Assembly: GCA_016209685.1 (NCBI GenBank) | Contig: JACQVQ010000008.1 | Location: 255,778 to 319,777, forward strand | Direction of reading: 5' to 3' | Source of the DNA: Planctomycetota bacterium | Lineage (GTDB): Bacteria; Planctomycetota; Brocadiia; Brocadiales; Bathyanammoxibiaceae | Length of the DNA stretch: 64,000 nt | Shown: positions 1 through 64,000 of the stretch, piece after piece | Layout: each line of letters opens with the position of its first letter | Position numbering within the stretch: position 1 is the stretch's first letter | The notes under the pieces: model-generated | Told to the model about the DNA's origin: nothing | The model's database searches: none | The model's input: the letters and a program-made list of their open reading frames with translations, nothing else | Translations under genes and position numbers: made by a program

Positions 1-288
1 GTCAGGGAGGCATTGAGAGGGCCCGTGGATCACATAGCCAATGCAGTAAAGACCGTACTGGAGAGGACTGTGCCTGAACTGGCCTCAGACCTCCTGGAGT
101 ACGGGATGGTGATGGTTGGGGGTGGCTCGCTTCTGAGAGGGTTAGACAAATTTTTGGCCGAGGAGACGGGTATGGCCGTCCGTATAGCCGAAGACCCCCT
201 CACCGCAGTAGCCAGGGGCACCGGGATACTGCTGGAAAACCTGGATATCTACAAAGACGTATTACAAAATGAAGAGGTGGAGGTCTAG
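1..288 (+). CDS. mreB: Rod shape-determining protein MreB, C-terminal part (starts upstream of window)
   Basis: GMVMVGGGSLLRGLDKFLAEETG...AEDPLTAVARGTG is the MreB C-terminal signature; followed by mreC/mreD. Confidence 0.95.
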   Translation, partial: VREALRGPVDHIANAVKTVLERTVPELASDLLEYGMVMVGGGSLLRGLDKFLAEETGMAVRIAEDPLTAVARGTGILLENLDIYKDVLQNEEVEV

Positions 289-1210
289 AAGGCATAATCC
301 CCCCAGGAAGATACTCCTGGCCCTCATTCCTTTAGTAATTTCCCTTGGTCTCCTCAGCCTGCCCTTTGCCTTCTCAGACAAAATAAGGCTCCTGGTAGGT
401 TCTCCCTTTAAACCGGTGCAGAAGGCCTTCCTTAAGGCAGGACGAGGGGTTAATCGGGCCTTCGTATGGGTCCCAACCTCCTGGACTGCCTCTAGTAAGG
501 TAAAAGAACTGGAAGGGGAGGTACAGAGACTACAGAACCGGCTGGTCCAGAGAGAGGTTGCCGTGGCCCGACTCCAGACCGAACTTGCCTCCGTTACGGA
601 GTATTATAAAGAGATAAAAGTGCCACAAAGGCCTCTACTGGCCCACGTGGTAGGTTATGACGTCTCAGACTTCAGAAAGACCTTCCTGATAGATGTAGGC
701 TCAAGGCACGGAGTTGCTAAAGATAGCGTAGTGCTGGCCCAGGACGCACTGGTGGGGAGGGTATCCTCAATAGGCCCCTACACCAGCAGGGTACTCCTAA
801 TTACAGACCCAGCCTCCAGGGTACCTGCCAGGATACTGGAGACTAGCGACCTGGGGGTGGTAGAGGGGACTTCGGGCGGGCTATGCCGTCTAAAATACCT
901 GCCTAAGTGGTCCACCTCAGGTGGAAAGGTACAGAAAGGCTTCAGGGTGGTCTCAGCCCCTATCGGAGGCATCTACCCAGACTCCCTCTACATTGCTACC
1001 GTGGCAGATGACGTAGAAGAAGAAGGGACACCATATAAGACCTTAAAACTCAGACCAGGGGTGGACTTTGCCGGGTTAGACACCGTACTAATCCTCAACG
1101 CACCTCCCCTCCAGGACGGTCAGGAGTCACGGAATATTACCAGCAGTAAAGGAGGCGGGCAGATGCTAGTACCGCTGGCAAGCGGCAGCACTGCTGGCAA
1201 CAGAAGGTGA
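269..1210 (+). CDS. mreC: Rod shape-determining protein MreC
   Basis: MreC-like sequence and position between mreB and mreD. Confidence 0.93.
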   Translation: MKRWRSRRHNPPRKILLALIPLVISLGLLSLPFAFSDKIRLLVGSPFKPVQKAFLKAGRGVNRAFVWVPTSWTASSKVKELEGEVQRLQNRLVQREVAVARLQTELASVTEYYKEIKVPQRPLLAHVVGYDVSDFRKTFLIDVGSRHGVAKDSVVLAQDALVGRVSSIGPYTSRVLLITDPASRVPARILETSDLGVVEGTSGGLCRLKYLPKWSTSGGKVQKGFRVVSAPIGGIYPDSLYIATVADDVEEEGTPYKTLKLRPGVDFAGLDTVLILNAPPLQDGQESRNITSSKGGGQMLVPLASGSTAGNRR

Positions 1211-1214
1211 GATT

Positions 1215-1718
1215 GTGCTCTGGGTAATACTAGTAGCTACTGCCCTCTTTATAGCCATCCTTGAGACTACCACCTTCCCCTACAACCTGGGAGGTAACCT
1301 CCTGGGAATAAAACCAGACCTCTTCCTGCCCATTACGGTCTTATGTGCCCTGAGGCTGGATCTGCTTCAGGCAAGCCTTGTTGGCCTGGTCATGGGGCTT
1401 GCCAGGGATTTGTTCTCCAACGACCCCGTGGGCCTGCACAGTTCCTTCTTCGTAGGGATAGCCCTAATCGTCGGACTCCTCAAGGATAAATTCTACAACG
1501 ACCCCATACTGGTCCAGCTACTGGTAGTCCTGCTTGCCTCCCTGATACACCGGGGGGGATGCGCCATAGTTCTCGGGCTGACCTACCACTCCATTGACCC
1601 CCTCTCCGTCCTCTGGAAGGTCTTCATGGGCACCCTCCTTACCCTGGCCGTGGCCCCCATACCGTATTTCCTACTCAAAAAATTTCTGCCCCCTGTAAGG
1701 TGGAAGGATGTATCCTAA
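1215..1718 (+). CDS. mreD: Rod shape-determining protein MreD
   Basis: Small polytopic membrane protein in mre operon. Confidence 0.88.
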   Translation: MLWVILVATALFIAILETTTFPYNLGGNLLGIKPDLFLPITVLCALRLDLLQASLVGLVMGLARDLFSNDPVGLHSSFFVGIALIVGLLKDKFYNDPILVQLLVVLLASLIHRGGCAIVLGLTYHSIDPLSVLWKVFMGTLLTLAVAPIPYFLLKKFLPPVRWKDVS

Positions 1719-3690
1719 CAGACTAAAGATACTCTTCGTCTTAATAGCGTTGCTCCACCTGGCACTGGTGGGGAGGTTGGCCCAATTGCAACTCGTCCAG
1801 GGAGGGAAATACAGCGGCCTCTCCAAGAAACGTCTCATAAAGGAGCACACCTTATCGGCCCGCAGGGGCAGTATCTACGACCGACACGGTAGACCCCTCG
1901 CCCTGGAAGAGGCCTCTTTTGACGTGGAGGTGCGCTACAAGAACCTCCTTTACAGTTACTACGCCTCCAGGTCCGCCAAAGATGCATCTTCCGACGACAG
2001 AAATGAACTCCCTCCAGACCTCTCCAAAATCAAGGCCCATAAGAGGAGCAACACGGCGTGTCAGGAATGCCACCCCTACGATGGCCTGTGGGTGGAGAGG
2101 GTATCAAGGCTCTTAGACCTCAAACCCGATGAACTCCTGGCAAGGGCTGAAGTGGCAGTAAAGAGGGTGGAATCTATCAAAAAGAACGTCCAGAGAGGCC
2201 GTAAAAGGGGGGTACGTATCCAGGAGGAACTTGCCTCTCTCCCCATAGCTAAAAATATATCAGTTGAAAAGGTGGCGGAACTGGAGACCAGGCTGGAACA
2301 GTACCCTGGGGTGTCTCTGGTGGCCAGACCCAAGAGGTACTACCCCAACGGGGAGCTGGCCTGTCACCTCCTGGGGTCCTTAGGCAGACTCTCGGAGGCG
2401 GAATGGCAGAAAATCAAGGGCCTGCGCACAGAGTCCTCGGATAGTAGACTGAGCCTCTACTACGGCACCCTTTCCAAAGATACACTGGTGGGACGCGGGG
2501 GTCTGGAGGCCCAGTACGACATAGAGCTCCAGGGGAGGCCAGGGAAAAGGATAGAAGAGATTGTCTTAAAGACCATGACGGTGGACAAGGTCATCTTTGA
2601 CATGCCCCCCCAGGCAGGTCATGACCTCTTTCTAACCCTGGACCTGGACGTGCAGAGATTGGCAGAATCGGCCCTGAGTGGATTGGGAGATAAAAATGGC
2701 TCAATAGTAGTAATGGACACCCATACGGGGGAAATCCTGGCCCTGGCAAGCTGCCCAGGGTTTGACCTCAACACCTTTAACCTGGATTACACCCGCCTGG
2801 CCAGTGACCCACGGAAACCCCTTTTAAACCGCCCGCTCCAGGCGGCCCTGCCCCCAGGCTCCACCTTCAAGCCCCTAACCGCCCTGAGCGCCCTTGCCGG
2901 GGGAGAGATTACCCCCTCTACCCAATTTTACTGCGGCGGCAAACTTATGATGGGAGACAGAATCCGCCACTGCACCTCCACCCACTATCAGATGAGGCTG
3001 GAAGAGGCCATGGAGCACTCCTGCAACATCTACTTCTATGAGGTGGCGAAGAGACTGGAGGGCTGTAACCTGGAAAACGAGGCCCGTGCCTTTGGCCTTG
3101 GGGAGAAGACCGGGATAGACCTCCCCTTTGAGGGGGCTGGCCTTGTGCCGGTAACCCGTTCCCTGGGGGAGAGGCTGAACCTCGCCATAGGACAGGGAGA
3201 ACTCCTTGCAACTCCGCTCCAGATGACCCGCATGATGGCTACCGTCGCCAATGGCGGGAAATTAGTGAGCCCCCACCTGTTGAAAAAAGTGGTCTCCTTA
3301 GAAGAAGACCTGCCGTGGGAATCCACCTCAGGCGGATCACAAAAGAAAGGCATCGTATCTATTCCCCCTGAGCACCTCAAGGTATTGTGTAATGCCTTGC
3401 GAAGGGTGGTAATCAGCGGCACTGCCAGAGGTAAGGGGTTAGACGTCCTGGAGGTAGCAGGAAAGACAGGTACCTCACAGATAGGCAAAAAAGGGGTTTA
3501 TCATGCCTGGTTCCTGGGTTACATGCCTTACAATAACCCCCGCTACTGTCTCTGTGTGGTGGTGGAAGAGACTACAGGACACGGCGGGGAGGTAGCGGCA
3601 CCCATAGCCCAGCAACTGGCCCAGGGTTTACTCCGCAGGGATATGGCCCAGCTTACGGCTAAAAGAGATACAGGGATAGAAGGACGCTGA
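1708..3690 (+). CDS. mrdA: Penicillin-binding protein 2 (transpeptidase)
   Basis: PGSTFKP, SCN and KTGTS transpeptidase motifs; next to rodA; contains CQECH. Confidence 0.95.
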   Translation: MYPNRLKILFVLIALLHLALVGRLAQLQLVQGGKYSGLSKKRLIKEHTLSARRGSIYDRHGRPLALEEASFDVEVRYKNLLYSYYASRSAKDASSDDRNELPPDLSKIKAHKRSNTACQECHPYDGLWVERVSRLLDLKPDELLARAEVAVKRVESIKKNVQRGRKRGVRIQEELASLPIAKNISVEKVAELETRLEQYPGVSLVARPKRYYPNGELACHLLGSLGRLSEAEWQKIKGLRTESSDSRLSLYYGTLSKDTLVGRGGLEAQYDIELQGRPGKRIEEIVLKTMTVDKVIFDMPPQAGHDLFLTLDLDVQRLAESALSGLGDKNGSIVVMDTHTGEILALASCPGFDLNTFNLDYTRLASDPRKPLLNRPLQAALPPGSTFKPLTALSALAGGEITPSTQFYCGGKLMMGDRIRHCTSTHYQMRLEEAMEHSCNIYFYEVAKRLEGCNLENEARAFGLGEKTGIDLPFEGAGLVPVTRSLGERLNLAIGQGELLATPLQMTRMMATVANGGKLVSPHLLKKVVSLEEDLPWESTSGGSQKKGIVSIPPEHLKVLCNALRRVVISGTARGKGLDVLEVAGKTGTSQIGKKGVYHAWFLGYMPYNNPRYCLCVVVEETTGHGGEVAAPIAQQLAQGLLRRDMAQLTAKRDTGIEGR

Positions 3691-3694
3691 AGAC

Positions 3695-4795
3695 GTGCTC
3701 AACAAAAGACTATTCAGGGGATTTGACTGGCTAGTGTTCATCTCTATTTGCGGTCTCTTCACCATCGGCCTCTTTTTTATATGGAGCGCCGCCTCCCAGG
3801 GACACGTCTTAAAGCAACTCATCTGGATGGGGCTAGGGCTAGGGGTATTCTTTGTACTACTCTCTCTTGACTATCTCAGTATCGTAAGATACGCCTACGT
3901 CTATTACCTGCTGGGTATACTGGCCCTCCTGGCAGTGCTACTGCTGGGTGCCTCTGTCCGTGGCTCAAGGAGGTGGTTTGACCTGGGGCCGGTCAACTTC
4001 CAGCCCTCTGAATTCTTGAAGATTATCCTGGTCCTGGCCCTGGCGAAATATCTTATGTACAAGGACAGCTACAAGAAACTCCATGTCCTGGCTGTCTCGC
4101 TGGCCTTCACCCTTATACCTCTGATGCTCATCTTTATGGAACCCGACCTGGGCACCGGGATGATACTGCCACCCATATTCTTTGCCATGGTGTTCGTCAC
4201 CGGGGCAAGGATAAAACACTTTATCCTCCTCGTACCTATGGCCCTGGCCTCTCTGCCCTTAATGTGGTTTGTACTCCTCAGGGGTTACCAAAAGGATAGG
4301 GTATTCGGCTTCCTGTGGCCCAACGTGAACCAGGACTGGGGTGCCGCTTACCATCGGCTCCAGGGCCTCATAGCCATCGGTTCAGGCGGGGTACTGGGGC
4401 AGGGCTGGGGGAAGGGCGTCCAGACCCAGTTGGGGGTACTGCCAGAACCGCACACTGATTTCATCTTCGCCGTAATAGCGGAGGAGTGGGGGTTCCTTCG
4501 TACCGTCCTGGTAATCCTTCTCTACGTAACCTTCCTGGCAGGCACCCTGGGTATTGCCCGCAGGACCCGTGAGCCGGTGGGGAGGCTCGTCCTTACCGGT
4601 CTGGCCGCCATGTTCGCCTCCCAGGGGCTGATAAATATGGCCATGGTACTGGGCCTGGCCCCCATCACGGGCATAAACCTCCCCTTCGTAAGCTACGGAG
4701 GCTCTTCACTCCTCACCTCCTTTATTGCCCTCTCCCTCATAATCAACGTGGGGATGCGGAACAAGGTGAACCTGGCCAGAGAGGATTTCTGTTAA
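3695..4795 (+). CDS. rodA: SEDS peptidoglycan polymerase RodA
   Basis: SEDS family sequence, FVSYGGSS near C-terminus; GTG start. Confidence 0.95.
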   Translation: MLNKRLFRGFDWLVFISICGLFTIGLFFIWSAASQGHVLKQLIWMGLGLGVFFVLLSLDYLSIVRYAYVYYLLGILALLAVLLLGASVRGSRRWFDLGPVNFQPSEFLKIILVLALAKYLMYKDSYKKLHVLAVSLAFTLIPLMLIFMEPDLGTGMILPPIFFAMVFVTGARIKHFILLVPMALASLPLMWFVLLRGYQKDRVFGFLWPNVNQDWGAAYHRLQGLIAIGSGGVLGQGWGKGVQTQLGVLPEPHTDFIFAVIAEEWGFLRTVLVILLYVTFLAGTLGIARRTREPVGRLVLTGLAAMFASQGLINMAMVLGLAPITGINLPFVSYGGSSLLTSFIALSLIINVGMRNKVNLAREDFC

Positions 4796-4830
4796 ATATT
4801 TATGCCCGAAATGGTATCCTGCTGCAATAA

Positions 4831-4858
4831 GTAGGGGCACGTTGCAACGTGCCCCTAC
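4831..4858. repeat. 28-bp GTAG-type REP palindrome GTAGGGGCACGTTGCAACGTGCCCCTAC (intergenic)
   Basis: Perfect palindrome; identical copy at 6591-6618 inside a CDS. Confidence 0.95.
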
Positions 4859-4885
4859 GTACAATACAAAAACGGAAGGACTCCC

Positions 4886-5713
4886 ATGAAATTTACCAAG
4901 ATGCACGGTATTGGTAACGATTACGTTTACGTCAACTGTTTTGAAGAGGAGGTAAAAGACCCTTCCCGGTTGGCTAGGAAAGTAAGCAATAGGCACTTCG
5001 GTATCGGCGGGGACGGACTGATACTAATAACTCCTTCCAAAAAGGCGGACGTGGGGATGCGTATCTTTAACGCCGATGGGAGCGAGGCCCAGATGTGCGG
5101 TAACGGCATACGATGTGTGGCCAAGTATGCCTACGAGCATGGGCTAGTGTCCAAAAAGGAAAGGATGAGGATAGAGACCAGGGCAGGGGTAAAGACCGTT
5201 AGTTTAAGGGTTCAAGGTTCAAGGGTTCAAAAGGTGAGGGTGAACATGGGCAGGCCCAAACTCTTAAGGAGGTTTATTCCTATGCTAGGAAAAAATACCA
5301 GGGTGATAGACGAGCCACTGCACGTAGAGGATAGGGTCTTCCGTATTACCTGCGTCTCCATGGGGAATCCCCACTGTGTGATATACGTAGAAGGCGTCAG
5401 AAATTTTCCCGCCAGTCATTACGGCCCGCTGATTGAAAATCACAAGGCCTTCCCTGAGAGGACAAACGTACATTTTGTGGAGGTGATGGGCCGTGGAGAG
5501 GTAAGGATGCGGACGTGGGAGAGAGGTTCAGGGGAGACCCTCGCCTGCGGCACCGGGGCCTCCGCCGTGTGTGTAGCCGGGGTGCTAAACAAAAAGACCT
5601 CCCGAAGACTCCTGTCCCACCTGCCAGGAGGAGATTTGGAACTGGAATGGGCCAAATCAGGAGAGGTCTACATGACCGGCCCGGCAGAGGAGGTGTTCAG
5701 TGGGGAGTATTGA
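4886..5713 (+). CDS. dapF: Diaminopimelate epimerase
   Basis: MHGIGNDYVYV, ADGSEAQMCGNGIRC, GSGETLACGTGA motifs. Confidence 0.97.
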   Translation: MKFTKMHGIGNDYVYVNCFEEEVKDPSRLARKVSNRHFGIGGDGLILITPSKKADVGMRIFNADGSEAQMCGNGIRCVAKYAYEHGLVSKKERMRIETRAGVKTVSLRVQGSRVQKVRVNMGRPKLLRRFIPMLGKNTRVIDEPLHVEDRVFRITCVSMGNPHCVIYVEGVRNFPASHYGPLIENHKAFPERTNVHFVEVMGRGEVRMRTWERGSGETLACGTGASAVCVAGVLNKKTSRRLLSHLPGGDLELEWAKSGEVYMTGPAEEVFSGEY

Positions 5714-5774
5714 TGTAGGGACAGACCTTCAGGTCTGTCCATGAGGTTGTGTAAAGGCTATAGGCAGTAGCCGC

Positions 5775-5817
5775 AGGTCATGTCACGCCGTAGGCGGATC
5801 TGCCTTCGGCATGACCT
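5775..5817. repeat. 43-bp imperfect palindrome AGGTCATG...CATGACCT
   Basis: AGGTCATGTCACGCCGTAGGCGGATCTGCCTTCGGCATGACCT read by eye. Confidence 0.8.
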
Positions 5818-5910
5818 GAGGCAGATTCGCCTCTGGCGAACTTTAGCCTGCGTTATACTTCTTCCCTAATCCCTAGCCCCTAAGCCCTGGCTTTAGTTGA
5901 CATGACCTAA

Positions 5911-6255
5911 ATGCCAGTAAAGGAGGTGTCTATGAGTTGGCTCTATCTGGTAGTGGCAATAGTACTGGAAGTTGGTGGGACCACTTCCATGAAGTTATCC
6001 GAAGGTTTTACTAGACTATTTCCGTCTGTACTGGTGTTTATCCTGTACGGGCTCAGCCTCGGTGCATTGACGCTCACCCTTAAAAGGATTGATGTGAGCG
6101 TTGCTTATGCAGTATGGTCTGGTCTGGGTACGGCCCTCATAGCAGTAGTAGGGATTTTGTGGTTTAGAGAATCGGCAGGCGTCTTAAAGATAATCTCACT
6201 TGGACTGATTATAATAGGTGTAATTGGTTTGAATCTTGGCACGAGACTACATTAG
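5911..6255 (+). CDS. Small multidrug resistance (SMR/EmrE-like) transporter; ATG at 5932 also plausible
   Basis: MSWLYLVVAIVLEVGGTTSMKLS...AVWSGLGTALIAVVGILWFRE is SMR family. Confidence 0.93.
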   Translation: MPVKEVSMSWLYLVVAIVLEVGGTTSMKLSEGFTRLFPSVLVFILYGLSLGALTLTLKRIDVSVAYAVWSGLGTALIAVVGILWFRESAGVLKIISLGLIIIGVIGLNLGTRLH

Positions 6256-6393
6256 GCGCCCTGGAGAGATGAAACGAGACCTCTGCGAAAGTCCACACAC
6301 TACTTCGTGTCATTCTGACCCTGAACGAAGTGAAGGGGAAGAATCTCTAGACCCTTCGCTTTCGCTCAGGGTGACACTTCGTGTCAGATTCTT

Positions 6394-6408
6394 TCCGCCT
6401 CAGGCGGA
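6394..6408. repeat. 15-bp palindrome TCCGCCTCAGGCGGA (intergenic copy)
   Basis: Exact palindrome, dispersed family. Confidence 0.9.
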
Positions 6409-6481
6409 TTTCGCTTCCTCAGAATGTTGAAAATCCGCCTATGGCGGGAAATGTGAGCAGGGTTTTTCAGAGGCTCTAAAC

Positions 6482-7975
6482 GTGACGCCACCGATGAAGC
6501 CGACAAGTGAGCTTAGGGGACAGGCCCTGGAGATATTTTACCATGCCCTCGGGGCAGTGGACCCGGCCAGGCTCGTGAGGGAGAGGGTAGGTAGGGGCAC
6601 GTTGCAACGTGCCCCTACCCTGAAGATAGATAGTAAATCTTACGCCCTCAAAGAATTTAATGGGGTCTATGCCGTGGGTTTCGGCAAGGCCTCTGCCCCC
6701 ATGGCCCAGGCCCTGGAAGAGATACTGGGGGAGTGGTTGAAGGGGGGGATTGTGGTAGTAAAAGAGGGCCATGCCCTCCCGCTAAAAAAGATAAAGATAT
6801 TGGAGTCAGGCCACCCCGTACCTGACAGACGCTCTCAGGAGGCGGCCATGTCCCTGCTGGATTGGGCCAATACTGAGGTTCAAAGGGTTAATCCGCCTGA
6901 GGCGGAAAGAGTTCAAGGGTTACGGGCACTCCAGACAAAAAGGGCCCTGGTCTTCTGCCTGGTTACAGGTGGCGGCTCTGCCCTCCTGTGTGCCCCCCCT
7001 GGGGATATAAGTTTAGAAGAGGTAAAGACGGCAACCTCGCTCCTCCTGGCCTCGGGGGCAGAAATAAAAGAGGTGAATACCGTAAGGAAACACCTGTCCC
7101 TGATACACGGGGGGAGGCTGGCAAGGGCCTTATATCCTGCTGTGGTTATCAATCTAGTCGTCTCAGACGTGGTGGGTGACGTACTGGACATGGTCTCCTC
7201 AGGCCCTACGTTACCCGACCCCAGTACTTATAAGGGGGCTTTAGAAATAGTGTCCAAATACGGGCTTGCAAAACGGCTGCCTGAAAGGGTATATGAATAC
7301 TTGAAGAGGGGCGTCAGTGGAGAGGTAGAAGAAACCCCTAAGGAAGGGGACGTCTGTTTCCAGGACGTCCACACCTTTCTCCTGGGCAGTAACATGAGGG
7401 CCCTGGAGGCGGCTAAGGAAAAGGCGATAGAATTAGGTTATAATACCCGCATCCTGGGTTCTTCTTTTACGGGTGAGGCCAGAGAGGTGGCCAGGGTCTT
7501 TTCCTCTAGGGCAAGGGAGTGTAGGGAGGGGGATAATCCCCCTTCTGGGCCAGCCCTGGTGGCGGAGCACCAGGGCTATAGCATTGGGGCTCTGCCCCCA
7601 ATGCTGAACCGTTCTGGTTCAGGGCCAGCCTGCCTCCTTGCGGGTGGTGAAACCACTGTTACCATTAGAGGTAACGGGAAGGGTGGTAGGAACCAGGAAT
7701 TTGCCCTGGCCAGTGCTATGGAGATAGAAGGGCTGGAGGGGGTTGTAATACTTAGCGGCGGTACGGATGGTAACGATGGCCCTACGGAGGCGGCAGGTGC
7801 AGTGGTGGACGGGACTACGTGCAGGAGGGCGAGGGCGCACGGTATGGAACCCGAGGATTTTCTGATGAGGAACGACTCGCATACCTTCTTCTGCCGTTTG
7901 GGGGACCATATAATTACCGGTCCCACCCGCACCAATGTCATGGATATTATGTTGTGCCTGACAGGAGGCCAATGA
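6482..7975 (+). CDS. Glycerate 2-kinase (MOFRL family)
   Basis: VGFGKASAPMAQALEE, VSDVVGDVLDMVSSGPTLPDPSTY, GGETTVTIRGNGKGGRNQEFALA; carries several repeat-derived insertions. Confidence 0.93.
   Translation: MTPPMKPTSELRGQALEIFYHALGAVDPARLVRERVGRGTLQRAPTLKIDSKSYALKEFNGVYAVGFGKASAPMAQALEEILGEWLKGGIVVVKEGHALPLKKIKILESGHPVPDRRSQEAAMSLLDWANTEVQRVNPPEAERVQGLRALQTKRALVFCLVTGGGSALLCAPPGDISLEEVKTATSLLLASGAEIKEVNTVRKHLSLIHGGRLARALYPAVVINLVVSDVVGDVLDMVSSGPTLPDPSTYKGALEIVSKYGLAKRLPERVYEYLKRGVSGEVEETPKEGDVCFQDVHTFLLGSNMRALEAAKEKAIELGYNTRILGSSFTGEAREVARVFSSRARECREGDNPPSGPALVAEHQGYSIGALPPMLNRSGSGPACLLAGGETTVTIRGNGKGGRNQEFALASAMEIEGLEGVVILSGGTDGNDGPTEAAGAVVDGTTCRRARAHGMEPEDFLMRNDSHTFFCRLGDHIITGPTRTNVMDIMLCLTGGQ
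6591..6618. repeat. 28-bp REP palindrome inside glycerate kinase CDS (encodes RGTLQRAPT)
   Basis: Identical to intergenic copy at 4831-4858. Confidence 0.95.
6892..6906. repeat. TCCGCCTGAGGCGGA inside glycerate kinase CDS (encodes PPEAE)
   Basis: Exact palindrome. Confidence 0.93.
7528..7620. repeat. Cluster of four adjacent hairpins within glycerate kinase CDS
   Basis: 7528-7542 GGGGGATAATCCCCC; 7552-7577 AGCCCTGGTG/CACCAGGGCT; 7580-7605 AGCATTGGGG/CCCCAATGCT; 7606-7620 GAACCGTTCTGGTTC. Confidence 0.9.
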
Positions 7976-8400
7976 TTAAATCTGTTATACTCTCCGGAAG
8001 GGTGTGGGTATATGCCTTCATAATACTGGGGCTATGTTCCTGCGCCACCCCTGCTAATATAAAGGCCCTGCAGAGAGGCGTAGAAGAAAGACCCGGGGAC
8101 TTTGGTGCCCATTTTGAACTTGGAAGGGCCTATCTGGAAAGGGGGATAAGATGGGAAGGTGCGTCAATGGTGGGGACTCCCGTGTTGGTTAGTAAGAGAT
8201 GGCTGAAGAAGTCGCAGAGGGAATTTGAGAAGTCTATGGAGATAGACCCCCTTTCCCCGGAACCTCACTACTGGATGAAGGTCATATACACCGTCAGGGG
8301 AAAATATAAGATGGCCGATGAGGAGGTGGAGGTCTTCAATAGTTTGACTGCCAGAAAGAAGGTAGTGGGGTCACCCCCGGCAGGGAGGACGTCTCCATGA
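7972..8400 (+). CDS. Small TPR-containing putative lipoprotein
   Basis: ATGA overlap with upstream stop; lipobox LGLCSC; TPR-like helices. Start revised from the 7819 ORF start. Confidence 0.75.
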   Translation: MIKSVILSGRVWVYAFIILGLCSCATPANIKALQRGVEERPGDFGAHFELGRAYLERGIRWEGASMVGTPVLVSKRWLKKSQREFEKSMEIDPLSPEPHYWMKVIYTVRGKYKMADEEVEVFNSLTARKKVVGSPPAGRTSP

Positions 8401-9251
8401 TGTCCAGGAAGCTTTTGGGGATAGTTATTGGGAGTAGTATAGGGGGGCTATTCTTTGTATTTGTCATGGTCTTGCTCTTCAGCCCCGGGGTCTTCTTTAA
8501 AGGCATGATAAAAGACTGGCTGGGCAGTACCTTCGGAGGGAGGGCCAGGGCAGAGGGTGTTACCTTTGGCTGGAGGAAGGGGATAGAATTATCTGATTTT
8601 GTACTCCTGCGGGAAGGGAAAGAAAGTCCTGCACTCAAGGCCAAAAAGATACGGCTCAAATGTCCCCCCCTCTCCTTACTCCATGGTCAATACATATTGC
8701 AACTGCTTGAGGTCTCTGACCTGGAAGTAACAAAAGGTCTTAGGGTCAACCCTGGGATTGAGGTAAGTACCCTTGAATTGAAGGCATCGCACCTTCTCTT
8801 CACCGGAGGGCTTGAAAGGGGCAGTGAGTGGCCGATAGGTGGTGGGCATATAATACTAAAAGACGGCCTGTTGACAGGGAAGCCGGTCTCCGTCCTTATG
8901 GAGGTACTGGGGCAGCAAGGCGAGGGATACGCCTTTGAGTCTATTTCAACCGATTTTGAGGCGGGTAGGGAAGGGGAGATATATCTCAAAGATTTTCTGG
9001 CCAGGGGCGCCCTCTTTGACCTTGAACTGGAGGGGAGGGTGGAGGCCGACCAGACCATGGACTGTAACGCTATGGTAGTAATATCAAAAGAAAAGGTAGG
9101 TAAAAAGGTCAAGAAGCTCTTTAGCTTCTCAGGCACGGATGCCCTCCGTATCCCTCTCAGTCTTACGGGGGACCTCTCAGCCCCAAGAGTTTCTATTAAG
9201 ACAGAGTCCCTGGTGGAGGAATTGTTCAAAGGTATTTTTCAGGGCAAGTAG
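8397..9251 (+). CDS. AsmA-like membrane-anchored protein
   Basis: Single N-terminal TM and beta-rich repeats; weak family resemblance. Confidence 0.5.
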   Translation: MMSRKLLGIVIGSSIGGLFFVFVMVLLFSPGVFFKGMIKDWLGSTFGGRARAEGVTFGWRKGIELSDFVLLREGKESPALKAKKIRLKCPPLSLLHGQYILQLLEVSDLEVTKGLRVNPGIEVSTLELKASHLLFTGGLERGSEWPIGGGHIILKDGLLTGKPVSVLMEVLGQQGEGYAFESISTDFEAGREGEIYLKDFLARGALFDLELEGRVEADQTMDCNAMVVISKEKVGKKVKKLFSFSGTDALRIPLSLTGDLSAPRVSIKTESLVEELFKGIFQGK

Positions 9252-9268
9252 GGTTCGCCGGGTACGAT

Positions 9269-9775
9269 ATGAACTGGCTTGACTCCATTTTTATAGGTTT
9301 CCTGTGTATGGCGGCGGCCTTTGGGTTCCTGAGCGGGGTACTCTGGCAGGTCTATAGTCTTATATGCCTTGTGGCCGCCTATTTTTCCTCTACGTTTCTA
9401 CATCACTACCTCGTTGGCCCCCTGTCCGCCAGGTGTAGTCCTGAGACCGCCATCCTACTGAGTCACATTATTACCTTTGTGGCCACCTTTGTCCTCATCT
9501 GCAGTCTTGGACTGCTTATGAGAAGGGCCTTAAACCTTTATCCCGGGTTCTGGGGTGGCCTGTTCGGTGCCTTCCTGGCACTGTTTCAGGGAATGCTCCT
9601 GTGCGGGGTCGTTGCCGTGGGGCTGATGGAGTACAGTAGTAACGGTCTGAGGCAAGAGGTAGAGTCCTCTGCCGTAGTCTCCGCCCTTGCGAAGGGTACC
9701 AGGGTCTTTTACGCACTCATCCCTAGTGATATAAAGAACGGTGCGAGGTCTCTGACAGGGGATGCCGAGAAGTAA
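9269..9775 (+). CDS. CvpA family membrane protein
   Basis: MNWLDSIFIGFLCMAAAFGFLSGVLWQVYSL resembles CvpA. Confidence 0.8.
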   Translation: MNWLDSIFIGFLCMAAAFGFLSGVLWQVYSLICLVAAYFSSTFLHHYLVGPLSARCSPETAILLSHIITFVATFVLICSLGLLMRRALNLYPGFWGGLFGAFLALFQGMLLCGVVAVGLMEYSSNGLRQEVESSAVVSALAKGTRVFYALIPSDIKNGARSLTGDAEK

Positions 9776-11099
9776 TGATACGATAGCCCTTATCGCCACA
9801 CCGCTGGGGGAGGGGGGGATTGGTGTGGTGCAGGTCTCCGGCCCTCAGGCGCTGGAGATGGCCGGTAAGCTCTTCAGGAGCAGGCGGGCGACGTCCGCCT
9901 CAGGTGGACTTCTGCCTGAGATAGACCTTACTAAGGCCCAGAGCGGGAGCCTCTTTTATGGGACAATACATGATAGTGAGGGGCTTATAGACGAGGTACT
10001 TGTGAGTATCTGGAGGGCAAACGGGGGTCCCACTGGTGGGGGTCTGGTGGAGATAAATTGTCATGGGGGCATAATGGCAGTACAAAAGACCCTGGAGGCC
10101 TTTCTAAAGATGGGTGCCAGGAAAGGCAAATGGAAAGAATTACTTGATGGAGTTGCCCCAGTACAGGAAGGGCTGGACCTCATACAAAGAGAGGCATTAC
10201 TCCTCCTCCCCAGGGCAAAGACCAGGTTGTCTGTCAAGATGCTCCTATCGCAGTATCAGTCCGCCCCTGGTGGACTCTCTCACGAGGTCAGGAAGTTAGG
10301 GGAGGAGGCAAAAAGGATTAAGGAGAAGCTGATGGGGTGCGACACTCCCGGGGTGGCGTCTGCCTTCCATTTGCTACTTTCTAGCCTGACTGCCCTGGTA
10401 AATTCCAGCCCCTTCGGACTGGCCCTCGTGAACCCTTTGAAGGTGACCATTGCCGGAGCACCCAACGTGGGGAAGTCTACGCTCTTTAATGCCCTCTTAA
10501 GGGAGGACAGGGTACTGGTACACCATGAGCCAGGCACTACCAGGGACTATATCATTGAGTTCATTTCTATAGAAGGGATGCCCTTAGAACTTATTGATAC
10601 CGCCGGTCTCAGGGAGGCAGAGGGGGTGGAAGGGGTAGGGGTAGAATGGGCCAGGGCCCTCCACCAGGAGGCAGATAAGGTCATACTGATGCTGGATGCC
10701 TCCAGGCACATCACCCAGGAGGAAGAAGGACTTATAGGTACACTGGATACCAGCAAGGTAGTGCCTGTACTAAACAAGATAGACTTGGTAGGGTCACGTT
10801 GCCCGCCTGAGGCGGATGCCCTACAATTATTTTCCATACCTCCCTGTGAGGTATCAGCCCTGAGTGGGAAGGGACTAGACGGTCTTAGAAGGATGCTCGT
10901 CAAGGAATTCCTCCCGGAGATAGAGAGAGGCCCCCACCGCCCCATCGTCTTCACCCAGAGGCAGAAGGGGCTGTTGGAAGAGGCCCTCAGTGTAGCCAGG
11001 GGATTACCCAGGGATATAATTGATTGCTTTACTGCCAGCGAGGTTTGTCAGAAACTAGACCAACTGGAGAAGCTCCTCCTTGGTGTGCTTAAGGAATGA
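9762..11099 (+). CDS. MnmE/TrmE-like GTPase (degenerate)
   Basis: DTIALIATPLGEGGIGVVQVSG, VEINCHGG, GAPNVGKST, DTAGLRE, NKID; no C-terminal CxGK. Confidence 0.9.
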   Translation: MPRSNDTIALIATPLGEGGIGVVQVSGPQALEMAGKLFRSRRATSASGGLLPEIDLTKAQSGSLFYGTIHDSEGLIDEVLVSIWRANGGPTGGGLVEINCHGGIMAVQKTLEAFLKMGARKGKWKELLDGVAPVQEGLDLIQREALLLLPRAKTRLSVKMLLSQYQSAPGGLSHEVRKLGEEAKRIKEKLMGCDTPGVASAFHLLLSSLTALVNSSPFGLALVNPLKVTIAGAPNVGKSTLFNALLREDRVLVHHEPGTTRDYIIEFISIEGMPLELIDTAGLREAEGVEGVGVEWARALHQEADKVILMLDASRHITQEEEGLIGTLDTSKVVPVLNKIDLVGSRCPPEADALQLFSIPPCEVSALSGKGLDGLRRMLVKEFLPEIERGPHRPIVFTQRQKGLLEEALSVARGLPRDIIDCFTASEVCQKLDQLEKLLLGVLKE

Positions 11100-11806
11100 A
11101 GCCTGCCAGGAACATAGCCTTATTAGGTGCCCTAATTCTTTCCTCTGTTACTTTTATGGCTCAGGGTCTTAATGGGCAGGGGTTCCTTGTGGACGTAAAG
11201 TGCTCTAAGTGCCACACCCTGGAGCGTGTCTTTATCATATGCAAGTCCGAAGGCGAGTGGCGGGACGTGATAGAGAAGATGATGGGGAAGAACCCCGAGT
11301 GGATTCGGCCTGGGGAGGCTGAACAGGTCCTAAAGGAAATCCTCTCGCTTTACCCCGACCGAGTCCACGAGATGTGCAGGACAAGGAGGCACTACGAGAA
11401 CGTAAGGCTATTATTTTTAGACCGCTGTACTGTCTGCCACAACATAAATAGGGTCTTGTTTGAGGATAGGACCCGGCATGAGTGGGGAGAGACCGTAAGG
11501 CGTATGTACTCAGAAGCGATGGGTTTTATCACCGAGGAGGAGGCCGCACAGATTGCCCACTTCCTCTCGGAAACGGGACACCTACTTAAGGAGGAGGCAG
11601 GAGGGAGGGTATTCGTGGCCAAGTGCCTTAACTGCCATCCGGGGGAAGAAATCTTGATGGAGACGCACGACAGCGCAGGTTGGGGGAAGCAGGTGGAGAG
11701 GTGCAGGGAGACCGCTTGCAGGACCTTCAATACCAACTGGCTTGACCCCGCCGAGGCCAGACTAATTGTAGACCTGCTAGTGAAGACCCAGGGGGAGGGA
11801 CGTTAG
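11096..11806 (+). CDS. Secreted triheme c-type cytochrome-like protein
   Basis: Three CXXCH motifs (CSKCH, CTVCH, CLNCH), N-terminal signal peptide. Confidence 0.88.
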   Translation: MKPARNIALLGALILSSVTFMAQGLNGQGFLVDVKCSKCHTLERVFIICKSEGEWRDVIEKMMGKNPEWIRPGEAEQVLKEILSLYPDRVHEMCRTRRHYENVRLLFLDRCTVCHNINRVLFEDRTRHEWGETVRRMYSEAMGFITEEEAAQIAHFLSETGHLLKEEAGGRVFVAKCLNCHPGEEILMETHDSAGWGKQVERCRETACRTFNTNWLDPAEARLIVDLLVKTQGEGR

Positions 11807-11811
11807 TTTTT

Positions 11812-11833
11812 GTAGGGTGCGTTGCAACGCACC
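11812..11833. repeat. REP-like palindrome variant GTAGGGTGCGTTGCAACGCACC
   Basis: Same GTTGCAAC core as 4831/6591. Confidence 0.85.
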
Positions 11834-11931
11834 AGCCCGCTACTCCATTAAGGTTCTAGAAGACATCTTCGAGGTCTCTGAAAAGGTCTCACCAACAGCC
11901 CGTATCATTCTGGGTGAGCCGAAGCCTTGAG

Positions 11932-11946
11932 TCCGCCTAAGGCGGA
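11932..11946. repeat. 15-bp palindrome TCCGCCTAAGGCGGA (intergenic)
   Basis: Exact palindrome. Confidence 0.9.
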
Positions 11947-12033
11947 CGAAGGGAAAGCGAAAAATCTAGCGTTTTAGCCGAGATTCTTCACCGCCTTTGG
12001 CGGTTCGGAATGACACCTCCAAATCTCCTTGTA

Positions 12034-13896
12034 CTACCTCCCCAACAGCGTGGCAAAATCCGAATCGCTCAGGAAGGGCTGGAAGTCGGGGTTGGCCTTG
12101 GCGGTGGCTCTCCATCGGGGGTTAAGCGAGATGGCCTTCCTGAGGGAGTCAAGGACGCCTGTCTTATCCTTGAGCACTGCCAGGGCAGAGGCCCTGTTAT
12201 ACCAGGCCACGTCAAACGTGGGGTTAATCCTTAATGCCTTGTCGTAGGCCTCCACGGCCTCCCTTGATTTACCCACCTGGTCCAGCACCAGGCCCATGTT
12301 GTGCCAGGCAGAATAAGATTGTGGGTTTATCTCCAGTGCCTTTTGAAAGGATTGAAGTGCTTCCTCGTTTCGGTCAAGGTCGCTAAGGAGGAGGCCCTTA
12401 TAGTCCCAGGCCTCCGAGTAGTTTGCCCTGGATTGTATCGCCTTCTCAATGGCACTGAGGGCCTCCTGGGTCTTTGCCTGTGCCTCTCCCAGGATGAGTG
12501 CCTTCTGGTAGTGGGCCTCGGCACTGTTGGGGTTTATTGTCAGACTGCGTTCAAAGGTCCTGAGGGCCTCATCGTTCCGTCCCAGCCGCATGTAGACCGT
12601 GGCCGTGTTGTACCAGACGTCAAAGGAGTTGGGCCTCAATTGGGCGGCCTGGTTGTAGGCCCCAAGGGATTCCTGGTATCGGTTCAGCTTGGCCAGGGCA
12701 TTGGCCTTGCTAATCCATGCCTCAAAAAGAGTAGGCTCTATGCTGGCCGCCTTCTCAAAGGACTTCAATGCCTCTTCCGGGCGTTCCAGTCTCAGGAGGG
12801 CAACTCCTTTGCTTACCCAGGACTCAGGGGTATCGGGGTTTAACTCGGCGGCCCTGCGGAAGGCCTCGGCGGCCTCTGACTGCCTCCCCATGCGGGCGAG
12901 GACGTCGCCCTTGCTGGTCCAGCCCTTTAGATAGTCAGAGCGGATGGCAATGGCCCTGTCAAAGGCCGTTACGGCCTCTTCGTATTTGCCCAACTCTACG
13001 GCCGTAAAACCTTTATTGTACCAGGTCTCGTAGGAGGCAGGCTCAAGCTCCAGTGCCTTTGAGTAGGCCCTCATGGCCTCTTCATATTTACCGAGGCGGA
13101 CCAGGGCCAGGCCCTTATTTGTCCAGGGGTCATAGGCCCTGGGGTTTACCTCCGAGGCGGTGGCAAAGGCCTTAACGGCCTCCTCGTAGCGTCCCATCCG
13201 GAAACAGGCCATGCCAATGTTTTGCCAGGTAAAGTAGGAATCGGGCTTGACCTCTATGGCCTTCTCAAGGGTCTTTATGGCCTCCTCATTCCTCCCCATG
13301 TCTCCCAACAGCAGGCCCTTGTCCGTATAGGCGGCGTGGAGCTTGGGGTCTATCTCTATGCATTTATCGTAGCATTTCAGTGCCTCTTCGTAGCGGCGGA
13401 GTCGGGTGAGGGCATTACCCTTGTTTAGCCATGCCTCATAGGAAGTGGGCCTCAGTTCAATGGCCTTTTCGTAGGCCCTTATGGCAGACTCCACCTGTTC
13501 CCTGTGGTTCTCTTCCACCCGCACGAGGGACAGTCCCTTATTTATCCAGGCATCATAAAAGAGGGGGTTCAGGCCGGTGGCACGGTCGTAGGCCTCCACG
13601 GCCTCCTTGTATCTCTTCAGGTGGTCCAGTAGTTGGGCCTTGTTGTACCAGGTCTTGTAATCATCGGGCCTGATAGATAGGGCGCCGTCGTAGGCCTTCA
13701 GGGCCTCCTCATGCTGACCCCTTCTCATGAGTTCCACGGCGTGCTGTGTCAGGTGTTCCGGGTCTTCCTGGGCCTGTGCGACTGACGGCAGGCAAGCCAG
13801 TAGACAAGAAAGTAGGGCAATGGAAAGGATTCCTCTAGGCATTTGTTTACCCTCCTGTATTAATAGTCCCTTTATCAAGGATAAAGGTCTTGTCAA
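12034..13896 (-). CDS. Large periplasmic TPR protein
   Basis: About 17 tandem 34-aa TPR units (A-W-x-N-K-G-x-A-L) after a signal peptide. Confidence 0.95.
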   Translation of the reverse strand: MTRPLSLIKGLLIQEGKQMPRGILSIALLSCLLACLPSVAQAQEDPEHLTQHAVELMRRGQHEEALKAYDGALSIRPDDYKTWYNKAQLLDHLKRYKEAVEAYDRATGLNPLFYDAWINKGLSLVRVEENHREQVESAIRAYEKAIELRPTSYEAWLNKGNALTRLRRYEEALKCYDKCIEIDPKLHAAYTDKGLLLGDMGRNEEAIKTLEKAIEVKPDSYFTWQNIGMACFRMGRYEEAVKAFATASEVNPRAYDPWTNKGLALVRLGKYEEAMRAYSKALELEPASYETWYNKGFTAVELGKYEEAVTAFDRAIAIRSDYLKGWTSKGDVLARMGRQSEAAEAFRRAAELNPDTPESWVSKGVALLRLERPEEALKSFEKAASIEPTLFEAWISKANALAKLNRYQESLGAYNQAAQLRPNSFDVWYNTATVYMRLGRNDEALRTFERSLTINPNSAEAHYQKALILGEAQAKTQEALSAIEKAIQSRANYSEAWDYKGLLLSDLDRNEEALQSFQKALEINPQSYSAWHNMGLVLDQVGKSREAVEAYDKALRINPTFDVAWYNRASALAVLKDKTGVLDSLRKAISLNPRWRATAKANPDFQPFLSDSDFATLLGR

Positions 13897-14692
13897 TAGA
13901 AGGTCTCTTTATCAATCTACCTGTGTAACTCACCCTCTGTCCTTCTTTAAGCGGAGGGAGGCGGCCTTCCAGGGCTATCTCTACCCCTATCCCCTGGTCA
14001 TTAAGGGTGAGCCTGGTGAGGTCGGGGTAGAGTTGAGTAATTTCCCCCTCTCCCCTGACGTACATGCCCTGGCAGTGACTCCAGAAGGCATCCCTTTCAG
14101 TGGTGGAACCTACCGAGAGGCGTTGCTGTAGCTGGTAGAGGGACAGGCCAATGAAATGCCGAGCAAGCTCGGCCACTACAACAGGTCTCTCTGCTCTCTC
14201 TTCAGGGGGTTCTCCAAAGAGTTCATGGAAGTGGGCCTTGTACCTGGCTACTAGTGGAGGTTCTTCCAGGAAGAGGGCGTTCTCGTAGTTAAATTTCTCT
14301 GCATACTCGGTGAGGGAGTATGAGCCTGTAAAGACCCTTCTGGAATCAAATATAATAAATGTGTGGTGCATCTGGCCGCCTAGTCTCCCAGGGATGGACT
14401 TGACCTCCAGTCCCTGTTCTCTCAGGAAGGGGGCCAGGGCGGTAGGTTTTTGGGCCTCCTGGTGGTCCAGTAGTAGCCTCACCCTGACCCCACGGTCTTT
14501 CGCAAGGAGGAGGGCCTCCGCCAGGTCACCAGAGGTGAATTGAAAGGCGGCGATGTCTATGGAGGTCTTTGCCTCCTGGATGCCTTGCAGGAGTTGGTTT
14601 TTTATCCCCCCCTGGGGAGAAAAGCATGTCGTTACCTGAGCCCATGCCTCAGTAGAGGATAGCAGTACAAATATGGCCAGGAGGTAATACAT
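13847..14692 (-). CDS. Phospholipase D-like protein with C-terminal OB-fold-like extension
   Basis: CFSPQGGIKNQLLQGIQEAKTSIDIAAFQFTS...MHHTFIIFDSRRVFTGSYSLTE. Confidence 0.88.
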   Translation of the reverse strand: MYYLLAIFVLLSSTEAWAQVTTCFSPQGGIKNQLLQGIQEAKTSIDIAAFQFTSGDLAEALLLAKDRGVRVRLLLDHQEAQKPTALAPFLREQGLEVKSIPGRLGGQMHHTFIIFDSRRVFTGSYSLTEYAEKFNYENALFLEEPPLVARYKAHFHELFGEPPEERAERPVVVAELARHFIGLSLYQLQQRLSVGSTTERDAFWSHCQGMYVRGEGEITQLYPDLTRLTLNDQGIGVEIALEGRLPPLKEGQRVSYTGRLIKRPSIDKTFILDKGTINTGG

Positions 14693-14956
14693 GTCTCTAT
14701 GCGATATAATATACCAGAAAGGAGGGGTGATAAAAACACTTTTTGCGTGGAGTATTATAGATAGGGGTAATGCTTTAATTTCAGTCTTAAAAGCCAGGGA
14801 TTTGGGGCTAGGGGGTAGGGTGTAGCAAAAAAACTAATCTCAATCCCTACCCCCTACTCCCGAAAACATTGTAAATTGTAAATTTCAAAATTTCTAATTT
14901 ACAACTTACAATTTCCAATTCTTTTCCCTCCCTCCCCCCTACTCCCTATTTAGCCC

Positions 14957-14984
14957 TTGAAAAAGGCGGAGACATTATTATAAT
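14957..14984 (+). promoter_or_regulatory. Putative sigma70-type promoter TTGAAA-N16-TATAAT before tRNA-Thr(TGT)
   Basis: Matches -35/-10 consensus; 12 nt before tRNA. Confidence 0.65.
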
Positions 14985-14996
14985 TAAAGTTTTCAG

Positions 14997-15071
14997 GCTA
15001 GCGTAGCTCAATGGCAGAGCAGCTGTTTTGTAAACAGCAGGTTGTGGGTTCAAATCCCGCCGCTAGCTCCA
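14997..15071 (+). tRNA. tRNA-Thr (TGT)
   Basis: Acceptor GCTAGCG/CGCTAGC, anticodon loop TTTGTAA, encoded CCA. Confidence 0.95.
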
Positions 15072-15205
15072 TTTTGTGAGGCACAGGCTACCCATCTATC
15101 GGAAATCAGCTATCTGTTGTCAGGGGTCAGTGGTCAGTTATCTGACGACCGAGGACTGACAACTGAAAATTGAAGACCTGTAATAGAGGACGAGGGTGTA
15201 AGAAT

Positions 15206-15291
15206 GGGGAGATACCCGAGTGGCCAAAGGGGACAGACTGTAAATCTGTTGGCGAAGTCCTTCGGAGGTTCGAATCCTCCTCTCCCCACCA
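15206..15291 (+). tRNA. tRNA-Tyr (GTA)
   Basis: Class II tRNA, acceptor GGGGAGA/TCTCCCC, anticodon GTA. Confidence 0.95.
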
Positions 15292-15387
15292 TTATAACTA
15301 GGGAGTAGGGGGTAGGGAGTAGGGAAAAGTAGTAAAAAAGACTGCTAATCCCCAACCCCTACCCCCTATACCCAGGTCTTTAAAGGT

Positions 15388-15461
15388 GCGGGCGTAGCTC
15401 AATGGTAGAGTGCTAGCCTTCCAAGCTAGCTATGTGGGTTCGATTCCCATCGCCCGCTCCA
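15388..15461 (+). tRNA. tRNA-Gly (TCC)
   Basis: Acceptor GCGGGCG/CGCCCGC, anticodon loop CTTCCAA. Confidence 0.95.
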
Positions 15462-15519
15462 TTTTGTTTATTAAGTGGGGGCAAAACAATTTAAATCACC
15501 AAGACTATAAGAGATGCCC

Positions 15520-15547
15520 TTGACAAACATCTTTTAATTGATATAAT
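15520..15547 (+). promoter_or_regulatory. Putative sigma70-type promoter TTGACA-N16-TATAAT before tRNA-Thr(GGT)-tuf
   Basis: Exact consensus hexamers. Confidence 0.75.
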
Positions 15548-15565
15548 TTTAGTTTTCCAGTATAT

Positions 15566-15640
<75 letters not shown>

Positions 15641-15684
15641 GCTTCATAAGCGGGCCACAGATTTAAACTTAAGGAGAAGGTGAT

Positions 15685-16887
15685 ATGGCAAAGGAAGTAT
15701 TTAAGAGAACGAAGCCCCACGTAAACGTTGGAACTATTGGACACATAGACCACGGCAAAACTACCTTGACCTCCGTGATAACTCACATCCTTGCAAAGGC
15801 AGGGCTGGCCAAGGAGAGGCCCTTTGATACTATAGACAATGCCCCGGAGGAGAAGGAAAGGGGTATCACCATTGCCATCTCTCACGTAGAGTATGAGACG
15901 GAAAAGAGGCACTATGCGCACGTGGACTGCCCCGGCCATGCAGACTACATAAAGAATATGATTACCGGAGCGGCCCAGATGGACGGGGCGATACTAGTAG
16001 TCAGCGCCCCAGATGGGCCTATGCCCCAGACCAGGGAGCATATCCTCCTGGCCCGTCAGGTAGGGGTACCTGCCATAGTGGTATTTATGAACAAGCTAGA
16101 TGCCTTAGAGGATAAGGAACTCCAGGATTTGGTGGAGATGGAAGTCAGGGAACTATTAAAGAAGTACAAATTCCCGGGGGACGATATCCCAGTGATTAGG
16201 GGCTCGGCCTTGAATGCCAGGGATTGCGGTTGTGCCAAGAGGGAGTGCCCAAAGTGCGGGTCAATATGGCAGTTAATGGACGCCGTGGACAGCTATATTC
16301 CCGCCCCTAAGAGGGAGATAGAAAAGCCCTTCCTTATGTCTATAGAAGACGTCTTCAGTATAAAGGGTAGGGGCACCGTGGGTACCGGAAGGGTGGAAAG
16401 GGGCAGGGTAAAGGTTGGAGAAGAGATAGACATAGTGGGCCTCAGCCTGGAGATAAAGAAAACGGTGGTGACCGGGGTGGAGATGTTTAATAAGACCCTG
16501 GATGAAGGTCAGGCTGGGGACAATTTGGGTATACTCCTCCGAGGGATAGAGAAAGAACAACTTGAGAGGGGACACGTACTTGCGGCTCCAGGAAGCATCC
16601 CCCCTCATACGGATTTTGAGGCTGAGGTGTACATCCTGACCAAAGAAGAGGGAGGCAGGCACACCCCCTTCTTCAAGGGCTACAGGCCCCAGTTTTACTT
16701 CAGGACTACGGACGTTACCGGGGTAGCAAACCTACCTCAGGGGACGGACATGGTCATGCCTGGTGACAACGTAAAGCTCTCCATAGAACTTATTACCCCG
16801 ATAGCCATGGAAGAGAACCTCAGGTTCGCTATCCGAGAGGGTGGTCATACCGTAGGGGCTGGGGTAGTTACCAAGATACTTAAGTAA
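15685..16887 (+). CDS. tuf: Elongation factor Tu with Cys-rich insert
   Basis: [27 protein letters not shown]; full length. Confidence 0.98.
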
Positions 16888-17039
16888 TGGTACGGGAAGC
16901 CATAACCCTAGTCTGTTCCGAGTGTTCCAATAGGAACTACCGGAGTACCCGGAAGGCCAGGGCTACGGAGAAGTTAGCGCTTAAGAAGTATTGTCGCTGT
17001 TGTAGAAAACATACGGTGCATAAGGAACACAAAAAATAG
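16887..17039 (+). CDS. rpmG: Ribosomal protein bL33
   Basis: 50 aa with two Cys pairs (not in ORF track), translated by hand: [50 protein letters not shown]. Confidence 0.92.
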   Translation: MVREAITLVCSECSNRNYRSTRKARATEKLALKKYCRCCRKHTVHKEHKK

Positions 17040-17046
17040 GGGAATT

Positions 17047-17122
17047 AGGTCCGTAGCTCTAATGGTAGAGCACCGGACTCCAAATCCGGGTGTTGGGGGT
17101 TCGAGTCCCTCCGGACCTGCCA
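17047..17122 (+). tRNA. tRNA-Trp (CCA)
   Basis: Acceptor AGGTCCG/CGGACCT, anticodon loop CTCCAAA. Confidence 0.95.
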
Positions 17123-17139
17123 TTAACATCGGGCCGGGA

Positions 17140-17598
17140 ATGGCTCTAGAGATATATAAAAAAAACCAAGGGGTTCATGCAAGGGTTTTTATAGGAGCGG
17201 GTCTGGGGCTCCTGACCCTGATGGCTGCCCATGCCATATACGGGAGCTTCATAGAGTCCCCGGAGGTGTATGCGGGCGCCAGAGTACCACTGGTAGAGAT
17301 GCCACTCACCTGGGGTCTTGTCAGTGCCGTTGTATTTTTTGTCATCAGTACGGTTATTATTGGGGCACTGACTACGGGCCTTGAGACAGGCCTCGGGACG
17401 CTGGATAGCAATAGTAAAAAGGTGGTGGAGTTCCTAATAGATACACAGGGAGAACTCCAGAAGGTCTCCTGGCCTACTAGAGAGGAACTTACAGGCTCCA
17501 CGGTGGTGGTGATATTCTCAGTAATCGTATTAGGTGTTTACATCTTTGGGGTAGATTGGGTAATAACAAGGGTCATAAGATGGATAGGCTTTCTATGA
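17140..17598 (+). CDS. secE: Preprotein translocase SecE
   Basis: LQKVSWPTREELTGSTVVVIFSV motif; start revised downstream of tRNA-Trp. Confidence 0.93.
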   Translation: MALEIYKKNQGVHARVFIGAGLGLLTLMAAHAIYGSFIESPEVYAGARVPLVEMPLTWGLVSAVVFFVISTVIIGALTTGLETGLGTLDSNSKKVVEFLIDTQGELQKVSWPTREELTGSTVVVIFSVIVLGVYIFGVDWVITRVIRWIGFL

Positions 17599-17741
17599 AG
17601 GTATCCTGCCTTGGGCAGGGCAGGTTAGCATCTAAGAGGAATACCCCAAATCTCATAGTAATATTCCTCCAGTCTAGCCTCTAGGTATCTATCGGCAAGA
17701 AAGTTATCTCACTAATCCACATTAAACGTGCTTGTAATCGT

Positions 17742-18290
17742 ATGAAGAAGTGGTTTGTACTGAGGGTACAGAGTAACAAAGAAGATAAGGTAAGAAAGGC
17801 CCTGGAGGAGTGCATAAAAGCCCGGGGTCTGGAAAACAAGGTCTCCAAGGTCTTGGTGCCTACAGAAAGGGTTTCTGAGATTAAAGGTGGTAAAAAGAGG
17901 ATTAGCGAAAGGAAGGTCTTCCCCGGTTATATTATGGCAGAAGTAGAGGTGGACGAGCAGGGAAATATGCCTTCCGATGTATGGTTCCTCATAAGAGAAA
18001 CCCCAGGGTCGGGGGACTTTCTGGGAGGAGAACGCACTAAGCCAGTACCCATGGCCACTTATGAGGTAGAAAAGATGCTGTCGGAGGTGGAAAAGGGAGA
18101 GGAGAGACCCAAGGCTAAGATACATTTCAAGGAAGGAGAAAGGGTCAGGGTCAAGGAAGGCCCCTTTGAGAACTTTGAAGGCATAGTGGAAGAGATTATG
18201 GAGGGGACGGGAAGGGTGAGGATAATTATCACCATCTTTGGAAGGGCAACCCCAGTGGAACTAGAATACTGGCAAGTAGAGACGGTATAA
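17742..18290 (+). CDS. nusG: Transcription antitermination protein NusG
   Basis: KKWFVLRVQSNKE, FPGYIMAEVE, KOW motif. Confidence 0.96.
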   Translation: MKKWFVLRVQSNKEDKVRKALEECIKARGLENKVSKVLVPTERVSEIKGGKKRISERKVFPGYIMAEVEVDEQGNMPSDVWFLIRETPGSGDFLGGERTKPVPMATYEVEKMLSEVEKGEERPKAKIHFKEGERVRVKEGPFENFEGIVEEIMEGTGRVRIIITIFGRATPVELEYWQVETV

Positions 18291-18719
18291 ATGGCAAAGA
18301 AGGAAGTAATAGCGAAGGTAAAGCTCCAGATACCAGCAGGTCAGGCCACACCAGCCCCTCCTGTGGGGCCAGCCCTGGGCCAGCATGGGGTAAACATTGG
18401 GCTCTTCGTCTCTAAATTTAACGAGAAGACCAAAAGTAGTCCTGGGATTATAACCCCAGTGGAACTGACTATTTATAAAGACAAGACCTTTGATTTCATC
18501 CTGAAGTCCCCCCCGGCCTCCGTGCTACTGAAACAGGCGTCAGGCATAGCCAAGGGTTCAGGGGTACCCAACAAGGAGAAGGTGGGCCAGGTCACAAAAC
18601 AGCAGGTCTTAGATATAGCCAAGGCCAAGCTCTTAGACCTTAACACCAAAGACCTCCAGGAGGCGGCGAAGATGGTGGAAGGGACGGCAAGGAGTATGGG
18701 CCTAACGGTAGGAGATTAG
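18291..18719 (+). CDS. rplK: Ribosomal protein uL11
   Basis: Family sequence and synteny. Confidence 0.97.
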   Translation: MAKKEVIAKVKLQIPAGQATPAPPVGPALGQHGVNIGLFVSKFNEKTKSSPGIITPVELTIYKDKTFDFILKSPPASVLLKQASGIAKGSGVPNKEKVGQVTKQQVLDIAKAKLLDLNTKDLQEAAKMVEGTARSMGLTVGD

Positions 18720-18722
18720 CCA

Positions 18723-19403
18723 GTGGTTGCACGGAGCAAGAGATACACTGAGAGCAAGAAGCGGTTTGACGGCAATAAGGAGTATTCCATAAAAGAGGCC
18801 GTGGATATCCTGAAGGGTTTCCCATCGGCGAAATTTGATCAGAGCGTGGAACTCTCCTTTAAGTTGGGGATAGACCCAAAACGTTCGGACCAGATGTTGA
18901 GAGACGCATTCTCGTTGCCCAAAGGGGTAGGCAAGTCTAGGAGGGTAGTAGTCTTTACCACAGGGGAACGGGCGGAAAAGGCCCTTAAGGCCGGCGCCGA
19001 AGAGGCGGGCTCTGATGAGCTTATAAAGAAGGTAGAAGGGGGCTGGATGGATTTTGACGTGGCCATAGCCACCCCCGACATGATGCGCCAGATTGGAAAA
19101 CTGGGGAGGGTCCTGGGGCCACAAGGAAAGATGCCCTCTCCTAAATCCGGGACGGTTACAGAAGACGTGGAAAAGGCCGTAGGGGAGTTTAAGGCAGGGA
19201 AGATTGAATACAGGAGCGATGCAGGAGGAAACGTACATGCACTGGTAGGAAGACTCTCCTTCTCTGCGGAAGACCTGCAAGAAAATATACATGCCTTTGT
19301 ATCCCACATCGTGGCCTCCAGACCCCCTTCAGCCAAGGGGACCTTCATAGAGAAGATATGTCTTTCTGCTACGATGAGTCCTGGCATAAAACTAACTATC
19401 TAA
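18723..19403 (+). CDS. rplA: Ribosomal protein uL1
   Basis: Family sequence; GTG start. Confidence 0.97.
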   Translation: MVARSKRYTESKKRFDGNKEYSIKEAVDILKGFPSAKFDQSVELSFKLGIDPKRSDQMLRDAFSLPKGVGKSRRVVVFTTGERAEKALKAGAEEAGSDELIKKVEGGWMDFDVAIATPDMMRQIGKLGRVLGPQGKMPSPKSGTVTEDVEKAVGEFKAGKIEYRSDAGGNVHALVGRLSFSAEDLQENIHAFVSHIVASRPPSAKGTFIEKICLSATMSPGIKLTI

Positions 19404-19408
19404 AAACC

Positions 19409-19954
19409 ATGGTCAGCATAATAAATAAGGCGATAGTAAAAGAACTGGCCCAGCGGTACCAGCATACCAGAAACTGTATGGTGGTAGGCTATCAAGGCCT
19501 GAAGTCCCTGGAGGCTAACGAGCTAAGGAAAGACCTCTACACGAAGAAGATACACCTGGAGGTAGTAAAAGACTCCCTGGCCTCTCTGGCCTTTAAGGAA
19601 ATAGGCCTGGAAGGGATAGGGAGGCTACTGGAAGGGCCTTCTGCCCTGGTAATTGGGCCAATGGACTCAGCGGTACTGGCCAAGACCGTAGTAGAATGGT
19701 CAAAGAAGGTGCCTGCCCTGAAGATAAGGGGAGGGATGGTAGAGGGCAAGGTAATATCAAGCCCGGAGGTGGAAGTACTCTCCAGGCTGCCAACTAAACC
19801 CGTCCTTCACGCCCAGTTTGTCACACTCCTGCAGGCCCCCTTGAGTAGATTGGCTGCGGTACTGAGCGCCCCTCTCCACAAGCTGCGGGGCGACTTGGAG
19901 GCCCTTAAGGACAAGAGAGAAAAAGAAGGTACTAGTGCCGCCCCAGCTGGCTAA
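19409..19954 (+). CDS. rplJ: Ribosomal protein uL10
   Basis: Family sequence; start revised to ATG 19409. Confidence 0.93.
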   Translation: MVSIINKAIVKELAQRYQHTRNCMVVGYQGLKSLEANELRKDLYTKKIHLEVVKDSLASLAFKEIGLEGIGRLLEGPSALVIGPMDSAVLAKTVVEWSKKVPALKIRGGMVEGKVISSPEVEVLSRLPTKPVLHAQFVTLLQAPLSRLAAVLSAPLHKLRGDLEALKDKREKEGTSAAPAG

Positions 19955-20027
19955 ATTAGATGAAAAGCTGGGACGACATTAGATAGAAAGAGTAGAAACG
20001 ATACTAAGCAATACTGGAGGATAAAAG

Positions 20028-20435
20028 ATGACTACTGAGACAGCAAAGGCAGCCCCCTCGGAAAAAATAAACCAGGTACTGGACCTGGTAGGCGGGTTGA
20101 CCTTACTAGAGACCTCACAATTGGTGAAGGCCTTTGAGGAACGTTTTGGTGTGACTGCCATGGCGGCAGCCCCAGTAGCTGTAGCCGCTGCGGGGGCACC
20201 AGTAGCCGCCCCAGTCGAGGAGAAGACCACCTTTGACGTCATCCTCAAATCCGCAGGGGCCAACAAGATTCAGGTTATTAAGGTGGTAAGGGTCCACACT
20301 ACCCTTGGCCTCAAAGAGGCAAAGGAATTGGTAGATTCTGCACCTAAGCCCCTGAAGGAAGGCGTTAGCAAGGAAGACGCCGCCAAAATCAAGAAAGAAC
20401 TGGAAGAGGCCGGGGCCACAGTGGAGGTCAAGTAG
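20028..20435 (+). CDS. rplL: Ribosomal protein bL12
   Basis: [25 protein letters not shown]. Confidence 0.97.
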
Positions 20436-20546
20436 AGACAAGGCCGTTTAGCCTCGTAATGGCAGGGCCTGTTCTGCCATATTTTGAGGCCGCAGCCGAG
20501 GTCAGTAGGGACGGAGTATTCAGGACTAAGTAAGTAAGGAAGCAAA

Positions 20547-23500
20547 ATGGACATAAGAGATTACAGTAAAGTCGCTGAAGTCCTTGAGGTGCCCAACCTC
20601 ACCCAGATACAGACAGGGGCCTACAGGAACTTCCTCCAGGCAGACGTCCCTGCTTCAAGGCGAGGGGACAAGGGGTTAGAGGCCATTCTGAGGGAGATAT
20701 TCCCCATAAAGAGTTACGATGAAAAACTCGTACTGGAGTACGTAAAGTACGAGCTGGGGAAGGCCAGGTACACCGCAGAGGAGTGCAAGCAGTTGCGGCT
20801 CACCTATGGGAGACCCTTGCGACTCCGCCTGAGGCTTACTAATACAGAGAAGCAAGAGAGTGTAGAGGAGGACGCCTACATAGGAGAGATGCCGGTAATG
20901 GTGGGCGGGGGGGAGTTCATCATCAATGGCAAGGAGAGGGTTGTAGTCATCCAGCTCCACCGCTCCCCAGGTGTAGACTTCCTTGAAGAGGTGGCCGCCG
21001 AGAAGAGGCTCCACTCCTGCAGGATAATCCCGGAGAGGGGCAGTTGGGTAGAGATAGAGGTGAGTAAGAAGGATACGCTCCATATCCGCATAGACCAGAG
21101 CGGGCGTTTCCCTGCCACCTGTTTCCTGAGGGCCATGACGGAGGAGTTCTCCAGGGACGAAGATATACTGCGACTCTTTTATGAAACAGAGGTAGTTAAA
21201 TTAACTTCCCCCTCCAAACTGAAAGGGAGCTACTCTGCCCAGACGGTCTTTGACCCCAAGACTGGGGAGGTCGTCCTTAAGGCAGATGCCCTTATCACGG
21301 ACGAAATAATAGATACGCTTGCCAAGCTGGACTTAAAAGAGTTAGAGGTCGTAAAGAAAGTAGATGACCCAATAATCTTGAACTCCCTGGAGGAGGACAA
21401 GGCAAAGAGCCACGAAGAGGCCCTCAGGAAGCTTTATGCCCGCTTCCGTCCAGGTAACCCTCCGCAGCTAGACAAGGCCAAACAACTCTTCTACGAGAAA
21501 TTTTTTGACCCCAACAGGTATAAACTGGGGTCGGTAGGCAGGTTCCGCCTGAACAGAAAACTCTCCCAGGAGGTCTCAGATTCAGAGATGACCCTCCAGA
21601 AGGAGGATATAGTAAACTCCATCAAGTATCTAATAAAACTGAGGAGGGGGGAGGGGGTCGTAGATGACATAGACCACCTGGGGAACAGGAGGTTGAGGTG
21701 TATAGATGAATTGGTGGGGGAGGAACTCCGCAGGGGTTTCTTGAAGCTCCGCAGGACGGTGCAGGAGAGGATGAGCGGGAAGGAAGCTGAACAGCTCACC
21801 CCCAGGGCACTTATCAACAGTAAGACCATTATGTCCACCATAGACTACTTCTTCAGCAGGGGGGAACTCTCTCAGGTGCTTGACCAGACCAACCCCCTGG
21901 CCCAGCTTACCCACGAGAGGCGCCTCAGCGCCCTGGGCCCCGGAGGGCTTAACCGCAAGAGGGCAGGGTTTGAGGTAAGAGACGTACACGTCTCCCACTA
22001 CGGGAGGATATGTCCCATTGAGACACCAGAAGGTACTAACATCGGACTCATCGCCTCCTTAAGCATCTTTACCACCGTGGACGAATATGGGTTCCTGATC
22101 ACCCCCTATCAGAAGGTAAAAGGTGGGAAGCCCACCGGGGAGATACAGAATCTGAGGGCCGACGAGGAGGAAGACAAGATATTGGCCCCCGCAGATGCAT
22201 TGGCCGGCCAGGACGGTCAGGGAAAGGGATTACCTGAAAAGGTACTGGCCAGATACAACGGAGATTTCCAGGTGACTGGCCCCAAAGAGGTGAGTTTTGT
22301 AGACGTCTCCCCCAGACAGCTCGTAGGGGTCTCAGCCAGCCTTATCCCATTCCTGGAGCACAGCGACGCTAACCGTGCACTCATGGGCTCTAACATGCAG
22401 CGTCAGGCGGTACCTCTACTTAAGACGGAACCACCCATAGTCTCCACCGGGATGGAGAAAGTGGTAGCCAAGAACTCCAGCATGACCTTGAAGGCCGAGA
22501 ATTCCGGCACGGTTACTAAGGTCACGGGTGATACCGTTGTTATAGACGATAGAGACGTCTACTCCCTGAGAAAATTTGTGGGGCTCAATGAGCGCACCTG
22601 CCTTAACCAGAGACCCATAGTCTCAGAGGGCCAGAAGGTAAAGAAGGGAGACATCCTTGCCGATGGGGCTGCCACCTGCAACGGGGAACTCAGCCTGGGC
22701 AGGAACGTCCTTGTCGCCTTCCTGGCCTGGGATGGCTACAATTTTGAGGACGCCATCGTGGTGAGCGAGAGACTCCTCAAGGACGATTATTTCTCTTCCA
22801 TCCACATAGAGGAATTTGAGGTAGAGGTCAGAGAGACCAAACTGGGGAAAGAGGAGTTTACCAGGGACATACCCAACGTGTCGGAAAGGGTATTGAAGAA
22901 CCTGGACGAGCACGGCATAGTCCTGGAAGGCACGAAGGTCAAACCAGGGGAGGTATTGGTGGGAAAGATTGCCCCTAAGAGCCGTAGTGAACTATCTCCA
23001 GAGGAAAAGCTCCTCTACGCCATCTTTGGGCGGGCAGGAGAAGACGTCAGGAATGAATCCTTTGAGGTGCCTTCTGGGGCAGAAGGGATTGTAATGGGTA
23101 CCCAGAGGTTCTCACGCAAGGCCTATCTCCCCGAAGAAGAAAGACAGCGCATAAATCAAGAAATAAACAGGCTGGAGAACCATTATGGTAGAGAAATAGC
23201 CGGTGAGTTTACGGCCATGCTCCACGCCCTGCATAAAGAGATACACGAGCCCCTGGTGGATAGCCAGACCCGCGAAGAGTTCAAAATCAAGGCAGGAATG
23301 ACGTCCAAACAGGTGCTAGAGATTGAGGAGACCTTCAACGTAGAAAATATCGTATTCAGCACCAACAAGAAGAGGGAGCAGGCAATAGCCCTTTGCCAGC
23401 CTTTCCTCCAGAGGATAGAGACCCTTGAGGACGAGAGGAACAGAAAGACAAACCAGCTCAAGAGGGGCGACGAACTCCCAAGCGGTGTCCTGGAGGTAGC

Positions 23501-24224
23501 TAAGGTCTCCCTTACCACCAAGAGAAAGCTCTCCGTAGGGGATAAGATGGCAGGGAGGCATGGTAATAAAGGGGTAATTGCCAAGATACTTCCAGAGGAA
23601 GACATGCCCTTCCTGGAAGACGGCACCCCCGTGGACGTCTTGCTTAATCCGTTAGGGGTACCTTCCAGGATGAACGTCGGACAAATCCTGGAGACCCACC
23701 TGGGTTGGGCGGCCAGGAAGCTGGGATTCCGCGCCATCACCCCTGTCTTTGTGGGGGCCACAGAAGAAGAGATAAAGGACACCCTTAATGAGGCGGGGCT
23801 TCCAGAAGATGGAAAGGTAACCCTCTACGACGGGCGTACTGGAGAGCCGTTTGAACAGAAGGTCACCGTGGGCTACATGTATGTGATGAAACTGCACCAC
23901 CTTGTAGACGACAAGGTACATGCCAGGGCCACCGGTCCCTACTCCCTCATCACCCAGCAGCCCCTGGGTGGAAAGGCCCGTTTTGGTGGGCAGAGGTTTG
24001 GAGAGATGGAGGTATGGGCCCTGGAGGCCTATGGGGCCGCCTACAACCTCCAGGAACTACTTACGGTCAAGAGTGATGACGTGGAGGGCAGGACGAAGAT
24101 TTACGAGGCCATGGTCAAAGGAGAGAATTGCCTGGAGGCCGGGACCCCCGCCTCCTTTGAGGTGTTATCCAGAGAGGTACAAGGCCTCTGCCTTAATCTG
24201 GAGTTAGAGAAGAAGAAGTTTTAG
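20547..24224 (+). CDS. rpoB: RNA polymerase subunit beta
   Basis: Full-length RpoB motifs. Confidence 0.99.
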
Positions 24225-24237
24225 TGAGGTATAATTT

Positions 24238-27200
24238 GTGGAAAACCTATTAGAAAAGATAAACGAATATGACGCTGTAAAGATACGCCTGGCCTCCCAG
24301 GAGGACATACGTAGTTGGTCTTACGGAGAGGTGAAGAAGCCGGAGACCATCAACTACCGCACCTACAGGCCGGAGAAGGACGGTCTCTTCTGCGAGAAGA
24401 TTTTTGGGCCAGAAAGGAACTGGGAGTGCTTCTGCGGTAAGTATAAAGGGATAAAACATAAAGGGATAGTATGCGATAGATGCGGGGTAAAGATTACCCA
24501 TTCCAGGGTGAGAAGGAAACGAATGGGTCATATAAACCTGGCCGCCCCAGTGGTCCACATCTGGTTCTTTAAGGCCATGCCCTCCAGGTTGGGCATCCTA
24601 CTGGGGATAAAGACCAGCAGACTGGAAAGGGTCATTTACTTCCAGGACTATGTGGTCATAGACCCCGGCAACACGCCCCTTAAGGAATACCAGCTACTCA
24701 GTGAAGAAGAATACCGCGACTGCCAGGAGAAGTATGGGGAACACAGTTTCAAGGCCGGGATGGGGGCTGAGGCCCTTGAAGCCCTCTTAAAGAAATTGGA
24801 CCTGGTACAACTCTCTAAAGAACTGCGGGAGACGCTGGCCCAGACCTCTGCCCGCCAGCGCCAGAGGGAGATTATCCGTAGACTGGAGCTCGTAGAGGCA
24901 ATGAGGGACTCAGGGAATAAACCCGAGTGGTTGGTCCTCAAGGTAATACCGGTTATACCTCCGGACCTCAGGCCACTAGTCCTCCTTGAGAGTGGTAATT
25001 TTGCTACCAGTGACCTTAACGACCTCTACAGGAGGATTATAAACCGCAACAACCGACTGAAAAAACTTATTGAGCTAAACGCCCCGGAGGTCATCATACG
25101 GAACGAGAAGAGGATGCTCCAGCAGGCCGTAGACGCCCTCTTTGACAACGAGCGCTCCAAACGTCCGGTACTGGGCAGTAATAATAGGCCACTGAAGAGC
25201 CTCACGGACATGATCCAGGGTAAACAGGGGCGCTTCAGGGAGAACCTACTGGGTAAGAGGGTAGATTATTCTGCCCGTTCAGTGATAGTGGTAGGCCCTG
25301 AACTCAAACTCCACCAGGTAGGCATCCCCAAAAAGATAGCCCTGGAACTCTTCCAGCCCTTCGTCATCCGCAGACTCAGGGAACTGGGTCTGGCCGATGC
25401 AATAAAGAGCGCAAAACGCATACTCGCCAAGAAAGAAGAGGTGGTGTGGGACATCCTGGAAGAGGTGGTATGCCATCACCCCGTGCTACTTAACAGGGCC
25501 CCCACCCTGCACCGAATGGGCATCCAGGCCTTTGAGCCCGTCCTCGTAGAGGGTAATGCCATAAAGCTCCATCCCCTCGTCTGCAAAGGTTTTAATGCCG
25601 ACTTTGATGGTGACCAGATGGCCGTCCATCTGCCCCTCTCCTACGAGGCTCAAATAGAGGCCGTAACCCTCATGCTATCCACTAACAATATCTTTTCCCC
25701 TGCCTCAGGAGAACCTGTCATCACACCCTCCCAGGATATAGTGCTGGGTTGTGCATACCTCACCTTCTGGATGGAAGACGAGAGGTTTGAAAAACCCAGG
25801 AGGGTCTTTAGTTCCATAGAGGAGGTATTCCTGGCCCATGCCGAGAAGAAGGCAAAGGTGCACACCCATATAGAGGTCAGACTCCCCAAGGGAAAGACAG
25901 CCATGAGCAAAGAAGGGCCTCAGGGGACTACTAACGGGCTACTCAAGACTACTGTAGGGAGGGTCATATTCAACAGTATCCTTCCAGACGAACTGCCATT
26001 TTACAATTACAACTTGGACCAGAAGGGCCTGAACCGTATCATCCACGACTGCTACAGAAACCTGGGCAGGGAGGAGACCATTGAACTCCTGGACAGTATC
26101 AAGAACCTGGGTTTTAAGGAATGCACCAAGGCAGGTCTCTCCCTCAGTATAAGCGACCTCAAGATGCCCAGGAAGAAGCCCCAAATCATAGCCAAGGCGG
26201 AGGCAGAGGTGGATAGGATACAGAAGCACTACCGAAAGGCGGCTATCACTGAGGGGGAACGCTACAACCAAATCATAGATACCTGGACCGACGCCACCAA
26301 CGTCGTGGCTGAGGAAATGCTAAAAGAACTGGAGACGGACACAAAGGAGGGTAGACCACACCTTAATCCCGTCTACCTCATGATGAACTCTGGTGCCAGA
26401 GGGAGTGGCCAGCAGATGCGTCAGCTGGCAGGCATGAGGGGCCTCATGGCCAAACCTTCGGGACGCATCATTGAGACACCTATAAAGGCCAACTTCAGAG
26501 AGGGGCTAGGGGTGTTAGAATACTTCAGCTCCACCCACGGCGCGAGAAAAGGGTTGGCTGATACTGCCCTTAAGACGGCCGATAGCGGCTATCTCACCAG
26601 AAAGCTGGCAGATGTGGCACAGAACGTAGTAGTTACGGGAAGAGACTGTGGTACCCTTGGTGGTGTTACCAAGAGCACCGTCTATAGAGGGGACAAGGTG
26701 GAAGTACCGCTGAGTAAGGTTATCGCGGGAAGGGTTGCCAGGAATGCCATAGTGGACCTGGTAAAGGACGAGGTCATAGTTGAAGAGAACGAGCTAATAA
26801 CGGAGGACAAGGCCAAGAGGATAGAGGCCCTGGGCCTTGACAAGATAAAGGTCCGCTCCCCGCTAGCCTGCGAGATGCCCTTAGGGGTGTGCAGCATGTG
26901 TTACGGGATGGACCTCTCAAGGGGTGAGTCGGTAGAGGAAGGTACGGCTGTGGGTATTATAGCGGCACAGTCCATAGGAGAACCAGGTACTCAGCTCACC
27001 ATGAGGACGTTCCATATAGGAGGCACGGCCGCCCGTTCCGTTGAAGAGTCTGAACTCAGGTCAAAGAGGGCAGGGGTGGTAGAGTTTGCCTCTAATCTGA
27101 AGGTAGTGAAGAATCCCGAGGGCCAGATAGTCTCCCTGGTAGGCAATGGTGAGATTGACATCCTGGACGAGAAGGGGAGACTCATAGACAAATATATGGT

Positions 27201-28308
27201 GCCGCTGGGTGCAGCCCTTCTGGTAAAGAATGGGGAGAAGATAGGGGCACAGCACCTCCTGGCCAGGTGGGACCCGCACATGACCCCCATCCTGGCAGAG
27301 TTCAAGGGACTCATACGCTTTGAAGACATCCTGGAAGGCAAGACCATGCGTACGGAGGTGGACACCCAGGCAGGCATTAAGAGGAAAGTCATAATAGAAC
27401 ACAAAGGGGACTTCCACCCCCAGATTATTATAGAAGACGCCTCAGGGAAGATACTCAGTGCCGATCCCATACCAGAAAAGGCCTATATAGAGGCAGAAGA
27501 AGGCGAAGAGGTGAACCCAGGTGTCCTCCTGGCCAAAACCCCCAGAGAGATAGCACGTACGGAGGATATTACCGGTGGTTTGCCCAGGGTGACGGAAATC
27601 TTTGAGGCCAGGAAGCCAAAAGACCCAGCCGTAATCAGCGAGATAGACGGTATAGTGGAGTTGGGAGAAAAGAGGAGGGGCAAGAGGACAATAATTGTTA
27701 CGGATGAGGTCTCGGGTCACCATAGAGAACACCTGGTCCCCAGGGGAAAGCACCTCAGGGTACACAGGGCTGACCGTGTGAAGGCTGGAGACCCTCTGGT
27801 AGAAGGCCCTCTAGTGCTTCAGGACTTCCTGCGCGTGTGTGGAGAAGAAGACCTGCAGCAGTATATGTTAAAAGAGGTGCAGAACGTTTACCGCTCTCAG
27901 AACGTACCCATAGACGATAAACATATAGAGATTATTATCTGCCAGATGCTCAGGAAGATAAAGGTGGACGAACCAGGGGACACTACCTTCCTGCCGGGGC
28001 AGATTATAGACAAATTCAAGTTTAAAGAAGAGAACAAAAGGACAAAAGAATCTAAAGGCAAACCTGCCACAGCCAAACCCCTGCTTATGGGTATAACTAA
28101 GGCCTCCCTGCAGTCCGAGAGCTTCATCTCAGCGGCCAGCTTCCAGGAGACTACCAAGGTCCTTGCCTTAGCCGCCCTTAGAGGACAGAGGGACAACCTA
28201 CAGGGCCTTAAGGAAAACGTCATCCTGGGCCACCTGGTCCCCGCAGGCACGGGCTTTAAGGCCTTCTCGGGCCTGGAAGTAAGGAAGACGGAGCTGGAGG
28301 CCCCCTAA
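24238..28308 (+). CDS. rpoC: RNA polymerase subunit beta'
   Basis: [12 protein letters not shown] catalytic motif; GTG start. Confidence 0.99.
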
Positions 28309-28355
28309 GGAATCCAGTTGAAAAGAAAAGCTTAAAGAGGAGGAAAGCCCCTTTT

Positions 28356-28727
28356 ATGCCTACGATAAACCAGTTGATAAGAAAAGGAAGGAAAAGGGTA
28401 AGTAAGAAGAGCAAAAGCCCTGACCTCTCCTATTGCCCTCAAAAAAGGGGTGTATGTCTGCAGGTTATGACCAGGACCCCCAAGAAGCCCAACTCCGCCC
28501 TGCGGAAGGTGGCCAGGGTCAGGCTTTCTAACGGTAGAGAGATTACTGCCTACATCCCGGGGGAGGGCCATAACCTCCAGGAACACTCCATTGTCCTGGT
28601 TAGGGGAGGAAGGGTAAGAGACCTCCCTGGTATAAAGTATCATATCATCCGAGGTACCCTGGACTCATCCGGGGTAGAAGGCAGGAGAAGGAGTCGCTCC
28701 AAGTACGGGGCCAAGAGTCCCAAGTAA
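28356..28727 (+). CDS. rpsL: Ribosomal protein uS12
   Basis: Family sequence ([16 protein letters not shown]). Confidence 0.98.
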
Positions 28728-28741
28728 AGGAGTAATACTTT

Positions 28742-29215
28742 ATGGCTTTAGAATATAGGAGTACAGAGGCCTTTCTTAAACCCGACGTGGTGTACGGGAG
28801 CAAACTGGTCTCCAAGTTTATTAACAACCTGATGAAGAAGGGGAAGAAGAGCCTGGCAGAGAAGACGTTGTACGGCGCCCTGGAACTGGTTAAGAAGCGC
28901 CTGCCAGACAAAGGTTCCTTAGACGTCCTGGAGACGGCGGTGAACAACGTAAAGCCCCTGGTAGAGGTGCGTTCCCGGCGTATTGGTGGGGCAACTTACC
29001 AGGTCCCGATAGAGGTACCAAGGAAGAGACAGCTTTCCCTGGCCTTCAGGTGGATAATCCAGGCCGCCAAGGCAAAGAAGGGACGCCCCATGTCCCAGAG
29101 ACTGGCCGATGAACTTGCGGACGCCTGCAAGAAACAAGGCGCCGCTTATACGAAGAGAGAGAACACACACAAGATGGCCGAGGCCAATAAGGCCTTTGCC
29201 CACTTTACGTGGTAA
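28742..29215 (+). CDS. rpsG: Ribosomal protein uS7
   Basis: Family sequence. Confidence 0.98.
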
Positions 29216-29231
29216 GGAGTCAAGGAGTACC

Positions 29232-31289
29232 GTGGAGAAGAAACCTTTAGAGAAATTGCGGAACATCGGGATTGCTGCCCATATAGATGCAGGTAAGACC
29301 ACCCTCAGCGAGAGGGTCCTCTATTACACTGGGAAGGCCTACAAGATGGGCGAGGTAGATGAAGGCACTGCCACCATGGACTGGATGGAGGAGGAACAGA
29401 AGAGGGGAATAACCATTACGGCGGCCGCTACCTCCTGCAGTTGGAAGGATTTACAGATAAACCTTATTGATACCCCAGGCCACGTAGATTTTACGGCGGA
29501 GGTGGAAAGGTCCTTAAGGGTACTGGATGGGGCCATATGCGTATTTTGCGGGGTAGGGGGGGTAGAGGCACAGTCGGAGACCGTATGGCGTCAGGCTGAC
29601 AGGTACCGGGTGCCCAGATTATGTTTTGTGAACAAACTGGACAGGGTAGGCTCCGACTTCTTTAAGGTGGTGGAAGAGGTCAGGGAGAAGCTGGGGGCAA
29701 AACCAGTTCCCATACAGATACCCCTTGGAAAAGAACAGGATTTCAAGGGTTGTATAGACCTGGTAGAAATGAAGGCCTGGGCGTACGAAGGAGAGGAACT
29801 GGGCACAAAGTATAAAGAGGTAGACATACCCTCTGAGGACCTGCCCCTCGTCAAGAAGATGCGTGAAGAGATGATAGAGAAGGTGGCAGAAGAGGTGGAA
29901 TGGCTTATGGAGATGTACCTCAGGGAGGAGCCCATAGGGGAGGCAGAGATTAAGAAGGCCATACGCCAGGCCACCATCAGCACCAAGATAGTTCCGGTAC
30001 TGTGTGGCTCTGCCTTGAAGAACAAAGGGGTACAGATGCTCCTTGACGCAGTAGGCGACTATCTCCCTTCCCCGATGGACGTCCCCCCTGTGGAGGGTAC
30101 CCACCCCGATAAGGAAGGGGTGGTAGTCAGGAAGGTCTCCGAGGAGGAGCCCCTGGCCGCCCTGGCCTTCAAAATCATGACTGACAAACACGGCGACCTT
30201 ACCTATCTAAGGATGTATGCCGGGCGATTACGTTCGGGACAGAGGGTCTTTAATTCCAGGAAAAATAAGGTGGAGTTAATAAGCCGCATCTACAAGATGC
30301 ACGCCAATACCAGGGAGCAGGTGGAAGAGGCTACGGCAGGGGACATCGTGGCCGCCGTCGGCCTGAAGGATACGGCCACGGGGGACACCCTCTGTGAGCG
30401 TCAGCATCAAATCCTCCTGGAGCCTGTAGTGTTCCCTGAGACGGTCATCTCCATGGCCATAGAGCCCAAGACCCAGGCGGAGAAGGAGAAACTTATATAC
30501 GCCCTCAACAAACTAAAGAAGGAAGACCCCACCTTTGGAGTCAAGATGAACGAGGAGACGGGGCAGCTCATAATCTCAGGCATGGGGGAACTCCATCTGG
30601 AGGTGCTGAAGAACCGTATGCTCAGCGAATACAAGGTGGATGCCACCGTGGGCTCGCCCAAGGTAGCCTATAAGGAGACCCTGGGCAGGGCGGTACTCAT
30701 AGAAGAGAAGTTCATACAGCAGACCGGAGGGCATGGCCAGTATGGTCACGTGGTAATCCTATTTGAACCCTGTAAAGACGCCCACCCGGTCCTCTTTGAG
30801 AATGAGATAGTGGGAGGGGCCATTCCCAAGCCCTACATCAAGGCAGTAGCAAACGCCGTAGAAGAGACTACCCAGGGGGGAGTCCTGGGTGGCTACCCAT
30901 TGATTAACGTCAAGGCCACCCTCAAGGATGGTTCTCATCATCCGGTAGATTCCTCCGACCTGGCCTTCTATACCGCAGCCGCCCGGGCCGTTAGCCGTGC
31001 AGTGCAGGAGGCTGGCTCTATATTACTAGAGCCTGTAATGAAGGTAGAGGTCTCCGTACCAGAGATGTATCTCGGCGACGCCCTTGGTGACCTTAACGGT
31101 CGCAGGGCTAACATTATGGAGTTGGATATCAGGAGCGGGGTACGGCTAATCAAGGGCCATGTCCCCCTGTCGGAGATGTTTGGCTATGCCACGGCCCTAA
31201 GGTCTCTCACCAGTGGACGCGGGAGCTACATCATGGAGCCTTTTGAGTACAGGGTTGTTCCAAAAGAACTTTGCGTGTCAGCCAGTTAG
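29232..31289 (+). CDS. fusA: Elongation factor G
   Basis: [23 protein letters not shown]; start revised to GTG 29232 after rpsG. Confidence 0.97.
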
Positions 31290-31292
31290 TGA

Positions 31293-31320
31293 TTGACATA
31301 AAAAGAAAAATTGTTAGAAT
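31293..31320 (+). promoter_or_regulatory. Putative sigma70-type promoter TTGACA-N16-TAGAAT upstream of rpsJ
   Basis: Consensus match in the fusA-rpsJ gap. Confidence 0.65.
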
Positions 31321-31341
31321 ATAAAGCTTTTCCACAGGCGA

Positions 31342-31656
31342 ATGATGGTAATTGACCAAAAGATAAGGATAAGGATGGAGGCCTACGACCACAAGGTGCT
31401 GGACCAGGCCGCCAGTGAGATAGTAGACACGGCCAAGAGGACCGGGGCCAAGGTCTTTGGACCTATACCACTGCCTACCCGCATAGAGAGGTACACCGTC
31501 CTGAGGTCTCCCCATGTGGATAAGAAGTCTAGGGAGCAATTTGAAATCCGCACCCACAAACGCCTCATAGATATCGTAGAACCCACTGCCAAGACGGTGG
31601 ATTCCCTGAACAGGCTCAATATGCCTGCAGGGATAGAGATAAAGATTAAGGTCTAG
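31342..31656 (+). CDS. rpsJ: Ribosomal protein uS10
   Basis: Family sequence. Confidence 0.97.
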
Positions 31657-31684
31657 CCTTAGCGAATCTGCTGGAGACTTTCAG

Positions 31685-32320
31685 ATGATTGGTGGAATAC
31701 TAGGGAAAAAAATCGGCATGACCCAGCTCTTTCAAGCAGACGGTCTGCTAGTGCCCATTACCGTCTTACAGGCAGGACCATGTCATGTCCTCCAGGTGAA
31801 GACCAGGGAGAAGGACGGGTATTCTGCCGTACAATTGGGTTTTGACGACAAGAAAGAAAAGAGTGCCTCAGAGCCGGAGATAGGACACGCCAAGAAGGCC
31901 GCGGCTACCCCGAAAAGGTTTATCCGAGAGGTCTCTTACACAGACGAGACACCGCCTCAGCCTGGACAATCCTTCGGCGTTGAAGTCTTTGCGGAGATAA
32001 AGAAGGTGGACGTCGTAGGGCTGACCAAGGGAAAGGGTTTTCAAGGAGGTATGAGGAGGTGGGGCTTTCGTGGAGGCCCAGACACCCACGGCTCAACAAG
32101 GCATAGGTCCCCTGGGTCAATAGGCTCCAACACCGATCCCGGCAGGGTCTGGAAGGGCAAGCGCATGGCAGGGCATATGGGTGTGGAGAGGGTAACCGTC
32201 CAGGACCTGAAGGTAGTAAAGGTGGATACCCAGAGGAACCTCCTCTTGGTCAGAGGGGCAGTGCCAGGGGTTGATGGGGGCTACGTAATAATCAGGCAGA
32301 GTGTAAAGGGAAAAAAATAG
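31685..32320 (+). CDS. rplC: Ribosomal protein uL3
   Basis: Family sequence. Confidence 0.97.
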   Translation: MIGGILGKKIGMTQLFQADGLLVPITVLQAGPCHVLQVKTREKDGYSAVQLGFDDKKEKSASEPEIGHAKKAAATPKRFIREVSYTDETPPQPGQSFGVEVFAEIKKVDVVGLTKGKGFQGGMRRWGFRGGPDTHGSTRHRSPGSIGSNTDPGRVWKGKRMAGHMGVERVTVQDLKVVKVDTQRNLLLVRGAVPGVDGGYVIIRQSVKGKK

Positions 32321-32932
32321 ATGATAGAATTGGTAGTATATAATGGCCAGGGAAAGGAAGTGGAAAAGCTCTCTTTGGCAGAGGAACGCCTTGGAAGGGA
32401 GGTGAAGAAGGCCCTCCTCAAGGAGGCCGTCCTCATGTACGAGGCCAACAAGAGGGTGGGTACGGCCTGTACCAAGACCAAGGCAGAGGTCCATGGTTCT
32501 GGCAGGAAGCCCTGGGCCCAGAAGCACACCGGTAGGGCAAGGGCTGGTACGGTCCGCTCCCCGTTGTGGAGAAAGGGAGGGGTGGTCTTCGGTCCCAAGC
32601 CTAGAGACTATTCCTACCAGATACCCAAGAAGGCAAAGAAGGTGGCCCTGCATTCCGCCCTCCTGGGTAAACTCCTGGATGGAGAGGTTACGGTGGTAGA
32701 CAGGTTAGAGCTTGATGTCCCCCGCACCAAAAAGATGGTCCAGCTTCTAAAGACACTGGGCATCCATGAGAGTTGCCTGGTAGTGGCCAAGGACGATAAC
32801 CATGCCCTCTGGAAGTCTGTCAGGAATATCCCTGGGATGGCCCTCATGCCTGCCTCCCAACTTAACGCCTATGAGGTTCTAAAAAGGAAAAGACTCCTTA
32901 TTACAAAGGACCAGCTAAGCAGTATACAGTAG
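32321..32932 (+). CDS. rplD: Ribosomal protein uL4
   Basis: Family sequence. Confidence 0.97.
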   Translation: MIELVVYNGQGKEVEKLSLAEERLGREVKKALLKEAVLMYEANKRVGTACTKTKAEVHGSGRKPWAQKHTGRARAGTVRSPLWRKGGVVFGPKPRDYSYQIPKKAKKVALHSALLGKLLDGEVTVVDRLELDVPRTKKMVQLLKTLGIHESCLVVAKDDNHALWKSVRNIPGMALMPASQLNAYEVLKRKRLLITKDQLSSIQ

Positions 32933-32934
32933 AC

Positions 32935-33216
32935 ATGGATATCTATCAGATAATCAGGAAGCCTTTGCATACGGAAAAGAGCGTTACCGACAGAGACAAG
33001 CAGGACGCCTACCACTTTGAGGTGGATAGGAAGGCCAACAAGATACAGATAAAAGAGGCTATAGAGAAACTCTTCAAGGTGGAGGTCCTTAAGGTGAGGA
33101 CTATGAACAAGAGGGGTAAACCACGAAGGACCAAATACGGCCCCTTAAAAATCCATACCTGGAAAAAGGCCGTTGTAACCCTGGCAGAAGGTAATACCAT
33201 AGATTTGGGATACTAG
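32935..33216 (+). CDS. rplW: Ribosomal protein uL23
   Basis: Family sequence. Confidence 0.96.
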
Positions 33217-33218
33217 AG

Positions 33219-34043
33219 ATGCTTAAATACTATAAACCTACTTCTCCTGGCAGACGCTTTGCAAGCGTAGTGGATTTCTCTGAGCTTACACGCAAGGAAC
33301 CCGAAAAGGCCCTCCTGGAACCCCTCCCGAAGTCTGGGGGGAGGAACAACGCCGGCAATTACACTGCCAGACACCGTGGAGGGGGGGAGAAGCGTCTTTA
33401 CAGGATAATAGACTTTAAGCGGGGCAAGGACGGTGTCCCAGCCAGTGTGGCGTCCATAGAGTATGACCCCAACCGCTCTGCCAGGATTGCACTCCTGCAT
33501 TATAAGGACGGTGAGAAGCGGTATATCCTGGCCCCCGAGGGACTAAAGGCAGGCGATACAGTGGTCTCGGGAGAGCAGGTAGAACCCAAGGTGGGCAATA
33601 CCATGCCCCTGAAGAATATCCCGCTTGGGATGCAGATACACAACGTAGAGTTGAAGATTGGGCGCGGCGCCCAGATGGTCAGGTCGGCGGGGAGTGTAGC
33701 CACCCTCCTGGCCAGGGAAGGTGGATATGCCCACGTGGTACTCCCCTCGGGGGAGATACGCAAGGTGCATGAGAATTGCAGGGCTACGATTGGTCAGTTG
33801 GGCAACCTGGACCATATCAACGTGACCTATGGGAAGGCGGGTAGGAGGAGGCACATGGGGAAGAGACCCCGTGTCCGTGGAGTCGCCCAGAACCCGGTAT
33901 CCCACCCCATGGGTGGAGGGGAGGGAAGAGCCCACGGAGGACGCCCCCCCTGTTCTCGTACAGGTGTCCTTTCCAAGGGGGGAAAGACACGCGACAGGAG
34001 GGCCATTAGCAACAGGTTTATTATCCGTAGGAGGCAAAAATAA
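33219..34043 (+). CDS. rplB: Ribosomal protein uL2
   Basis: Family sequence. Confidence 0.98.
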
Positions 34044-34046
34044 GCA

Positions 34047-34337
34047 GTGGGACGTTCCGTAAAGAAGGGACCATACGTGGATGCAAAGCTCCTGGAGAAG
34101 GTAACGAAGCAAAAGGACACAGGGAACAAAGAACCCATCCGCACCTGGGCCAGGGCCTGTACCGTTATTCCAGACTTTGTGGGACACACCTTTTTGATCC
34201 ACAACGGCAAGGTGTTCAATAAACTCTTCGTCACTGAAGACATGGTAGGGCATAAGTTAGGGGAGTTCTCCCTTACCCGCATCTTCAGGGGACACGGTGG
34301 TGTGAAGAAGAAGGAGATAAGACCCCCGGGGACTTAA
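34047..34337 (+). CDS. rpsS: Ribosomal protein uS19
   Basis: Family sequence. Confidence 0.97.
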   Translation: MGRSVKKGPYVDAKLLEKVTKQKDTGNKEPIRTWARACTVIPDFVGHTFLIHNGKVFNKLFVTEDMVGHKLGEFSLTRIFRGHGGVKKKEIRPPGT

Positions 34338-34340
34338 GGT

Positions 34341-34688
34341 ATGCGTGTAAGTTCTATATACAAGTACGCCAAAATATCTCCCAGAAAGGCCAGGCTGGTG
34401 GTAGACCTGATAAGAGGCAAGTCAGTAAATGACGCCCTGGAGACCCTCAGGTTCAACCACAAGAGGGCGGCTTCCATGATAGATAAGACCCTCAGGGCGG
34501 CCCTGGCCAGTGCAGAGGAGAATATGGAAGTAGACCCAGACAACCTGAAGGTAGTAGAGGCCAGGGTAGATGGCGGGCCTATAAGGAAGTGGCACTGGGC
34601 CAGGCCCAGAGGGATGTGGGCCCCGTTGAAGAAGAGGACCAGCCACATAACGGTAGTCCTCTCCGATGAGAGAAAGGGGAAGGGGTAG
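34341..34688 (+). CDS. rplV: Ribosomal protein uL22
   Basis: Family sequence. Confidence 0.97.
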   Translation: MRVSSIYKYAKISPRKARLVVDLIRGKSVNDALETLRFNHKRAASMIDKTLRAALASAEENMEVDPDNLKVVEARVDGGPIRKWHWARPRGMWAPLKKRTSHITVVLSDERKGKG

Positions 34689-34691
34689 GCT

Positions 34692-35363
34692 ATGGGCCAG
34701 AAGGTATGTCCTACGGGATTTAGACTGGGAATAACTGAGGAGTGGCGCTCCCAGTGGTATGCCAACAAGAAGGATTTTGGTTTACTCCTGGTAGAGGACC
34801 AGAAGATAAGAAAGCACGTCAAGAAGAACTATAGTTTTGCAGGCATCCCCATCGTGGAAATTGATAGGACGAGGGAGGAGGCCAGGGTAACCCTCCATAC
34901 GGCCCGCCCCGGGCTTATAATAGGCCGGAAGGGCGCTGGTATAGATAAACTAAAGGAAGAGTTAGAGGCAATTACTGGCCGGCAGATTAACATAAAGATT
35001 AAGGAAGTAGATAGACCAGAGTTGACCGCCCAACTGATAGCCGAAGGGATAGCGGAGCAGTTGCAGAAAAGGGCGGCCTTCCGGAGGACCATGAGGAGGG
35101 CTGTCGACACGGCCAGGGGTGCCGGGGCCGGGGGCATAAAAATCCAGATATCCGGGAGGCTCGGCGGGGCAGAGATAGCCAGGACAGAGACTGCCAGCCA
35201 GGGGAAGATACCCCTCCACACGCTCAGGGCGAAGATTGATTATGGTTTCCACGTGGCCGTTACGACTTACGGCACTATAGGGATAAAGGTCTGGGTGTAT
35301 ACGGGAGAAATACCTGTACCTGTAAAGGAGACTGCTAATGCGGCTGATGCCCAGAAGGGTTAA
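34692..35363 (+). CDS. rpsC: Ribosomal protein uS3
   Basis: Family sequence. Confidence 0.97.
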   Translation: MGQKVCPTGFRLGITEEWRSQWYANKKDFGLLLVEDQKIRKHVKKNYSFAGIPIVEIDRTREEARVTLHTARPGLIIGRKGAGIDKLKEELEAITGRQINIKIKEVDRPELTAQLIAEGIAEQLQKRAAFRRTMRRAVDTARGAGAGGIKIQISGRLGGAEIARTETASQGKIPLHTLRAKIDYGFHVAVTTYGTIGIKVWVYTGEIPVPVKETANAADAQKG

Positions 35364-35751
35364 GTTCAGGAAGTCCCACAGAGGGCGGATTAAGGGCAAG
35401 GCCACCCGTGGTAATACCCTGGCTATGGGGGAGTATGGACTCCAGAGCCTGGAATCAGGCTGGGTGAGCGCGGAAGAGCTAGAGGCAGGCAGGATAGCCT
35501 CCAGTCATTTCCTGGGGAAATCAGGAAGACTATTCATCAGGGTCTTCCCACATAAATCTGTGACGGCTAAACCGATAGAGACCAGGATGGGGAAGGGAAA
35601 GGGAGAGCCTGCGTATTGGGCCGCAGTGATAAAACCCGGTACCATCCTTTACGAGCTGACAGGGGTGCCAGAGGATATGGCAAAGCAGACCTTTAATCGC
35701 ATTGCCCATAAACTTTCTGTAAAAGTGAGGATGGTATCCAGAAGGGCCTAG
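35338..35751 (+). CDS. rplP: Ribosomal protein uL16
   Basis: Family sequence. Confidence 0.97.
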   Translation: MRLMPRRVKFRKSHRGRIKGKATRGNTLAMGEYGLQSLESGWVSAEELEAGRIASSHFLGKSGRLFIRVFPHKSVTAKPIETRMGKGKGEPAYWAAVIKPGTILYELTGVPEDMAKQTFNRIAHKLSVKVRMVSRRA

Positions 35752-35755
35752 TGGT

Positions 35756-35980
35756 ATGAAACTTTCTGAACTCAGGGGCAGGTCCAGGGAAGAGCTCCTT
35801 CAGGAACTGGAGGGTTTCAAGAGGGAACTCTTGAACCTCAGGGTCCAGTGGCAGGCAGGGGAATTAAAAAACTCTGCCCAATACGGGAAGACCCGAAGGG
35901 AGATAGCCAGGGTGAAGACCATCCTCAGGGAAATGGAACTAGGGATCCATAAAGAACCTAATAAAGAGAAGACTAAGTAG
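35756..35980 (+). CDS. rpmC: Ribosomal protein uL29
   Basis: Family sequence. Confidence 0.95.
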
Positions 35981-35982
35981 AG

Positions 35983-36240
35983 ATGGAGAAAAGAAGCCAG
36001 AGGAAACGGATTGTGGGTGTTGTCTCCAGCGACAAGATGGACAAGACCATAAGCGTTAAGGTGGAGAAGCTGGTAAGACATCCCATTTATGGGAAGTATG
36101 TGAAGAGGGTTACCGTCTATAAGGCCCACGACGAGGAAAAGAAGGCCAAGGTAGGGGATAAGGTAGAAATAATGGAGACCAGGCCCATAAGCAAGACTAA
36201 ATGCTGGCGACTGGTACGCATCCTGGGGGAGGCCGCTTAG
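35983..36240 (+). CDS. rpsQ: Ribosomal protein uS17
   Basis: Family sequence. Confidence 0.96.
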
Positions 36241-36241
36241 G

Positions 36242-36610
36242 ATGATTATGGAGTTTACCAGACTGGACGTGGCGGACAATACCGGCGCCAAAAAGGTGAT
36301 GTGTATAAAGGTGTTGGGAGGCACTTCCAGGAGGTATGCCTCTGTGGGAGACGTCATCGTCGCCTCAGTAAAGAAGGCCATCCCAGGGGGAGAGGTGAAA
36401 AAGGGAGAAGTAGTGAAAGGTGTGATAGTAAGGACCAAACACGATGTGTCCAGAGAAGACGGCTCTTGCGTGAGGTTTGATAAGAATGCCGTGGTCTTGA
36501 TTGATAACGAAGGTAACCCCAGGGGTACCAGAGTCTTTGGGGCAGTGGCAAGGGAGCTCAGGCAGAAGAACTTTACCAAAATTTTGTCCCTGGCACCAGA
36601 GGTGGTTTAA
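36242..36610 (+). CDS. rplN: Ribosomal protein uL14
   Basis: Family sequence. Confidence 0.97.
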
Positions 36611-36611
36611 T

Positions 36612-36953
36612 ATGCACATAGTAAGAAACGATATAGTAGAAGTGCTGGCAGGTGACGACCGCGGGAAGACAGGAAAGGTGCTGGCGGTGATGCCCCCAAA
36701 GGGGCGTATAGTAGTGGAGGGGATTAATTATATCTGGAAGCACGTCCGTCCCAGCCCAAAGAACCCACAGGGTGGCAGGATACAGAAGGAGGCGTCCATT
36801 GCCGTCTCAAAGGTACTGGTAGTCTGCCCAAACAAGAGTTGCAAAAAATACGGTAAAGGCGTGATGACCCGTAGGAAATTGGGCGAGAATGGCACAAAGG
36901 CCAGGGTATGTGCCAGGTGTGGTTCTGCCATTACAGCCGCTACGGAGAAATAA
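36612..36953 (+). CDS. rplX: Ribosomal protein uL24
   Basis: KOW motif; start revised to ATG 36612. Confidence 0.95.
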   Translation: MHIVRNDIVEVLAGDDRGKTGKVLAVMPPKGRIVVEGINYIWKHVRPSPKNPQGGRIQKEASIAVSKVLVVCPNKSCKKYGKGVMTRRKLGENGTKARVCARCGSAITAATEK

Positions 36954-36956
36954 AGC

Positions 36957-37496
36957 ATGGCGAGGTTATTGGAACTTTATAAAAAGAAATTGCTCCCTGA
37001 ACTTAAAGAGAAATTCAGACATAAGAACCCCATGGCAGTGTCCAGGCTGGTAAAGGTGGTGGTAAACATGGGGGTGGGCAAGGCAATAGAAAATAGGAAG
37101 ATACTGGAGGATGCACAGAAACACCTTGGCCTTATTACAGGACAGCGGCCCGTGGCTACCAAGGCCAAGAAGTCAGTGGCAGGGTTTAAACTTAGAGAAG
37201 GTAATCTGATAGGATGTAAGGTTACGCTGAGGGGACGGAAGATGTACGAGTTCCTGGACAGGCTCTTTAACGTCGCCCTCCCCAGGCTCAAGGACTTCAG
37301 GGGGATCTCCCCCAGCAGTTTTGACGAGAGGGGTAATTATACCCTGGGGATAAGCGAGCAGGTTATCTTCCCTGAGATTCATATTGAGGATATAGAGTTC
37401 ACCCAGGGCATGGATATTACTATAGTAACTTCTGGGAAGAGTAAGGAGGAGTCTAAGGAACTCCTCCGTCTTTTAGGAGCACCTTTCAGAGAGTAA
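36957..37496 (+). CDS. rplE: Ribosomal protein uL5
   Basis: Family sequence. Confidence 0.97.
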
Positions 37497-37501
37497 CCAA
37501 T

Positions 37502-37687
37502 ATGGCAACAAAGGCATGGATAGAGAAGGCCAACAAGTCTCCCAAGTATAAGAGTCGCCAGCGCAATCGTTGTAAACTCTGCGGGCGGCCCAGGGCGTAT
37601 TACAGGAAGTTCCAGATATGCCGGATATGTTTCAGGAACCTTGCCTCCAAGGGAGAAATCCCAGGGGTAAAGAAGGCCAGCTGGTAG
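37502..37687 (+). CDS. rpsN: Ribosomal protein uS14, Zn-binding type
   Basis: [22 protein letters not shown]. Confidence 0.97.
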
Positions 37688-37697
37688 GAGGAGTTCT

Positions 37698-38090
37698 ATG
37701 ACCGATACTATTGCCGATATGCTCACACGTATCAGAAACGCCATTATGCGCCAGAGAGAAAGCGTGGAAATCCCCCGCTCTAACGTAAAGAAAGAGATTA
37801 TAAATCTGCTGGAAAGGGAGGGCTTCATAAGGGGATACAAAGAGATTGAGGACAAGAAGCAGGGGGTCCTCAAGGTGTATCTCAAGTATGGACCACAAAA
37901 AGAGGCGGTTATCAATGGCCTCTCCAGGGGGAGCAAGCCCGGGAGAAGGATATATAAGAAGGCAGAAGAAATGAGGCCCGTATTGGGGGGGATAGGTATT
38001 GCCGTCTACTCCACCAATAAGGGTATCCTGAGTGGCAAGGAATGTAAGCAGGCAGGCGTTGGTGGTGAATTTTTGTGTAAGGTCTGGTAA
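37698..38090 (+). CDS. rpsH: Ribosomal protein uS8
   Basis: Family sequence. Confidence 0.97.
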   Translation: MTDTIADMLTRIRNAIMRQRESVEIPRSNVKKEIINLLEREGFIRGYKEIEDKKQGVLKVYLKYGPQKEAVINGLSRGSKPGRRIYKKAEEMRPVLGGIGIAVYSTNKGILSGKECKQAGVGGEFLCKVW

Positions 38091-38098
38091 GGGGAGAA

Positions 38099-38665
38099 AT
38101 GTCCAGGATTGGAAAGTTACCTGTCGCCGTCCCTAAGACGGTAGACCTGAAGATAGAGAGTGAGACCCTTAAGATAAAGGGGCCATTAGGGGAAATGGCT
38201 CAAAGATTCCACCCCTCTGTGAGGTTTGAGTTTGACCAGGCTAGCAGGCTACTGCGTGCAAAGGTGGCCGACGAGGAACCGAGACAGAAGGCCCTGCTGG
38301 GTCTGAGCCGTACCCTGGCCCTCAATGCAGTAGAGGGGGTGACTAAGGGCTTCTCCAGGGAAATGGAGATTCATGGACTTGGCTACAACGTCAAACTACA
38401 AGGTAAAGACCTTGTCCTTGCGGTGGGGTACATAAACCCCGTCCACTTGACGATCCCGCAGGGGCTAAAGGTAGAGATAGCCCAGCCCACTAACCCGGCA
38501 CGCTTTGTTATAAAGGGTGTGGACAAGCAATTGGTAGGGCAGTTTGCCGCCGTAGTAAGGTCAATCAGGAAAGTGGAGCCTTACAAAGGAAAAGGTATCA
38601 GGTATAAGGATGAGGTGGTAAGGAAGAAGGCTGGTAAGGCCTTCGCCGGTGGAGCGGCTACATAA
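38099..38665 (+). CDS. rplF: Ribosomal protein uL6
   Basis: Family sequence. Confidence 0.97.
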
Positions 38666-38666
38666 A

Positions 38667-39035
38667 ATGGACCTGCAGAGAGAGAAATGGCGGAAGAGGC
38701 GCACCCGACATCTACGGGTGAGGCATAAGGTCTTTGGTACTAAGGACCGCCCCAGACTGTCGGTCTACAGGAGCCTTAAGAACATTTATTGTCAGCTCAT
38801 AGACGATGCCCAGGGGAGGACCCTGGCCTCAGTCTCTACCCTTTCTCCTGATATAAAGGGCCGGTTTCCTTACGGAGGGAACAAGAAGGCGGCAGAACTG
38901 GTAGGTCAGAAGATAGCTGAGGTGGCAAAGAAGTTGGGGATAGGGAAGGTGGTCTTTGACAGGGGGGGGTATAAATTTCACGGAAGGATAAAGACGCTGG
39001 CCGAGGCAGTCAGGCAGGCCAAATTGAACTTTTAA
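38667..39035 (+). CDS. rplR: Ribosomal protein uL18
   Basis: Family sequence; ATG 38667 preferred. Confidence 0.95.
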
Positions 39036-39102
39036 ACCCTTGAACCTTATTGAACTTTAAACTCTTGAACCTTTAAACTCTCAGGTTTTTAGGAGGCATT
39101 CG

Positions 39103-39594
39103 TTGGCAGAGGAAGCAGTACGAGAAAGGGCCGTAGTAGAAGATACTGTAGTGGAGATTAACCGTTGCACTGCGGTGACCAAGGGTGGGAAGAGCCTGAG
39201 TTTCAGCGCCCTTGTGGTGGCAGGGGACGGGCGAGGCCAGGTAGGCTGTGGCTTTGGCAAGGCCAGGGAGGTGCCCAGTGCCGTGACTAAGGCCTCTAAG
39301 GATGCCAGGAAAAGTATGGCGAACATCCTCCTCAAGGGAGATACCATACCCCACGAGGTTTGGGGGCGTTATAGTGCCAGCAGGATATACATGAGGCCAG
39401 CAGCCCCCGGTACGGGGATTAAGGCAGGGGCAGCGGCACGGGCAGTACTGGAGCTGGCAGGGGTAAGGAATATATTAACCAAGTGCTATGGTTCTAGAAA
39501 TCCTATAAACGTAGTAAAGGCCACCCTGGAAGGGCTAAAGGGTCTGAGGTCTATAGAAGAGGTGAACTCTCTTAGAGAGGCGCAAAAGAGATGA
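39103..39594 (+). CDS. rpsE: Ribosomal protein uS5 (TTG start)
   Basis: Family sequence. Confidence 0.95.
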   Translation: MAEEAVRERAVVEDTVVEINRCTAVTKGGKSLSFSALVVAGDGRGQVGCGFGKAREVPSAVTKASKDARKSMANILLKGDTIPHEVWGRYSASRIYMRPAAPGTGIKAGAAARAVLELAGVRNILTKCYGSRNPINVVKATLEGLKGLRSIEEVNSLREAQKR

Positions 39595-40037
39595 ATTTGC
39601 AAGACGTTAAGACGGCTGACCTGAGGAGAAAGAGGAAGAAGAGGCTGGGTTGCGGGCTAGGCTCTGGCCACGGGAAGACTGCGTGTCGCGGCTCTAAAGG
39701 GGCTGGGGCCCGTTCTGGTACGGAGACTGCCCCTTACTTCGAAGGTGGACAGATGCCTCTGGTGCGCCGTATCCCCAAGAGGGGCTTCAAGAACATCTTC
39801 AAGAAGCAATACAACCTTATAAATATCGGGACCCTGGCAGGACTCAATAAAAAGGAGATAACACCGGAGGTACTTGAAGAGGCCGGCCTTATCAGGGGCA
39901 GTGGAAAAAACGGCATAAAGGTGCTAGGGAAGGGAGAGTTAAAGGTGCCCGTTACCGTCCAGGCCCATAAGTTTAGTCAAGGTGCCCTTAAAAAGATAGT
40001 TGCGGCCGGTGGAGAGGCGAAGGTTATCCCGTGCTAG
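39591..40037 (+). CDS. rplO: Ribosomal protein uL15 (rpmD absent between rpsE and rplO)
   Basis: Family sequence. Confidence 0.97.
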   Translation: MNLQDVKTADLRRKRKKRLGCGLGSGHGKTACRGSKGAGARSGTETAPYFEGGQMPLVRRIPKRGFKNIFKKQYNLINIGTLAGLNKKEITPEVLEEAGLIRGSGKNGIKVLGKGELKVPVTVQAHKFSQGALKKIVAAGGEAKVIPC

Positions 40038-41413
40038 ACAAGATTAAGACTATTTACAATATCCCTGAACTCAGGCAGAAGATACTGGTTACCCTTGGCC
40101 TTATCGCCCTCTGTCGGGTTGGTGTGTACATCCCTATCCCAGGGATAGATACCGGGGTCTTGAAGGGTTACTTCCAACAGGTCTCCGGTACAGGCGTAGG
40201 ACAACTCCTGGGTCTGGTGGACCTCTTCTCAGGGGGGGCTATGACCTCAGGGGCTATCTTTGGATTGGGGGTAATGCCCTATATAAGCGCCTCTATTATC
40301 TTCCAGTTGCTGGTAGGGGTGCTCCCTTCACTGGAACGCCTGCATAAAGAGGGAGAGGTGGGGAGAAAGAAGATTAACCAGTACACCAGAATGGCCACAG
40401 TGGGGCTGTGTTTCTTTCAGGCCTTTGTCCTTACCCGCACCCTCTATACTATTGATATAGGTGGTGTACCAGTGGTGCCTGTGTATCTCCAGGGGATGAG
40501 TTTCCAGTTAATGGCCTCCCTCCTCCTCACCACCGGGACTATGTCCCTTATGTGGATAGGCGAACAAGTAGATGAGCACGGCATAGGGAGCGGGATATCA
40601 TTAGTTATCATGGTGGGGATAGTAGACCGTCTGCCGTGGGCCTTCTCGCAGGTGCTTTCCAACTTCACCTTTTCGGTCACCCCGGCAGAACATGAAATAG
40701 GGATATTCAGGCTACTCCTCCTGGCAGCCTCTTTTGTGGTAATTGTGGCAGGGATAGTCTATATCACCCAGGGGCAGAGACGCATCCCCATCCAGCAGGC
40801 CAAACATACCAGGGGCCACAGGGTATACGGAGGACAGAAGCACTTCCTCCCGCTCAGGGTAAACCAGGCAGGTGTAATGCCTATAATATTTGCCCAGTCC
40901 TTGCTCATATTCCCCGCAGCCATAATCCAGGGGGTACAGGTGCGGATGGAGCCCGGGAGCTTTGGCTACTTGATAAGCTCCAGGCTAGCGGATGCCTTGC
41001 AAGGTGGTGTAGTTTATGTTACCCTCTATAGTTTCCTTATTGCCTTCTTCTGCTACTTCTGGACGGCTATACAGTTTAATCCCAAGGATATGTCTGAGAA
41101 CCTTAAGGACTACGGGAGTTTTATCCCCGGGATAAGACCTGGAGGCAGGACGGCAGAGTATCTTGAAAATATCATGAGTCATATAACCCTGGCCGGGGCC
41201 ACCTTCCTGGCCATAATAGCCCTCCTGCCGAATATGGTCTCAAAGGGCTTTGAGATAAACAGGGCCATTGCAGGATTCTATGGAGGCACCGGACTTCTTA
41301 TAGCAGTGGGGGTGGCGCTGGACCTCGTCCAGAAGATAGAAGCCCACTTACTGATGAGACATTATGGTGGTCTCCTGGGAGGCACCGCAAGGATAAGAGG
41401 GCGGAGAGGATGA
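40031..41413 (+). CDS. secY: Preprotein translocase SecY
   Basis: Family sequence. Confidence 0.98.
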   Translation: MLDKIKTIYNIPELRQKILVTLGLIALCRVGVYIPIPGIDTGVLKGYFQQVSGTGVGQLLGLVDLFSGGAMTSGAIFGLGVMPYISASIIFQLLVGVLPSLERLHKEGEVGRKKINQYTRMATVGLCFFQAFVLTRTLYTIDIGGVPVVPVYLQGMSFQLMASLLLTTGTMSLMWIGEQVDEHGIGSGISLVIMVGIVDRLPWAFSQVLSNFTFSVTPAEHEIGIFRLLLLAASFVVIVAGIVYITQGQRRIPIQQAKHTRGHRVYGGQKHFLPLRVNQAGVMPIIFAQSLLIFPAAIIQGVQVRMEPGSFGYLISSRLADALQGGVVYVTLYSFLIAFFCYFWTAIQFNPKDMSENLKDYGSFIPGIRPGGRTAEYLENIMSHITLAGATFLAIIALLPNMVSKGFEINRAIAGFYGGTGLLIAVGVALDLVQKIEAHLLMRHYGGLLGGTARIRGRRG

Positions 41414-42069
41414 ACGTAGTATTTCTGGGACCCCCGGGGGCAGGAAAGGGCACCCAGGCCGAGACGCTAAGTAAGCAGAGAGGTATGGAACATATCTCTA
41501 CGGGTGAGGTGCTAAGGGGGGCCGTTGATGCAGGTACCCCCGTGGGCCTTCGGGCCAGGAAATATATGGAAAAAGGGGCGTTGGTGCCAGACGAGGTAGT
41601 GGTAGATATAGTAGCGGAACGTATCGGTAAGAATGGACGCTGTAAGAATTTTCTATTAGACGGTTTCCCCAGGAATCTAAACCAGGCGAAGGCCCTGGAT
41701 AAGACCCTGAGCGGTCTAAAGGACAGATTGGATGTGGTCTTCTATTTTGCAGTCTCGGAGGAGACGGCCGTCTCAAGACTTACTGGACGCTGGATATGTT
41801 CAGGATGTGGGAGCAACTACCATCAACACTACATGCCCCCCAGGAAACCAGGGGTGTGTGATAAATGTGGGAAGGCCCTCCAGCAGAGGCCAGACGATAA
41901 GGTAGAAACGGTAAAGGAGAGGTTAAAGGTCTATAGAAAACAGACGGCGGACCTCATTGACTATTACGAAAAGCAAGGCCTCCTTATGAAGATAAATGCC
42001 GACAGGGACGTAAAGGAGGTCTACGAGGAGGTGACGAAGGCCCTGGACTCGCTTAACAGGGAAAGGTAG
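41410..42069 (+). CDS. adk: Adenylate kinase
   Basis: GPPGAGKGTQA, Zn lid CSGCG...CDKCG. Confidence 0.98.
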   Translation: MNVVFLGPPGAGKGTQAETLSKQRGMEHISTGEVLRGAVDAGTPVGLRARKYMEKGALVPDEVVVDIVAERIGKNGRCKNFLLDGFPRNLNQAKALDKTLSGLKDRLDVVFYFAVSEETAVSRLTGRWICSGCGSNYHQHYMPPRKPGVCDKCGKALQQRPDDKVETVKERLKVYRKQTADLIDYYEKQGLLMKINADRDVKEVYEEVTKALDSLNRER

Positions 42070-42070
42070 C

Positions 42071-42826
42071 ATGATAGAATGCAAGAGTGCAAGGCAGGTC
42101 GGTCTTATGCGACAGGCAGGAAAGATTGTGTCCGGCGCCTTGCGATTGGCCAGGGAACTAGCTGTCTGTGACGTAACTACAGATTATATAGATACGGAGA
42201 TTGAAAGATATATACGCGGAAATCATGGCTCACCCATGTTCAAGGGTTACAGGGGTTATCCCAGGAGTACGTGTACCTCAGTAAACGAAGAGGTGGTACA
42301 TGGGATACCAGGCCCCAGGAGATTGAGGGAGGGAGATATCCTTAGTATAGACGTGGGGGTAGAATATAAGAAGTACATGGCTGATGGCGCCATAACGATA
42401 CCCATCGGCAAGATACCCCCTGCGACCAGGAGATTGATGGAGGTATGCGAGAAGGCCCTCAATAAGGCCATTGAGGGTATAAGACCAGGGGTTATGCTCT
42501 CCAGGGTTGCTGGTTGCATCCAGGAGTACGTAGAGGGCCATGAATATTCGGTGGTGAAGGACTATGCCGGGCATGGGATAGGTAGATGCATGCATGAGGA
42601 ACCCCAGGTACCTAATTATGTAAGCGAAGAACTCCTGGCCAACGACGTCGTCCTCCTATCGGGGACTACCCTGGCAATAGAACCCATGATATGCATGGGG
42701 AGTGGTGAGACCGAGGTCATGGAGAATAAGTGGACGGTGGTGACGAAGGACCGTAAGCTCTCTGCCCATTTTGAGCACACGGTAGTGGTTACCGATACGG
42801 GGGTGGAAGTACTTACAGTAGAGTAA
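42071..42826 (+). CDS. map: Methionine aminopeptidase
   Basis: Family sequence and synteny. Confidence 0.97.
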
Positions 42827-42827
42827 C

Positions 42828-43046
42828 ATGCCCAAGGAGGAACCTATAAAGGTGGAGGCCGTGGTAAAGGAGGCACTTCCCAACGCCATGTTCAGGGTGG
42901 AATTGCCTAACGGCCATCAGGTGCTGGCCCACGTCTCAGGAAAAATGAGGATGCACTTCATACGGATACTCCCCGGGGATAAAGTGACCATAGAGATGTC
43001 GCCTTATGACCTGGAGAGGGGCAGGATTGTCTACAGACAGGTCTAA
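42828..43046 (+). CDS. infA: Translation initiation factor IF-1
   Basis: Family sequence. Confidence 0.97.
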
Positions 43047-43060
43047 GAGGAGTCCATAGG

Positions 43061-43174
43061 ATGAAGGTAAGGGCCTCGGTAAAGCGTATCTGTGAAAAAT
43101 GTAAGATAGTAAGGCGTAAAAACGTCGTCAGGGTAATATGCGATAACCCTAGACACAAACAGAGGCAGGGTTAA
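43061..43174 (+). CDS. rpmJ: Ribosomal protein bL36
   Basis: 37 aa [37 protein letters not shown], translated by hand (not in ORF track). Confidence 0.97.
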
Positions 43175-43190
43175 AGGAGGTATTCTCTAG

Positions 43191-43568
43191 ATGCCCAGGA
43201 TTGCTGGAGTAGACATACCAGCCAACAAGAGGATGGTTATAGCCCTTACGTACATTTATGGGATAGGGAAGGCCCTCTCCCAGAAGATACTGAAGGCGGC
43301 AGGTATTGACGAGAACATACGGGCCAAGGACCTTCACGAGGACCAGCTCAGCAATCTGGCCTCCCATATAGAGAAGAATTATACGACCGAAGGCGCCCTC
43401 CGCAGGCAGGAGACCCAGAATATTGCCCTCTTAAGGAGTCTGGGCTGCTACAGGGGGTATAGACACAAGGTGGGACTCCCGGTTAGAGGTCAACGCACGC
43501 GGACCAATGCCCGTACGAGGAAGGGCCGCAAGAAGACCGTAGCTGGAAGGAAGGTAGAAAAGGCATAA
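43191..43568 (+). CDS. rpsM: Ribosomal protein uS13
   Basis: Family sequence. Confidence 0.97.
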
Positions 43569-43569
43569 C

Positions 43570-44406
43570 ATGCCATTTGCTCTAGAGAGGACTGGACTGG
43601 AAGAGGGCAGGATACAAGAACTCTTGTATTCCGCAGGAGGACTACTGCGTACCCTGGGCTGGGCAGGTCCCAATGGACAGTTATACCAGAGTGGGACCAA
43701 GAAATTCCAGGAGGTGGTCGGCTTTTCCGGTCACATCTTTAAGATGTCCCCCGAACTCCTGAAAGAGGGCCTGGTGTGCCTGGACTGCTCATGCGGTAAG
43801 TCGTACCTTGCCTTTGTCCTTAACTATCTCTTGAGGGAGATGTACGGTCTAAAGGCCACTTTCTACGGCGTGGACACCTCCGACGTCCTTATAGAGAGGT
43901 GCAGGACTATGGCTACCCTCCTGGGCTATGAGAATATGTCCTTCTGGCAGGGTAGGACATGTGAATTTGTGCCCCCGACGAACGTGGACACGGTGCTGGC
44001 CTTACATGCCTGTGATACGGCAACTGATGAGGCCATAGCCAAGGGCATCCAGTTAGGGGCAAGGTATATCATGGTGGTACCATGCTGTCAGAATCAGATT
44101 AGGGGACAGATAAGGTCCCCTCAGCCCTTGGAGAGGCTAACAGAGTTTGGCCTCCTGAGGTACAGGTTTGCGGACCTCCTGACGGAGGCCATAAGGGCCC
44201 AGGTACTGCGAGGGGCTGGTTATTATGTAGAGATGCACGAGATAGTACCCCCAACGGTGACCCCTAAGAATTTAGTGCTCACTGCCAGGAAGACCCGTTC
44301 CAGTAAGAAAGGGGTCGGAGGTTATAAAGAACTGAGCAATCTACTGGGGGTGCATTCTCCCTTAGAGGGACTTTTACCAGGGCTCTTCGGTGGAGATAAA
44401 GACTAA
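43570..44406 (+). CDS. SAM-dependent methyltransferase (Methyltransf_32-like) inside alpha operon
   Basis: [56 protein letters not shown]. Confidence 0.8.
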
Positions 44407-44780
44407 TGGCCAAGGTTAAAAAGGTAAGACGTAATGTTAACAGGGCGATTGCCTATATAAAGGCTACCTTTAACAATACCTACATCAATATTACAGACCT
44501 CAATGGAGAGTCTCTGTGCTGGGCGAGTGCAGGGACTGTGGGGTTTAAAGGCTCCAGGAAGAGTACGCCCTTTGCTGCCACGCGGGCGGCGGAGAGCGTT
44601 GCAGACAAGGCCAGAAAGATGGGAATCCAGGAGTTAGAGGTTAGGGTAAAAGGGCCGGGTTCGGGAAGGGAGTCAGCCATCACAGCCCTCCAGTCTGCCG
44701 GGCTTAGCGTGAAATCTATTGAAGACGTAACCCCGCTCCCCCATAACGGTTGTCGTCCCAGGAAGAAAAGGAGGGTATAG
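44406..44780 (+). CDS. rpsK: Ribosomal protein uS11
   Basis: Family sequence. Confidence 0.97.
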
Positions 44781-44787
44781 GGTATAC

Positions 44788-45417
44788 ATGAGTAGACTGT
44801 TAGGGCCATCTTGCAGGTTGTGCAGGAGGGAAGGGATAAAGCTCTACCTGAAAGGTACCCGTTGTTTTTCAGCCAAGTGTCCCGTTACCAAGAGGAAGAC
44901 CGCCCCTGGGATGCACTACTGGAGGGGCGGGAAGAAGATGTCTAAATATGGGGCGCAGTTCAGGGAGAAACAGAAGATTAAAAGGTTTTATGGGATATTA
45001 GAAGGACAGTTTTTGAGGCTATTCTATGAGGCCGAGAGGCGGAAGGGTCATACCGGGGAGAACCTCCTGGTACTGTTAGAAGAGAGGTTGGACAACGTTG
45101 CTTATCTGCTGGGCTACGCCGCTTCCAGGAAACAGGCCCGCCAACTTATTCACCACGGACATATAGTGGTTAGTGGAAAGAGGGTGGACGTGCCCTCCTA
45201 CCTTGTGAAGGTGGGAGACATCATCATACCCTACCAGCACCCAAGGAGCCAGGAATTGATAAAGACCAACCTGGCGAGCTATGCCACTCGTTTCAATTCG
45301 GCATGGTTAGAACTTGACAAGGATACTCCACAGGCAAAGGTACTCCGTTTCCCCACGAGGGAAGAGACCTCTTCGCCCGTACAAGAACAACTAGTAGTAG
45401 AACTCTGTTCCAGATAA
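44788..45417 (+). CDS. rpsD: Ribosomal protein uS4
   Basis: Family sequence. Confidence 0.97.
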   Translation: MSRLLGPSCRLCRREGIKLYLKGTRCFSAKCPVTKRKTAPGMHYWRGGKKMSKYGAQFREKQKIKRFYGILEGQFLRLFYEAERRKGHTGENLLVLLEERLDNVAYLLGYAASRKQARQLIHHGHIVVSGKRVDVPSYLVKVGDIIIPYQHPRSQELIKTNLASYATRFNSAWLELDKDTPQAKVLRFPTREETSSPVQEQLVVELCSR

Positions 45418-45480
45418 ACAAAACAGACGAAGATTTCAGGCCACGCGATGGCCTGGAAGAGTCAGAGGGGAGGTAAGTAT

Positions 45481-46494
45481 ATGCGAATTCGGTGGAGGGG
45501 TTTTGAACTGCCGACTCGCATCACCGTCGACCAGAAAACCCTTAGCAATACCTACGGCAAGTTCATAATTGAGCCTTTTGAGAGGGGTTACGGGGTTACT
45601 ATTGGTAATTCCTTACGAAGGGTGCTGTTGAACAGCCTGGAAGGTAGTGCCGTTACCTCTGTAAAGATCAAAGGGGTGAAGCATGAGTTCAGTACTATCC
45701 CTGGAGTGGTAGAGGACACCACTGACATTGTCCTTAACGTCAAGGCCCTGGTGCTGAAACTGCTGGACGACCAGCCCCAAAAGATCCGCATAGAAGCCAA
45801 TAAAAAAGGAGCGATAAGGGCCAAGGATATCACCACGGGTGGTGCCGTAGAGATAATCAATCCCGAACAGCATATAGTCACCCTTTCGGAAGACAAGAGC
45901 TTCGTTATGGAGGTGGAGGTGAAGAAAGGGAGGGGTTATGTCACTGCTGAAGAGAATGAGCCCGAAGAGGCCGAGATAGGTCTCATTGCAATAGATTCGG
46001 TGTTCTCTCCGGTAAGGAACGTAAAGTATTACACGGAAGATACCAGGGTCGGTAGGCGGACCAATTACGACAGGTTGGTAATGGAGATATGGACCAATGG
46101 CGTGATAGGTCCGGAGATGGCCCTGGTAGAGGCGTCAAAGATACTCAGAAAGCACCTGACACCCTTTGTACAGTACTTTGAGCTAGGCAGGGAACTGCCA
46201 ATGGGCGACCGTAAGCTTGCCTCAGGAGCGGTAGACGCACCGAAGGAAGTCCGTGGAGAACTGGAGGCCAAACTTAATAAGCCTGTGTCAGAATTGGACC
46301 TCTCCGTGCGTGCCTCTAACTGCCTGGAAGCCGCTAATATCAAGACTGTGGACGAACTGGCGGGCATGACGGAGGAAGAACTCCTGGAGGTCAGAAACTT
46401 TGGCAAGACCACCCTCAATGAGATAAAGAAGAAGCTTGCCCAATGGGGACTGACTCTGGGGATGAAGAAGGCAGAAGTGGGAGGAAAGTCCTGA
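45481..46494 (+). CDS. rpoA: RNA polymerase subunit alpha
   Basis: Family sequence; start revised to ATG 45481. Confidence 0.97.
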   Translation: MRIRWRGFELPTRITVDQKTLSNTYGKFIIEPFERGYGVTIGNSLRRVLLNSLEGSAVTSVKIKGVKHEFSTIPGVVEDTTDIVLNVKALVLKLLDDQPQKIRIEANKKGAIRAKDITTGGAVEIINPEQHIVTLSEDKSFVMEVEVKKGRGYVTAEENEPEEAEIGLIAIDSVFSPVRNVKYYTEDTRVGRRTNYDRLVMEIWTNGVIGPEMALVEASKILRKHLTPFVQYFELGRELPMGDRKLASGAVDAPKEVRGELEAKLNKPVSELDLSVRASNCLEAANIKTVDELAGMTEEELLEVRNFGKTTLNEIKKKLAQWGLTLGMKKAEVGGKS

Positions 46495-47090
46495 TGAGAC
46501 ACCAGAAGACAGGGAGACACCTCGGAAGGACCTCCAGCCACAGGCTGGCCCTGCGTCGTAACCTGGCCAAGGCCCTCTTCACCCACGGCAGAATAATTAC
46601 CACCGTTACCAAGGCAAAGGAAATCAAACCTTTTGTGGAAAGGCTTATCACCCTTGCCATAAAGGCCTTTGGTAAAAGAGTGACGGATAGACCTGCTTAT
46701 GTCCACTACTACCGGGAGATACTCTCCCGACTCCAGGATAAGGCACTGACCCAGAAGCTGGTGGGCGAGGGCCAGTGGCGGGAGAAGGGATGTATCGCCG
46801 AGAGGTTCCTCAACAGGAACGGGGGATACACCAGGATAATGAGACTGGGCGGCAGCCGTCTGGGCATACTGACCGGGAGCAAGATAGGGCAGATACCAGT
46901 ATTGAACTATAAGATGGAAGGGCGGGATAGAAAAGTACGTCTGGTGGGCCACCGTCTGGGCGATAACGCCCCTCTAGCCCTCTTTGAGCTGGTGGAAGGG
47001 GCCGGTGAGGTAGTAAAAGAGGCACCCAAGCCAGAGGCCAAAAAGGAAGAGACCTCCAAGACTTCAAAACAGGAAGAAAAGAAGGGATGA
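46494..47090 (+). CDS. rplQ: Ribosomal protein bL17 with charged C-terminal extension
   Basis: MRHQKTGRHLGRTSSHRLALRRNLAKALF; ATGA overlap with rpoA. Confidence 0.96.
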   Translation: MRHQKTGRHLGRTSSHRLALRRNLAKALFTHGRIITTVTKAKEIKPFVERLITLAIKAFGKRVTDRPAYVHYYREILSRLQDKALTQKLVGEGQWREKGCIAERFLNRNGGYTRIMRLGGSRLGILTGSKIGQIPVLNYKMEGRDRKVRLVGHRLGDNAPLALFELVEGAGEVVKEAPKPEAKKEETSKTSKQEEKKG

Positions 47091-47512
47091 CGGAGTGCGT
47101 CTTCTGCAGGATTGTCCGTGGTGAGCTACCTGCCTGTAAACTCCTGGAAGACGATGAAAAGGTCTCATTTTTAGACATCAACCCCCTGAACCCCGGGCAT
47201 ACCCTGGTCGTCCCAAAGAAGCACTACGAGACGGTTATGGACATACCGGGGAAGGAACTGGGTAGACTTATGGAAGTGGTGCCCGTACTTGCTAAGGCTG
47301 TAGCCCAGGTAACAAAGGCGGAGGGGTTGAACCTCTTCCAGACCAACAAACCCTGTGCAGGCCAGACCGTCCCCCACGTGCATATACACATAATACCCCG
47401 GTACCGAAAGGACGGGTTCTCCTTTGGCTGGAGGCAGGGACGGTACAAAGAAGGAGAGATAGAGGGGTTCCGTAAGGAACTCGTCAAGGTTTTGGAAGAG
47501 ATTAAGGGTTAG
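47087..47512 (+). CDS. HIT family protein
   Basis: CVFCRIVRGELPA...TVPHVHIHIIPR. Confidence 0.95.
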   Translation: MTECVFCRIVRGELPACKLLEDDEKVSFLDINPLNPGHTLVVPKKHYETVMDIPGKELGRLMEVVPVLAKAVAQVTKAEGLNLFQTNKPCAGQTVPHVHIHIIPRYRKDGFSFGWRQGRYKEGEIEGFRKELVKVLEEIKG

Positions 47513-47576
47513 AATTTAGAATACAGAATATTCTGAATTCTGTATTCTTTTTTCCCCTGGTCCCTGCTGTAGACTT

Positions 47577-48029
47577 ATGCCCAGGAATTTTAGTTGGCTC
47601 CTCCCCGATGAGATAGCAGGTATGGCAAGGCCCGCCTCCGCCGTGCCAGACTTTGAGTTCCTGAGGGAATTGGGCATAGATGCCATCGTCTCGCTCACCG
47701 AATATCCCCTACAAAAGGCGTTCATAGAAGAGTTTGGCTTTGAGTATAAACACGTCCCCGTAGAAGACCTTACCGCCCCCTCCCTGGAACAGATAGACGA
47801 ATTCGTGAGGTTTGCCACAAAGGTCTGTGGAGGAGGCAAGAAACTGGTGGTCCATTGCGGGGCAGGTATAGGCAGGACGGGTACCATGCTGGCCTGCTAT
47901 CTGGTGCACAAGGGTTACTCGGCCCGGCGGGCCATTGCAGAGGTCAGACGCAAGAGGCCAGGCTCCATTGAGACCCCCGAACAGGAAGAGATAATAGCCC
48001 TATACGAGAAAAAGAAGTTGAAGGGCTAA
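47577..48029 (+). CDS. Dual-specificity/tyrosine phosphatase-like protein
   Basis: VVHCGAGIGRTGTM CX5R motif. Confidence 0.93.
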   Translation: MPRNFSWLLPDEIAGMARPASAVPDFEFLRELGIDAIVSLTEYPLQKAFIEEFGFEYKHVPVEDLTAPSLEQIDEFVRFATKVCGGGKKLVVHCGAGIGRTGTMLACYLVHKGYSARRAIAEVRRKRPGSIETPEQEEIIALYEKKKLKG

Positions 48030-48084
48030 ATCCTTGTCCCGGTCTTCTTAAACTCCTTTTCGCTATAGAGTATCACGTAATCCT
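48027..48084 (-). repeat. Truncated direct copy of the ahbB 3' end (cassette 1 tail)
   Basis: 54/58 identical to 48575-48632; encodes DYVILYSEKEFKKTGTRI*. Confidence 0.95.
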
Positions 48085-48116
48085 CCCCCATCCTTCTTTA
48101 ATGGAAAAGTGCATAG

Positions 48117-48332
48117 CTATAAAGCATTAAACTCTTCTACAGTCAAACCTGCTTGACGTACAAGCTTTCTAAGGAGGCCTGGCCCTAATTCTCTGTGTTG
48201 CGGTATAGAAAGCGTGTACTCATAGTTCGGTTTTGTCATCATTACATGCGATCCCTTTTGCCTTGATACTGTCCAACCTGCCTTTTGAAGTTTCTTCACT
48301 GCCTCCTGTCCAGAGCACAGCTTAAGCGGCAT
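48117..48332 (-). CDS. hicA: HicA-like mRNA interferase toxin
   Basis: AVKKLQKAGWTVSRQKGSHVMMTKP...IPQHRELGPGLLRKLVRQAGLTVEEF. Confidence 0.92.
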   Translation of the reverse strand: MPLKLCSGQEAVKKLQKAGWTVSRQKGSHVMMTKPNYEYTLSIPQHRELGPGLLRKLVRQAGLTVEEFNAL

Positions 48333-48532
48333 TACACGATGACCTCAATCACCTTGGCTTGGTCAAAGGTATATTTTGATTCCATTACCTCTAGCCAACC
48401 CTCAATGGCCTCTTTAATATTCTCCAGGGTCTCTTCTTTTGTCTTACCCTGGGATAAGCACCCTGGCAAGGCAGGCACTTCGGCTACATAGTATCCAGCC
48501 TCATCCTTCTCAACTATCACGTGCAGTTTCAT
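48332..48532 (-). CDS. hicB: HicB-like antitoxin (short form)
   Basis: GYYVAEVPALPGCLSQGKTKEETLENIKEAIEGWL. Confidence 0.92.
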   Translation of the reverse strand: MKLHVIVEKDEAGYYVAEVPALPGCLSQGKTKEETLENIKEAIEGWLEVMESKYTFDQAKVIEVIV

Positions 48533-48573
48533 ATTTCTAGGTATTTACGAATGGTTACAGGGATTTGGAGAAT

Positions 48574-49065
48574 TTAAATCCTCGTCCCCGTCTTCTTAAA
48601 CTCCTTTTCGCTGTAGAGTATCACGTAGTCCTTCACACCTGTCTTCTCCTGCATCTCCTCTATAACCCTCTCACATTCCCCGTCGGCGTAGCCGTGAATC
48701 ATCGTGAATAGGTTATAAGGCCAGTCAGGGAAAGTGGGGCGTTCATAACAGTGTGTAACCTCCGGGAAGCCAGCCATAACCTTGCCCACCGCCTCTACCC
48801 TATCTGAGGGCACCCTCCAGACGCACATGGCGTTAGAGTTTATGCCTATCTTGCGGTGTGCCACGCTGGCCGCAAACCGCCTGACCTTTTTTGTCTCAAG
48901 GAGACCTTTTATACGGCTGATGACCTCCTCCTCCGTCATCCCCAGTGCCTCCCCTATCTCTTTATAGGGCCTTTCCACCAGTGGGATGCCGTCCTGTATG
49001 TGCTTCAGGAGTTTGATATCTACCTGGTCTGTCGTTTTAGAGGTCACTACCTTTTCTATATTCAT
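48574..49065 (-). CDS. Siroheme decarboxylase AhbB-like (Lrp/AsnC-type)
   Basis: Lrp-like HTH plus ACWPNL-type core; paired with AhbA-like gene. Confidence 0.85.
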   Translation of the reverse strand: MNIEKVVTSKTTDQVDIKLLKHIQDGIPLVERPYKEIGEALGMTEEEVISRIKGLLETKKVRRFAASVAHRKIGINSNAMCVWRVPSDRVEAVGKVMAGFPEVTHCYERPTFPDWPYNLFTMIHGYADGECERVIEEMQEKTGVKDYVILYSEKEFKKTGTRI

Positions 49066-49067
49066 TT

Positions 49068-49589
49068 CTATTCCCCGCTATAGATGTTAAATTTTACCCC
49101 TATCTTAAACTTCTTGGTGGTGGGGAGATTTCTTACCTCAAGGCCGGTCTTTTCCTCTATCTCTTTAATCAGCCTGACAAGTTCCTGCTTGTTAGGGGCG
49201 GACATGGTGAACCATACGTTGTAAGGTATCTCCTTGTTCTTCCCTTTTCTCAGGTAGTTATGGGAGACGCCCGTGTAGGCATTTATAGTCCTGGAGACCT
49301 CCTCAATGCGACCCTCCGGCACCCTCATGGCCATGAGGCTTGCGGTATTGCCCATCTCGTGGGTGTCTATGATGGGGCCCAGGCGGCGGAAGATGCCCTT
49401 TTCGGCCATAGCCCTTGTCCGACGGAGCACCTCACTTTCTTCCAGTCCCAGTTCCTCGGCAAGGGTCCGGAAGGGATGGGGGGTGAGGGGGAAATTAGAC
49501 TGGAGACGGTGGAGTATCTTTTTATCTTCTCTTGTTAGTTCCATATTATAATGAAGGATTTTAGGAGGTGGCAGGGCCACTCCCGACAA
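49068..49589 (-). CDS. Siroheme decarboxylase AhbA-like
   Basis: LTREDKKILHRLQSNFPLTPHPFRTLAEELGLEESEVLRRTRAMAEKGIFRRLGPIID. Confidence 0.87.
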   Translation of the reverse strand: MSGVALPPPKILHYNMELTREDKKILHRLQSNFPLTPHPFRTLAEELGLEESEVLRRTRAMAEKGIFRRLGPIIDTHEMGNTASLMAMRVPEGRIEEVSRTINAYTGVSHNYLRKGKNKEIPYNVWFTMSAPNKQELVRLIKEIEEKTGLEVRNLPTTKKFKIGVKFNIYSGE

Positions 49590-49603
49590 AAGGGGACTGC
49601 TAT

Positions 49604-50341
49604 CTAGGTCTCACCAATGGCGTCCCTAATCTCCTGGAGCGTGGATTCCTTGACCAGGACTTCGTAGATATACCGTCCGCCCTCGCCCAGTATCTTTTCT
49701 GAGGCCATTTCCAGGGCCTTCACCACCTGTGGTTCCTGTACAAACCTCACCAGTTCCGTGGCAAATCGGGGATGTCTGCCCACCTTACCGCCCATAACTA
49801 CGGTGTGTCCCCTGGCCTTTACCTTTATAGAACCCGTGGGGCAGACCCTGGCACATTGTCCGCAATCCACGCACCGTTCGTAATGGACAATTACCGTCCT
49901 GTCAGGCTTCAGGGTTATGGTCTCTTCCCTGCAGGCCTTCAGGCACTTACGGCAGAGGGTGCATTCGGCGCCTGGGTCCACGGTCACTTGCTCCCTGGCA
50001 ATCACCCCAAAGTCCTTTATCTGGGGCATGGAACAGCTATTAGGACAGCCAGCCACGGCCATCTTAAAGGTCTGGTGGGGGAGTATCCTGCCAGGGATCT
50101 TTTCGTAAAGCCGCTGACTGAAGGAGAGTTCCTCCATCGTATCGGCCATCTGCCTGGCAATGGGCCTTGGGGCCTTGATGAGGAAGGGACATCCCACCTC
50201 CTCACCCTTGCAGGATTTTATCTGGTAGAGGACCGCCTGCCCATCCTCTCTGATGTACTTTTCGTACTTCCTGAGGATGGCCAATTTGTCCCCTTGGGGG
50301 TTCACAACGGCTAATCTCCCTGAGGCATGAGTTGCGTCCAT
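49604..50341 (-). CDS. Sulfite reductase-like protein with two ferredoxin [4Fe-4S] motifs
   Basis: AGCPNSCSMPQIKDFGV siroheme/FeS half-motif; CTLCRKCLKAC and CVDCGQCARVCP. Confidence 0.85.
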   Translation of the reverse strand: MDATHASGRLAVVNPQGDKLAILRKYEKYIREDGQAVLYQIKSCKGEEVGCPFLIKAPRPIARQMADTMEELSFSQRLYEKIPGRILPHQTFKMAVAGCPNSCSMPQIKDFGVIAREQVTVDPGAECTLCRKCLKACREETITLKPDRTVIVHYERCVDCGQCARVCPTGSIKVKARGHTVVMGGKVGRHPRFATELVRFVQEPQVVKALEMASEKILGEGGRYIYEVLVKESTLQEIRDAIGET

Positions 50342-50495
50342 AAGTCATAATTGTACGCCTAGAATTCCTCTCTTGTCAAATAAATCTTTTACTGCCCGAA
50401 ATTCCTTGATTTTTCTATGTCATGTGGTATCTTCAGGAAAGGCCACGGGTGGGACTGAGGGGTGCCGCCAGGGGCAGGGGATCTCTGAAGAAGGG

Positions 50496-50579
50496 GAAGT
50501 AAGCATGATAATGAGCGTAGTACATCGGAAAGGTGGGGAAGTAGGTATGATAGTGAGTGTGGTACATCAGAAGGGTGGG
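50496..50579 (+). repeat. 42-bp in-frame tandem duplication at the ParA N-terminus
   Basis: EVSMIMSVVHRKGG / EVGMIVSVVHQKGG. Confidence 0.92.
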
Positions 50580-51338
50580 GTGGGGAAGACTACTACCAGC
50601 ATCAATCTTGCCAGTGCCCTGGTCTTAAACAATAAGAGGGTATTGCTTGTAGACATGGACCCCCAGGCCCACTCCACAAAGGGTCTTGGGGTGGAGCTGG
50701 AGGATTCCAATCCATCCGTAAAGGACATAATGCTCAAAGAGGCCACTTCCCTCTTTGCCCAGTATTGGGCGGGCGACATCCATGAGGTCATCCGCAAGAG
50801 TCCCAGGGAGGGGCTTGACCTGGTACCTGCCGAGATAAGGCTCTCGCAGGCCCTTGAGGAGTTATATGGACGCTGTAGCAAGAATTTCCGCGAGTCCATA
50901 CTGTCTAAGAGCCTCCTTCCTGTTATAGACTACTATGATTATGTGATTATTGACTGTCCCCCGGGCCTGGGGTTACTGGCAGTGAACGCCATTAAGGCCT
51001 CCCAGTTCATACTCATCCCTAGCATCATGTCCAAGCTCTCCGTTGATAGCATCACCGACCTCTTGAACCTGGTCAAGAGGGCAAAGGGTACTGCCTTTGA
51101 AGACTACCGCATCCTCCCGACCCTTGTGGACACCAGGCTCAGGGCCACTAATGAGTATGTCATTGAAGAACTCTCCACCCACAAGGGCAAGGTCCTCCGT
51201 ACTCAGATTGCCAGGAATGAGACCATAAACCAGGCACAGATTACCCATCAGGACATCTTTGCCTTCGCCCCAGGTTCCAGGGGTGCCGAGGACTATGCCA
51301 AACTGGCCAAAGAACTCCTGAAACTCTGGGAGGAATAA
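50505..51338 (+). CDS. ParA/Soj-family ATPase (ORF open from 50373)
   Basis: VVHQKGGVGKTTTSINLASAL, DMDPQAH, IIDCPPGLG. Confidence 0.92.
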   Translation: MIMSVVHRKGGEVGMIVSVVHQKGGVGKTTTSINLASALVLNNKRVLLVDMDPQAHSTKGLGVELEDSNPSVKDIMLKEATSLFAQYWAGDIHEVIRKSPREGLDLVPAEIRLSQALEELYGRCSKNFRESILSKSLLPVIDYYDYVIIDCPPGLGLLAVNAIKASQFILIPSIMSKLSVDSITDLLNLVKRAKGTAFEDYRILPTLVDTRLRATNEYVIEELSTHKGKVLRTQIARNETINQAQITHQDIFAFAPGSRGAEDYAKLAKELLKLWEE

Positions 51339-51377
51339 AATCCCCCCCCTTCTACACACCTTTGCGCACGTGTAGCC

Positions 51378-51689
51378 ATGAATAAAAGTGCAAAGATGAC
51401 AAAAGAGGACATCAAGAAGACCTTATCAACTAACAGGGAAATCCTTAAGAAATACAAGGTAAGGTCCCTTGCGCTCTTTGGCTCCTACGTGCGAAATGAG
51501 CAAAGAGAGGATAGTGACATAGACTTTCTGGTGGAGTTTGATGACCCTACATATGATAACTTCATAAATCTGGTCTTTGCCTTGGAAGATTTGTTTCAAA
51601 AGAAGGTAAACCTAATTCCTGAAGGAGGATTAAGCCCTTACATCGCCCCTTATGTAAGGCAGGAGATGGAAAAGATTGAGGCAGGATAG
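51378..51689 (+). CDS. MntA-like minimal nucleotidyltransferase antitoxin
   Basis: LALFGSYVRNEQREDSDIDFLVEF = GSX10DXD. Confidence 0.93.
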   Translation: MNKSAKMTKEDIKKTLSTNREILKKYKVRSLALFGSYVRNEQREDSDIDFLVEFDDPTYDNFINLVFALEDLFQKKVNLIPEGGLSPYIAPYVRQEMEKIEAG

Positions 51690-52014
51690 GGTCTTTTTGA
51701 AGCACATACTTGACGAAATAAATTTCTTATTAGACAAAACAAAGGGGCTAGAATATGAAAGTTTAATAAGAGATGAGACCTTGAAACGGGCGTTCTTGAG
51801 AAGTCTGGAGATAATAGGGGAGGCTGCTAAGAACATTTCAGTTGATTTCAGGAATAGTCATCCCGAGGTTAAATGGAGATAGATGGCAGGTTTGAGGGAT
51901 AAACTTATACACGCATACTTTGGAGTAAAATGGGAGGTCATTTGGGACGTAATAAAGAACTTCATCCCAAAACTTAGAGGACAAATAGAAACACTCTTAC
52001 TCAAGGCAGAGTAA
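51676..52014 (+). pseudogene. HepT-like HEPN (DUF86) toxin interrupted by in-frame TAG at 51880-51882
   Basis: 51676-51882 then in-frame MAGLRDKLIHAYFGVKWEVIWDVIKNFIPKLRGQIETLLLKAE; RX4H (RDKLIH) lies after the stop. Confidence 0.85.
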
Positions 52015-52054
52015 AACCTATGGAGGTTATGCACGCTCAGTATCCCAAATATTT

Positions 52055-52120
52055 AGGCTGTTGTCCAAGGGGTTTTAGATGTCCAATACGACAGCACTGC
52101 ATAGGGTTTGGCAACAGCCT
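52055..52120. repeat. Inverted repeat AGGCTGTTGTCCAA ... TTGGCAACAGCCT just before the parA-tail copy
   Basis: Arms 52055-52068 and 52108-52120. Confidence 0.8.
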
Positions 52121-52130
52121 CTATTGCTTT

Positions 52131-52228
52131 TTGCCCACCAGGACATCTTAGCCTTTGCCCCGGGTTCCAGGGGTGCCGAGGACTATGCCAAACTGGCCAA
52201 AGAACTACTGAAACTATGGGAGGAGTAA
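52131..52228 (+). repeat. Truncated direct copy of the parA 3' end (cassette 2 tail)
   Basis: Aligns at +890 with 51241-51338; AHQDILAFAPGSRGAEDYAKLAKELLKLWEE*. Confidence 0.97.
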
Positions 52229-52407
52229 TCTCTCCATCCCAGTCTCATGGTAACGGGCCCTTTCGGTATTTTCTGCCAGCACAGTTTCTTTGTAGAGTAT
52301 ACAAACATGGGTTATGCTTTTTAGTCTAAACCTTACTAGGGATGTAAGGGGGCTTTGCCCCCAGTGCCAGAGGCAGATCCTCCTCAGGCGTACTCACCAC
52401 AAAGTCT

Positions 52408-52435
52408 GTAGGGGCGACCCGGCGGGTCGCCCTAC
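52408..52435. repeat. GTAG-type REP GTAGGGGCGACCCGGCGGGTCGCCCTAC
   Basis: Near-perfect palindrome. Confidence 0.93.
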
Positions 52436-52568
52436 ATTTTGTAACCCATGTTTATAGACAGCACAATTTTTTATATTTATAGTTTGCCTCTTTATGTAAA
52501 AAATATATAATATTGTCCTCTTGATATGAGTTAGTTATATTCTTCACTTCCTAGAGGGTGAGGACACC

Positions 52569-53564
52569 ATGGTGAAGTTCATTTACAATGGTGTGATGGG
52601 TTGCACAGTTACCCTGGGCCTTTTATTGTTGATAGCCCTCCCCGCGGCCTCAGCAGAAAAGCCCGCCCTCCGCATCGCCTACCTGCCCATCCTGGACCAC
52701 CTTACCCTACCCATTGCCTACGAGCTTTCCGATAAAGGGAAATTTGAGCACCTCACGCTACAGCCAGTAAAATACACCTCCTGGACGGAACTTGTAGATG
52801 CAGTAATCACCGGGAAGGTGGATGGGGCATTTATGCTTGTCCCACTAGGCATGCACCTCAGACAGAAAGGGACGCCCATCAAATTGGTCTTGCTTGGGCA
52901 CAGGAACGGCTCTGCCCTTGTAGTAAGTCCAACCACAAAGTCAATAGAAGGGCTAAGGGGGGGTCTCCTGGCCATACCCCATCCCTTCTCCATGCAACAT
53001 ATTAACCTCTATAAATATCTGGTAGAAAAAGGACGTCTCCGCAAGGAAGACTTTACTATCCTTGACATGGAACCGCCAGACATGGCACCTTCCCTGGCCA
53101 GGGGGGAGATTGACGGCTTCCTGGTGGCCCAGCCCTTCCCTACCCTGGCCGAGGTAGCTGATACAGGGAGGATTATGGCCTATTCCTGTGAGATTTGGGA
53201 AGGTCATGTGGACTGTGCCCTGTTTCTTTTGGAATCCGTGTTAGTCGCTAACCACGACAGAGTAGGGGAGCTGATAAAGGTACTGGTAGATGCGGGAAAA
53301 TTTATTGAGTCCAATCCCAGAAAGGCCGCCAGGCTGGCCGTGCCTTATATTGGACTTGACGAGGAAATCATCTATAAATGCCTGACTAACCCCCCAAGAG
53401 GGATTACGTACAACAAGCTTGTGCCCCGGATGGAAGAGTTGGAGGAGGTACAGGGGTATCTTATTCGTATGGGGCTGTTTGAGAAGGAGATGTCTTTAAA
53501 GGAACTTATAGACGACAGTTTTGTAAGGGCTGTGCATGAAGAAGGCCAGGGGACTAGGGAGTAG
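52569..53564 (+). CDS. ABC transporter substrate-binding protein (NrtA/SsuA/NMT1-like)
   Basis: Signal peptide; LRIAYLPILDHLTLPIAYE..., DGAFMLVPLGMHL, EIDGFLVAQPF. Confidence 0.85.
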   Translation: MVKFIYNGVMGCTVTLGLLLLIALPAASAEKPALRIAYLPILDHLTLPIAYELSDKGKFEHLTLQPVKYTSWTELVDAVITGKVDGAFMLVPLGMHLRQKGTPIKLVLLGHRNGSALVVSPTTKSIEGLRGGLLAIPHPFSMQHINLYKYLVEKGRLRKEDFTILDMEPPDMAPSLARGEIDGFLVAQPFPTLAEVADTGRIMAYSCEIWEGHVDCALFLLESVLVANHDRVGELIKVLVDAGKFIESNPRKAARLAVPYIGLDEEIIYKCLTNPPRGITYNKLVPRMEELEEVQGYLIRMGLFEKEMSLKELIDDSFVRAVHEEGQGTRE

Positions 53565-53629
53565 GGAGTAGGGAGTAGTAAGATTGCTACCCCCTACCCC
53601 CTGGTCCCTGACCCCTACAGGTATTAAAC

Positions 53630-56359
53630 ATGCTTATAAAAAGGCGACTGATAATCCTTACCGTCCTGCCAGTGGTACTCTCCACCCTGGCCATCTCTGT
53701 GGCGCTGGTCTGGACGAGCCAGGGCCTCCTGTTCAAAAAGGATTATGATTACCAAAAATCTCTGGCAGACGTGTTGGCCCATAATTTTTATGAGGCCCAT
53801 TTCGGCCATATAAGAGGTGCACTCCTCCACGAAGGGCATTTCTTCAGACTGATTCCGGAGGCTGGTTATCAGGCCCTCACCCTTACTCAGCAAGAACGGC
53901 ACATGAAGGAACTGGTAGAGCAGACACCTTATCTCACACAGCTTATAGTACTTGATACAAGCGGCCGGCAGGAGATTAAGCTGGTCAGGATAGATAGTGA
54001 GGTGGTATCCGAGCGGGACTTTACTAACGAGGCTGGGGACAAGGGGTTTACTGTGGCCATGAAGGACAGGGCCTACGTAAGCCCTGTCTTTATATGGCAG
54101 GCCGCCAACCATGTAGAGATAGCTGTCCCACTAAAGGATACCCTCGGTAATGTTATAAAGGTCTTAAAGGGCAGGGTGAACCTGGAGAGGATGTGGCAAG
54201 AAGGAGTCTTAAAGGACTCACCGAGGGGCCTTACTTGCTATCTGGTGGATAATCACGGGAACATCATTGCCCACCCGGAGCGTTCCGTTACGCACCAGGG
54301 CCCGGGAATAAACGTCAGCCACCTCCCACTTATACAGGATTTCCTCTCTGGTGTGCCTTGTCGTTATAAGGGGAGAGTTGTTTACGAGACATTTACAGGT
54401 ATAAAGGTAGTGGGCGTTTATGCCACCGTACCCAAGATGGGTTGGGCAGTAGTACTGGAGCGACCAGCAACAGAGGTTTATAAGCCACTGTATACCATAC
54501 TTGCCATTGGGTTGTGTGTAACCATGGCCTCCCTGGCTGGATTCTTGTCCTGGGGTGTGCTCTCCGCTAGGGAGATTGCCAGTTCAATGAAAGACCTCCA
54601 GGAGGGGGCCGGTAAGATAGGTAGTGGGGAGGTGGGCTACAGGCTAAAAGTAAGGACCAGGGATGAATACGGTCAACTGGCTGAGGGATTTAATCGCATG
54701 GCAGACCTCCTGGAAGGACGTAACAGAGAGGTCCACCAGGCAAACAGGGAGATGCAGTCCCTCCTTAATACCTTTACCACCCTGGTACAGGCAGTCAGCC
54801 ATTCAGGTTCTATGGAGGAGATACTCCTGACCACCCTAAGAAAGGCCATAGAAATCACAGACACCATTGGTGGAGAGGTATTTCTCCTGGTTGAAGAATT
54901 GCAAGAAATGGTGCCACTAATCTATGAGGGACTGGATAAGGACTTCTTCCTTGCTACCGAGTCTCTGCATTTCAAGAAGGGGGTGTGCCTTCCAGGGATG
55001 GTCTATGAAAAGGGGGAGGCGGTTTGCATTGAAGACCTTGCGGAGTGTCCTTATTTTTACAGGAAAGGGATAGCCAGTGAGAAGAGTTATGTCTCTGCCG
55101 TTTACGTCCCTTTAAGGGCGAGGGAAAAGATATACGGGTGTATGGGAGTTATCAGTAAGGAGCGACGCCATTACAGCCCAGGTGTAGTAAGTACCCTTGA
55201 GGTAATGTGCACCATTGCCGCCTCCTTTCTGGAGGGTGCCCGTAACTATCGGGCGCTGGAGGAGAAGACCCAGGAGTCGAGCAGGAAGGTGGAAACCCTC
55301 CGGGTGATGACGGAGATAGACCGTAGTATATTATTGAAGATTGATAACCTTGACGAACTCTTTGAGGGTGTCACGCACCTTATTAAACGGCTTATACCAT
55401 GTGACAGGGTTACTATGGTAGCGGTGGATAAAGTACAGGGTGGATTTATTTATCGCTACGGTTGGGGCACAAGTGTAAGGAAGAAGGGTGATTTCGTGCC
55501 GTTTGAACACACCAACGCAACGGAGGCAGTCAGGGAAAAGAGGTCCATACTGAGGAATGATATAAGACTGGTAAAGGAACTCCTGCCCCTGGATAAACAG
55601 TTCGTGGGGGAGGGATTTCTCTCAGACCTGAGGGTCCCCATCATACTGGGAAATGAGGTGATTGCCCTCCTTAACATAGGTAGTAAGCGAGTGGCTGGGT
55701 TCCGCACGGAGGATGCCTCTATCGCTGAGGGGGTAGCCAACCAACTGGCCGTGGCCCTCTCCCATGCGAGGCTAATCCAGAGGTTGAAGGGCTCTCTGCT
55801 TGACACCGTAAGGTGTCTCTCCGAGGCCATTGATGCCAAGTCTCCCTGGACCAGGGGTCACAGCGAGAGGGTTGCCGGGCTATCCTGTGACATAGCCAGA
55901 GAGCTTGGTCTTGAGGAGGAAGATATAGAACGGATAAGGATGGCATCCCTCCTCCACGACGTTGGGAAGATAGGGACTTATGAGGGAGTACTGGATAAGC
56001 CAGGTAAACTCACCGCCGCGGAGTGGGATATGGTAAAGAGGCATTGTGCGGAGGGCGTCAAGATAATTAGTCCTGTAGAGAGATTCAATGAACTGATACC
56101 GATGGTACTTTATCACCACGAACGTTACGACGGTAAAGGTTATCCTGAGGGTAAAAAGGGGGAAGAAATACCCCTGGGGGCGAGGATTATATGCATAGCC
56201 GATGCTGTGGATGCCATGACCAGCGAGAGGCCCTACCGCAAGGCCAAACCCATGGAAGAGGTAGTGGAGGAGTTAAGAAAGAATGCAGGCGTCCAGTTTT
56301 GTCCGAAGGTGGCGGAGGCTACGTTAAAGGTGCTGGAGAGGCAGAGGGCTAAGGGGTAA
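53630..56359 (+). CDS. Membrane sensor (Cache-HAMP-GAF-GAF) with HD-GYP phosphodiesterase domain
   Basis: HDVGKIG, HHERYDGKGYP; HAMP after second TM; two GAF-like regions. Confidence 0.93.
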   Translation: MLIKRRLIILTVLPVVLSTLAISVALVWTSQGLLFKKDYDYQKSLADVLAHNFYEAHFGHIRGALLHEGHFFRLIPEAGYQALTLTQQERHMKELVEQTPYLTQLIVLDTSGRQEIKLVRIDSEVVSERDFTNEAGDKGFTVAMKDRAYVSPVFIWQAANHVEIAVPLKDTLGNVIKVLKGRVNLERMWQEGVLKDSPRGLTCYLVDNHGNIIAHPERSVTHQGPGINVSHLPLIQDFLSGVPCRYKGRVVYETFTGIKVVGVYATVPKMGWAVVLERPATEVYKPLYTILAIGLCVTMASLAGFLSWGVLSAREIASSMKDLQEGAGKIGSGEVGYRLKVRTRDEYGQLAEGFNRMADLLEGRNREVHQANREMQSLLNTFTTLVQAVSHSGSMEEILLTTLRKAIEITDTIGGEVFLLVEELQEMVPLIYEGLDKDFFLATESLHFKKGVCLPGMVYEKGEAVCIEDLAECPYFYRKGIASEKSYVSAVYVPLRAREKIYGCMGVISKERRHYSPGVVSTLEVMCTIAASFLEGARNYRALEEKTQESSRKVETLRVMTEIDRSILLKIDNLDELFEGVTHLIKRLIPCDRVTMVAVDKVQGGFIYRYGWGTSVRKKGDFVPFEHTNATEAVREKRSILRNDIRLVKELLPLDKQFVGEGFLSDLRVPIILGNEVIALLNIGSKRVAGFRTEDASIAEGVANQLAVALSHARLIQRLKGSLLDTVRCLSEAIDAKSPWTRGHSERVAGLSCDIARELGLEEEDIERIRMASLLHDVGKIGTYEGVLDKPGKLTAAEWDMVKRHCAEGVKIISPVERFNELIPMVLYHHERYDGKGYPEGKKGEEIPLGARIICIADAVDAMTSERPYRKAKPMEEVVEELRKNAGVQFCPKVAEATLKVLERQRAKG

Positions 56360-56360
56360 A

Positions 56361-56379
56361 TGGTGGGCGCTGGTGGACT
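56361..56379 (-). repeat. 19-bp direct copy of the tRNA-Val 3' end (cassette 3 tail)
   Basis: TGGTGGGCGCTGGTGGACT identical to 56938-56956. Confidence 0.93.
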
Positions 56380-56415
56380 TGCCCCTTCACCTCCTTGCTT
56401 AGTCCCTTCGTAATA

Positions 56416-56682
56416 TTAGCGGGAAGGCAAAATTTCTACGTTCACACGGTATCCTAAGTGAGTAAGATAATTTGAACAGTCTTCCCACGTTAATCCAAAG
56501 GCGCGTACATCAGCAAGTCCCAGGCGACTAACGATGTCTCGGAGCATCTCAAAGTCAGGCTCGTCGAAATTACCTTCTTGCATCGCCTCCTCTGCCCAGT
56601 CTACTAGTTCTGATAGGGTCAACCGCTGGTGTAGATAATCCTCCAATTTGCGGGCCACATCTTCACGTTTAATAACCATCAT
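56416..56682 (-). CDS. Hypothetical 88-aa protein, TA-like pair member
   Basis: ORF overlapping the upstream small ORF by 4 nt. Confidence 0.7.
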   Translation of the reverse strand: MMVIKREDVARKLEDYLHQRLTLSELVDWAEEAMQEGNFDEPDFEMLRDIVSRLGLADVRAFGLTWEDCSNYLTHLGYRVNVEILPSR

Positions 56683-56933
56683 CTTTCCTTTCTTAGATGC
56701 TGGTGCCCAGCATCTACTGGAAACTTATGATGTACCTCTACAACTTTTCCTTCTTCGTTATAAATCTCTTGATAGAAGCGTACAGTTCTTTCGTTTAAAT
56801 CCACTTCTTTAATGTAACGTGCTATGCATCCAGAACGACTAACAACCTCATACCAGTAACGGCGGCCTCCATCAGGAAGTTCTTCCCATGAGCCAAATTT
56901 TCTTTCATTTTGATGTCGTTTAGGTATATCCAT
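56679..56933 (-). CDS. Hypothetical 84-aa protein, TA-like pair member (start revised out of tRNA-Val)
   Basis: MDIPKRHQNERKFGSWEELPDGGRRYWYEVVSRSGCIARYIKEVD... Confidence 0.7.
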   Translation of the reverse strand: MDIPKRHQNERKFGSWEELPDGGRRYWYEVVSRSGCIARYIKEVDLNERTVRFYQEIYNEEGKVVEVHHKFPVDAGHQHLRKER

Positions 56934-56937
56934 ACAA

Positions 56938-57013
56938 TGGTGGGCGCTGGTGGACTCGAACCACCGACCCCTTCCTTGTGAAGGAAGTGCTCTAGCCTCT
57001 GAGCCAAGCGCCC
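56938..57013 (-). tRNA. tRNA-Val (CAC)
   Basis: Acceptor GGGCGCT/AGCGCCC, anticodon loop TTCACAA, encoded CCA. Confidence 0.95.
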
Positions 57014-57078
57014 ACCTGACTGCATAAAAATCGGCCATCCTTTCCTAACATTTTTACGCCGTATTTTCAAGCATAAAG

Positions 57079-57107
57079 GTAGGGGCGACCCGCCGGGTCG
57101 CCCCTAC
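57079..57107. repeat. GTAG-type REP GTAGGGGCGACCCGCCGGGTCGCCCCTAC
   Basis: Near-perfect palindrome. Confidence 0.95.
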
Positions 57108-57110
57108 TAC

Positions 57111-57704
57111 TTAATCAACCCTTGCCCGGAACCCAAATTTATAGTCCTTTTTCTCTTCTCCTATCTTAAGTGGCATTACAAGATAAAAGGTGGTGCGGTC
57201 CCAGGAGTCAACGTCAAAAGCGGTCTTTAGTTCCGGGAGGAGGGGCTTGGTCTTCCGTCGCCCGATGGAACGGCTCACATGGTCAGAAGGCAGTACCCAC
57301 GTCTCCAGCCTTGTACCAGGGGCAATAATGGTGGCGGCCTGTGGTTTGTCCTTTTCCTCAGGTTTTACGTCCTGGGCAGTCACCTTATGTACCGCACCAT
57401 ATCTATCCTCGTACTCCACCTTACTCCAATCCAGTTCTACGGGTTGCGCCCCTTTGTTTTCTATAGTAAGGTCAATCCTCTCCCTGCTGGGCCTGAAGGC
57501 AAAACGCAGGGCATCGTCCTCAAAATCCAGTGTGCCCGTGGATGGGTACATCATTGTGAACCTGTACTGGTACAGGTTTGAGATATCAGTCCCCCTGGCA
57601 CAACCAACCAGGAGCAAACAGTAGACAGTAGGCAGTAGGCAGTAGGCAATAAGCACTGAGCAGTGAGCCGTAAGGGACTTTTTACTGCCTACTGTCCAGA
57701 CCAT
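57111..57704 (-). CDS. Putative lipoprotein of unknown function
   Basis: Hydrophobic N-terminus with lipobox LLVGC. Confidence 0.7.
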   Translation of the reverse strand: MVWTVGSKKSLTAHCSVLIAYCLLPTVYCLLLVGCARGTDISNLYQYRFTMMYPSTGTLDFEDDALRFAFRPSRERIDLTIENKGAQPVELDWSKVEYEDRYGAVHKVTAQDVKPEEKDKPQAATIIAPGTRLETWVLPSDHVSRSIGRRKTKPLLPELKTAFDVDSWDRTTFYLVMPLKIGEEKKDYKFGFRARVD

Positions 57705-58606
57705 GTGCCGTTCTCTGTATAATTGACCTTAAGAAGGCACAACCCCCTGGCAGGTGCAGTTGGGCCTGCGAGCGAACGGTCCCTGGCCTCCACCACTCTC
57801 TTGAATTCCACCAGGCCCACCTTCCCACTCCCCACCAGGAGGAGCGTCCCGACGATACCCCTTATCATCTTGTGCAGGAAACCATCCGCTTCTATAAAGA
57901 AATGGATGTACCTCTTAGTCTTGGAGTCCATTAATCCGCCTGAGGCGGACAATGGATAATGCCCAGCGACGTCCGCCTCAGGCGGACTGGACTTCAAAAT
58001 TTCAAGGGATTTTATGGTACGGACGGTATTCTCCTTATTGTGGGCCTCCACGCAGAAGGCCCTGAAATCGTGCCTTCCTAATAGATGTTGGGCGGCCTCT
58101 TTCATCCTCTCTACGTCCAGGGGACAATGGAAGTGGTAGTAAAAATTCCTGTTTATGGCCCTGGGTACTGGGTCATTCAGGATGGTGTAGCGGTAGACCT
58201 TGCTTTTGGCATGAAATTGGGCATGGAACTCCTCGGATACCTCCCCGGCAGAGCGTACGACAATCTCTCTGGGCAGGTAATGATTCAGGGCAGGCACGAG
58301 TCTTTCCGCAGGCAACCTGGAAGAGGTCTTAAAGTTTGCCACCTGGCCCAGGGCGTGTACCCCTGCATCAGTCCTGGAGGCCCCGTATACCACCACCCAT
58401 TCCCCTGTAATCTTGTGGATGGCCTCCCTCAGGCATGCCTGGATGGTGGGGATTCGGGATTCGGAATTCGGAGTGCTGAATGTGGAATGTGCAATCTCCG
58501 CACTCCCCACTCCGCACTCCCCACTCCGCACTCCTTTTAGCCTCTGTTCCTGCCAGCCTGAGAAGTTTGTGCCGTCGTATTCAATCAGGAGCCGGATGTT
58601 ACGCAT
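57689..58606 (-). CDS. truA: tRNA pseudouridine synthase A with repeat-derived insertions
   Basis: IEYDGTNFSGWQ, GASRTDAGVHALGQVANF. Confidence 0.95.
   Translation of the reverse strand: MRNIRLLIEYDGTNFSGWQEQRLKGVRSGECGVGSAEIAHSTFSTPNSESRIPTIQACLREAIHKITGEWVVVYGASRTDAGVHALGQVANFKTSSRLPAERLVPALNHYLPREIVVRSAGEVSEEFHAQFHAKSKVYRYTILNDPVPRAINRNFYYHFHCPLDVERMKEAAQHLLGRHDFRAFCVEAHNKENTVRTIKSLEILKSSPPEADVAGHYPLSASGGLMDSKTKRYIHFFIEADGFLHKMIRGIVGTLLLVGSGKVGLVEFKRVVEARDRSLAGPTAPARGLCLLKVNYTENGTWSGQ
57935..57986. repeat. Two 15-bp palindromes TCCGCCTGAGGCGGA / TCCGCCTCAGGCGGA inside truA
   Basis: 57935-57949 and 57972-57986; encode PPEAD and SASGG. Confidence 0.93.
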
Positions 58607-58624
58607 AAATTATTAAATTAGGGA

Positions 58625-58864
58625 CTATACTTTATCCAACAACTCAAAATACCTTTCACGGCCGATACCCGCGGTAGTAAGGTTTGTACGAATATGTGCA
58701 ACTGGGACTAATCGTGGGCTGGTCTTAATGACAAGGGGGCGGCGAATGCCCGATTTAGTCATACTAATATGGTCTCCCTTCTGGCGGCGCACTTTAAAGC
58801 CCTCTAATTCAAAGATTTTAATGAGTTTCTTGTAATGAATAGAAACAATCTTGCCTTGTGTCAT
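58625..58864 (-). CDS. HicA-like toxin
   Basis: YKKLIKIFELEGFKVRRQKGDHISMTKSG. Confidence 0.85.
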   Translation of the reverse strand: MTQGKIVSIHYKKLIKIFELEGFKVRRQKGDHISMTKSGIRRPLVIKTSPRLVPVAHIRTNLTTAGIGRERYFELLDKV

Positions 58865-58876
58865 ATAAAAGCTAAG

Positions 58877-59170
58877 CTACAAAGTTGCCCGCTCTGTCAA
58901 GACAAGTTTTCTAAACTTCCAATGAGATAGCCTGCCTGGGTCAGGAGTAAATCCTGCCTCTGAGAGCACCTCGCACAAAGTCCCCATGCTATCACACTCT
59001 TCAAGAAAAAGTTCAATAGCCTCTTTTAATGACCTTTTAGCCTCCTCTATAGAGTCTCCAAAACTAGATACATTAAGTTCTGGACAAAGGGCTACGTATT
59101 GCCCCTCTTCTTCAAAGACCTCCATACGATATTCAAGATGGATATTCATTTGTGTACCCCTTTTTCTCAA
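58877..59170 (-). CDS. HicB-like antitoxin
   Basis: EEEGQYVALCPELNVSSFGDSIEEAKRSLKEAIELFLEEC. Confidence 0.85.
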   Translation of the reverse strand: MRKRGTQMNIHLEYRMEVFEEEGQYVALCPELNVSSFGDSIEEAKRSLKEAIELFLEECDSMGTLCEVLSEAGFTPDPGRLSHWKFRKLVLTERATL

Positions 59171-59221
59171 GACTACATAGCTTTTATGACATTAAGTAAT
59201 GTGACGATTTTTGCGAAAGAA

Positions 59222-60244
59222 TCAGACAGATACCCGCAGTTGCACCAGCCTCTCGGCAATCTGCACGGCGTTCAAGGCGGCGCCCTTACGGAGGTTGTCG
59301 CTGACTACCCAGAGGTTTAGCCCGTTCTCTATGGATAAATCCTCACGTATCCGTCCCACGAAGGTCTCGTCGCGTCCTGCCGCAAGGGTGGCAAGGGGGT
59401 AGTGTTGCTTCTGGGGGTCGTCATAGACTACTACCCCCGGTGCCCTGGAGAGTATCTCCCTGGCCTCTTTTGCCGTGAGTTTCTTCTCTGTCTCTATATT
59501 CACTGACTCGCTGTGTCCCCTCACCACAGGGACCCTGACGGCAGTGGCCGTGACCCTTATGGACTGGTCGCCCATAATCTTCTTGGTCTCATCTATCATC
59601 TTCACCTCTTCTGAGGTGTAGCCATTGGGTAAAAAGGCATCAGATTGGGGTATCTGGGGGATACAGTTGAAGGCTATCTGATGAGGGAATAGCTTCCTCT
59701 TGTATTTTCTTTCGTTGAGGATGGCCTCAGTCTCCTCCTCCAGTTCTAAGATGGCCTCCCAGCCGGCCCCGGATACGGCCTGATAGGTGGATACCACCAC
59801 CCTCTTTACCCTGGCGGCGTCATGTATGGGCTTGAGGACCAGTACCATCTGTATGGTGGAACAGTTGGGGTTGGCGATAATGCCTTTGTGTCTGGGTATC
59901 TCCTCCGGGTTAACCTCTGGCACTACCAGGGGTACGCCCTCGTCCATCCTGAAGGCGCTGGTGTTATCTACGGCCACCGCTCCAGCCCGTACGCAGTGGG
60001 GCACGAAGGCCCTGGAGACAGAGGCCCCTGCACTAAAGAGGGCTATTTCTACGCCGCTGAAAGACTCCGGGGTCAGTTCCTTTACCGGTACCTCTTTTCC
60101 TTTAAAAAATAGGGTCTTCCCAGCAGAACGTCTGGAGGCGAGGAGGTGGAGGTCCTTGATTGGAAAATTTCTCTCCTCCAGTATACGCACCATCTCTGTG
60201 CCTACTGCCCCTGTTGCCCCCACTATTGCCACATTGACTGCCAT
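59222..60244 (-). CDS. asd: Aspartate-semialdehyde dehydrogenase
   Basis: VAIVGATGAVGTEMVRILEERNFP, NPNCSTIQMV, GHSESVN. Confidence 0.97.
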   Translation of the reverse strand: MAVNVAIVGATGAVGTEMVRILEERNFPIKDLHLLASRRSAGKTLFFKGKEVPVKELTPESFSGVEIALFSAGASVSRAFVPHCVRAGAVAVDNTSAFRMDEGVPLVVPEVNPEEIPRHKGIIANPNCSTIQMVLVLKPIHDAARVKRVVVSTYQAVSGAGWEAILELEEETEAILNERKYKRKLFPHQIAFNCIPQIPQSDAFLPNGYTSEEVKMIDETKKIMGDQSIRVTATAVRVPVVRGHSESVNIETEKKLTAKEAREILSRAPGVVVYDDPQKQHYPLATLAAGRDETFVGRIREDLSIENGLNLWVVSDNLRKGAALNAVQIAERLVQLRVSV

Positions 60245-60264
60245 TTCCGCTTTCTCCTTGATAT

Positions 60265-60315
60265 GTAGGGGCGACCCGCCGGCTGAAAGTCCGCCTTAGG
60301 CGGGGTCGCCCCTAC
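60265..60315. repeat. GTAG-type REP interrupted by a nested TCCGCCTTAGGCGG element
   Basis: GTAGGGGCGACCCGCC|...TCCGCCTTAGGCGG...|GGTCGCCCCTAC. Confidence 0.88.
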
Positions 60316-60323
60316 AAAAGTTG

Positions 60324-61274
60324 TTATCGGTTCCTTATCAGTATCTCGTCACTCATTCCAAGAGATGCCTTCGTCCCATCAATATCCCTCAGAAATCGCC
60401 TTGCATCATTGGGGTAACCTGCCGTGGGCTTTAGTCCTGGGAGTCTTTCCTGCCAATACTTGTTGAATAGCCTTAAAAACAGCTCTCTTAGATATTTACT
60501 GTACATGGAGGCCAGGGCCACGGGGAGGTGCTTGTCCTCCGCTCTTATTATGAAAGAGACCTTCAGTCTCCGAGGGCCGTCTCTGAGTTCGTAAGAGGAG
60601 ACGTCCGACCCTTCCAAAAGGACATTAACTTTGCATTTACTAAAGGCACTAGAGAGCAGGGTAGCGTATCGGTTGCGACCGCCGTGCCTGTCGCAGAGTA
60701 TTTCTAGTTGAGGATATTCTCCCCATAAACTGCTTATCAGCTTAGCACAGTTATCAAAGAGGAGCAAGGCCTTGTTGCCGCAAGAGTCTATTCCTTTATT
60801 AAATTCGTAAGGAGACATGACTGACGCCCTTGCCCCCAGAAACCTTATGCCCTGTGAAAACAGGACTTCCTCCAGTAGTTTACGGTACCTGGCAAGCCCT
60901 TCGGCGGCAGTCAGGGGTAGGCTTAATTGCATATCATGGTGCCATGGGTATAATTTTAGCTGGCCTTCGTCGTAGCAGTGGAGTGCCTCCAGCAGCCGTT
61001 TGAAATCTCCTGCGCCCCCAATGCATCCCTGAAAGGCCAGGACGCCCACCTCCAGGCGACGGAGCCCTCTGCCTGAGGCATAGAGGCGTTTACTATCGGC
61101 CACGGCCACGTGCAGGGGCGACTTACTGGTTGCCCCTACTACCGCCCCCTTTAGTATCTGCCATAGGTTGCCGTCCACCTCGTGGTCCTTTACCTCAAAG
61201 GCCACTGCGGTAATCACCAGTGGACCAAGGGTAGGACCGTAACCTGCTTCATCCACCCCTACCAGGATTGCCAT
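60324..61274 (-). CDS. RNase H-like (HII/HIII superfamily) protein
   Basis: ILVGVDEAGYGPTLGPLVITAVAF, VADSKRLY. Confidence 0.82.
   Translation of the reverse strand: MAILVGVDEAGYGPTLGPLVITAVAFEVKDHEVDGNLWQILKGAVVGATSKSPLHVAVADSKRLYASGRGLRRLEVGVLAFQGCIGGAGDFKRLLEALHCYDEGQLKLYPWHHDMQLSLPLTAAEGLARYRKLLEEVLFSQGIRFLGARASVMSPYEFNKGIDSCGNKALLLFDNCAKLISSLWGEYPQLEILCDRHGGRNRYATLLSSAFSKCKVNVLLEGSDVSSYELRDGPRRLKVSFIIRAEDKHLPVALASMYSKYLRELFLRLFNKYWQERLPGLKPTAGYPNDARRFLRDIDGTKASLGMSDEILIRNR
61112..61139. repeat. Degenerate REP palindrome inside the RNase H CDS (VGATSKSPL)
   Basis: GCAGGGGCGACTTACTGGTTGCCCCTAC. Confidence 0.75.
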
Positions 61275-61367
61275 AGGTTTCTCTTTACCCTTTGAGATTT
61301 GAGATAGGAGGGGTTGAAAATTTTCAACCCCTACTTCTAGCGTATTATATTTCCTTCCAGTGGGAAA

Positions 61368-62633
61368 TCAACGGCTCGTAGTGGGCGGGGCGGACTTGTT
61401 GGGAAGCTGGGGAGTAATGGATACTGCCGGCTTAGTCTCTGGTCCTTCAATCTTATCTACTGCGGTGTCACTGCCAAGGGATTCTATCTTTTCCAGGCGG
61501 TCGCCGAACCTATCCAGGTCTTTCCTGGCCTCGTCATGTTTCCCCGAGGCCTTCCTTATGTGGTCGCCCAGGGTATCAAAATCCTTTTTAAAGTTTTCAA
61601 AGTTCTTCTTCAGGGTCTGGATGTTTTCTATTACTTCTTCGGCCCTTTCTTCTATCTTGAGGGCCTTGAGTCCAAAATGGATGGCCTGCAGATGTGCCCA
61701 GAAGGTGTTAGGTGAGACTGGAAAGACCTTCTTTGTCCAGGCATAATTCAGCAGGGCTTCTCCCGAGGAATCATCAAGGGCCAGAATTTCACCGTACACG
61801 CCTTCAGCAGGTATGTACATGAAAGCATAATCATAAGTACCTTCATCCGGGCGGATGTATTTTTTGGATATGTCGTCTATTTTACCCTTTACATCGGATA
61901 AGAAGGCCCTTCTGGCCCCTTTCCTTTCTGCGTCGTCTTTTGCGTTAATGAACTTTTTGAAGTTATCCAATGGGAACTTTGCGTCTATAGGCACTAATTT
62001 CCCGTCCAGTTTTATTACGGCGTCTACTCTGGTGCCGTCATTAAAGGGGTGTTGTGAGGCCCAGAGGTCTGATGGCAGAGCGTCTTTGAGGAGTTTTTCT
62101 AACAGCATCTCGCCCACACCGCCGCGGTATTGGGGGGCTCTGAAGACTTCCTGCAAGGAGATGATGTCCCGTTTTAGCTCCATAACCCCCTGCGTGGCCT
62201 GGAAGAGTCCCTCCAGTTTCCCGTGTACGTCTTTTACGATGTTGGCGTGATGCTCCAGCCTGCCGCCCAGGGTTTCATGGGTCTTGGAGAGGACTTCCTG
62301 TTGGGCCTGTAGTCGCTGACTGAGTTGTTCTGTGAGCTGGTGGAAGTCGGTGGAGCTCTGTTGTTTCAGGTTGTCCATCCGTTGCTGTAACTGGCCCTGT
62401 ACCTGTGTCAAGGCGTTAGTGGCATTATCTACTCTGGTGCCAAGGGCCTCGTTTGTTCTGAGTATCATGTTGGAGAGTTGGGACATACTCTCACTGGTCT
62501 GCTCCCTCAGGTCATTGACCTGCTGTTGCATCAGGAGCGTATCCTGTCCCTTTTGCCCCCTCCGTTGGGTAAGAATCAGGTAGATGAAGAGCCCCACTAG
62601 GAGCATTATAACAACGATAGTCAGGTATAGCAT
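61368..62633 (-). CDS. rmuC: DNA recombination protein RmuC
   Basis: N-terminal TM, coiled coil, KLVPIDAKFPLDNF, YAFMYIPAEGVY. Confidence 0.93.
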   Translation of the reverse strand: MLYLTIVVIMLLVGLFIYLILTQRRGQKGQDTLLMQQQVNDLREQTSESMSQLSNMILRTNEALGTRVDNATNALTQVQGQLQQRMDNLKQQSSTDFHQLTEQLSQRLQAQQEVLSKTHETLGGRLEHHANIVKDVHGKLEGLFQATQGVMELKRDIISLQEVFRAPQYRGGVGEMLLEKLLKDALPSDLWASQHPFNDGTRVDAVIKLDGKLVPIDAKFPLDNFKKFINAKDDAERKGARRAFLSDVKGKIDDISKKYIRPDEGTYDYAFMYIPAEGVYGEILALDDSSGEALLNYAWTKKVFPVSPNTFWAHLQAIHFGLKALKIEERAEEVIENIQTLKKNFENFKKDFDTLGDHIRKASGKHDEARKDLDRFGDRLEKIESLGSDTAVDKIEGPETKPAVSITPQLPNKSAPPTTSR

Positions 62634-62845
62634 GGCCCTCTGTTACTCCACGTGTCTTTGGAACGACCAGTATATCTCCAAAATATTAACTCTTTACTGC
62701 CTGGAATGCAATACCAAAGCTTGTAGTGTCTGCCACTGAATTTCCTTGACACCCTCACTTGGTCATGGTTACAATTATTTTGTAAATAATGTAGGGACAT
62801 GTCTTTAGTACAGACCCGAAGGTTTATCCATACGTTAAGTTTCCT

Positions 62846-64000
62846 ATGAAGTCACTGCTTAAACTCCTCCGGGAAAATAACAAGTTCAGAGCCGTCCAGA
62901 AGGCCATTGTGGGAGTGGCCCTGCCACCTGGCGGAGAGATAAGGATAGGAGGGCTTTGGGGTTCTTCTGCCGCCTTTGTGTTGGCCGGTTTAGCCGAAAA
63001 GACCCATTCGTGGATACTAATAATTACTAGTAGCCTGGAGGAGGCGGAGGAGGCCAGGGATGACCTGAACCTTTTCCTTCCTGGTAGTGCTACTATCTTT
63101 GAGCCATGGGAAGATTTTCCTGTGACAGGAGACGATGCCTCCGTAGGGGTGACCCACCGGGTCGCTCCTACCGCCCAACACCTGCAGGTCCTCCATCCAC
63201 TACTATTTCCAGAAGACCCACCTCATGTGGGTGTCGGGGCCACACCTGACACCCGTACTAAGATTATCGTCTGCCCTATCCAGGCCCTCCTCCAGAAGCT
63301 GCCACTACCGGGAGACCTCACAGAAAACACCCTCCAGGTGGTGGTAGGAAAGGATCTGGGGCAACAGGAGGTGGTAGGGTGGCTGGTGGATAGGGGCTTC
63401 AAGGGTGTAACTATGGTGGAGGCCCCTGGGGAGTTCAGCCTCAGGGGATGTATCCTGGACGTCTTTACCCATTCTTCTGAGTTCCCCTACCGCCTGGAGT
63501 TCTTTGGAGATAGGGTGGAGTCTATCAGGCTTTTCAGTCCAGATACGCAGACCTCTATAAAGAACCTCAAAGAAGGGAATATACTTGCCCTGGATTGTAA
63601 GGGTTTGACTAATCAGACCCCTACAGCGGGGGCTGGTACCCTTCTGGATTATCTCCCACATGGGGCCTGGGTAGTGCTGAAAGAGCATGAGGTTATACGG
63701 GAAAAGGCTAAAAAGGTATCGCAGTCCATACCCTGGCTCTATACCCATGAGGAGGTGGGCAAAAAGTGGTTACAATACAACAGACTTTTCCTCTCTTCCC
63801 TGCCCTTTACAGATAGCGGGGACAACCCCGCCGCCATCCACAATTTTGAGGTGGAATCTATAGAGCGTTTTGGTCCAGGGCTTAAAGAGACCTTTGCGGA
63901 GTTAAGGAATCTCTCCCCCCAGGTTCGGCAGACAATAGTCTTTTGTAACAACGAGGCGGAAGAGAAGCGTTTTCAAGAGTTGTTGAGTGGGGAAGGTCTG
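62846..64000 (+). CDS. mfd: Transcription-repair coupling factor Mfd, N-terminal part (runs off window)
   Basis: Translated by hand: FEPWEDFP, CPIQALLQKLP, EAPGEFSLRGCILDVFTHSSEFPYRLEFFGDRVESIRLF. Confidence 0.93.
   Translation, partial: MKSLLKLLRENNKFRAVQKAIVGVALPPGGEIRIGGLWGSSAAFVLAGLAEKTHSWILIITSSLEEAEEARDDLNLFLPGSATIFEPWEDFPVTGDDASVGVTHRVAPTAQHLQVLHPLLFPEDPPHVGVGATPDTRTKIIVCPIQALLQKLPLPGDLTENTLQVVVGKDLGQQEVVGWLVDRGFKGVTMVEAPGEFSLRGCILDVFTHSSEFPYRLEFFGDRVESIRLFSPDTQTSIKNLKEGNILALDCKGLTNQTPTAGAGTLLDYLPHGAWVVLKEHEVIREKAKKVSQSIPWLYTHEEVGKKWLQYNRLFLSSLPFTDSGDNPAAIHNFEVESIERFGPGLKETFAELRNLSPQVRQTIVFCNNEAEEKRFQELLSGEGL
63143..63171. repeat. REP palindrome inside mfd CDS (encodes VGVTHRVAPT)
   Basis: GTAGGGGTGACCCACCGGGTCGCTCCTAC. 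Confidence 0.85.

Follow-up and report, generated by a model that had tools for sequence, protein, structure and literature searches.

A conserved CXXCH motif in PBP2 of the Brocadiales, a predicted haem c attachment site in an elongasome transpeptidase

PBP2 (MrdA), the transpeptidase of the elongasome, is among the best-studied bacterial growth enzymes and a target of beta-lactams. As in other class B PBPs, an N-terminal membrane helix anchors the protein, and both the head and the catalytic domain lie outside the cytoplasm. For PBP2 of H. pylori, the helical head and anchor are described as opening so that MreC can bind (PMC5626683). Zinc sites have been published for A. baumannii PBP2 and for C. 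difficile PBP2, PBP3 and SpoVD (PMC9974482, PMC9334274); the ligands follow the pattern C/D-x12-14-C/D-x5-9-H-x12-C, which ends in the x of the SxN motif.

A second set of described systems that bears on this work is that of the monohaem c-type cytochromes of System II, which have a CXXCH motif in an exported domain together with the genes for maturation. The purified System II synthase CcsBA requires both thiols and the histidine, and it attaches haem to peptides of 9-20 residues (PMC8112865). A type II cytochrome c maturation pathway was described earlier for anammox bacteria (PMC4222556). In work on the Kuenenia peptidoglycan wall, homologs of Pbp2 and Pbp3 are named, and the passages on PBPs consulted there do not mention haem (PMC4432595). 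An earlier note on the DNA analysed here had remarked that no haem-containing elongasome transpeptidase is known to have been described. Our literature searches on haem and PBPs agree, having turned up nothing relevant and no haem for PBP2; the gene may nonetheless stand, uncommented, in genome-wide lists of anammox CXXCH proteins.

The gene considered here lies near the start of a 64-kb stretch of DNA that was analysed as a whole (hereafter the window; Table 1). It is a member of a canonical mreB-mreC-mreD-pbp2-rodA run, in which MreD is assigned by position only. The product matches the Pfam families PBP_dimer (E 2e-27) and Transpeptidase (E 5e-65), both over the cut-off. The NCBIfam model pbp2_mrdA matches at E 2e-135 with 452.7 bits, which falls 2.3 bits short of the curated cut-off of 455 and lies far above any other family, and hhalign aligned the protein to E. 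coli MrdA over 559 columns with a probability of 100 (E 2e-76). Domain order, catalytic motifs and the mre/rodA context are all shared with PBP2/MrdA of the E. coli and H. pylori Rod complexes. Because the catalytic residues are intact (S385 and the SxxK lysine K388, with S438 and K586 also in place), the protein is still a transpeptidase, as far as can be judged from sequence alone. The closest named records belong to two MAGs, Planctomycetes RIFCSPHIGHO2_12_FULL_52_36 (94% protein identity) and Candidatus Brocadiaceae Yes70-17 (92%).

Table 1. Features of the PBP2 gene and its operon, with positions in the window
Feature	Position	Strand	Basis
MreB, C-terminal end, truncated by the window start	1..288	+	Pfam MreB_Mbl, E 6.4e-27
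MreC	269..1210	+	Pfam MreC, E 6.5e-36
Probable MreD, a membrane protein encoded between mreC and pbp2	1215..1718	+	ORF and position only
PBP2/MrdA, the class B elongasome transpeptidase (660 aa)	1708..3690	+	Pfam, NCBIfam, hhalign, operon context
N-terminal membrane helix of PBP2, about aa 6-28	1723..1791	+	Hydrophobic stretch that aligns with the E. coli MrdA N-terminal helix
Head-domain insertion of PBP2, about aa 81-127 (~45 residues)	1948..2088	+	Profile alignment with E. coli MrdA, almost no counterpart
His111 of PBP2, candidate distal ligand (role inferred)	2038..2040	+	Family alignment
CQECH, aa 118-122 of PBP2, where haem c is predicted to attach, with H122 as predicted proximal ligand	2059..2073	+	Conservation, codon usage
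SxxK motif STFK of PBP2, catalytic Ser385	2860..2871	+	Invariant across aligned PBP2, E. coli MrdA included
Predicted zinc site in the transpeptidase domain, separate from CQECH (C409, C422, H426, C439)	2932..3024	+	C-x12-C-x3-H-x12-C, resembles published PBP zinc sites
SxN motif SCN of PBP2 (S438)	3019..3027	+	Alignment
KTG motif of PBP2 (K586)	3463..3471	+	Alignment
RodA	3695..4795	+	Pfam FTSW_RODA_SPOVE, E 3.4e-89

The transpeptidase domain contains a pattern like that of the Zn-binding class B PBPs, likewise ending in the x of SxN. Its ligands and the H-x12-C spacing of C409-x12-C422-x3-H426-x12-C439 fit the published sites, whereas the middle spacing is shorter, and no metal has been shown. 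The same C/C/H/C pattern also occurs in the planctomycete and Omnitrophota sequences of the PBP2 alignment. This predicted site is about 300 residues away from the CXXCH motif that concerns us here, and the Zn-binding PBPs have not been reported with a CXXCH in the head.

In contrast to E. coli MrdA, the window PBP2 has a head insertion with the motif CQECH (C118, C121 and H122). The earlier note had placed this motif inside PBP2/MrdA, and it is indeed in frame within the open reading frame, in the region KRSNTACQECHPYDGLWVERV. Relative to E. coli MrdA it falls near residues 95-99, directly past the strand aligned to FDVEV. The placement of the insertion in the head domain rests on alignment only. 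An AlphaFold model of PBP2 (four sequences) had a mean pLDDT of 35.5, which made it unusable, and it was not used; a search of viral contigs for extra PBP2 sequences to fold found no relatives. Considering that head and anchor of H. pylori PBP2 open for MreC, the aligned position would put the insert on the partner-facing (MreC-facing) side of PBP2, remote from the active site. The other class B PBP of the genome, an FtsI-like protein (FtsI/PBP3), is without CXXCH, so the motif is not common to every class B PBP that the organism has.

The order Brocadiales was sampled through 62 genomes from five families (f1-f5), and the class through 75. Sixty PBP2 copies from 59 Brocadiales genomes could be aligned, and two genomes (G024 and G042) gave no readable head. 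Both C118 and C121 are present in every aligned copy (60/60) and H122 in all except one (59/60); a conserved CXXCH, the membership criterion of a c-type haem protein, is accordingly found in 59/60. In G048 (locus L063) a frameshift divides one more copy, which is outside the aligned set and reads CGECH. The sole Brocadiales PBP2 with a broken motif is that of G033 (L044), a one-contig genome, which reads CRECR with CGT in place of the His codon; a genome of the same genus reads CKECH with the His codon CAC, and it is not decided whether CRECR is a sequence error or a real loss. The absence of CXXCH from close orthologs had been set beforehand as a result that would refute a haem site, and the motif has now passed that test across the whole order. 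This conservation rules out a chance motif, and the 60 copies from five families that carry C118 and C121 rule out a peculiarity of the source MAG.

Identity between families over the PBP2 head is only about 15-40%, and from aa 99 to aa 135 the residues conserved in at least 90% of copies are C118, C121, H122 and W128 alone. The X residues of CXXCH vary freely among the Brocadiales proteins. Synonymous codons are mixed as well: the two Cys codons are about equally frequent, and His is encoded by CAT in 41 copies and by CAC in 18. That the motif was kept through such deep divergence, while its surroundings and its synonymous sites changed, indicates that C118, C121 and H122 are under purifying selection.

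How far does the motif extend beyond the Brocadiales? It is missing from the 10 readable PBP2 of f6, f7 and f8, which belong to other orders of the same class, and CXXCH was found in none of about 75 PBP2 head regions read from the rest of the Planctomycetota; a general property of planctomycete PBP2 is thereby ruled out. When 392 genomes of the phylum were searched with a head-domain profile, strong full-length matches came only from Brocadiales, f9 not being in that sample. PBP2 beyond the phylum was hardly sampled (one Omnitrophota sequence and E. coli). In family f9 (G069, L064), which belongs to a different order of the class, the head insert contains two CXXCH motifs, 24 residues apart and at the same place, in a region with weak, sub-threshold matches to Cytochrome_C7 and Paired_CXXCH. 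This PBP2 is a possible dihaem version outside the Brocadiales. Inserts with Cys pairs at about the same spot occur in two further planctomycete families: the two genomes of f22 show a zinc-ribbon-like CxxC-x14-CxxC without any CXXCH, and the one genome of f66 shows a similar cluster, CTAC and CRCH. These exported inserts (loci L088 in G087, L140 in G136 and L164 in G285) differ from that of the Brocadiales in having two Cys knuckles. With the double CXXCH of f9 and the zinc-ribbon-like inserts of f22 and f66 at about the same spot, this looks like a place where planctomycete PBP2s may accept metal- or haem-binding inserts.

In a tree of the catalytic part, with the head region left out, the Brocadiales come out as a single group, and f9 is placed beside f8 with weak support (SH-aLRT 84). 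It is therefore undecided whether the motif was gained once, and lost in f8, or gained twice. The genome of the window and 39 other genomes of the order contain hydrazine synthase alpha (PF18582); on this basis, and from the closest named records, the order is taken to be Brocadiales, the anammox group. Outside the Brocadiales, matches to this domain were seen in G063 (f7; 11 matches) and G069 (f9; 16 matches), in long proteins of about 770-1730 aa.

We consider it probable that PBP2 of the Brocadiales bears haem c, with one covalent c-type haem in the order-specific head insertion, although attachment is inferred and has not been shown. The motif is, as had been claimed, in the right compartment for the maturation machinery: the residues downstream of the N-terminal helix are exported, as inferred from the topology of class B PBPs, and System II is present in the genome (two loci with ResB-like genes, and four genes of the CcsA type). 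The residues under selection in PBP2 are exactly the three that CcsBA needs, namely both cysteines and the histidine. That System II attaches haem to an accessible CXXCH follows from established knowledge, and its attachment to PBP2 in vivo is an inference. The window PBP2 thus has in common with the monohaem c-type cytochromes an exported CXXCH and the maturation genes, but differs from them in that no cytochrome fold or family is matched over the cut-off and no haem has been demonstrated. Pfam searches with single Brocadiales inserts likewise gave no cytochrome family over the cut-off, and PBP2 is for that reason not filed in any.

The only other CXXCH motifs in family-supported proteins of the window are three (CSKCH, CTVCH and CLNCH), all in one triheme protein (11096-11806, plus strand); the remainder are in short or unsupported frames. 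The earlier note had mentioned this protein alongside PBP2. It is real, but it is encoded ~7 kb from PBP2 and nothing was found that links the two. It is similar, below the NCBIfam cut-offs, to the haem-binding domain of the quinohemoprotein amine dehydrogenase alpha subunit and to SorB. Elsewhere in the window, at 48574-49589 on the minus strand, two adjacent genes encode both subunits of the siroheme decarboxylase of the alternative haem pathway, AhbB with 202 bits against a cut-off of 125 and AhbA with 147 bits against one of 140. Adjoining ahbAB, at 49604-50341 on the same strand, is a gene for a protein with sulfite/nitrite reductase 4Fe-4S and ferredoxin domains, distantly like sulfite reductase subunit C.

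A candidate for a distal ligand is H111, which is present in all 44 copies of f1, f2, f4 and f5 and in none of the 16 copies of f3. The f3 copies have instead a Cys at the column of aa 86, seen in no other family. What was exchanged here could be either the distal haem ligand (from His/His to His/Cys) or a fourth ligand of zinc; as one event, it decides neither for haem nor for zinc.

Zinc is the main rival to haem, because two other planctomycete families have zinc-ribbon-like inserts at about the same place. In such a structural site, C118, C121 and H111 (or the Cys of f3), possibly with H122, would coordinate zinc and keep the inserted loop in place; the site would then be a reduced relative of the CxxC-x14-CxxC of f22 and the similar cluster of f66. 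Class B PBPs are known zinc binders, though in the transpeptidase domain, and there are weak sub-threshold matches to the YyzF/CxxH-CxxC family. However, the criterion for a zinc ribbon, two Cys/His knuckles with four ligands, is not met, since there is one CXXC, no four ligands are common to all copies, and just three residues are shared by all the Brocadiales proteins. A neighbouring cysteine and histidine, as C121 and H122 are, make an unusual ligand pair for a single zinc. Nor does zinc need a His exactly after the second Cys, yet the residue is there in 59/60, and f9 repeats CXXCH and not merely CXXC. On balance a zinc site appears unlikely to us.

A C118-C121 disulfide, redox-active or structural, that switches or stabilises the head without metal or haem would leave the same fixed His122 (59/60) unexplained. 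A CXXC within an exported domain would suit such a bond, and redox regulation has been proposed for cysteines of other class B PBPs; however, where System II serves the membrane, an apo-CXXCH should be supplied with haem, an expectation that combines inference with PMC8112865, and we regard the disulfide as quite improbable. Perhaps the motif, inherited or chance-born, does nothing at all. The single loss tolerated in G033 and the absence of the motif from most planctomycetes would be in keeping with a functionless coincidence, but its retention while surroundings diverge and synonymous sites switch leaves that hardly credible. Haem is favoured by the fixed His that directly follows the second Cys, the absence of any four ligands shared by all copies, the repeated CXXCH of f9, and export together with System II. 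Against it stand the fact that none has been shown, the failure of single inserts to reach the cut-off of any cytochrome family, the CRECR of G033, the candidate distal His missing from f3, the zinc-ribbon-like inserts of f22 and f66, and the want of a usable structural model.

If PBP2 of the Brocadiales does carry haem, a plausible sequence of events can be outlined. The N-terminal helix would hold PBP2 in the membrane and leave head and catalytic domain outside the cytoplasm, as class B PBP topology implies, and System II (CcsA/ResB) would then attach haem to C118 and C121, with H122 as the inferred proximal ligand. The distal position might be taken by H111 in four families and perhaps by the Cys at the aa 86 column in the fifth, an inference that is weak. 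Most likely, though again by inference, the haem on the MreC-binding part would stabilise or tune the state of head and anchor, so that its role would be regulatory or structural at the MreC-facing head. It may be a structural element, or a redox/NO sensor that couples wall elongation to the state of the periplasm, and these variants cannot be told apart. The sensor is attractive given anammox chemistry, but it is conjecture, and we think it less likely than not. In its fullest form, which is equally speculative, PBP2 would be a haem-c sensor-enzyme whose head haem, on changing its redox state or binding NO, turns engagement of MreC and RodA on or off, coupling wall growth to nitrogen and redox metabolism, with f9 as a dihaem version.

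The wall of anammox bacteria was long disputed, and these organisms handle both NO and hydrazine. If the haem is real, its fixation in PBP2 throughout an order would tie peptidoglycan synthesis directly to redox or NO chemistry, and the control of the Rod complex through haem becomes a question that can be tested.

What the first reader, a model, noticed from the sequence alone, without database searches (positions are those of the whole stretch)
56361..56956. Cassette 3: unrecognised gene pair bounded by tRNA-Val and a 19-bp copy of its 3' end
TGGTGGGCGCTGGTGGACT occurs at the tRNA-Val 3' end (56938-56956) and again at 56361-56379 in the same orientation. This is the half-T-arm-to-CCA segment typical of att sites. 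The intervening ~560 bp holds only two small ORFs and no recombinase.
Basis: partly seen in the sequence, partly recalled or inferred. Interest (0 to 1): 0.75.

Follow-up and report, generated by a model that had tools for sequence, protein, structure and literature searches.

The report
Integrase-less toxin-antitoxin-like cassette behind tRNA-Val
A 0.58-kb insert behind a valine tRNA gene carries an undescribed two-gene module that looks like a toxin-antitoxin pair, its far end marked by the displaced end of the tRNA; at least eight similar repeat-bounded toxin-antitoxin-type inserts, mostly behind other genes, sit in the two contigs sampled, which suggests a recurrent way for such genes to move without a recombinase of their own.

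Summary
In detail: TGGTGGGCGCTGGTGGACT occurs twice in the window, at the 3' end of tRNA-Val(CAC) and 577 bp away (0.01 expected). In relatives the far copy is longer and runs from the anticodon loop to CCA, so it is a decayed, displaced tRNA 3' half. Other Brocadiales carry the same displaced half. In two of them tyrosine-integrase genes or relics run into the same tRNA, one in a 12-kb island. The insert has no integrase, and the genome shows only one PF00589 gene.

The cargo is P1-P2, an unnamed gene pair found together in many phyla. P2 also sits next to known toxin-antitoxin-type families. P1 decays or is lost; P2 stays. Both genes are under purifying selection, but synonymous divergence from sister species is 3-5 times that of the flanks, so the cassette was exchanged at this site.

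Unexpectedly, the sampled 0.84 Mb of this genome holds at least eight other repeat-bounded units. All carry toxin-antitoxin-type genes. In six they sit behind another gene whose 3' end is duplicated.

Verdict: a real, eroded or minimal tRNA island with an undescribed toxin-antitoxin-like module. New variant of a known kind. The entry mechanism (integrase or homology-driven insertion) and the toxin function are unproven.

The parts
56938..57013 (-). tRNA-Val(CAC), intact; target gene
   Evidence: ARAGORN
56938..56956 (-). proximal repeat copy = 3' end of tRNA-Val including CCA
56361..56379 (-). distal repeat copy = displaced tRNA-Val 3' end (exact match 56359-56379)
56380..56400 (-). decayed continuation of the displaced tRNA half; keeps AAGCAAGG, which is the state of the G006 tRNA, not of this genome's own tRNA
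   Evidence: alignment
56679..56933 (-). P1 (P0001), 84 aa; first gene; ATG 4 nt after the tRNA CCA; candidate toxin; predicted N-terminal helix plus antiparallel beta sheet
   Evidence: dN/dS about 0.1
56416..56682 (-). P2 (P0002), 88 aa; overlaps P1 by 4 nt; candidate antitoxin; predicted four helices
   Evidence: dN/dS about 0.1
57079..57107 (-). terminator-like hairpin ending the upstream unit, so tRNA-Val and P1-P2 probably share one transcript
53630..56359 (+). HD-GYP-type gene on the far side of the displaced fragment (convergent); conserved flank in the sister species
48027..48632 (-). parallel unit: HicA (48117-48332) and HicB (48332-48532) behind an Lrp/AsnC-like gene (48574-49065) whose last 58 bp are duplicated at 48027-48084
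   Evidence: gene names from sequence, not HMM-tested
51241..52235 (+). parallel unit: MNT (51378-51689) and HepT (51676-52014, interrupted by a stop) behind a ParA-like gene (50373-51338) whose last 98-105 bp are duplicated at 52131-52235

Best explanation
The insert is a very small mobile cassette, or the eroded remnant of a larger island, that entered at the tRNA-Val(CAC) attachment site. Recombination near the anticodon loop gave the tRNA gene an incoming 3' half and left the native 3' half as the distal copy. The cargo is a two-gene module (P1 then P2) that most likely works as a toxin-antitoxin pair, P1 toxin and P2 antitoxin. It is probably read from the tRNA-Val promoter and translated from a nearly leaderless message that starts just after the tRNA is cut away. 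The genome no longer carries an obvious cognate integrase, so the cassette is now fixed and kept by selection on the pair, although it was swapped at least once within the genus. Shown: displaced half, shared site, conserved pair, purifying selection, exchange. Inferred: integrase entry, tRNA co-transcription, toxin and antitoxin roles.
For: Displaced tRNA halves start at nt 28-37 in unrelated inserts across the order. Integrase genes or relics converge on the same tRNA in G049 and G046. Other cargo sits at the same site in G004 (membrane protein) and G006 (P1 relic plus RelB/RelE-like relics). Insert GC is 43.7% against 52.2%. Between the window and its sisters, synonymous divergence is 0.80-1.20 in the pair but 0.17-0.32 in four flanking genes (Fisher p 3e-14), and the divergent stretch ends at the repeats. 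dN/dS is about 0.1 for both genes. P2 changes partner: DUF2283, PIN, DUF2442, DUF4926, MqsA antitoxin, HTH_37. In 395 genomes P2 is intact in 15 of 15 copies, while P1 is broken or missing in 6, and P1 without P2 occurs only as one fragment.
Against: No integrase lies in the insert. The single PF00589 gene in the genome is 33 kb away and resembles the top hit in every relative, so it may be Xer-like. The sampled part of this genome has TA-type inserts with the same architecture behind protein genes, where a tRNA integrase cannot be the cause. An empty site with both native flanks was not found; contigs end too early. The site was rearranged in the sisters, where a RelB-ParE module and a second full tRNA-Val were added. 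P1 and P2 have no significant relative of known structure. The toxin-decay asymmetry rests on 15 copies (p 0.017).
Confidence: 0.55

Rival explanations
1. Insertion without any integrase: a circular or broken DNA carrying the donor's own gene end plus a toxin-antitoxin module recombined with the homologous gene end of the recipient (single crossover). This restores the gene with donor sequence and leaves the native end behind the module. tRNA-Val is then one of many targets.
For: In 841 kb of this genome at least nine repeat-bounded units carry TA-type genes: HicBA behind Lrp, MNT/HepT behind ParA, TldD-like and a second TldD-like gene, MNT/HEPN behind HisA, HicAB behind tRNA-Pro, P1-P2 behind tRNA-Val, UPF0150 (HicB-like) at a gene start, DUF4258/DUF2283 before MiaB. 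Repeats at Lrp, ParA and one TldD-like gene end exactly at the stop codon. Of 12 differences between the copies at Lrp and ParA, 10 are synonymous, as expected if both copies came from working genes (read). Small ORF pairs are flanked in 5 of 53 cases against 0.37% of random intervals (p 2e-6). P1-P2 elsewhere is flanked by unrelated repeats in 5 of 55 loci against 0.57%.
Against: At tRNA-Val the displaced piece starts near the anticodon loop in unrelated inserts, and integrases lie next to it in two relatives, as for site-specific recombination. The nine units were partly picked after seeing the pattern.
Confidence: 0.35
2. The pair arrived in the window and in the sister species by ordinary replacement through flanking homology; the tRNA remnant is an old island scar with no part in moving P1-P2.
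For: Synonymous divergence shows replacement. Sister species carry a second tRNA-Val and a RelB-ParE module, and G001 keeps a 5' piece of the old tRNA, so larger rearrangement happened.
Against: The divergent stretch stops at the tRNA end and at the displaced fragment, not inside the flanking genes. A P1 relic directly follows tRNA-Val in another genus.
Confidence: 0.08
3. Integron gene cassette.
For: Small promoterless cargo of TA type.
Against: An attC-like pattern was found at only 1 of 80 P2 loci, and repeats differ from locus to locus.
Confidence: 0.01
4. Chance repeat with no biological origin.
For: Only 19-21 bp in this genome.
Against: 0.01 matches expected; longer repeats of the same tRNA end in the sister species.
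Confidence: 0.01

Closest known systems
tRNA-targeted genomic islands as mapped by Islander (PMC4383910)
   Same: Intact tRNA gene, same-direction displaced 3' fragment, crossover near the anticodon loop, foreign cargo, integrases at the same tRNA in relatives
   Different: 0.58 kb and no integrase; Islander rejects candidates under 2 kb or without an integrase, so such units escape it
Type II toxin-antitoxin modules (HigBA-like gene order: toxin first)
   Same: Two small overlapping genes, patchy spread over phyla, partner swapping with PIN, DUF2283, MqsA and HTH_37 families, one partner decaying
   Different: Neither protein matches Pfam, NCBIfam or PADLOC; no significant structural relative; no activity shown
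ParDE-like module fenced by two identical 152-bp direct repeats behind MaOC1 in Microcystis (PMC7935541)
   Same: TA pair directly behind a gene, bounded by direct repeats, no recombinase mentioned in the passages read
   Different: There the repeat starts 14 bp after the stop codon and contains an inverted repeat; here the repeat is the target gene's own 3' end
Integron gene cassettes
   Same: Compact promoterless cargo
   Different: No attC, different repeat at each locus

Membership tests
tRNA genomic island (Islander definition) | intact tRNA gene plus displaced fragment in the same direction | tested here: met
tRNA genomic island (Islander definition) | integrase gene inside the island | tested here: not met
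tRNA genomic island (Islander definition) | length of at least 2 kb | tested here: not met
   577 bp; rule
tRNA genomic island (Islander definition) | the same attachment site used by integrase-bearing islands in relatives | tested here: met
tRNA genomic island (Islander definition) | horizontally acquired content | tested here: met
   dS contrast; GC
tRNA genomic island (Islander definition) | excision as a circle | not testable with these tools
   needs reads or PCR
type II toxin-antitoxin system | two small co-directional overlapping genes conserved as a pair | tested here: met
type II toxin-antitoxin system | member of a recognised toxin or antitoxin family | tested here: not met
type II toxin-antitoxin system | partner exchange with known TA families | tested here: met
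type II toxin-antitoxin system | antitoxin kept when toxin is lost | tested here: met
   small numbers
type II toxin-antitoxin system | P1 inhibits growth and P2 neutralises it | not testable with these tools
   needs expression assay
integron gene cassette | attC site | tested here: not met

The most novel reading that the evidence does not exclude
Toxin-antitoxin modules, including the undescribed P1-P2 family, move as sub-kilobase cassettes that carry the donor's copy of a gene end and insert by crossing over in that gene end, regenerating the target gene (tRNA or protein-coding) and leaving the native end behind. Gene ends then act as landing sites without a dedicated integrase, and the cassette can be expressed from the target's transcript.
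Probability: 0.3. Interest if true: 0.82.

Novelty: new variant of a known kind. Interest (0 to 1): 0.6.

Why it matters
How small toxin-antitoxin modules hop between genomes when they lie outside plasmids, phages and integrons is an open question. A signature that can be counted (module bounded by a duplicated gene end) makes it testable in any genome collection. Standard island finders drop such units because they require an integrase and at least 2 kb. The P1-P2 pair is a multi-phylum family with no name in Pfam or NCBIfam and is simple to test in a laboratory strain.

Tried and rejected
Chance repeat: rejected. Integron cassette: rejected, no attC. General linkage of P1-P2 to tRNA genes: rejected; among the 80 loci only the two sister species have it directly behind a tRNA 3' end. 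Plain vertical inheritance of the pair inside the genus: rejected by the dS contrast. Fold search of P1 and P2 against the PDB, and of P2 against viral models, gave nothing significant; weak helix-turn-helix antitoxin-like hits for P2 have E above 1. Viral-contig searches failed four times, so phage carriage is untested there; P1 was absent from the phage and plasmid collections and P2 from the plasmid collection. The search for an empty site through the HD-GYP flank failed because the best match is cut by a contig end. Repeat pairs at L190, L217 and window 4828 look like dispersed repeats and were not counted; L196, L200, L207, L208 and L197 were left undecided.

Full report
Observation. The 19-bp sequence is present twice, in direct orientation, 577 bp apart, and nowhere else in the window even with three mismatches. 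One copy is the 3' end of tRNA-Val(CAC), minus strand 56938-57013. Between the copies lie two minus-strand ORFs, P1 (56679-56933, 84 aa) and P2 (56416-56682, 88 aa), overlapping by four bases. The start codon of P1 is 4 nt after the tRNA CCA (3 nt in sister species G001).

The genome. The window is C8:255778-319777 of a 2.02-Mb, 14-contig assembly. So this is an anammox-order lineage.

The distal copy is a displaced tRNA half. In both sisters the same arrangement exists. Their distal copies match about 40 bp of the tRNA from nt 37 to the end, at 95% and 90%, with small gaps or substitutions. G004 has a 616-bp insert with an unrelated 112-aa protein gene, and G006 has a 1.3-kb insert. G008 and G007 have displaced halves at contig ends. 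In the wider order, G049 has a fragment (nt 28-76) 12.3 kb from an intact tRNA-Val(CAC). In that island an integrase relic with Int_N and SAM-like domains runs into the tRNA. G046 has a PF00589 ORF overlapping the tRNA 3' end (E 9.5e-20). In the window the distal copy retains AAGCAAGG where the local tRNA has AAGGAAGG and the G006 tRNA has AAGCAAGG, as expected if the distal copy is the older native end.

The cargo. P1 and P2 match nothing in Pfam, NCBIfam or PADLOC, alone or as family alignments beyond isolated weak hits (PADLOC was searched with the window's two proteins only), and nothing convincing in PHROGs. One genome-contig scan with P2 returned 80 loci from Brocadiales, Scalindua, Verrucomicrobia, Beta- and Deltaproteobacteria, Nitrospirae, Chloroflexi, Moorella, Methanoperedens and others (some titles are binning labels). 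About 60 of the 80 have a P1 match in the same order upstream. By profile coverage, of 77 loci not at a contig edge, 41 P1 copies count as intact, 18 as partial and 18 as absent; L026 and L027, listed as partial by an artefact of the domain table, are in fact intact. Where P1 is missing, P2 sits behind DUF2283, PIN, DUF2442, DUF4926, MqsA-antitoxin or HTH_37 proteins. In 395 genomes of the phylum, P2 was intact at 15 of 15 places and P1 was broken or absent at six of them. P1 occurred without P2 only as one fragment. This asymmetry suggests P1 is the toxin and P2 the antitoxin, but numbers are small (p 0.017) and no activity is shown. AlphaFold models are confident (pLDDT 90.7 and 92.8) but have no significant structural match.

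Selection and exchange. dN/dS is 0.08-0.11 for both genes between the window and its sisters, so both are in use. Yet dS is 1.14-1.20 (P1) and 0.80-0.83 (P2), while four flanking genes on both sides have 0.17-0.32 (p 3e-14). Windowed identity is about 0.80 inside the insert and about 0.90 outside, changing at the tRNA end and at the displaced fragment. The cassette was therefore replaced, or inserted independently, after the species split. In the sisters a RelB-ParE module and a complete tRNA-Val lie in front of P1-P2, and G001 keeps a 17-19-nt 5' piece of the older tRNA. In G006 a stop-ridden P1 relic directly follows the tRNA. So the site has been reworked repeatedly.

A wider pattern. A scan of the window for exact repeats of 16 bp or more spaced 300-1600 bp gave four: one inside a TPR gene, the present one, and two others. 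One encloses HicA and HicB behind an Lrp-like gene; the other encloses MNT and HepT behind a ParA-like gene. Sampling contigs C8 and C11 (841 kb in all, window included) added HicAB behind tRNA-Pro(GGG) and MNT/HepT behind a TldD-like gene. It also added MNT/HEPN behind HisA, MNT/HepT behind a second TldD-like gene, a UPF0150 gene at the start of that gene, and a DUF4258/DUF2283 pair before a MiaB-like gene. Names such as Lrp, TldD, HisA and MiaB are my reading of the sequences; the TA-type families were HMM-tested except HicA and HicB at 48 kb, HicB behind tRNA-Pro, and the L182 MNT/HepT pair. Among 53 small co-directional ORF pairs, 5 are flanked by such repeats, against 0.37% of random intervals (p 2e-6). 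The criterion was set after seeing the first cases, so this needs an independent survey. P1-P2 in other genomes shows the same tendency: 5 of 55 against 0.57%, with one case behind a radical-SAM gene (L028, 13 bp) and one at a gene end (L048, 22 bp exact).

Mechanism. Two readings remain. For tRNA-Val the constant start of the displaced piece and the neighbouring integrases favour site-specific entry. The many protein-gene targets, the repeats that end at stop codons, and the mostly synonymous differences between the two copies at Lrp and ParA (10 of 12, read) favour incoming DNA that carried the donor's gene end and recombined with the recipient's. Both readings regenerate the target gene and displace the native end. 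A target-site duplication as made by a transposase would give copies identical at birth, and later differences would not be mainly synonymous.

Expression. No minus-strand promoter-like site was found between tRNA-Val and P1, and a terminator-like hairpin precedes the tRNA. With 3-4 nt between CCA and ATG there is no room for a ribosome-binding site outside the tRNA. I infer co-transcription with the tRNA and near-leaderless translation after processing; this is untested.

Known context. Islander defines the tRNA-plus-displaced-fragment signature but requires an integrase and 2-200 kb (PMC4383910). A TA module fenced by direct repeats behind a gene is described for Microcystis (PMC7935541), with an intergenic repeat. 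I found no paper describing duplicated gene ends around TA modules, but the library is partial and few searches were made.

Noticed in passing
window 48027-48632: HicA-HicB pair between an Lrp/AsnC-like gene and a 58-bp (93%) copy of that gene's 3' end; all four differences are synonymous and the copy ends at the stop codon.
   Followed up: partly
window 51241-52235: MNT-HepT pair (HepT interrupted by a stop near 51880) between a ParA-like gene and a 98-105 bp copy of its 3' end that ends at the stop codon.
   Followed up: partly
L198:12370-12995 (C11): tRNA-Pro(GGG) followed by HicA-HicB and a 34-bp displaced tRNA-Pro 3' end, then a RelB-like gene: a twin of the tRNA-Val unit.
   Followed up: partly
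L182:15618-16628; L209:10688-11653; L219:10042-11452: MNT-HepT or MNT-HEPN pairs behind TldD-like and HisA genes, each with a displaced copy of the gene end.
   Followed up: partly
L219:12587-13240; L210:1830-2522: TA-type genes (UPF0150; DUF4258 with DUF2283) inserted before a gene whose 5' end is duplicated (64 and 132 bp).
   Followed up: partly
L019:2660-3227 and L020:233-713: In the sister species a RelB-ParE module lies in front of tRNA-Val; G001 retains a 17-19 nt 5' piece of an older tRNA-Val upstream of it, so the working tRNA seems to have come with the insert.
   Followed up: partly
L155:2196-2351 (G008): tRNA-Val(GAC) is followed 44 bp later by a copy of its own 3' half (about 36 nt): a nearly empty or collapsed site.
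   Followed up: no
window 58628-59170: A HicA-HicB-like pair sits directly behind the asd gene with no flanking repeat detected; possibly an older insert whose repeat has decayed.
   Followed up: no
L068:655-5448: P1-P2 pair in a locus with about 170-bp repeats recurring between genes (4 copies), resembling an array.
   Followed up: no
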